From a virus, in IMG/VR virus record IMGVR_UViG_3300006754_000184, positions 1 through 23,244 of that record: a stretch of DNA of 23,244 bases, one strand, 5' to 3'. The notes beneath the pieces were generated by a model, which made no database searches, had not been told where the DNA came from, and was given only the letters and a program-made list of their open reading frames with translations. The position numbers were made by a program, and so were the translations under genes. Positions 1 through 23,244 of the stretch are shown here, piece by piece (the stretch's first letter is position 1; each line of letters begins with the position of its first letter).

Positions 1-213
1 CCATACAATCCAACGACTCTTGAACTTTATGCTGACACAACAGGAGTTGAATACGATATGACAACCAGAGGTACGGACTTTTTGAGTAATGGGTTTAAAT
101 TAAGACAAGAAACTGGGTATGGTATGAATAATTCTGGAGTAACTTATATTTATATGGCCTTTGCTGAACATCCATTTGTAGGTGATGGAACTAACCCTGT
201 AACGGCGAGGTAA
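1..213 (+). CDS. C-terminal end of a tail or receptor-binding type structural protein (partial)
   Basis: The frame is open from the window edge and ends in TAA at 211-213, giving the last 70 residues of a longer protein. The visible part has a block with LSNGFKLRQETGYGMN followed by YIYMAFAEHPF and ends in VTAR. From memory, this 'IYMAFAE.PF' ending is common at the C terminus of large phage tail or fibre-like proteins in marine phage genomes. It sits directly upstream of a large tail/neck gene, with three bases between its stop and the next ATG, so co-translation is likely. The 5' part lies outside the window, so the full domain order cannot be given. Function is inferred from this motif and from context. 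Confidence 0.7.
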   Translation, partial: PYNPTTLELYADTTGVEYDMTTRGTDFLSNGFKLRQETGYGMNNSGVTYIYMAFAEHPFVGDGTNPVTAR

Positions 214-216
214 TGT

Positions 217-2136
217 ATGCCTCTAATCAAAGTTCCTTTTAAACCAGGTTTTAATAAACAAGTAACTAAGACCTCCGCAGATTACCAATGGACAGATGGT
301 GATTTTGTAAGATTTAGATATAGTGAACCCGAAAAAATAGGTGGTTGGAGGCAAGCTATGTCAGAAACACTACCTGGTGTAGCCAGAGCATCTCATATTT
401 GGACTGATCTAAATGGAACGACATATTTAGCCATTGGCACTACTAAAGGTTTATATGTCTATTCAGGTGGAGTAGCTTATGATCTTACCCCTTTACAAAC
501 AGCTATAACAGGATGCACATTCACAACAACTAATGGATCAGCAACTGTAACAGTTAATAAATCTTCCCATAACCTAAAAGTAGGAGAATATATTGTTTTT
601 TCAAGTGTATCTCTTCCTGGTAGTGGCACAGGCTTTACAACAGCTAATTTCACGGACAAACCTTTTGAAGTAGTAACAGTAGCCACTAATACCTTTACAA
701 TAACGATGGCTTCTACTGAATCTAGTTCAGGTATTACAGCTGGGGGATCAGCAAGTGTTCAAGCTTATGTGGAAGTTGGTCCTGCTACGCAAACAATAGG
801 TTTTGGGTGGGGCACTGGAACATGGAACCAGTCCGTAGGGTGGGGATCTTCTACATTAACTTCTAGTACAAAACTAGAACCAGGAAATTGGTCTTTAGAT
901 AATTTTGGTACAATTCTAGTAGCTACAATAAAAAATGCAGGTTCATATAATTGGAACCCAACTGATGGGCTTACCAGTAGAGCTACTGCAATAACTACTA
1001 ATCCTACGGCATCTGTTATGTCAATAGTGTCTGATACAGATAGACATTTAATTCATTTAGGGACAGAAACTACAATAGGTTCTACAAGCACACAAGATAA
1101 AATGTTTGTTCGTTTTTCAGACCAAGAAGACAGAACGGATTACGCACCTGTTTCTACTAATACGGCAGGAACTATGCAGTTAGATAGTGGGTCTAAAATA
1201 GTAGCTGCTGAAAAAGGTAAAGATTATATTTTCATTGTTACAGATACAGCAGCTTACACAATGAAATTTGTTGGGCCACCTTTTACATTTTCAATAGTAC
1301 AAGTTGGTTCTAATTGTGGTGCAATGTCACAACATTCTTTAATACACGTAGATGGTATAATGTATTGGATGGGTAAGTCAGGAGGTTTTTATGCTTATGA
1401 TGGTAGTGTTAAAAAAATACCTTGTACAGTTGAAGATTTTGTATTTACCACACAATCTTCAGACGATTTAGGTTTTAATTTTGGTCAAGGGGAACAGGTC
1501 TTTGCTGGTTATAATTCTTTATTTACTGAAATAAATTGGTTCTATTGTAAAAATGGAGTAGATCAAATAGATAGATGCGTTACATTTAATTATAGAGAAG
1601 GCTTGTGGACAACAAGTTCTTTAGACAGAACAACTTATTGTGATAAAAATGTACTTGATAACCCGCACGCTACTTCATATAGTGCTACAGCCACTCCGAG
1701 CGGAGGATCTCATTCCACTATTGTAGGAGTCACAAACACTTATGGCGCAACTACATTGTATCAACATGAAGTTGGAACTAACCAAGTTGCTAGTGATGGA
1801 ACTGTAACAGCTATTAATGCTTATATTGAATCTGGTGATTTTGATTTAGATATGCAAGGTACAGAAGGTGAGTTTTTTGTTAAGATAAGAAGGTTTATTC
1901 CTGATTTTGCCAAGTTAGATGGTAATGCCAGAATTACACTTAATTTAAAAGACTACCCAGCTGAAACAGAATCTTCTTCTTTATTAGGTCCTTTTACTAT
2001 AAGTTCTTCTACTAATAAAGTAGACACAAGGGCTAGAGCAAGATTTGCTTCTTTAAAAGTGGAAAATACAGCTGTTGATGAATCTTGGAGATTTGGTTCT
2101 TTTAGAGCTGATGTACAACCCGACGGGAGAAGATAA
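217..2136 (+). CDS. Large tail/neck structural protein, possibly like P22 gp10
   Basis: This is a 639-residue protein beginning MPLIKVPFKPGFNKQ and continuing with a WTDGDFVRFRYSEPEKIGGW block. The rest is rich in Thr, Ser, Gly and aromatic residues, as in an all-beta, propeller-like virion protein. No signal peptide or membrane segment is visible. The N-terminal 'PGxNK...DGDxVRFR.G.PEKIGGW' pattern recurs, from memory, in podovirus tail or DNA-stabilisation proteins such as the P22 gp10 group; this was not tested by alignment. The start is supported by GAGG at 207-210, six bases before the ATG. The gene ends in ATAATG, overlapping the next small gene by one base. A tail hub or neck role fits the neighbours, but the exact function is not certain. 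Confidence 0.75.
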   Translation: MPLIKVPFKPGFNKQVTKTSADYQWTDGDFVRFRYSEPEKIGGWRQAMSETLPGVARASHIWTDLNGTTYLAIGTTKGLYVYSGGVAYDLTPLQTAITGCTFTTTNGSATVTVNKSSHNLKVGEYIVFSSVSLPGSGTGFTTANFTDKPFEVVTVATNTFTITMASTESSSGITAGGSASVQAYVEVGPATQTIGFGWGTGTWNQSVGWGSSTLTSSTKLEPGNWSLDNFGTILVATIKNAGSYNWNPTDGLTSRATAITTNPTASVMSIVSDTDRHLIHLGTETTIGSTSTQDKMFVRFSDQEDRTDYAPVSTNTAGTMQLDSGSKIVAAEKGKDYIFIVTDTAAYTMKFVGPPFTFSIVQVGSNCGAMSQHSLIHVDGIMYWMGKSGGFYAYDGSVKKIPCTVEDFVFTTQSSDDLGFNFGQGEQVFAGYNSLFTEINWFYCKNGVDQIDRCVTFNYREGLWTTSSLDRTTYCDKNVLDNPHATSYSATATPSGGSHSTIVGVTNTYGATTLYQHEVGTNQVASDGTVTAINAYIESGDFDLDMQGTEGEFFVKIRRFIPDFAKLDGNARITLNLKDYPAETESSSLLGPFTISSSTNKVDTRARARFASLKVENTAVDESWRFGSFRADVQPDGRR

Positions 2137-2300
2137 TGGCAAAAATAAACATTATATTACCGGAACTAAGTGAAAAGTATGTTGCTGACAATCAAAGACA
2201 AATAGTTAATGGTGTGGAAACATTAGTTAATCAATTGAATTTCGCATATCAAACTGATTTAAAAAAAGAACAAGATACTTTTAACTGGTTTATGTCATGA
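2136..2300 (+). CDS. Small structural-module protein (54 aa), function unknown
   Basis: This short frame begins with an ATG that shares one base with the upstream TAA and ends in TGA within ATGA, the start of the next gene. The product begins MAKINIILPELSEKY and ends FNWFMS. It is mostly helical in appearance, with a mixed-charge central stretch (AYQTDLKKEQD) that could form a short amphipathic or coiled-coil helix. No signal peptide or membrane segment is seen. The one-base overlap upstream and the ATGA overlap downstream fit translational coupling, and they are the main support for a gene this short. A minor virion or assembly role is inferred from position only. Confidence 0.65.
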   Translation: MAKINIILPELSEKYVADNQRQIVNGVETLVNQLNFAYQTDLKKEQDTFNWFMS

Positions 2301-2638
2301 CAATACAATATAAAAATCAAGGGTTTTCATTAACTACTACAGGTACAACAAGTGTGTTAACAGCACCAGCTAATGGTCGTTGTTTAGTTAAACAAATACA
2401 AGTTCACAATGGATCTACAGGCGCGGTAAGTTTAGTAACACAGGTTACAGATACAAGCGCAACAGCTACATATAGAATTGATAATGCAGCTATTACAGCA
2501 AACACAACAAGACAAGTCATATCTCACACATTAGTTTTAGAAGAAGGTGATATAATAAAAATGACAGCAGGCACGGGAAATGAAATACAAGGTATCATTT
2601 CTTATGCGCTAATAGATCGTTCTCAAGAAAATGGATAA
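2297..2638 (+). CDS. Small beta-rich virion-like protein (113 aa), function unknown
   Basis: The product is rich in Thr, Val, Ile and Ala, with alternating beta-strand-like stretches (SLTTTGTTSVLTAPANG, VKQIQVHNGSTGAVSL) and no membrane segment. The pattern around 'TAPANGRCLVKQIQVHN' resembles small beta-sandwich decoration or tail-accessory proteins in phages, but I cannot name a family. The ATG overlaps the preceding stop as ATGA, and no clear Shine-Dalgarno sequence is visible, so translation is probably coupled to the upstream frame. It lies between the large tail gene and the glycosyltransferases, which supports a virion role. Confidence 0.7.
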   Translation: MTIQYKNQGFSLTTTGTTSVLTAPANGRCLVKQIQVHNGSTGAVSLVTQVTDTSATATYRIDNAAITANTTRQVISHTLVLEEGDIIKMTAGTGNEIQGIISYALIDRSQENG

Positions 2639-2678
2639 TTAGTTTGCTTTATGTTAATTTTTTTTGTATTTTAAGGCT

Positions 2679-2864
2679 ATGAAAGTAATAAATTGCGAAA
2701 CTAAAACTACTGTAAAAAATAAAAAGACAGGAAAGGTTTATGCCTCAGAAAACGAAGCCCAATCTGATATTGCAGACAAGTCCTCTGCGACAGTTGAAGA
2801 TGACATTCAGCGGGACGTTAATGTTATCGTACCAAACCTGGATCTTAAAGGAGATACGGATTGA
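2679..2864 (+). CDS. Small conserved phage protein (61 aa), function unknown
   Basis: The first ATG of this frame gives a protein beginning MKVINCETKTTVKNKKTG. A TTG five codons upstream (2664) is a weaker alternative. AAGG lies only two bases before the ATG, so the ribosome-binding site is not decisive. The protein is short and charged, with a 'KNKKTGKVYASENEA' segment and an acidic C-terminal half (VEDDIQRDVNVIVPNLD). Proteins of this appearance are frequent near structural genes of marine phages, from memory, and have no assigned role. Its 3' end overlaps the TTG start of the glycosyltransferase, and its last codons contain that gene's ribosome-binding site. Confidence 0.65.
   Translation: MKVINCETKTTVKNKKTGKVYASENEAQSDIADKSSATVEDDIQRDVNVIVPNLDLKGDTD
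2847..2854 (+). promoter_or_regulatory. Shine-Dalgarno sequence AAAGGAGA that fixes a TTG start
   Basis: AAAGGAGA lies six bases before TTG at 2861. The next gene has no ATG near its conserved N terminus, so this site is the reason for choosing TTG as its start codon. Confidence 0.7.
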
Positions 2865-3793
2865 GCCCTCACGGGGGGACTGAACTTCAGCATACATTTT
2901 TAGAAAAACATGTTGATAAAAAGTTATTGGATAATTTCCAAATTTGTACTTCAGTTCCAGGCAAAGTTCCTTTATCAGAAGATAAGATTAATATCCTTTG
3001 GCAAAAGAACAGCTATGATCAACCCAACATAGTTCCTTGGTTTAAGGACAAAGAAAACCATTCTAAATACGATTGGTATGTTTTTAACTCTCATTGGAAT
3101 TATGAAAAATTTAGATATAATTTTGATATACCTACTAACAAATGTCATGTTATAAAAAATGGCATAGTTAATTTTACAAAAAGAAAAGAATATAAAAAAG
3201 GTGATAGACTAAGGCTGGTTTTTCAACCAACACCCTGGCGTGGTTTAAATGTGTTATTGGCTGCAATGCAATTATTAGAAAAAGAAAACATTGAATTAGA
3301 TGTCTATAGTAGCTGTGAAATATATGGAAAAGAGTTTAAAGAACAAAATGATGAGAATTATTTAGATCTTTATGATCAAGCACGGGCTTTACCTAATGTC
3401 AATTACATTGGTTATAGGCCTAATAATTTTATTTTAGAGAAATTAGAACATTACCATATGTTTGCTTATCCAAGTATATGGGAAGAAACATCTTGCATAT
3501 CTTTATTAGAATGTATGAGCGCTGGCTTATATTGTGTAGTAACTGATTTTGGTGCTTTATATGAAACGGGAGCCGAGTTCCCTGCTTATGTTACCTATGA
3601 TCGTGATTATGTAAACTTGGCACATCAATTTGCAGAAGCGATTAAGATATGCCGGGACACGCTCCACGAACCAGTGATCCAAAGTCATTTGGATATGCAA
3701 CAAGATTTTGTTAAAAGATTTTATTCTTGGGGTAAAAAAGGAATGGAATGGACGAGTTTCTTACAAGGTATTTTAGATGCAAAATCCAAATAA
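2861..3793 (+). CDS. GT4-family (GT-B fold) glycosyltransferase
   Basis: This 310-residue protein has the features of a GT4-type enzyme, which moves a sugar from a nucleotide-sugar donor to an acceptor. The N terminus reads SPHGGTELQ, resembling the 'GGxE' donor-domain loop. The middle has QPTPWRGLNVLLAAM, as in 'xxxxKG...L..A' GT-B linkers. The C-terminal half has YPSIWEETSCISLLECMSAG around residues 203-222, matching the EX7E nucleotide-sugar motif of GT4 enzymes. It is shorter than typical 350-400 residue GT4 proteins, with a reduced N-terminal domain. The TTG start is backed by a strong ribosome-binding site. It overlaps the next glycosyltransferase by 17 bases, so the two probably act together on a virion, DNA or host-surface glycan; the acceptor cannot be told from sequence. 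Confidence 0.8.
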   Translation: MSPHGGTELQHTFLEKHVDKKLLDNFQICTSVPGKVPLSEDKINILWQKNSYDQPNIVPWFKDKENHSKYDWYVFNSHWNYEKFRYNFDIPTNKCHVIKNGIVNFTKRKEYKKGDRLRLVFQPTPWRGLNVLLAAMQLLEKENIELDVYSSCEIYGKEFKEQNDENYLDLYDQARALPNVNYIGYRPNNFILEKLEHYHMFAYPSIWEETSCISLLECMSAGLYCVVTDFGALYETGAEFPAYVTYDRDYVNLAHQFAEAIKICRDTLHEPVIQSHLDMQQDFVKRFYSWGKKGMEWTSFLQGILDAKSK

Positions 3794-4595
3794 ACCTATT
3801 TGGTTAAAAAAAGAAAGACCTTTAAGTATATTTGTAGCTACTCCTGTTCATAGTGATGTATCTATGCATTACACGCAAACACTACTTGAATTTCAGAAAG
3901 AATGTATACGAAGAAAAATAAGAGTAATGTTTCAATTAATGAAGTCTTCTTTAGTTACTCAGGGAAGAAATCTTTGTGTTAGTTATTTTTTAAACACGGA
4001 CTTTACACATTTATTATTTGTAGATGCGGATATTGCTTTTGAACCAGAGAGCATATTTGAAATGGTAAAAAGAGATAAAGATATTATTTCTCAACCTTAT
4101 CCTATGAAAACTGCAAAATGGGATACTCTTGTTGACAAGATTAATAATGGTCAAATAAAAAATAATGATCAATGCCAGCACCATATAAATCAATACCCTT
4201 TATTAATTAAAGATGATAATAAAGAAATTAATGTAGAAGATGGTGTTATTGAAGCTACCCATTGTCCAACAGGATGTATGTTAATAAAAAGAGATGTTTT
4301 TTCTAAATTAATAAAATCTTATCCTAATACTGAAATAAAACAAAAGACCACTATTGATGGTAAATTTATGGATAGGCCTCATTTTTATAACTTTTTTGAT
4401 ACTTATTATGATCCAGAAACAAAAAGATATATGGGTGAAGACTTTGCTTTCTGCCGATTATGGACTGAAATTGGTGGAAAACTTTATTGTTATATTATGA
4501 ATTACATAACTCATGTTGGTGAATTTCAATATACAGGCAGATTACTTGACGAGATGACTACGTATGGTGTTGAAAGTCCCACTAAATCAGAGTAG
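3777..4595 (+). CDS. GT-A fold glycosyltransferase (GT2/Anp1-like)
   Basis: This 272-residue protein starts with an FVATPVHSDVSMHYTQ strand-loop segment and has LLFVDADIAFEP at about residues 79-90. The DAD (D83, D85) is a clear DxD-type metal and donor-binding motif of GT-A fold enzymes. A later HCPTGCMLIKRDVF stretch and MGEDFAFCRLW match the 'TG..L....F' and 'GED..FC' acceptor-side motifs often seen in this group. The combination of 'R(N/D)' after SLVTQG and 'GEDFAFC' resembles Anp1-like or GT2 proteins in phages. No membrane segment is seen. It overlaps the preceding GT4 gene. The target sugar and acceptor are unknown. Confidence 0.75.
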   Translation: MQNPNKPIWLKKERPLSIFVATPVHSDVSMHYTQTLLEFQKECIRRKIRVMFQLMKSSLVTQGRNLCVSYFLNTDFTHLLFVDADIAFEPESIFEMVKRDKDIISQPYPMKTAKWDTLVDKINNGQIKNNDQCQHHINQYPLLIKDDNKEINVEDGVIEATHCPTGCMLIKRDVFSKLIKSYPNTEIKQKTTIDGKFMDRPHFYNFFDTYYDPETKRYMGEDFAFCRLWTEIGGKLYCYIMNYITHVGEFQYTGRLLDEMTTYGVESPTKSE

Positions 4596-4603
4596 AATAA
4601 GTA

Positions 4604-4619
4604 CTAAGTAATTACTTAG
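4604..4619. repeat. Perfect 16-bp palindrome before the virion gene, with a downstream T run
   Basis: CTAAGTAATTACTTAG reads the same on both strands and is followed by GAG and seven T residues. It could form a six-base-pair stem with a four-base loop. The T run makes a weak intrinsic terminator possible, but the stem is very AT-rich. Its 3' arm shares TAG with TAGGAG (4617-4622), the likely Shine-Dalgarno sequence of the gene at 4630. It may therefore act as a translation-control hairpin or a protein-binding site instead. Confidence 0.5.
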
Positions 4620-4629
4620 GAGTTTTTTT

Positions 4630-5946
4630 ATGTTTAAGTGGATTATTGGGTTAATCCCCAAGTTCATCAAAACTTGGTTTACCAATCTTTTATATAAAGA
4701 CATAGCAAAAGAAGGTATTAACGGGGATACTGAACTTGCTTATCTTACACCTTACGAACAAAGTTTATTATTATCTTTGGGAGGAGCTGGTACTTATAAT
4801 AAAAAAACTAATCTTAAACAATATTGGGGACCTTTAGCTATTGGTTTAGCTGTAGGAACAGCTGCGTTTGGAATTGCTAAATTAAGTGGTGCTTCAACCA
4901 AAAAAGCTTTAATGATAGGTGGCCTTGCTGGATTGGGTGTGGGTGGTATTTCTGCATTAACTGCAACAAAAGCCGGCACACTTGTAGGAAGCACTGCAGC
5001 ACAAGCTGGAATGGCAGGGGGAACTGTGCCCGCTACTGCACTAAGTAAAATAGCCGCATCAACAAATCCATTTATTGCTGGTTCAACCACAGGTGGAACT
5101 CTTGGTAACATTGCGGCAGGAGCAGGTGGTATGGCAGGTACAGGTGGTGCAATTTTAGGGCCGGCTGGAGGAGCTTTTGTTCCTATTGCTCAAGGTGGTT
5201 CTGGTCTAAGTATGCCTTTAGGAACTTCAAATATGTTTCAAAATGTAGGTGGTAAAATAATTAAACCCGATGTAATACCTAATGTACCCAGTGCATCAGG
5301 GGGTGCTTTAGATGTGGGGGGTGGTATAAAGTCTTTTGGAACTAAAGCTTTGGATTATATTGAAGAAAACCCACTTTCAACAATAGGTGGAGGGGCTACA
5401 CTATTAAGTTTGGCTTCACAACAAAAACCAGTTTATGACACAGGAATTGATCAACTTGAATTTGCAGATATGGAAGGTGAAATATATAGAAGAGAAAGAG
5501 AAAAAACCCAACCTATGAGTGATCGTTTTGTTTATGATGACGAAGAACTTCCAGAAAATATATACGATAGACCTGATTTTCAACCCGTCATGGTGGCTAG
5601 AGAAGGTGGTTTGGCAACCCTTAAATTAAAAGAAGGCGGTATTAACTATTTACCTAGTAAATTAGAACATAACGAAAAAGATTCAAATAACTATGTAAGA
5701 GCAAAGGGTTATGTTGAAGATGGTTCTGGTGTAGGGGACAAAGATGAAGATACAATGTTAGCGCAATTAGCTGATGGTGAGTTTGTATCTAGAGCCGATG
5801 CTATTTTGGGTGCTGGTATTATGGAAGGTGCAAATCCTGAAGATTTTAAAGATATGCGAAAAAAAGGAGCTCAGTTTTTTTATGGGCAACAAGACAAACT
5901 TAAAAGAATTTATGATATTGTAAGTGATGCAAATAAAGAAAGTTGA
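4630..5946 (+). CDS. Gly/Ala-rich virion or ejection-type protein sharing an N-terminal module
   Basis: This 438-residue protein opens with an amphipathic segment (MFKWIIGLIPKFIKTW) and a charged block with DTELAYLTPYEQ. A long hydrophobic Gly/Ala-rich middle follows (residues about 70-260, for example LAVGTAAFGIAKLSGAS). The C-terminal half is soluble, with DEDTMLAQLADGEFVSRADA near residues 373-392 and KGAQFFYGQQDKLKRIYD near the end. From memory, this C-terminal 'LADGEFV.R.DA...GAG' motif is frequent in virion proteins of marine podoviruses. The first 65 or so residues are about half identical to those of the 354-residue protein at 6327. A membrane-active internal virion role is inferred. 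Confidence 0.65.
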   Translation: MFKWIIGLIPKFIKTWFTNLLYKDIAKEGINGDTELAYLTPYEQSLLLSLGGAGTYNKKTNLKQYWGPLAIGLAVGTAAFGIAKLSGASTKKALMIGGLAGLGVGGISALTATKAGTLVGSTAAQAGMAGGTVPATALSKIAASTNPFIAGSTTGGTLGNIAAGAGGMAGTGGAILGPAGGAFVPIAQGGSGLSMPLGTSNMFQNVGGKIIKPDVIPNVPSASGGALDVGGGIKSFGTKALDYIEENPLSTIGGGATLLSLASQQKPVYDTGIDQLEFADMEGEIYRREREKTQPMSDRFVYDDEELPENIYDRPDFQPVMVAREGGLATLKLKEGGINYLPSKLEHNEKDSNNYVRAKGYVEDGSGVGDKDEDTMLAQLADGEFVSRADAILGAGIMEGANPEDFKDMRKKGAQFFYGQQDKLKRIYDIVSDANKES

Positions 5947-6343
5947 TGTTGAATGTATAGATGTTTTTTGGGATAAAGTTAAAAATTGGGTTGAGTTAGC
6001 CGTTATACAATCCAATGGAAGACACACTATGCAAACAACTTACGAATTATTAAAAAAAGGAAATATGGAAATGTTTTTAATTGTAGTTAATAAAGCCATC
6101 TGTGCGGTTTATGTCGTTCAAAAATTATTTTATCCAGCAAAACAAATACTGGTTATTTTGTTTTGTGGTGGTAGTAAAGTAATTGAAAACATTGGTAAAA
6201 TAGAAAATTTCTTTATTGATTATGCAAAGAAAAAAGAATGTCAAGGTTTAGAGATAATTGGACGAAAAGGATGGGGTAGAGCAATTAAGAAAAATAGTTT
6301 AAAATTTAAAGAAACAGGATGTTTTTATGAAGTGGCTACTTAA
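5927..6343 (+). CDS. Small GNAT-like protein in the virion module
   Basis: This 138-residue protein starts at ATG 5927 (a GTG one codon upstream is possible) and overlaps the previous gene by 20 bases. The pattern is that of a small acetyltransferase-like (GNAT) fold: an N-terminal beta-alpha start, then strands with AICAVYVVQKLFY and KQILVILFCGG, then a helix and the C-terminal segment KKECQGLEIIGRKGWGRAIK. 'GRKGWGRAIKK' resembles the C-terminal part of GNAT-like phage proteins, as in the T7 gp13 group, but the acetyl-CoA loop is not obvious. It could be an inactive structural GNAT relative. It lies between the two proteins with the shared N-terminal module and overlaps the next gene by 17 bases. 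Confidence 0.55.
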   Translation: MQIKKVDVECIDVFWDKVKNWVELAVIQSNGRHTMQTTYELLKKGNMEMFLIVVNKAICAVYVVQKLFYPAKQILVILFCGGSKVIENIGKIENFFIDYAKKKECQGLEIIGRKGWGRAIKKNSLKFKETGCFYEVAT

Positions 6344-7391
6344 ATTATTACCAGCAAAATTAAAGGTTTGGCTTTATAACCTTTTATATGAGGATATCGC
6401 TGAAAAAGGCGAGTTTGAAGATACAGAATTAGCTCATATTAATTCTTATGAGGCTCAATTATTAAAAAACATTGGTGGTTTAGGTAAAGTAAATTCTAAA
6501 ACCGGTCTTAAAGGTTATATGGGTGGTGGAGGAAGTAGTGGGGGTGGTCAAGCAGCAGCGGCACAACCTGAAAAAACAACAACAATCTCAAGAGAAGCAC
6601 CAGAAATTGAGGCTAGAAAACTTGCTTTATATGATGAAGCAATAGATTTGTCACAATATCCTATTCCAGTTCCAGCTTATCAAGTTGCAGGTCCTTCTCC
6701 ATTACAACAACAACAATTTGGTCAAGCCACTGGGTTAGCAACATTAGGCCGAGGAGCTTTTGATCAAGGTATAGCTTCCATTGCTCAGGCTCAACAAGCA
6801 GCAGCGGCAACACCAGACATAACTCGTTTTATGAATCCTTATCAATCTTATGTTCTTGATGAAATTAATAGACAAGCAGCAATAGGTCAAAACCAATTAG
6901 CCTCTAGTGCCGTTCAAGCGGGAGCCTTTGGAGGAGGAAGAGAAGGAGTAGCTCAAGCTGAAATGGAAAGAGGTCGTTTATCACAAATAGGTTTGGCTCA
7001 AAGACAAGGGTATGGAGATGCTCTAAAAGCATCACAACATCAGCAAGCTCAAGAAATGGCTGCTGGTTTAGGGGGTGCAGCAGAATTTGGTCGTATAGGT
7101 CAAGCACAAATACAAAGTGGTGTAGCTGCATCACAAGAAATGGCAAGAGCTGGAGCAGTTCAACAACAACTTGCGCAACAAGCCTTGACAGCACAACGAC
7201 AAACTGACGTGGCTCGTGCTTATGAACCTTATCAAAGAATAGAATTTCAAAAAGGAATTATGACAGCCTTACCAACAGCTGCATCTACTGTTACTCAAAC
7301 GACAAGTCCTGGAGTTGATCCGTTAGCTAAAGCCGCATCAACAGGTTTAGGTGCTTATGCTGCCTATCAACTTTTAAAGCCAATGGGGTAA
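6327..7391 (+). CDS. Ala/Gln-rich virion protein with duplicated N-terminal module
   Basis: This 354-residue protein begins MKWLLKLLPAKLKVWLYN and DTELAHINSYEAQLL, clearly related to the first 65 residues of the protein at 4630. A Gly-rich linker (GGGGSSGGG, near residue 70) leads into a long Ala/Gln-rich, probably alpha-helical body (for example QQAAAATPDI, AVQQQLAQQALTAQRQ), likely coiled-coil. The C terminus is GLGAYAAYQLLKPMG, a short hydrophobic tail. Composition suits an internal virion or ejected protein; no enzymatic motif is seen. It overlaps the GNAT-like gene by 17 bases, and the next gene starts three bases after its stop. Function is inferred from position and composition. Confidence 0.65.
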   Translation: MKWLLKLLPAKLKVWLYNLLYEDIAEKGEFEDTELAHINSYEAQLLKNIGGLGKVNSKTGLKGYMGGGGSSGGGQAAAAQPEKTTTISREAPEIEARKLALYDEAIDLSQYPIPVPAYQVAGPSPLQQQQFGQATGLATLGRGAFDQGIASIAQAQQAAAATPDITRFMNPYQSYVLDEINRQAAIGQNQLASSAVQAGAFGGGREGVAQAEMERGRLSQIGLAQRQGYGDALKASQHQQAQEMAAGLGGAAEFGRIGQAQIQSGVAASQEMARAGAVQQQLAQQALTAQRQTDVARAYEPYQRIEFQKGIMTALPTAASTVTQTTSPGVDPLAKAASTGLGAYAAYQLLKPMG

Positions 7392-7394
7392 AGT

Positions 7395-9095
7395 ATGGAT
7401 AAGACTTTACTCAGACCTTTATTTCAAAAAAGATATATGGAGCTACACAAACCTGTAAAAGCTTTTGCGGGTTTGTTTGCACAAAAACAAGATCCCAATC
7501 AAAATATGCAAGTGGCTAATTTAATGCCTGATGCAAGTGCCCCTGTAAGAGATGTACAAAGAAGGGAATTACCTGCACCTGGTATTACTGAGGCTCTTAG
7601 ACAAGGTTTTGACGAAAGTAACGAAGCCACAAGAATAAAAAAGAATGTAGAAGCAATTGGTGAAGGAAGAAAAAAGGTTACTGATGGAATTATGTCATTA
7701 AGTCCCAAAGAAGATGAGAGATTAAGTCCAGACGTACGAAAAGAACTAGTTAAACTATCTCAACAAGGTAAAGTATTAGAGGAAAGTGAAAAGATAGTTG
7801 CAAAGCCAGCTTCAGAGCCTTTATTTAGTGATGGCGAAAAAAAAGGAATATTTGCGGCACAACTAGCTATGGCATTAGCAAAACCGGGAGATCCCTTTGC
7901 TAATTTAGCAGGCGGTTTAGGTATGGGTGCTATGAGTCTTGCTGATTTAAAAGCAACTGAAGCAGAGATTGATGCACAAAAAGTGAAATTTTCTAAAACT
8001 AAAGAGGCTATTGATTCAACGACAGGCAAAAAAGTATTTGTAACTGAAGCACAAATTCAAACCACTATGAACCCTGATGGATCACCTAGGTACGCACCAA
8101 AAGGCGAAACAGCAAATTTAACCATAGGAGCTTATAAGGTAAGACAAAAAGATGGGACTTATAAAAATCTTAATGTTCCAAAACATTTAGTTGCAAAAGC
8201 TTTTTTAGCTGGTGATTATGAAAAATATTTGCCAATAGATAAAGAGTCTGGAGATCAAATTAAAGTCGTAAAACTACTTAGAGAATATGGTGGTTTGAAA
8301 AAAAATGAATTTTTTCATGTGACAGAATCAGACCTTCGTAAAGATTTAGAAAGAGCACCTGAAGATAGACTTTTTGGACCAGCAAAATTAACAGGAACTC
8401 AGATTGCAGAAAATCTTTTACTATCAGAAGGAGTTAGAGAAAAGATGAAAAATCAATCAAAATTAGGTGATGAAATGAACAGAGCAGAACCAGTTATTGA
8501 TTTAATTTATGAAATTAAAAGAGATCTTACAAAAGTAAAAGCAGGTTCTGTAGGAGCATTAGCTCGTGGAGCTGGTAAATTAGAATCTCTAGGTGAGTTT
8601 GTAGGTATATCAAGAGATAATGATGAATATGGTTATGAAAATTATAGTAATGTAAAACAAGCCATAGAGAATCCTGAACAGTTTGCAAAAGATCAAAAAT
8701 TATCAAAAGAGGATACAGAGAGATTTATGGACATTGCAGATATTTTTAAAACAGAAACACAAAAATTATCAGCAGAATTACAAACAAAAGTAATTGAATT
8801 AGCCTATGCGATAGCAAAATCAAGGGAAGAAGGTGGTCGTTTCTCTGTTAGTGATATTGAATTGGCTATGAAATCAATAAATGCTGGTATTGATAGTGAA
8901 CAGTTTAAATCAAGTCTAGACGCTTTAGGTAGAAGAGTTCTACGTCAACCTTTATTAAATTACAAACGTTTTTACGAGAATGATCCAAATAAATTAAAAG
9001 GTGAACAATATCAAAAAATGATGAAAGCTTTAGAAGATTTTTCTGGTGTGAAAAGAATGGGAAAACCACCACTCTTAGATGATGAATTTAACTAG
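7395..9095 (+). CDS. Large virion-associated protein (566 aa), function unknown
   Basis: The product has an N-terminal part with KAFAGLFAQKQDPNQ and a hydrophobic stretch near residues 154-185 (IFAAQLAMALAKPGDPF, LAGGLGMGAMSLAD) that could be a membrane-active helix pair. A long charged, helical C-terminal half contains segments such as KQAIENPEQFAKDQKLSKED and KTQ/ELQTK-type heptads. No catalytic motif is recognised. Size, order and composition match internal virion proteins that enter the cell with DNA in T7-like and P22-like phages. It starts three bases after the preceding stop, and the next gene follows at nine bases. The family is not recognised with certainty. Confidence 0.65.
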   Translation: MDKTLLRPLFQKRYMELHKPVKAFAGLFAQKQDPNQNMQVANLMPDASAPVRDVQRRELPAPGITEALRQGFDESNEATRIKKNVEAIGEGRKKVTDGIMSLSPKEDERLSPDVRKELVKLSQQGKVLEESEKIVAKPASEPLFSDGEKKGIFAAQLAMALAKPGDPFANLAGGLGMGAMSLADLKATEAEIDAQKVKFSKTKEAIDSTTGKKVFVTEAQIQTTMNPDGSPRYAPKGETANLTIGAYKVRQKDGTYKNLNVPKHLVAKAFLAGDYEKYLPIDKESGDQIKVVKLLREYGGLKKNEFFHVTESDLRKDLERAPEDRLFGPAKLTGTQIAENLLLSEGVREKMKNQSKLGDEMNRAEPVIDLIYEIKRDLTKVKAGSVGALARGAGKLESLGEFVGISRDNDEYGYENYSNVKQAIENPEQFAKDQKLSKEDTERFMDIADIFKTETQKLSAELQTKVIELAYAIAKSREEGGRFSVSDIELAMKSINAGIDSEQFKSSLDALGRRVLRQPLLNYKRFYENDPNKLKGEQYQKMMKALEDFSGVKRMGKPPLLDDEFN

Positions 9096-9103
9096 GATTA
9101 AAA

Positions 9104-12100
9104 ATGGAATTATTTACAGTAGATGAATTAAGAGAAAAGTATCCAAAATACAAGGATAGCACTGATGAAGAGGTTAGTGAAAAATATTTAACACATATAA
9201 ACAAACTTAGAGATTATGAAAATGAAGCACCTGCCAATTATTATTCATTTATAAGAGTTGTAAATCCTAACTCACCTGATGCTAATTTACAAAAATATAA
9301 ATCCAATTTAGATCCAGATATAGTGAATGAAAAATCTGATGGGCAACATGCATTTGATGTTTTCAAAAAACTTAAAGAAGAAAGAAATCTGCCTATGAGA
9401 TTTAGAGATTTTGTTGAAGAGTATGCCCCAAAATTTTCAGTGCAATCTACTCTAGGTTCTGGACAGTATTCAGCTCAAGAAACAGAAAGAGTTCAACAAC
9501 CTTATTCAGATGGTGAAATAGCGGACATTACAGGAGTGGCTAGGTCTGACCCTGATTTCACAACTGTAAAAAGTAGAGCGGTAGGTAGTTTAGCTATGGA
9601 TGAAAAAAATCTTGCTCAAGCTATTCGTAATGAGGCATCTAAATATTTTGGTCAAGATGTAGAGGTTAGACGGGGACCAAATACAAATCAACTTGAAGTT
9701 TTTAATCCTCGACAAGGTCGCTTTCAATTAGTTAACAAACCTGGTTTGGATTTAGGTGATTTTAGTTCTTTAACAGGTGATTTAGCAGTGTCTATTGGAG
9801 AAATTTTAGGTACAATTGGTGGTTCAATGGTTGGACCTGTAGGATCAATAGGTGGAGGAGCCATAGGTGCTACTGCTGGTGATATGGCTAGAATGTATGT
9901 AGGTCACGAATTTTTTGACATAAACCCAAATTTAAAAGATTTTGATGACTATCTTAGTGAGTCGTATGCAACAGGACTTATTTCTGGTGTTAGTGGAACA
10001 TTGTTCAAAATACCAGGCATGACCTCCGCAATTAAAAATATTTATAAAAAACTTATGGACAAAAAAGAAATTTCAGATGCTGATTTAGCGGTTTTTGAAA
10101 AAGAGATAGGCGATACTAAAAAATTAAAAGATAAAATGAATGCAAGAATCGCAGACAATAAATTAAAAAGTCAGTTAAAATTTAACCTTGGTCAAGTAAC
10201 TAATGACCCAGAATTATTGGCATGGGCTAATGCTTTTGAAACACATTCAAAATATGGAGTAAAAGGTGAATTTCATCAAATGAATAAAAATAATGCAGCT
10301 GCTGTCAAAGATTTGTTTGAGTTATTTCGTCAGGGTTTTGTGTCCAAAAATCTATTAGGTAAAAATGCTGAGGGTTATGATATTGTTTTAAAACGACTTC
10401 AAGATAAAGCCAAAGCTTTAAACAGTGCAGAAAGAAAACCTTTAATTGAGGCTCTTCAAAAATCTGAAGATGATTTAAGTGATGCTGTTTTACAGTTTCC
10501 AAATGGCATAAAAAAAGAGGGAGGACAGTCTATAAAATCTGGTATTACTGAGTTTCAAGATTTACGAAGAAAAGATATAGAGAAAAAATATAAAAACTTA
10601 TTTAAAGGCACAGATGAATCTGAAGGAATGGCTTTAAGAAAATTACCTCTAGACCCAGACACACAAACATATAAGGTAATTGATGATGCTTTAAAAGCAA
10701 TTAGTGCTAGAGGTAAACAGACTTTAATGAAAAATTACCCTTCAATTAAAAGTATGATTAATATGCCTAAAAAAGGACAACAAATTAGTTTTCAAACTTT
10801 GCACAACACTAGATCTGATCTTCTTAGATTAAAAAGAAATTTGCAAGCAAAAAAACTTACTGCTGAAAACACACCTGACGAACAACAACTTAATAGTTTA
10901 ATTAAGGCTATAAATAAACAGATGGATGCCGGTCTTGGTCCAGACGATCCAATGTTAAAAATGTATAGAACAATTGATGATGAAGCTAAAAGTTTTTATG
11001 AAGATTATAATAGATTTATTGGACAGTTGGTGCAAAAAAATGGAGGACGTTTAAATATTGGAGATGAAGATATTTTTCTTACAACATTTAAAACAGGCAA
11101 AACACAACAGTCAAGAATAGATGATGTTTTTGATGTTTTAAAAACTGATTCTGAAAAAATGGATTTATATAAAAATAATATATTAGAATACTATATGTCA
11201 AAAGTTGACCCACAAAATTTGGGTAAAATTAATTTAGGAGCACACAGAAAATTTATTCAAGATCACAAATATGGTTTAGAAAAATTTTTTGGAAAGGATG
11301 GCTATAAAGAAATTACTAATGTTGGTAATTTACAAAAAAAAGTTGATGCTATTAATAAACAAAATAACGAAATAAGCAAAAAATTAAGTAAAACGACTGC
11401 GGGGCAAATAGAAAATAGGGACCCAGAAGAAATTTATGATTTTGCTTTTTCTCCAAGTCAGTTTGGTGGTGCAAGACCCACAAAATTAAAAGAACTTATG
11501 AATATTATTAAAGATGACGAAATAACAAAAAATGAATTTAAAACATTGGTTAGTCAAAGGTTGATGCTTCAATCAACTGATCCAATGGATTTTACTTTTG
11601 ATGCAAAAAAATTTAATAAATTTTTAGCAGAGAACAAAGAAAACCTTAAAATAGTTTTTGCTGATGATAAAAAATACCTTGATGATTTAAATGATTTTAA
11701 TAAGGTTCTATCTATCCTTGGTAGAACAACAAAAGATGCTCCTCCAGAAAGGTTTCGTTCTGCTTTAAGAGATTTAATAAGAGCAAAAGTAGGTATGTTT
11801 ACAGTAGCAGGCAGAACGATGACAGCGGGTATCAAAATAAGTGAGAATATGCTTAATAAAAAAATGGCACAGATAATTCAAAACCCAGAAGAATTAAGTC
11901 AACTAATTAAACTTGCAGATAAACCTCCAAGTTTTTTACAGACAGAAAAGGGAAAAGCAATTGTTAAAACTTTGTTTGGGTCTATTCCAGCGATGCAACA
12001 ATTTGATGTTACACCTGACCTTGAGGATGTCAGACAAAAGGATATTAAAAGAACAAAAAAAATAGATATTGACGATCAGTCTGCAGCACCATCTCCATTG

Positions 12101-12292
12101 GTAGATATGTTCGCTATGGAACAAGCACCACAACTTACGGACCCCGCTTCTGTGCCACCTCCTCCTATTGAACAACCTCAACCAGCTGGAATATCTTCTT
12201 TACCACAAGATAGAGCACAACAATATGCAGGTTTGTTTCCTAACGATCCTTCAGGTCAAATGATTGCACAACGAGGAAACCAAGATGCCTGA
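9104..12292 (+). CDS. Very large internal virion/ejection-type protein (1062 aa)
   Basis: This is the largest gene in the window. TAGGA at 9093-9097, six bases before the ATG, gives a good start. Residues about 222-265 form a Gly-rich hydrophobic segment (SIGEILGTIGGSMVGPVGS, GGGAIGATAGDMA) that could span or insert into a membrane. The rest is mostly charged and helical, with many Lys/Asp/Glu-rich coiled-coil-like stretches. The C terminus is Pro/Gln-rich (PPPPIEQPQPAG) and ends in a YAGLFPNDPSGQMIAQ motif that, from memory, recurs in pelagiphage virion proteins. A DNA-ejection conduit role, as for T7 gp15/gp16-like proteins, is inferred. No lysozyme-like domain is visible. Confidence 0.65.
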   Translation: MELFTVDELREKYPKYKDSTDEEVSEKYLTHINKLRDYENEAPANYYSFIRVVNPNSPDANLQKYKSNLDPDIVNEKSDGQHAFDVFKKLKEERNLPMRFRDFVEEYAPKFSVQSTLGSGQYSAQETERVQQPYSDGEIADITGVARSDPDFTTVKSRAVGSLAMDEKNLAQAIRNEASKYFGQDVEVRRGPNTNQLEVFNPRQGRFQLVNKPGLDLGDFSSLTGDLAVSIGEILGTIGGSMVGPVGSIGGGAIGATAGDMARMYVGHEFFDINPNLKDFDDYLSESYATGLISGVSGTLFKIPGMTSAIKNIYKKLMDKKEISDADLAVFEKEIGDTKKLKDKMNARIADNKLKSQLKFNLGQVTNDPELLAWANAFETHSKYGVKGEFHQMNKNNAAAVKDLFELFRQGFVSKNLLGKNAEGYDIVLKRLQDKAKALNSAERKPLIEALQKSEDDLSDAVLQFPNGIKKEGGQSIKSGITEFQDLRRKDIEKKYKNLFKGTDESEGMALRKLPLDPDTQTYKVIDDALKAISARGKQTLMKNYPSIKSMINMPKKGQQISFQTLHNTRSDLLRLKRNLQAKKLTAENTPDEQQLNSLIKAINKQMDAGLGPDDPMLKMYRTIDDEAKSFYEDYNRFIGQLVQKNGGRLNIGDEDIFLTTFKTGKTQQSRIDDVFDVLKTDSEKMDLYKNNILEYYMSKVDPQNLGKINLGAHRKFIQDHKYGLEKFFGKDGYKEITNVGNLQKKVDAINKQNNEISKKLSKTTAGQIENRDPEEIYDFAFSPSQFGGARPTKLKELMNIIKDDEITKNEFKTLVSQRLMLQSTDPMDFTFDAKKFNKFLAENKENLKIVFADDKKYLDDLNDFNKVLSILGRTTKDAPPERFRSALRDLIRAKVGMFTVAGRTMTAGIKISENMLNKKMAQIIQNPEELSQLIKLADKPPSFLQTEKGKAIVKTLFGSIPAMQQFDVTPDLEDVRQKDIKRTKKIDIDDQSAAPSPLVDMFAMEQAPQLTDPASVPPPPIEQPQPAGISSLPQDRAQQYAGLFPNDPSGQMIAQRGNQDA

Positions 12293-12506
12293 GCCTAGAA
12301 CAACAAAAGAACACATAATTTCTTTGTATGGGCATATTAAAGGTGTTCAAAAAGAAGTTACGGCAATTAAAGAAAATCATTTAACTCATATGCACGCAGA
12401 TATTGACAAGTTAGGTGCAAAGGTGGATAAGTTGTTATTTTGGATGCTAAGTGGTATGCTTACCATAATCATAACTGTCGTAGGACTTGTCACATGGATC
12501 CGATAA
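12285..12506 (+). CDS. Small coiled-coil membrane protein, holin/XhlA-like layout
   Basis: From ATG 12285 this is a 73-residue protein. GAGG at 12273-12276, eight bases upstream, supports this start over a TTG at 12264. The N-terminal part is hydrophilic and helical (KEVTAIKENHLTHMHADID, heptad-like KLGAKVDKLL). Residues about 51-70 form one membrane segment (FWMLSGMLTIIITVVGLVTW). A short coiled coil followed by a single C-terminal membrane helix is the layout of XhlA-type proteins and some class III holins, which help release lysis enzymes. It overlaps the large virion gene by eight bases and the next gene by 13 bases. The lysis role is inferred; no endolysin is visible here. Confidence 0.65.
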   Translation: MPEPRTTKEHIISLYGHIKGVQKEVTAIKENHLTHMHADIDKLGAKVDKLLFWMLSGMLTIIITVVGLVTWIR

Positions 12507-12937
12507 CACTAGCTACTTCTGCTTTTACTGCTATAAAAGGTGGTGTGGAAGTTGGTAAACAACTAACCGATCTCTCTCATCACATTATGAAATTTGTGCA
12601 TCAGATGACGGCGGTTGAGGAAGAACACAAAAAAGAAAAATCAAGATGGTTTTCTTCTCCAAACGAAGAAGCTTTGGATACATTTTTTAAATTAAAAAAA
12701 GTTCATGATATGGAAGAAGAGTTAAGATCTGTTTTTATGTTATATGGTAACATAAATATGTGGAATGATTTTGTTGCCATCCGAGCAAAATGTCGTAAAG
12801 ATAGACAACTTGCTAAAGAAAAAAAAATAAGAGAGCGCGCCGAGTTAATGCAGTACTTAACTTATGGAGGAATTGCATTAGGTGTACTTGCAGTTATTGC
12901 TATTTTTGTTGTTAATTGGGTTATGTTGACTAAATAA
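12494..12937 (+). CDS. Small membrane protein with C-terminal anchor (147 aa), conserved in marine phages
   Basis: The start is ATG 12494 (protein begins MDPITLATSAFTAIKGGVEV), with TAGGA at 12481-12485 upstream. The frame extends back to 12440, but those codons lie inside the preceding gene. The N-terminal part is helical and includes a VEEEHKKEKSRWFSSPNEEA block. The C terminus has one clear membrane segment (residues about 122-145, GGIALGVLAVIAIFVVNWVM). Proteins with the pattern 'DPI..A.sAF..IK.G...G' and a C-terminal helix are common near the lysis or packaging genes of marine phages, from memory, and have no assigned function. It may work with the preceding holin-like protein. Confidence 0.65.
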   Translation: MDPITLATSAFTAIKGGVEVGKQLTDLSHHIMKFVHQMTAVEEEHKKEKSRWFSSPNEEALDTFFKLKKVHDMEEELRSVFMLYGNINMWNDFVAIRAKCRKDRQLAKEKKIRERAELMQYLTYGGIALGVLAVIAIFVVNWVMLTK

Positions 12938-13063
12938 ATGATTGGTGTGTCAAACATTAAAATACCTGTTTATGCGCTAAAAATGGCAAAAAAACGAGCC
13001 AAAATAAGCCCCGTCAGTGCAATTTCAAGACCCCTAATGAGGTTTATTACCTCCCTAAAATAA
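12938..13063 (+). CDS. Possible tiny basic protein (41 aa) directly after the membrane gene
   Basis: An ATG begins on the base right after the TAA of the upstream gene. The 41-residue product (begins MIGVSNIKIPVYALK) is basic, with a KMAKKRAKISP stretch. Coupled translation is possible because the stop and start adjoin, and there is no Shine-Dalgarno sequence. The same stretch holds an imperfect hairpin (GAGGT at 13040 pairing with ACCTC) without a T run. This is low-confidence coding; it may be only part of the junction between the late and early modules. Confidence 0.3.
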   Translation: MIGVSNIKIPVYALKMAKKRAKISPVSAISRPLMRFITSLK

Positions 13064-13101
13064 GCAAAAACAACTTTTAAAAAAATAAATTATATTGTAG
13101 T

Positions 13102-13254
13102 ATGTTTTCTATGACAGAATATTTAGATGACAAAAATTATTTAGTAAATGAAAAAGGAAATTTAATTTATACACATTCTGAACCTATGGGACAGCGACCT
13201 GTATTCATTCCAAAGGATTATAGAAAATATTATGCACCTTATAAGAAAAGATAA
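13102..13254 (+). CDS. Small hypothetical protein (50 aa) before the nuclease
   Basis: The frame runs from ATG 13102 (another ATG is at 13111) to TAA at 13252-13254, overlapping the nuclease by 23 bases. The product (begins MFSMTEYLDDKNYLV) is rich in Tyr, Lys and Asp, and its C-terminal part is basic (YRKYYAPYKKR). No membrane segment is seen. A TATATT at 13091-13096 lies just upstream and could be a -10 element, which would put transcription starts at or near the first ATG. There is no good Shine-Dalgarno sequence. Codon use looks like the rest of the phage, but the gene is short and its function is unknown. Confidence 0.45.
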   Translation: MFSMTEYLDDKNYLVNEKGNLIYTHSEPMGQRPVFIPKDYRKYYAPYKKR

Positions 13255-13957
13255 ATCTTTTGAAGTTTCTGGCTTTAAAATAAATAAAAAATATCAGTAC
13301 AAATCTTATACTAGGAATGACGAAGAAACGGGACGAACCTATAATGTAGGCGATAATAAAGTTCCCTCCGTTACGACTATCTTATCAGGTACCCAGAGCC
13401 CTGAAAAAAAGAAATCTTTAGACAGGTGGCGAGAAAGAGTAGGCTACCAAGAAGCTGCACGAATCACGGCCCAGGCTTCATCACGAGGTACTGAAATGCA
13501 TTATGTATTAGAACAATATTTAAATGGCGTTGGTTATATTAACTTATCTGAAAAAGGAACACTACCTAGGATGATGGCGCATACGATAATTGATAATCTT
13601 AATCAATTTAGTCAGGTATATGGTACTGAAGTAAGTTTAAATTATGAAAATCTATGGGCTGGTTCTTCTGATCTAGTTGGTGTATATAAAGACAAGCCAA
13701 CAATTATTGATTTTAAACAATCAAATAAACCAAAACGAGAAGAGTGGATTGAAGATTATTATTATCAAATTGCGGCCTATGCATTAGCTCACAAAAAAAA
13801 CTTTGGTGATATTAAACAAGGCCTAATTTGTGTTTGTACAAAAGATTTATTGTATCAGGGTTTTTTGGTCAATGAAGAATTGTTATCAGAGTATGAAGAA
13901 AAATGGTTTAAGAGAGTTGAAAAATTTAATAAAGCTAAGCATCACAAAAAGAACTAA
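13232..13957 (+). CDS. PD-(D/E)XK nuclease of the RecB/Cas4/lambda-exonuclease group
   Basis: This 241-residue protein has the core of a RecB-like nuclease in the usual order: RGTEMH at residues 85-90, an Asp in AGSSDLVG (D147), the IIDFK catalytic strand (D160, K162), and QIAAYA (Q179, Y183), the QxxxY motif of Cas4/RecB enzymes. Metal-dependent cleavage of DNA ends is expected. In many T7-like marine phages a nuclease of this type takes the place of T7 gp6 and degrades host DNA or processes recombination ends. No Fe-S cluster Cys quartet like that of Cas4 is visible. The start at 13232 lies inside the upstream ORF. It overlaps the 5' part of the Mom/DruA-like frame, so the two are probably co-transcribed. 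Confidence 0.85.
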   Translation: MHLIRKDKSFEVSGFKINKKYQYKSYTRNDEETGRTYNVGDNKVPSVTTILSGTQSPEKKKSLDRWRERVGYQEAARITAQASSRGTEMHYVLEQYLNGVGYINLSEKGTLPRMMAHTIIDNLNQFSQVYGTEVSLNYENLWAGSSDLVGVYKDKPTIIDFKQSNKPKREEWIEDYYYQIAAYALAHKKNFGDIKQGLICVCTKDLLYQGFLVNEELLSEYEEKWFKRVEKFNKAKHHKKN

Positions 13958-14495
13958 CTCTAATCTTTTAGAGTTAATGAAGAACCATTATTCGCAACCT
14001 AAAGGATTTGTAGGGAGAAATATTTGTTATGCAATTACTTATGATGACAATTATTATGGGCATATTGTTGGTGGTTCTGCTGTTTTAGGTTTAATGCCTA
14101 GAGATGTTTTTTTTAACATAAAAGGAGCAGCAAAAAAGATGGAATTAAAAAAACTAAACACGATTGTAAATAATATATTTTATAATATATCAAAGGTTAA
14201 CAACCAATACCCATTAAGAAATTTTACAACAGAAGTCTTAAAAAAATTCACAGAAAAAATAATAGATGATTGGGAAAAAAAATATGGTGATAAGGTTATG
14301 GGTTTTGAAACTTTAGTAGAATTACCTAGAAAAGGAGAACTCTATTTAAAAAATAAATGGGTTCATGTTGGAACAACAAAAGGTTTTACTTGTAAAAGAG
14401 TTGCTGGAACAAAAGAAGAAAAATTTACAGGCAAAAGAGTTTGGGACTACAATAATCTAAGGCCTAAATTAATATTATGTAAAAAGGTCTTATAA
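13893..14495 (+). CDS. Mom/DruA (DUF4338)-like protein, possible DNA-modification enzyme
   Basis: The frame is open back to 13830. I choose ATG 13893, giving 200 residues that overlap the nuclease end by 65 bases; the start is uncertain. Conserved-looking parts in order are LLELMKNHYSQPKG (helix ending in HY), YAITYDDNYYGHIVGG, TIVNNIFYNIS, IIDDWEKKYGDKVMGFETL, LYLKNKWVHVGTTKGFTC, and KRVWDYNNLRPK. The order 'HY..., NN.., DW...YG....ETLVE, GxLY...W..vGTTKG' fits DUF4338 (DruA) proteins and Mom-type GNAT-fold proteins, in which adenine is modified in phage DNA. Which family fits best needs a profile search. A protective DNA-modification role alongside the C5 methyltransferase is inferred. Its stop codon overlaps the stop of the opposite-strand helicase. 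Confidence 0.6.
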   Translation: MKKNGLRELKNLIKLSITKRTNSNLLELMKNHYSQPKGFVGRNICYAITYDDNYYGHIVGGSAVLGLMPRDVFFNIKGAAKKMELKKLNTIVNNIFYNISKVNNQYPLRNFTTEVLKKFTEKIIDDWEKKYGDKVMGFETLVELPRKGELYLKNKWVHVGTTKGFTCKRVAGTKEEKFTGKRVWDYNNLRPKLILCKKVL

Positions 14496-15902
14496 AAATT
14501 TTAAAGCTTCTTCACCTAAAGTTTTTGCACTTAATTTAAGTTTGTTATTCAAACTTTTTAAAACAAATTCATCAATCGTCTTTTTTGCTACTAGATCAAT
14601 GTAGGTGACACTTTTTTGTTGACCAATTCTATGCGCTCTATCTTCTGATTGTTGTCTTACTTCAAGATTAAAAGAATTACTAAAATAAATCACTGTGTTT
14701 GCTGCAGTTAAATTAAGGCCGTATCCTCCTGTACTAGGGTTTCCCACAAAAAACCTAACCTTATCGTTTTTTTGAAAATTAACTACAGCAGAACTCCTAG
14801 CCTCAACTGACACAGCTCCATACACTTGTACGACAGACGTTGGACCGTATTTATTTTTTAAAGCTTCAGTTATCTCTTCTATGTTATGAACAAAATTAGC
14901 CCAAATTATGACCTTACCCTCAATTTCTTCAAGTATATTCATTAATTCAGTCAATTTAGCATTAGAAAAAATCTTGGTTTCGCCATCATCCGTTTTAATA
15001 AAACCATTACAAACTTGTTGTAATTTTATAATTTCCGTTAATTTATTGTTGTACGAAGCCATATCATCTTCAATTATAGCTCTACAATACTCTTTTAAAT
15101 CGCCATATGCTTTTTGTTGTGGTTGTGTTAAGGTAATGTCCCTTTTTTCATAAATTTTATCAGGAAGGTCTAGACATTCTTTTTTCCTTACCCTAAACGA
15201 AAAAGTTTTTATTTTCTCTTCAAGCTCATCTAAATTCTGATAATAAAGAGGTATCATTAAATTTTTATTTCCCCCAACTTGGATCTGCCTCATTACTGAA
15301 TAACGAGCTCTAAAAACATAATAATTAGTAAAACCTAAAATTGCTGGACTTAGGAACTCACATTGGCTATAAAGATCTAAAGGAGATTTAGTAATTGGAG
15401 AGCCTGTTAAAATACGTTTGTAAGTTGATTTTTGGAATAACTTGCATATATTTTTTGTTCGTTTGGCTGATCTATTCTTTATAGTAGTAGCCTCATCAAC
15501 AATTACACCTAATTTTTCATAATGTTTTTCAACAACTTTTGATAAAAGTTTTACACCAGATGAATGAGAAAATGCTTCTACATTTATTAAAAAAAAGTTT
15601 AATTTACCTTCTTTGTATTCAAATTTTTTGTTTACCTTATGAATTCCAATGGTTGTGTCAACAGAACAATGTGTGTTTATTTCATTAACCCAATTTCTAT
15701 AAACTGAATTTGGAGCCACCACAATTACTACATTAATTTCATTTTTTTGGAATAAATAAGCCATATTATCTATGGCTACTTTAGTTTTTCCAGTACCCAT
15801 CTCCATAAAATATGCAAAATTATTACGATCTGCACCTTTTATAAGAGCTTGTCTTTGGTGCTCAAAAGGCTTTGTTTTGTAGTTAAAAGAAGCTTTCGTC
15901 AT
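14490..15902 (-). CDS. SNF2/SWI2-type (SF2) DNA helicase/translocase
   Basis: This 470-residue protein has all key SF2/SNF2 motifs: HQ at 15-16, Walker A MEMGTGKT (33-40), the APNS strand (63-66), VDEATTIKN (135-143, a DEAx Walker B), TGSP near 166, and C-terminal DRAHRIGQ (421-428). DRAHRIGQ is typical of SNF2 motor proteins. Such proteins move along DNA using ATP without necessarily unwinding it. In marine phages a SNF2-like gene often lies among replication genes. This is the only confident minus-strand gene here. It converges with the Mom/DruA-like gene and is divergent from the gene at 15989. The ATG at 15902 has no nearby strong Shine-Dalgarno sequence; AGGA lies about 17 bases upstream. 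Confidence 0.88.
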   Translation of the reverse strand: MTKASFNYKTKPFEHQRQALIKGADRNNFAYFMEMGTGKTKVAIDNMAYLFQKNEINVVIVVAPNSVYRNWVNEINTHCSVDTTIGIHKVNKKFEYKEGKLNFFLINVEAFSHSSGVKLLSKVVEKHYEKLGVIVDEATTIKNRSAKRTKNICKLFQKSTYKRILTGSPITKSPLDLYSQCEFLSPAILGFTNYYVFRARYSVMRQIQVGGNKNLMIPLYYQNLDELEEKIKTFSFRVRKKECLDLPDKIYEKRDITLTQPQQKAYGDLKEYCRAIIEDDMASYNNKLTEIIKLQQVCNGFIKTDDGETKIFSNAKLTELMNILEEIEGKVIIWANFVHNIEEITEALKNKYGPTSVVQVYGAVSVEARSSAVVNFQKNDKVRFFVGNPSTGGYGLNLTAANTVIYFSNSFNLEVRQQSEDRAHRIGQQKSVTYIDLVAKKTIDEFVLKSLNNKLKLSAKTLGEEALKFL

Positions 15903-15988
15903 ATTAATATGTAATATATCCTAACTTTTTTTCTTGACTTGACAACAAAAAAGTTTTAAAAATTATTTAATATAAGAAAGGAGAGTCT
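15903..15988. promoter_or_regulatory. Divergent intergenic region with candidate promoter and 9-bp inverted repeat
   Basis: This 86-bp gap separates the two oppositely directed genes. A TTGACT/TTGACA tandem lies at 15934-15944, and AT-rich -10-like sequences (TATTTA, TAATAT) lie at 15964-15973, though spacings are not ideal. AACTTTTTT (15923-15931) and AAAAAAGTT (15947-15955) form a 9-bp inverted repeat around the TTGACA, suggesting an operator or hairpin. AAAGGAG (15977-15983) is the strong ribosome-binding site of the next gene. Confidence 0.5.
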
Positions 15989-16534
15989 ATGGACCTCGAA
16001 AAAGAATCGGCCAACATTAAGGTTGATACAAGCATGACAACTGATATTGCTGATGCTTGTAATAGGTTATTAGCTACTCAGGAAAAAATTGCAAAGTGTG
16101 AAGAGCATTTAAAAACGCTAAAAGAAACTGAGCAAGGTTTATCTGAGCAATTTATACCTAATTTAATGCAAAAAAGTGGCATAACAATGTTAAAACTTAG
16201 AGACGGGTCAACCGTTGAAGTAAAACCTTTTTATGCCGCCAAGATACCAGCATCCAAAACCGATGATGCCTTTAGCTGGCTCAGAGAAAATGGATATGGT
16301 GACTTAATAAAAAACACCGTCTCTTTACTTTTTTCAAAATCTGAAGATAATGTGGCTACGGCTCTTATTGAAGATTTAAAGAGTAAAGGACATAATGTAT
16401 CTCAAAGACAAAAAGTGGAACCTATGACATTGAAGGCATTTGTTAGAGAACAAATCCAAAATGGACAACAGGTGCCTATGGATCTTTTTGGGGTATATAT
16501 TGCAAACAAGACTACGATAAAAAACAAGGAGTAA
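15989..16534 (+). CDS. Conserved hypothetical protein next to the SSB gene (181 aa)
   Basis: The start at ATG 15989 follows a strong AAAGGAG site. The N-terminal part is helical and coiled-coil-like (ATQEKIAKCEEHLKTLKETE). It is followed by a compact beta segment with KLRDGSTVEVKPFYAAKIPA, then AFSWLRENGYGDLIKN and the C-terminal LKAFVREQIQNG and VPMDLFGVY. These blocks recur, from memory, in a small protein that travels with single-strand binding proteins in marine T7-like phages, but it has no assigned activity. The SSB gene follows two bases after its stop, so the pair is likely co-translated and may act together on DNA. No membrane segment or catalytic motif is visible. Confidence 0.7.
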   Translation: MDLEKESANIKVDTSMTTDIADACNRLLATQEKIAKCEEHLKTLKETEQGLSEQFIPNLMQKSGITMLKLRDGSTVEVKPFYAAKIPASKTDDAFSWLRENGYGDLIKNTVSLLFSKSEDNVATALIEDLKSKGHNVSQRQKVEPMTLKAFVREQIQNGQQVPMDLFGVYIANKTTIKNKE

Positions 16535-16536
16535 AC

Positions 16537-17334
16537 ATGAACGAAGTAGCAGCAAAAAAAGAGAGTCTTCCATCTCTTTCTAATCTGGAAGAATTTGCAG
16601 GACAAGGAACAGAAAATATCACAGCCCGTGATACTAAACTTCCTATCCTTAAAATACTATACGCTAACTCTCCTGTATTGGATGATAGCGATGGTAAATT
16701 TAATGAAAAAGCACGACAAGGTGATATTTACAACGAGATCACAGGTTCTTTATATAAAGGTAAAGATGGTGTGTACGTGGTACCTTGTCTATATATCAAC
16801 ACCTTTAATGAATGGAGAGATCGTGGGGATAGTCCAGGTCGTCCTGTTATGATTCATACGAACCCAGCTGTTATGAACAAAACTAACAGAGGTGATGATG
16901 GTAAAGATAGATTAGAAAATGGTAATTATATTGAAGATACAGGCAATCACTTTGTCTATATACTTGATAAAGATTTCCAACCTATTGAAACCGCATTAAT
17001 TACAATGAAATCTACCCAAAAGAAAAAATCAAAACTTTGGAATTCTATGATGCAATCTCGTAGAATAAAAGGAAAGAATGGTTTTTTCTGTCCTCCATCT
17101 TGGGCAAGTGTTTATAAACTTACAACAACTAAAGAGTCTAATTCTCAGAACAGTTGGTATGGGTGGTTAGTTGAATTTAATAGATTTTTAGATAAACCAA
17201 CAGACCTTAAAGTTTTGGAGGCTACTAAAGGCTTTTATAAAGGTGCTTTAGAATCTGACATATTTGGTAAGGTTGATTTTTCTGAAGATATGAACAAACA
17301 GAAGTCAACTACTACTGAAGAAGTTCCTTTTTAA
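16537..17334 (+). CDS. Single-strand DNA-binding protein with SSB-like C-terminal tip
   Basis: AAGGAG at 16526-16531 gives a strong start. This 265-residue protein has a probable OB-fold core (YVVPCLYINTFNEWRDRG, a YGWLVEFNRF strand) with aromatic and basic residues suited to DNA contact. It ends in a charged, probably disordered tail whose last residues are EEVPF. That ending resembles the DDIPF tip of bacterial SSB, and also the acidic tail with terminal Phe of T7 gp2.5, which recruit replication and repair proteins. The core is longer than bacterial SSB and similar to gp2.5-size proteins. Coating single-stranded DNA for replication or recombination is expected. It sits between the 15989 gene and the primase, two and four bases apart. 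Confidence 0.75.
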   Translation: MNEVAAKKESLPSLSNLEEFAGQGTENITARDTKLPILKILYANSPVLDDSDGKFNEKARQGDIYNEITGSLYKGKDGVYVVPCLYINTFNEWRDRGDSPGRPVMIHTNPAVMNKTNRGDDGKDRLENGNYIEDTGNHFVYILDKDFQPIETALITMKSTQKKKSKLWNSMMQSRRIKGKNGFFCPPSWASVYKLTTTKESNSQNSWYGWLVEFNRFLDKPTDLKVLEATKGFYKGALESDIFGKVDFSEDMNKQKSTTTEEVPF

Positions 17335-17338
17335 GTAA

Positions 17339-18922
17339 ATGCATAAGGAATTGTTATCGTTGTTTCAAGGCGATGACTCCCGTTATCTCAAGTCCTCTCT
17401 TACGGGAGAGGACGATGAGAGGGGAAAAAGACAAGCCAATTATGTCACTGTGCATGAATCTGTTACAGAGGATATATGGAAACAACATCTTGAAGGTAAA
17501 ATTAGATTAGGCCTAAAACCAGAAGTGGATGGTCTTTGTAAATGGGGATGTATAGACGTTGACCCTAATAATTATAAAGATTACTCAGAGAAAAAGTATG
17601 TAGAGATTATCAGAAAATATTCTTTACCTTTTGTTCCTGTAAAATCAAAATCGGGTGGTCTACACATTTTTATATTTTTTACTGAAATGGCTGATGTTAA
17701 AAAAGTCGTTGCAAAATTATCTGAAATAAATGAACAGTATTTTTTAGCGCAGGAAATATTCCCATGTAATAAAGCTGTAAATATGCCTTATCACAATATG
17801 AATGCCTCTATGGAGTTTGCTTTTGATGCAAAGAACACTCCTGTAATGATTGGACGTTTTTTACAACTTGCGCAAGATATGATGATTTATCCTAAGGATT
17901 TTTTTAATTTTAAAGTTCAAGAATATGAGGCAGAATCTGAATGGAAACACTACCCACCTTGTGTTCAAAAACTAATACAAGAAGGGTGGAGTGGTAGTAA
18001 TAGAAATAATTTTTTATTCAATATTCTTGTTTTAGAAATGAAAAAAAACAGCACTTTATCTGTACAACAGTTAGAGGACTTGGCACAAAAAAGAAACAGA
18101 CAAGTGTTCTCAAAACCTTTGGGTCAATCAGAGGTATCTCAATTAACTAAATCTGTACATAAAGGAGGTTATCAGTTTCAGTGCCCTCCAAAACACCCTG
18201 AGTATAACCAAATATGTAATAAAGAATTATGTAAGACTAGAAGATTAGGTATTGGTGAGGCTGTGCCGGAGATTGTTGAAGCTTTTGAAAACATTAACTA
18301 CATTCAAGATACTAAAAGTGTGTGGTATGAATTTGATTTTAAAGGCCGTAGAATCACTATTACTCCAGAAGATATGAAAGATGAAAAATCTTTTAGAGTT
18401 AGATTACTTAGACATAGAGTTTATTGGCTAACCTTACCTAAACAAAGAAAAGGTCCTGATCCATTTGAATTGTTAATGAAAAGTATAGTTGAAAAAGCTA
18501 TAGAATCTACAGATCACTCTTATAAAGATACTGTTGAAGAAGAGCGCTATATGGTGTTAAAAGATTTTTTTGAATCACATATTGAGCAAGATAAATTTGA
18601 TAAATTAAAAGATGGTTATGTGGTGTTGGATTCTAAATCCAATGTATGTTATTTTAAGAAGTTGACTCTTGACCGTTTTCTCAAGAAACACGCCTCACGA
18701 ACCTTTCACACTACCGCAGATGCTTTAAGGATGTTGAGTTGTAAAAGAATGGATTATAAAGAGGGTGAAAAAAATGTATGGTATGTTGATATGCCTGAGT
18801 TTGTAAATCATCAAGTAATTAAGAAAAACCTAAAGAAAAACGAAATAAGCGAAATGGATGAGGAGTATCATGATAAATTCAGGGATCCAAAAACAAAAGA
18901 ACCTACACAAAAAGACGATTAA
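17339..18922 (+). CDS. Archaeo-eukaryotic-type primase (AEP family)
   Basis: This 527-residue protein has AEP primase motifs: CIDVDPNNY with D73 and D75 (DxD metal-binding), then VKSKSGGLHIFIFF with H109 (the SxH motif), and a later EFAFD stretch that could supply the third acidic residue. Priming DNA synthesis is expected. A region near residues 281-299 has CPPKHPEYNQICNKELC, a Cys-rich patch that may bind metal. The C-terminal third (PFELLMKSIVEKAIES and beyond) is helical and of unknown role. It lacks the TOPRIM domain and N-terminal zinc finger of DnaG or T7 gp4, and no helicase motif is present. The UvrD-like helicase overlaps its 3' end. A strong hairpin lies at 17392-17413 inside the gene. 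Confidence 0.8.
   Translation: MHKELLSLFQGDDSRYLKSSLTGEDDERGKRQANYVTVHESVTEDIWKQHLEGKIRLGLKPEVDGLCKWGCIDVDPNNYKDYSEKKYVEIIRKYSLPFVPVKSKSGGLHIFIFFTEMADVKKVVAKLSEINEQYFLAQEIFPCNKAVNMPYHNMNASMEFAFDAKNTPVMIGRFLQLAQDMMIYPKDFFNFKVQEYEAESEWKHYPPCVQKLIQEGWSGSNRNNFLFNILVLEMKKNSTLSVQQLEDLAQKRNRQVFSKPLGQSEVSQLTKSVHKGGYQFQCPPKHPEYNQICNKELCKTRRLGIGEAVPEIVEAFENINYIQDTKSVWYEFDFKGRRITITPEDMKDEKSFRVRLLRHRVYWLTLPKQRKGPDPFELLMKSIVEKAIESTDHSYKDTVEEERYMVLKDFFESHIEQDKFDKLKDGYVVLDSKSNVCYFKKLTLDRFLKKHASRTFHTTADALRMLSCKRMDYKEGEKNVWYVDMPEFVNHQVIKKNLKKNEISEMDEEYHDKFRDPKTKEPTQKDD
17392..17413 (+). other. Strong RNA hairpin with UACG loop inside the primase gene
   Basis: GTCCTCTC (17392-17399) pairs with GAGAGGAC (17406-17413). 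An added U-G pair (17400 with 17405) leaves a TACG loop. This resembles an UNCG tetraloop and is unusually GC-rich for this genome. A second inverted repeat, CTCCCGT (17377-17383) with ACGGGAG (17402-17408), overlaps it, so two alternative folds are possible. Confidence 0.55.
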
Positions 18923-20480
18923 AATATTTGGTCCTCCAGGTACAGGAAAAACATATACTTTAATAGAAAGAGTCTTAAAAGGTTATCTTAATAAAGGGGT
19001 ACACCCTAAAGACATTGCTTTTATCTCATTTACAAATAAAGCCGTGAACACAGCTAGAGATAGAGCTTTAGCTAATTTTACTAAATACACAGAAGATGAT
19101 TTCGAAAGATTTAAAACGTTGCATAAATATTGTAGGAGATATTTTGAAGAAGAAGTTTTTGACCCTAAAGATTGTATGTTGGACTATGCTTTACAAGCTA
19201 AAATAATTAAAACATCTGATAAAAGACTAACGGATGATGGTTTTACTTATAAAGATTGGTCTTTAGGAATTTATGATAAGGCTAGAAATATGATGCAAGA
19301 TCCACGTTTAATTTACAAAAAGGAATCTTATAAAAAAGATAACCTTGATATTTTTTTAAGAAAAATAGACACTTATGAGCACTATAAAAAAGATTCTTTT
19401 ATTGATTTTACTGATATGATAGAAAGAGCCATTGATGAGGTTGAGTTTCCCCCACTTGAAGTCTTAATTCTTGATGAAGCTCAAGATTTTACTCCACTGC
19501 AATGGTCTGTTATTTATAAAATGACAGATAAGGTTAAAAGGGTTTATCTAGCTGGTGACGATGACCAAGGTATTTATAAATGGAATGGTGCAGACCCAAA
19601 ATATTTTACGACTTACTTTCCTGGAAGACAAGTTATACTTAGAAAAACTAGGCGTTTTGGGAAGTCTATACACCACTTTTCACAAATAATTAGAAGAGGT
19701 ATATTAGATAGTGTAGAAAAAGATTATAACCATTTAGACAAAAATGGTTTTGTAAAAAGGTATCTAAATTTTAATGAGGTTCCTTTTGGTAAACTGACGG
19801 GAACTTGGTATATTCTTGGTAGAGTGCGTTCAACTGTTAATGAATTAAGAATGTGCGCTAAGGATGCGGGACTGTATTATTCAGATAATCGTAATAATAA
19901 ATCCTTTGATCAAAAGCAATGGGATGCTATAAAATCTTGGACTAGAATAACAAAAAATAAAAAAATCACTAGGGATCAAGCAGAAAATATGTATAAATAC
20001 ATAAGAGAATTAGTTGATATGGATTTTAGAACCCCTAAATTTTGGCAAAATATTTCAGAAACTCAGTTTTTTAATTTTAAGGATTTAAAAGAATGGGCTG
20101 GTTTAGCTCTTGATGATGATCAAGAAAAACAACCTTGGTGGAAGATATTAAAAAGAAATTTCCAACCTAAACAGATAATTTATTTTATAAGATTGCTAAA
20201 AAGATATGGTCAACAAACTCTTAATCAAGACCCTCAAATTATAATTGATACAATTCATTCTGTTAAAGGCGGCGAGGCAAACAACGTTCTTATATATTCT
20301 AAAACAAATTGGCCTGCTTCTTTTACTAAGAAGAACAAAGACGAGAAATCAGATGAAAAAAGAGTTTATTATACAGGGGTTACTAGAGCAAAAGATTCTT
20401 TACATATTCTTTCAACTGATTATAAATATAATTACCCTATAGGTTCAGACTATTTGGTATATCTACAGGAGAGCAAATGA
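18870..20480 (+). CDS. UvrD/Rep-like SF1 DNA helicase
   Basis: The start at ATG 18870 is chosen because GAGGAG (18860-18865) lies four bases before it; an ATG at 18858 is in frame but less supported. The protein (536 aa) has motif I FGPPGTGKT (20-28), a FISFTNKAVNTARDRA segment (motif Ia), motif II LDEAQDF (residues 201-207), motif III GDDDQGIYKWNGA, a DTIHSVKGGEANNV motif V, and YYTGVTRAKDSL motif VI. This is the full set for an SF1A 3'-5' helicase like UvrD. It overlaps the primase by 53 bases. In a genome segment without a visible DnaB/T7 gp4-type helicase, it may be the replication or recombination helicase. That role is inferred. Confidence 0.85.
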   Translation: MINSGIQKQKNLHKKTIKIFGPPGTGKTYTLIERVLKGYLNKGVHPKDIAFISFTNKAVNTARDRALANFTKYTEDDFERFKTLHKYCRRYFEEEVFDPKDCMLDYALQAKIIKTSDKRLTDDGFTYKDWSLGIYDKARNMMQDPRLIYKKESYKKDNLDIFLRKIDTYEHYKKDSFIDFTDMIERAIDEVEFPPLEVLILDEAQDFTPLQWSVIYKMTDKVKRVYLAGDDDQGIYKWNGADPKYFTTYFPGRQVILRKTRRFGKSIHHFSQIIRRGILDSVEKDYNHLDKNGFVKRYLNFNEVPFGKLTGTWYILGRVRSTVNELRMCAKDAGLYYSDNRNNKSFDQKQWDAIKSWTRITKNKKITRDQAENMYKYIRELVDMDFRTPKFWQNISETQFFNFKDLKEWAGLALDDDQEKQPWWKILKRNFQPKQIIYFIRLLKRYGQQTLNQDPQIIIDTIHSVKGGEANNVLIYSKTNWPASFTKKNKDEKSDEKRVYYTGVTRAKDSLHILSTDYKYNYPIGSDYLVYLQESK

Positions 20481-20980
20481 GTCCTTATTTTGAAGATTTA
20501 AAACTACACCCTTATCACGATGGTGCCGTATATAATAAAATATGGGATCCAGAAACGAAATGGGTTGAATATTTTAATTTTACTGCTTGCTTAATTGATA
20601 ATGATATTATGATGAAAGATCATTTTTATAAGTGGTTATATGAAAGACATCCCTTTAAAACCGGAGTTTTAAAAATGGAACATAAGACAATGTACAATTG
20701 GCATGCAGATTCTACAAGAGGTGTATGTATTAATAGTATAATCCAAACACCCAATACTTCTTTTACTTTCTTTAGAGGGGCAAAAGAGGTTAATCACGGT
20801 TTAATTGAATTACAGTATTATCCAGGCGCTAGGTTTTTATTTAACAATCAAAAAGAACATATGGTTTTGAATTATGATGGTGATAGGTATGTTTTGACCA
20901 CTGAATTCTTAGAAGATAAAGATGAATTGACTTACATAGATTTACTAAAAGAGATTGAAAATGACTATTACAAAAAATAA
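20477..20980 (+). CDS. 2OG-Fe(II) oxygenase-like protein
   Basis: This 167-residue protein shows the iron-binding triad pattern of 2-oxoglutarate oxygenases: NWHAD (H76, D78) and EHMVLN (H128), followed by R137 nine residues later, the usual position for 2-oxoglutarate binding. A PGARFLFNNQ strand precedes the distal His. Such enzymes hydroxylate or otherwise modify proteins or bases, and they are common in marine phages, where the substrate is usually unknown. AGGAG near 20468 gives a good ribosome-binding site, and the ATG overlaps the helicase stop as ATGA. It ends within the DUF3310 gene start. Possible links to DNA modification with the nearby methyltransferase are speculative. Confidence 0.6.
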   Translation: MSPYFEDLKLHPYHDGAVYNKIWDPETKWVEYFNFTACLIDNDIMMKDHFYKWLYERHPFKTGVLKMEHKTMYNWHADSTRGVCINSIIQTPNTSFTFFRGAKEVNHGLIELQYYPGARFLFNNQKEHMVLNYDGDRYVLTTEFLEDKDELTYIDLLKEIENDYYKK

Positions 20981-21188
20981 AGAATCTGATTTATGGAATA
21001 AAGGTGGTCAATATTATAGAAATTTTAAAATACAACCTTCTCAGTTTATTAATGAAAATAAAATTCTTTTTGCTGAAGGTAATGTAATAAAATATATATG
21101 TAGGCATCAAGGGAAAGGTGGTAAACAGGATTTAGAAAAAGCTAAACATTATATAGAAATGATAATAGATAGAGATTATGGCGCTTAG
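20961..21188 (+). CDS. DUF3310 small protein
   Basis: The start at ATG 20961 is preferred over TTG 20955 because AAGAGA lies a few bases upstream. The 75-residue product contains QPSQFINENKILFAEGN, VIKYICRHQGKGGKQDLEKA and HYIEMIIDRDYG. These match the DUF3310 pattern 'QP.EFI....L.F.EGNVIKYi.RH..K.G..DL.KA.HYLE', a small phage family of unknown function. It is a compact helical protein found in many phages near replication or nucleotide-metabolism genes. It overlaps the oxygenase-like gene by 20 bases and the methyltransferase by 11 bases, so the three are in one translational run. Confidence 0.8.
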   Translation: MTITKNKESDLWNKGGQYYRNFKIQPSQFINENKILFAEGNVIKYICRHQGKGGKQDLEKAKHYIEMIIDRDYGA

Positions 21189-22800
21189 TGTATTGGATCT
21201 ATTTTCTGGTATTGGTGGTTTTAGTTATGCCTTTGAATCTACTGGTCATTTTGAAACAGTTGCTTTTTGTGAAAATAATAAGTTTTGTCAAAAAGTTTTG
21301 AAAAAAAACTTTCCAAATGTTAAAATATATGAAGATGTAAGGAGTATAAATGGAAAAGAAATTAAAGCAGATGTCGTTGCTGGAGGATTCCCTTGTCAAA
21401 GTTTCTCCGTTGCAGGAAAAAGAAGAGGCACAGGAGATGATCGCTATCTCTGGCCAGAAATGTTTCGAGTTATTACCGAAGTCAAACCAAGCTGGGTGGT
21501 TTGGGAGAATGTGCAAGGAATTATTAACATCGAAAACGGCTTGGTACTCCGACAGGTGCAAGATGACTTGGAAAAAGAAGGTTTCCAAAGCAGATGTTTT
21601 GTTATTCCAGCTAGCGGTGTCGGTGCATGGCACCAAAGAAAAAGGATCTGGGGAATCGCTTTCAACGAAAACAACTGGTTTGATACATACCCCAACAGCA
21701 AAGGCAAATCAAGTATCTCCAAGTATGGTGAATCGGGACAAAGGGAGTTGGGGGAATCACATGTATGCGACTCCCAACACAATGGACCATCTACCACCCA
21801 GGAGCAAAGAGGGAACACTCAAACTGCAACAGGGTCACAGGAAGGGAAGAACTCTTCCACCCAATCTAAGAGAACAAGTAGATCCACAGACAATGGCAAT
21901 GTATCCAACTCCCAATGCTTGGGATGGAATGAGAGGACCAAGATCGGAGAAACACATCAGGGAAAACCCAAACAGTCAGATAACTCTAGTGACAAAAGTA
22001 GCCCAAATAGAGAGAAAGAAGATGTATCCAACTCCCAACACCAACGATGGAGCGACCAATCCGGCAGAGGACATAGAGAATTGGGAGAAAAGAGCAGAGA
22101 AAAAGAAAAAAGAGGGGATCAATCTGCATTATGCTCTTCGACACGCAGTGCAGAAAGAGGAACAGATGAAGATGTATCCAACTCCCAGAACAGGAGCAGG
22201 GAGCAGACCCAATGGCAAGGGAGGGAAAGTATTGGAAGAGGAAGTGATGATAGAAGCAGGCTTGAGAGAGAGGGGAAAAACATTGAAACAGATGTATCCA
22301 ACTCCAGTAGCGAAGGACAATTGTTCAGAGAGTCTGGAAAGTTGGGAGAAGAGAGCAGAGAAACACAAGGAGCAAGGGAAAACGATACCCAAAGCTCTCA
22401 GAATAAAAGTGCAGGAGGAAGCCAAGATGTACCCAACACCCACGACTCAGGACTCACGGATCGGTCCAAACAACATCAAGGGGAGCGAACACCGAAAGAA
22501 AAGAGGGAGTCCAGCACTAGCCGATTCAATTCTGTTTCCAACTCCAACGGCAAGGGATTACAAAGATATGGGGTACAAACCCAGCTGGAAACCAAGTCGG
22601 GACAAGAGTCTTCCAAGAGAGGTGCTGAAGAGCAACACACATGGTGGGAGGCTAAACGTGAATTTTGTGGAGTTCCTAATGGGGTTTCCTACGAATTACA
22701 GCGAGATAGAGTCAGTAGAATAAAAGCATTAGGTAATTCAATAGTTCCTCAAATCGTCTTTCAAATAGCTCAAGCAATAATAAAAAGTAAAAATGACTAG
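21178..22800 (+). CDS. C5 cytosine DNA methyltransferase with an unusually long low-complexity recognition region
   Basis: This 540-residue protein has the C5-MTase motifs in order: motif I LDLFSGIGGFSYAFE (6-20), motif IV GGFPCQSFSVAGKRRG with catalytic C73, motif VI ENV (110-112), motif VIII HQRKRIWGIA (152-161), and motif X RIKALGNSIVPQI near the C terminus. It should transfer a methyl group from SAM to cytosine C5. The stretch between motif VIII and motif X (about 345 residues), where the target recognition domain sits, is Ser/Gln/Arg/Glu/Lys-rich and holds DVSNSQ-type repeats. It is far longer than usual. The reason is visible: the same DNA encodes a nested protein in the +1 frame (21350-22723). 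The start overlaps the DUF3310 gene. Protection from host restriction is the likely role. Confidence 0.85.
   Translation: MALSVLDLFSGIGGFSYAFESTGHFETVAFCENNKFCQKVLKKNFPNVKIYEDVRSINGKEIKADVVAGGFPCQSFSVAGKRRGTGDDRYLWPEMFRVITEVKPSWVVWENVQGIINIENGLVLRQVQDDLEKEGFQSRCFVIPASGVGAWHQRKRIWGIAFNENNWFDTYPNSKGKSSISKYGESGQRELGESHVCDSQHNGPSTTQEQRGNTQTATGSQEGKNSSTQSKRTSRSTDNGNVSNSQCLGWNERTKIGETHQGKPKQSDNSSDKSSPNREKEDVSNSQHQRWSDQSGRGHRELGEKSREKEKRGDQSALCSSTRSAERGTDEDVSNSQNRSREQTQWQGRESIGRGSDDRSRLEREGKNIETDVSNSSSEGQLFRESGKLGEESRETQGARENDTQSSQNKSAGGSQDVPNTHDSGLTDRSKQHQGERTPKEKRESSTSRFNSVSNSNGKGLQRYGVQTQLETKSGQESSKRGAEEQHTWWEAKREFCGVPNGVSYELQRDRVSRIKALGNSIVPQIVFQIAQAIIKSKND
21338..21344 (+). promoter_or_regulatory. 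Strong Shine-Dalgarno sequence of the nested +1-frame gene
   Basis: TAAGGAG lies inside the methyltransferase coding sequence, five bases before ATG 21350, the first codon of the nested frame. It is one of the best ribosome-binding sites in the window and decides the nested start. Confidence 0.7.
21350..22723 (+). CDS. Nested +1-frame protein with (Y/F)PTP repeats inside the C5 methyltransferase gene
   Basis: A 457-codon frame lies wholly within the methyltransferase gene, shifted by one base, with TAAGGAG five bases before its ATG. The N-terminal part reads over the methyltransferase catalytic region and contains ISGQKCFELLPKSNQAGW and CKMTWKKKVSKADVLLFQL. From about residue 113 there are eight copies of an (H/Y/F)xTP(N/T/R/V/A) motif at about 26-50 residue spacing, usually MYPTPxxxD. 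Two units share WEKRAEK and ALRxxVQ. The C terminus has GGRLNVNFVEFLMGFP. From memory, proteins ending 'LNP.FVEWLMGFP.GW' are annotated near or as phage C5 methyltransferases. Codon differences between repeat units favour this frame. The role is unknown; a methyltransferase partner is a guess. Confidence 0.65.
   Translation: MEKKLKQMSLLEDSLVKVSPLQEKEEAQEMIAISGQKCFELLPKSNQAGWFGRMCKELLTSKTAWYSDRCKMTWKKKVSKADVLLFQLAVSVHGTKEKGSGESLSTKTTGLIHTPTAKANQVSPSMVNRDKGSWGNHMYATPNTMDHLPPRSKEGTLKLQQGHRKGRTLPPNLREQVDPQTMAMYPTPNAWDGMRGPRSEKHIRENPNSQITLVTKVAQIERKKMYPTPNTNDGATNPAEDIENWEKRAEKKKKEGINLHYALRHAVQKEEQMKMYPTPRTGAGSRPNGKGGKVLEEEVMIEAGLRERGKTLKQMYPTPVAKDNCSESLESWEKRAEKHKEQGKTIPKALRIKVQEEAKMYPTPTTQDSRIGPNNIKGSEHRKKRGSPALADSILFPTPTARDYKDMGYKPSWKPSRDKSLPREVLKSNTHGGRLNVNFVEFLMGFPTNYSEIESVE
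21686..22546 (+). repeat. Dispersed 15-bp DNA repeat read in two frames
   Basis: A core close to ATGTATCCAACTCCC occurs at 21761, 21899, 22022, 22172, 22292, 22427 and 22532, with a weaker copy (CATACCCCAACAGCA) at 21686. Distances between the seven strong copies are 138, 123, 150, 120, 135 and 105 bases, all multiples of three. In the methyltransferase frame the repeat reads (D/N)VSNS; in the nested frame it reads MYPTP. A longer repeat around TTGGGAGAAAAGAGCAGAGA occurs at 22081 and 22342. Confidence 0.8.
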
Positions 22801-23244
22801 CCTACAACTTACCTTTAATTTTAAAAAACATATTTGGTCTGCGCCCAACGATTATAAAGATCTGTCTGGAGTAGAAGAAATAGCCATTGATCTTGAAACT
22901 AGAGATGAGGGAATCAATGAAGGTTTAGGAGCAGGTTGGGCTACCAAAAAAGGAGAAATAATAGGATTTGCAGTAGCTACCGAAGGTTGGCAAGGTTATT
23001 TTCCTTTTGGTCATTTTGGTGGTGGTAATTTAATAAAAGAGCAAGTTCTTAAATATATGAATGATGTTTGCGCTTTACCTTGCAGAAAAATTTTTCATAA
23101 TGCTCAATATGATGTTGGATGGTTGAAAGCTTATGGAATTGATGTAAAAGGTGAAATAGTTGATACTATGGTTGCTGGAGCCTTGATTGATGAGAATAGA
23201 TACACTTATAAACTAAATGCTTTGGCTAAAGATTACCTAGGCGA
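22793..23244 (+). CDS. Family A DNA polymerase, N-terminal 3'-5' exonuclease domain (partial)
   Basis: The gene starts at ATG 22793, overlapping the methyltransferase stop by eight bases, and runs off the window after 150 codons. The visible part has IAIDLETRD (Exo I motif, DxE) near residue 34 and FHNAQYDVGWLKAYGI near residue 103 (Exo II, NxxxD). A VDTMVAGALIDE stretch follows, as in the N-terminal proofreading domain of DNA polymerase I and T7-like polymerases. The polymerase domain is outside the window. With the primase, SSB and helicase upstream, it completes the phage replication set. The family call rests on the exonuclease part only. Confidence 0.85.
   Translation, partial: MTSLQLTFNFKKHIWSAPNDYKDLSGVEEIAIDLETRDEGINEGLGAGWATKKGEIIGFAVATEGWQGYFPFGHFGGGNLIKEQVLKYMNDVCALPCRKIFHNAQYDVGWLKAYGIDVKGEIVDTMVAGALIDENRYTYKLNALAKDYLG

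Follow-up and report, generated by a model that had tools for sequence, protein, structure and literature searches.

The gene at positions 13977–14495 (+ strand) of the window, by which we mean the whole stretch of 23,244 nucleotides analysed here (IMG/VR virus record IMGVR_UViG_3300006754_000184), encodes a 172-residue protein of the Mom/DUF4338 type with a predicted GNAT fold. Its family is a compact clade, sister to DUF4338 within an atypical GNAT superfamily that holds both the cellular DUF4338/"DruA" proteins and Mom of phage Mu, and the gene itself, flanked by an exonuclease gene and a helicase gene, occupies a swap site as optional cargo. The likeliest function, by our analysis, is that the protein modifies the DNA of its own phage with an acyl-type group and so protects it from restriction, a proposal that we hold with about even confidence. 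We found no earlier description of the compact clade with its altered motif positions, of its placement between DUF4338 and Mom, or of the swap site.

The gene and its relatives

The blocks HYSQPKG, NNIFYNI, DWEKKYG, ETLVE and VGTTKG, on which a sequence-only reading had based its Mom/DruA-like assignment, are all present in that order and in a single frame. In an alignment of 30 family members, these blocks fall on columns that are invariant or nearly so and are thus not a product of chance. The start proposed in that reading, 13893, has been replaced by 13977, because the in-frame ATG at that position falls within the exonuclease gene upstream and because the methionine preceding xxHYS (ATG 13977) is the start in 30/30 aligned relatives. 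As judged from the sequences, the 172-residue gene product is a real, conserved protein; it is also basic, with a pI of 9.7, compared with a median of 9.6 for the family and 9.9 for Mu Mom.

Forty loci in viral contigs were found to encode the GNAT-fold protein or a relative, most of them at 45–68% identity, and two further relatives come from short contigs in genome assemblies, one from a Methanoregulaceae archaeon and one from a Lachnospiraceae bacterium. The nearest relatives (the L002 group, 68%) belong to other phages, where they adjoin a DNA polymerase A gene. Members are very rare in named phages, since a tblastn search of 50,697 phage records returned a single doubtful match (26% identity, E 0.1). 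A PDB sequence search with the window protein alone as the query gave no match, and searches of NCBIfam and PADLOC gave chance-level matches only.

Placement among DUF4338, Mom and DruA

Profile searches placed the family closest to DUF4338. The window protein scored 24.9 bits (1.4e-5) against the Pfam DruA profile (PF14236, formerly DUF4338), just under the curated cut-off of 27, while family copies in other records exceed that cut-off; altogether, 18 of the 30 members matched PF14236 (best, 3.4e-7). Conversely, a search with the family HMM picked up cellular DUF4338 proteins with up to 63.7 bits. For Mom, the window protein had no match to the Pfam profile (PF25680), which was weakly matched by three of 30 relatives (best E 0.0024); three of the 30 members also matched PHROG 1384 (phrog_1384), annotated as 'Mom-like DNA modification protein' (best, 2.1e-6), and the Mom HMM picked up the relative L036 (28.7 bits, E 4.9e-6). 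Profile–profile comparison by hhalign, with E-values that hold for single comparisons, joined the family to DUF4338 at 99.1% (E 1.7e-18), DUF4338 to Mom at 93.6% (E 2e-7), and the family to Mom at 75.9% (E 2.3e-5). In a maximum-likelihood tree with a midpoint root, the family formed its own clade, with DUF4338 neighbouring and Mom apart (SH-aLRT 96–98; 98 for the separation from cellular DUF4338).

The same comparisons bear on the idea that the gene encodes a Druantia DruA, an identity that we reject on length, motifs and context. Full-length DruA-type proteins, including one from Synechococcus phage S-PRM1 (PMC12774648), share the broad superfamily, both groups matching PF14236, but they are over twice as long (about 380–400 residues against 172), and the HYS and ETLVE blocks are absent from them in the alignment. 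The family profile is far nearer to the shorter DUF4338 proteins than to the full-length DruA type (71.7%, E 3.5e-5), and the family HMM found no DruA-type protein below E 4. The gene's neighbours are the phage exonuclease and, in convergent orientation, an SNF2 helicase; none of the Druantia operon partners, including the YprA-type helicase, is among them, and both neighbours are also present in sister phages that lack the GNAT gene. The exclusion draws on context and on few sequences, because the DruA-type set comprised three proteins, picked by Pfam score and length and not by Druantia context. DruA-like folds have been published for Synechococcus phages (PMC12774648), and the occurrence of DruA-like proteins in phages is therefore not in itself a novelty. 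A related proposal, that the protein is a mimic that takes the place of DruA in its complex and thereby blocks Druantia or another host defence, would suit a protein that is related to a defence family and carried by a phage as optional cargo; we consider it highly improbable, given the remote similarity to full-length DruA-type proteins, the lack of a notable PADLOC match, and no sign that the hosts hold Druantia.

Structural comparison of predicted models agreed with the profile-based placement. AlphaFold2 predicts GNAT topology for the window protein (pLDDT 83.6), with low confidence in the N-terminal HYS segment, and nearly all Foldseek matches in the PDB were N-acetyltransferases (best E 2.1e-4). 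In a fold comparison by VIA-align, in which the window model reached Z values of up to 11.7, the Mu Mom structure (8bv8) came second, level with other GNATs, at Z 11.0 and rmsd 3.6 over 133 residues, more than were aligned for most other chains. For the model of L036, a relative that is one of those nearest to Mom by score, Mom ranked first (Z 12.3, rmsd 3.6, 140 residues, 15% identity), formally tied because the next chain lay less than 1 Z unit below. As unrelated GNATs scored within 1 Z unit of Mom, the models by themselves point to a GNAT fold, and the link to Mom, weaker by sequence and supported by fold, rests on both together. Membership of the DUF4338/Mom-type superfamily, as first proposed from motifs, is therefore borne out by the profiles and by two predicted models with Mom as their first or second fold match.

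The cellular DUF4338 proteins (PF14236; e.g. L069–L071) share with the family a common motif order: HY, GxxxxY, R, NNxxF, NFTT or HLAS, DWxxxY, ETxVE/D, GxxY...W and (V/L)GxTxG. Unlike these proteins, the window protein, at its 172 residues, lacks an N-terminal part of at least 100 residues, and the family carries an additional conserved C-terminal TCKR...GKRVW...LxPK. With Mu Mom (PF25680; PDB 8bv8) the family shares the GNAT fold (Z 11.0–12.3), the HYS and GxxY...G blocks, the basic character and carriage by phages, whereas identity in the structural alignments is only 8–15% and Mom lies in a separate clade. Through these motifs and the fold, the DUF4338 domains themselves become tied to Mom.

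Residue equivalences were taken from motif alignment at low identity, with Mom numbered as in P0001 and the offset to the literature inferred. The HYS of the family corresponds to the HYS of Mom and to the HYLG-like blocks of DUF4338. The (S/T)xxE pair of the family, T/S112-x-x-E115, aligns with the SxxD pair of Mom (S136-x-x-D139) and with ETFVE/D of DUF4338, and its GxxY...W...G block (Y123...W128...G132) aligns with GxxY...F...G of Mom (Y149...F...G158). Presumably, D139 is the D149 of the literature, and Ser114 of P0001, facing T85 in the window protein, is what we take to be the literature's Ser124, a number that also stands in the PDB title. By this alignment, two active-site positions of Mom differ: the Ser124 position is variable across the family (T/Q/S/A/P/V), and Phe68 is found in 30/30 members where Mom (R101, the ELNR arginine) and DUF4338 (NNxRFL, as against NNIFY here) have a conserved arginine. 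The residues HYS, E111, E115, R118, Y123, C139 and R141 are invariant in the 30 members.

The altered positions leave room for a protein that is non-catalytic or acts otherwise, its GNAT fold retained for binding to DNA, or to modified bases, during replication or recombination; DUF4338 proteins of mobile elements may be a parallel case. Loss of the arginine shared by Mom and DUF4338 and variability at the Ser124 position would fit such a binder, as would the basic charge and the setting, with an exonuclease adjoining the gene here and DNA polymerase A or primase–helicase genes adjoining its relatives. The set of invariant residues exceeds what is usual for binding alone, and we judge this reading unlikely.

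Two observations concern the cellular DUF4338 proteins. In L075, a DUF4338 frame is broken by internal stops and passes into what looks by eye like transposase sequence; in genome G087, six DUF4338 matches were found. From these two cases, DUF4338 may travel with transposons.

The exonuclease–helicase junction

Best protein matches and gene order identify the window as an HTVC023P-type pelagiphage, in keeping with the phage setting read from the sequence at the outset. Pelagibacter phage HTVC023P gave the best match among named phages for two window proteins (64% and 54%), and the genes downstream follow its order. The left neighbour, proposed earlier to be a nuclease, is confirmed as a PD-(D/E)XK exonuclease (13232–13957, + strand; PDDEXK_1 5.8e-5; phrog_298 9.6e-49), an orthologue of HTVC023P gp85. 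On the right, and convergent, lies an SNF2-type helicase (14490–15902, − strand; SNF2-rel_dom 3.8e-25; phrog_62 6.3e-124), the orthologue of gp86. In HTVC023P, the two genes overlap with nothing between them.

Across 80 syntenic contigs, the site between these borders is empty in most, and the GNAT gene occurs in just one (L001), which is nearly identical to the window. Elsewhere the contents differ: a DNA methyltransferase occupies the site in L147 and L149 (phrog_11619 5.6e-31), an AdoMet decarboxylase in L152 (Pfam 3.8e-16), and an ORF resembling a metalloprotease (HExxH seen by eye, without a family match) in L165. In some sister phages, site gaps of 99–380 bp contained no gene or short ORFs without assignment, and alignment of the junction DNA was uninformative past the exonuclease end. 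Since one contig in 80 has the gene and the contents vary among the others, the gene is optional cargo, and HTVC023P-type phages swap cargo at the exonuclease–helicase junction (13957–14490). The junction is thereby marked as a place where genes including DNA methyltransferases are exchanged in phages that infect one of the most abundant groups of marine bacteria. As a separate observation, the site in L156 holds an AdoMet decarboxylase look-alike.

The exchange of this cargo with a DNA methyltransferase at one site bears on a further alternative, in which the GNAT protein acylates a host protein, such as RNA polymerase or a ribosomal or defence protein, for cell takeover, and DNA is not its substrate. 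The fold searches returned protein and small-molecule acetyltransferases at scores near that of Mom, DUF4338 has been read as a GNAT in DndF with protein targets suggested for these domains (PMC10853773), and RNA polymerase is a target of other phage GNATs (PMC7824862). Against a protein target speak the shared site, neighbours that are genes of DNA metabolism, and a sequence likeness that is specific to DUF4338 and Mom and not to the protein-acetylating GNAT families. We regard host-protein acylation as rather doubtful.

Candidate function and methyltransferase genes

Modification of the phage's own DNA is the reading that we prefer, because of the superfamily, the charge of the protein, the interchangeable nature of the cargo and the neighbouring genes. 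In the mechanism that we propose, the GNAT protein would act on phage DNA during infection and would catalyse the transfer of a small acyl or carbamoyl-type group from a donor to the exocyclic amine of a target base, upon which host restriction enzymes would cease to cut. Mom has been described as a GNAT whose modification falls on the N6 of adenine (PMC7824862), and gene partners or pairs have been proposed for thymidine hypermodification in HTVC023P-type phages (PMC9599517). In the literature that we searched, we found no experiment tying a DUF4338 protein to DNA modification and no DUF4338 chemistry beyond the GNAT assignment. The DNA-modification or counter-defence role suggested by the sequence-only reading thus stands as plausible and fits the superfamily, whereas the variable Ser124 position and the change of arginine to phenylalanine leave the role itself a matter of inference. 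In a tentative extension of this proposal, the family could be a third, compact branch of the Mom/DUF4338 superfamily in marine and other phages, lacking a PHROG of its own, that modifies DNA bases by a non-Mom chemistry, as the changed Arg and Ser positions may suggest, and that trades places with DNA methyltransferases at a site for anti-restriction cargo. As a small single-domain protein, the gene product could serve as a test case for the DUF4338 domains, which occur in bacterial defence loci.

The window also encodes a C5 cytosine DNA methyltransferase (21178–22800, + strand; DNA_methylase 2.9e-48), with which the GNAT protein had been suggested to form a second layer of modification. A fixed partnership of the two was rejected: the syntenic phages L140 and L141 carry a 77% identical C5 methyltransferase and lack the GNAT gene, and among the relatives' records, many of which are fragments, a C5 methyltransferase was found in three of 19. 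N6/N4 methyltransferases were more frequent (11 of 20 records of relatives), and their genes lie directly downstream of family members in L010 (6537–7964) and L025 (6495–7403). Of nine records having DNA methyltransferase genes, six had at least one within 5 kb of the family member (2.2 expected under uniform placement; p about 0.006), a proximity that is suggestive only because the 5 kb limit was picked after the distances were known. By eye, the L010 enzyme appears to have a ParB-like N-terminal part.

Inside the C5 methyltransferase gene, which has VSNS repeats, a second frame with MYPTP repeats stays open for 457 codons (21350–22723, + strand) and matches phrog_1008 (9.3e-31). Protein matches to this frame were found in L140, L141, L153, L154, L156, L157 and L164 at 27–47% identity, a similarity part of which can be carried by conservation of the methyltransferase alone. 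When codons were shuffled such that the methyltransferase protein was kept, the second frame never stayed open for as long in 2000 shuffles (383 at most), and the two frames may form a dual-coding pair. Further upstream, an ORF of 167 residues (20477–20980, + strand), without a match in Pfam or PHROG, contains WHAD...EHMVLN, which by eye resembles the HxD...H motif of 2OG-Fe(II) oxygenases.

Follow-up and report, generated by a model that had tools for sequence, protein, structure and literature searches.

Does one stretch of phage DNA encode two proteins at once, and if so, what does the inner one do? The question is raised by a locus in the window, a 23,244-nucleotide stretch of viral DNA (IMG/VR record IMGVR_UViG_3300006754_000184), where a C5-cytosine methyltransferase frame of 540 aa (alpha, plus strand, 21178-22800) contains a nested +1-frame protein of 457 aa (beta, plus strand, 21350-22723). 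The initial annotation had noticed two long frames open together here and had suggested that the nested protein acts as a partner, a regulator or an anti-restriction factor. Both frames are confirmed at these positions, and the evidence makes it very likely that the locus encodes a naturally split C5-cytosine methyltransferase whose two subunits lie in overlapping frames. The pair sits within a replication module (window 18858-23242), with a helicase upstream; directly before it lies a small ORF matching nucleotide-kinase families, and directly after it a DNA polymerase gene begins. Elsewhere in the window, the large ORFs at 7395-9095, 9104-12292 and 4630-5946 have no PHROG match at 1e-4.

Two open frames and a conserved register

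Alpha matches PF00145 (E 2.9e-48) and phrog_363 (E 1.4e-64), and its residues 3-165 match M.HhaI. It carries motifs I, IV (PCQ), VI (ENV), VIII and X of the C5 methyltransferase catalytic domain. The Pro-Cys-Gln of motif IV (21391-21399), which includes the catalytic Cys73, is invariant in alignment A2, and GNSIVPQ at the alpha C-terminus is motif X (22708-22797, RVSRIKALGNSIVPQ...). No motif-IX-like string was found in the alpha frame of any homologue.

The beta ORF runs from the ATG at 21350 to the stop at 22723 and lies entirely within the 540-codon alpha ORF, in register +1; the third frame of the overlap contains 31 stops. When the alpha protein is held fixed and codons are drawn from the phage's other genes, the nested frame is expected to contain 14.5 stops, against 0 observed, and none of 20,000 draws was free of stops. 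With the beta protein fixed, about 50 stops are expected in the alpha frame, or 23 if its own codons are permuted, and again none is observed. GC at codon position 3 is usually low in this phage (0.19 in the other genes and 0.14 in alpha before the overlap); the overlap loses this signature, with values of 0.49/0.48/0.42 by alpha codon position.

Homologues keep the arrangement. A search with the nested protein recovered 40 viral loci; those with enough sequence all show a nested ORF in this same register. Because selecting for the nested frame had to be avoided, another viral search used only the methyltransferase N-terminal alignment as query, and all 79 new loci it found carry the nested frame in +1. 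Stops in this frame beside an intact alpha were named by the initial annotation as evidence against a second protein; in the homologues the frame was kept. Among genome loci selected through beta that also have alpha, beta is in the same +1 register in 76 of 79, as it is in 6 of 7 phage records. Searching bacterial genomes with the nested protein gave loci in Bacillota, Bacteroidota, Pseudomonadota, Acidobacteriota and others, many of which are probably prophages. Most of the loci are of metagenomic origin and mutually related. Across alpha residues 61-165, the +1 frame is stop-free in 98.7% of real loci versus 4.2% of own-codon permutations. Both ORFs of the overlap are annotated in Paenibacillus phage Tadhana and E. 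coli phage K1G, and the long ORF alone in Lactobacillus phages R9.1 and Lc-Nu and mycobacteriophage Zerg.

Sequencing error or a frameshift artefact was considered and ruled out, since more than 100 contigs share the register. Two individual loci depart from the common layout. In a marine phage (L044; KT997847.1, 1240-2400), annotated as two separate methyltransferase genes, alpha seems to be frameshifted near its beginning and the N-terminal part of beta contains a stop, through sequencing error or decay. In L080 (860-1465), the beta ORF with its N-terminal domain runs into the motif X string usual in the alpha frame, so the frames switch inside the overlap.

Beta has its own candidate start. 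The Shine-Dalgarno-like TAAGGAG lies on the plus strand at 21338-21344, five bases before the ATG, as first described, and sits where alpha encodes V-R-S. Of 104 testable loci, 96 retain an ATG close to the beta start, against 75% when alpha codons are permuted, and 59 combine an ATG with a Shine-Dalgarno match of at least 5 bases, against 9.6% of codon-permuted controls. The loss of site and ATG from homologues, raised earlier as a possible objection, therefore has a mixed outcome: the ATG persists, but its combination with a strong site is absent in 45 of 104 loci, so initiation of beta is not proven in every locus. Independent initiation appears to be the likeliest route to beta. Programmed frameshifting from alpha, which would yield a fused chain with motifs I-VIII, the modules and motif IX, is improbable as the general route. 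It could draw on those 45 loci, on the existence of single-chain fusions and on mycobacteriophage arrays divided between frame 0 and +1 (as in L220), but any useful shift site would come downstream of the beta N-terminal domain, whose conservation exceeds that in codon-permuted alpha, the ATG with its site is enriched about six-fold, and motif X remains in frame 0, with alpha held open to reach it. At loci lacking a clear start site, frameshifting may still operate.

Division of constraint between the frames

Which protein is selected where can be read from the register, in which alpha codon positions 1, 2 and 3 correspond to beta positions 3, 1 and 2. Mismatches were compared between 114 unique loci, and 52 disjoint pairs give similar values. 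Substitutions by alpha position 1/2/3 are.26/.18/.56 in the alpha-only 5' part and an intermediate.35/.18/.47 in the overlap with motifs IV-VIII. Over the modules of beta they become.62/.21/.17, falling mostly at the beta wobble position, and the same pattern (.61/.27/.13) marks the beta-only 3' extensions that some homologues have past the alpha stop. The motif IX stretch is intermediate again, and the alpha-only 3' part with motif X is alpha-type in homologues (.22/.11/.67). The codon-position pattern therefore identifies beta as a real, selected protein.

Judged by these substitutions, constraint rests on alpha across motifs I-VIII and X, whereas across the modules purifying selection acts on the nested frame, with alpha a passenger that merely stays open. 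The methyltransferase frame, described at first as certain from its motifs, keeps that standing for motifs I-VIII and X and loses it over the modules. The excess conservation in the +1 frame that had been proposed as a test of a second protein is present there, and together with the kept frame it strongly supports two proteins from one stretch. The passenger stretch of alpha is a long hydrophilic linker with VSNS repeats, the frame-0 reading of the modules (plus strand, 21691-22640). Alpha is open across the modules in 96 of 96 loci, compared with 5.1% after permuting beta codons, which argues that a full-length alpha ending in motif X is needed.

That the nested frame is a chance by-product of conserved alpha codons or purine-rich composition has a negligible probability. 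Permuted alpha does still score weakly with the profile of the beta N-terminal domain (median 51.5 bits, versus 104.7 bits in real loci), and for this reason the resemblance of that domain alone is weak evidence. Against chance stand the stop counts, the reversal of codon positions over the modules and the beta-only coding past the alpha stop in six homologues (L019, L024, L030, L032, L038 and L039). A chance ORF is ruled out by codon randomisation together with the codon-position patterns. A +1 resemblance forced by alpha codons was likewise rejected: permuted alpha gives about half of the beta N-terminal score and many stops.

The extensions of those six homologues hold an extra domain of about 130 residues after motif IX, beyond the alpha stop, with the pattern YRTPT-MD ... 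KIEHWFRKD-CFSYP--EDWN-IKP. The same domain lies inside the cassette array in L016 and L017.

The nested protein and the probable split enzyme

Beta matches phrog_1008 (E 9.3e-31), as do 30 of 30 beta proteins in alignment A1; the PHROGs label of this family, "DNA methyltransferase", names the enzyme and not the nested subunit. Direct searches of beta against Pfam and the PDB gave no match. An AlphaFold2 model of beta alone has a mean pLDDT of 41, too poor for a structure search, and leaves the cassettes without a modelled fold. The main part with pLDDT above 50 is the N-terminal domain (plus strand, 21350-21685), which overlies alpha motifs IV-VIII and is also supported by its profile score.

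An atypical first module, HTPTAKAN... (plus strand, 21686-21763), follows this domain and is defined from sequence and alignment A3. Seven (Y/F)(P/A)TP modules then occupy 21764-22642 on the plus strand: W1 at 21764-21901, W2 at 21902-22024, W3 at 22025-22174, W4 at 22175-22294, W5 at 22295-22429, W6 at 22430-22534 and W7 at 22535-22642. Homologues gain, lose and rearrange such modules whole. The spaced (Y/F)PTP motifs and the GGRLNVNFVEFLMGFP ending reported at first are both present, as seven typical modules with one atypical module in front. The ending (plus strand, 22643-22690) aligns by hhalign (E 1.1e-5, probability 82%) with motif IX as it occurs in frame in the single-chain enzymes of mycobacteriophages. 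On this short 21-column profile match and on position, beta is taken to end in the motif IX that alpha lacks.

The single-chain enzymes provide a comparison. PHappiness gp71 and many related mycobacteriophage methyltransferases carry (L/Y)PTP cassettes in frame, with motif VIII on one side and motifs IX-X on the other. These methylases share with the window the cassettes ahead of motif IX; they differ in being one chain, with cassettes mostly in the methyltransferase frame, whereas the window has two chains. A model of one fused chain matches the M.HhaI fold (VIA Z 23, rmsd 3.6-3.7, 242 residues), with low confidence over the cassette stretch. When beta is compared with fused enzymes by hhalign, motif IX is aligned and the cassettes are not, and the equivalence of the cassettes rests on their shared PTP start, length and position. 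A spliced alpha-beta-alpha query gains 9 bits against PF00145 over alpha without the insert and 3 bits over alpha with its own linker end, but it also produces a second matched stretch, so this evidence is weak.

Among mycobacteriophages, Cheoctovirus-type loci (L220-L252) place their LPTP cassettes in frame 0 or +1, or divide them between the two; L220 has two in +1 and four in frame 0. It looks as if indels between cassettes had moved them from one reading frame to another. In phages Rebeuca, Vorrps and Float294 (L208, L209, L213), the overlap is shorter and AquI-like, and the +1 beta holds the modules, motif IX and motif X.

The presence of beta follows the state of the catalytic domain. 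Among 30 C5 methyltransferases in 20 bacterial genomes, beta accompanies 10 of 10 with a split or truncated PF00145 match, that is, a truncated match with no motif IX-X piece in the same ORF, and because these genomes were picked for holding beta, the count describes an association within them and not an overall frequency. The 20 one-chain enzymes in the same genomes lack beta; 18 have a full PF00145 match, and two (L275 and L276) have a match divided into two pieces within a single ORF.

Phage anti-restriction proteins are common and beta has no Pfam match, so one might see in it an independent regulator, or a separate anti-restriction protein whose gene just happens to overlap that of the methyltransferase. 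Such a reading is highly improbable, since motif IX is on beta and missing from alpha, one-chain relatives have the same modules in the TRD slot, and beta presence tracks the split PF00145 domain. The same evidence leaves the suggested separate regulator or anti-restriction factor unsupported and favours the suggested partner in a more specific form, as the putative recognition and motif IX subunit of the same split methyltransferase. The whole enzyme is probably what acts against restriction, by methylation.

Comparable divisions are known. The small subunit of M.EcoHK31I is encoded within the large-subunit gene in another frame, and M.EaeI is likewise a two-polypeptide C5 methyltransferase. 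In motif layout, the window resembles M.EcoHK31I, which has motifs I-VIII and X on the large subunit and motif IX on the small one (PMC3404938). The TRD of M.EcoHK31I is assigned to its large subunit, whereas here it is apparently a tandem array in beta; because the modules are selected in the beta frame, the window enzyme is likened to this type and not classed with it. M.AquI is split in the variable region and also has motif IX on its second subunit (PMC3404938), but there motif X is on beta as well, while in the window it stays on alpha; the M.AquI layout, in +1, is that of Rebeuca, Vorrps and Float294. A literature search, with most subscription journals outside its reach, found no description of this overlap.

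Exchangeable cassettes and their probable role in target recognition

Across the loci, insertion, loss and reordering affect entire modules. In L001, one module has been gained and another lost relative to the window, and the rest of the sequence is near-identical. The DNA of W3 is 99-100% identical to that in L003 and L005, whose alpha 5' parts are only 65-66% identical to the window. Distinct modules number 247, with a median of 41 residues. They begin [YWF]PTPx[AT], and 62 of them fit P[STCA]PT[ILVAT], a loosened form of the TL motif consensus of known TRDs, P(STCA)PT(ILV)(TASV) (PMC2413257). In known enzymes this motif lies 10-50 residues before motif IX (PMC2413257), and the start of the last module falls within that range, at about 41 residues across loci and 36 in the window. 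Tandem recognition-type modules between motifs VIII and IX are carried by beta in the window; single-chain relatives have them in frame. They are probably DNA-recognising target-recognition cassettes.

By analogy, we infer that each cassette reads its own DNA target. Since phages differ through gain, loss and reordering of cassettes, the enzyme probably has several specificities, protecting phage DNA from several restriction enzymes. A split enzyme with one specificity, in which the cassette next to motif IX alone reads DNA and the others are decoys, spacers or relics, is possible rather than probable. It would fit the 36-residue distance of the last cassette and the common occurrence of loci with 1-3 cassettes, yet the modules as a class are strongly constrained in the beta frame and are swapped intact, and Bacillus phages (SPbeta, phi3T) array several TRDs in one polypeptide against many R-M systems (PMC12707154). 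Those enzymes share with the window the arrayed recognition domains but are single-chain, whereas the window array belongs to a second subunit encoded in the overlapping frame.

The proposed split, multispecific enzyme would work like M.EcoHK31I crossed with the SPbeta type. Alpha would supply AdoMet binding and catalysis through motifs I-VIII, along with motif X, and its linker would only bridge motif VIII to motif X. Beta, starting inside alpha at its own ribosome-binding site, would supply the conserved N-terminal domain, motif IX and, between them, a tandem array of cassettes that start with (Y/F/W)PTP and are about 41 residues long. The two subunits would bind each other, and with each cassette reading its own target, one enzyme would methylate several sequences and so protect the phage against several restriction enzymes.

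On a wider scale, we lean slightly towards a widespread class of phage and prophage methyltransferases in which specificity is held as exchangeable cassettes overlapping the catalytic frame, with one target per cassette and shuffling that retunes protection. If so, each cassette must be open in two frames and coding in one. The overlap is long, well conserved and on the same strand, with frames that divide the labour, and occurs in phages of many hosts and in bacteria of several phyla. Annotations often show such loci as a single gene, or as a pair of unexplained "DNA methyltransferases"; the specificity subunit would then be missing from many of these annotations, and the "TRD" read in the methyltransferase frame would often be a meaningless linker. 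Methylome sequencing of cultured phages, for example mycobacteriophages, could show which target specificities belong to this set of cassettes.
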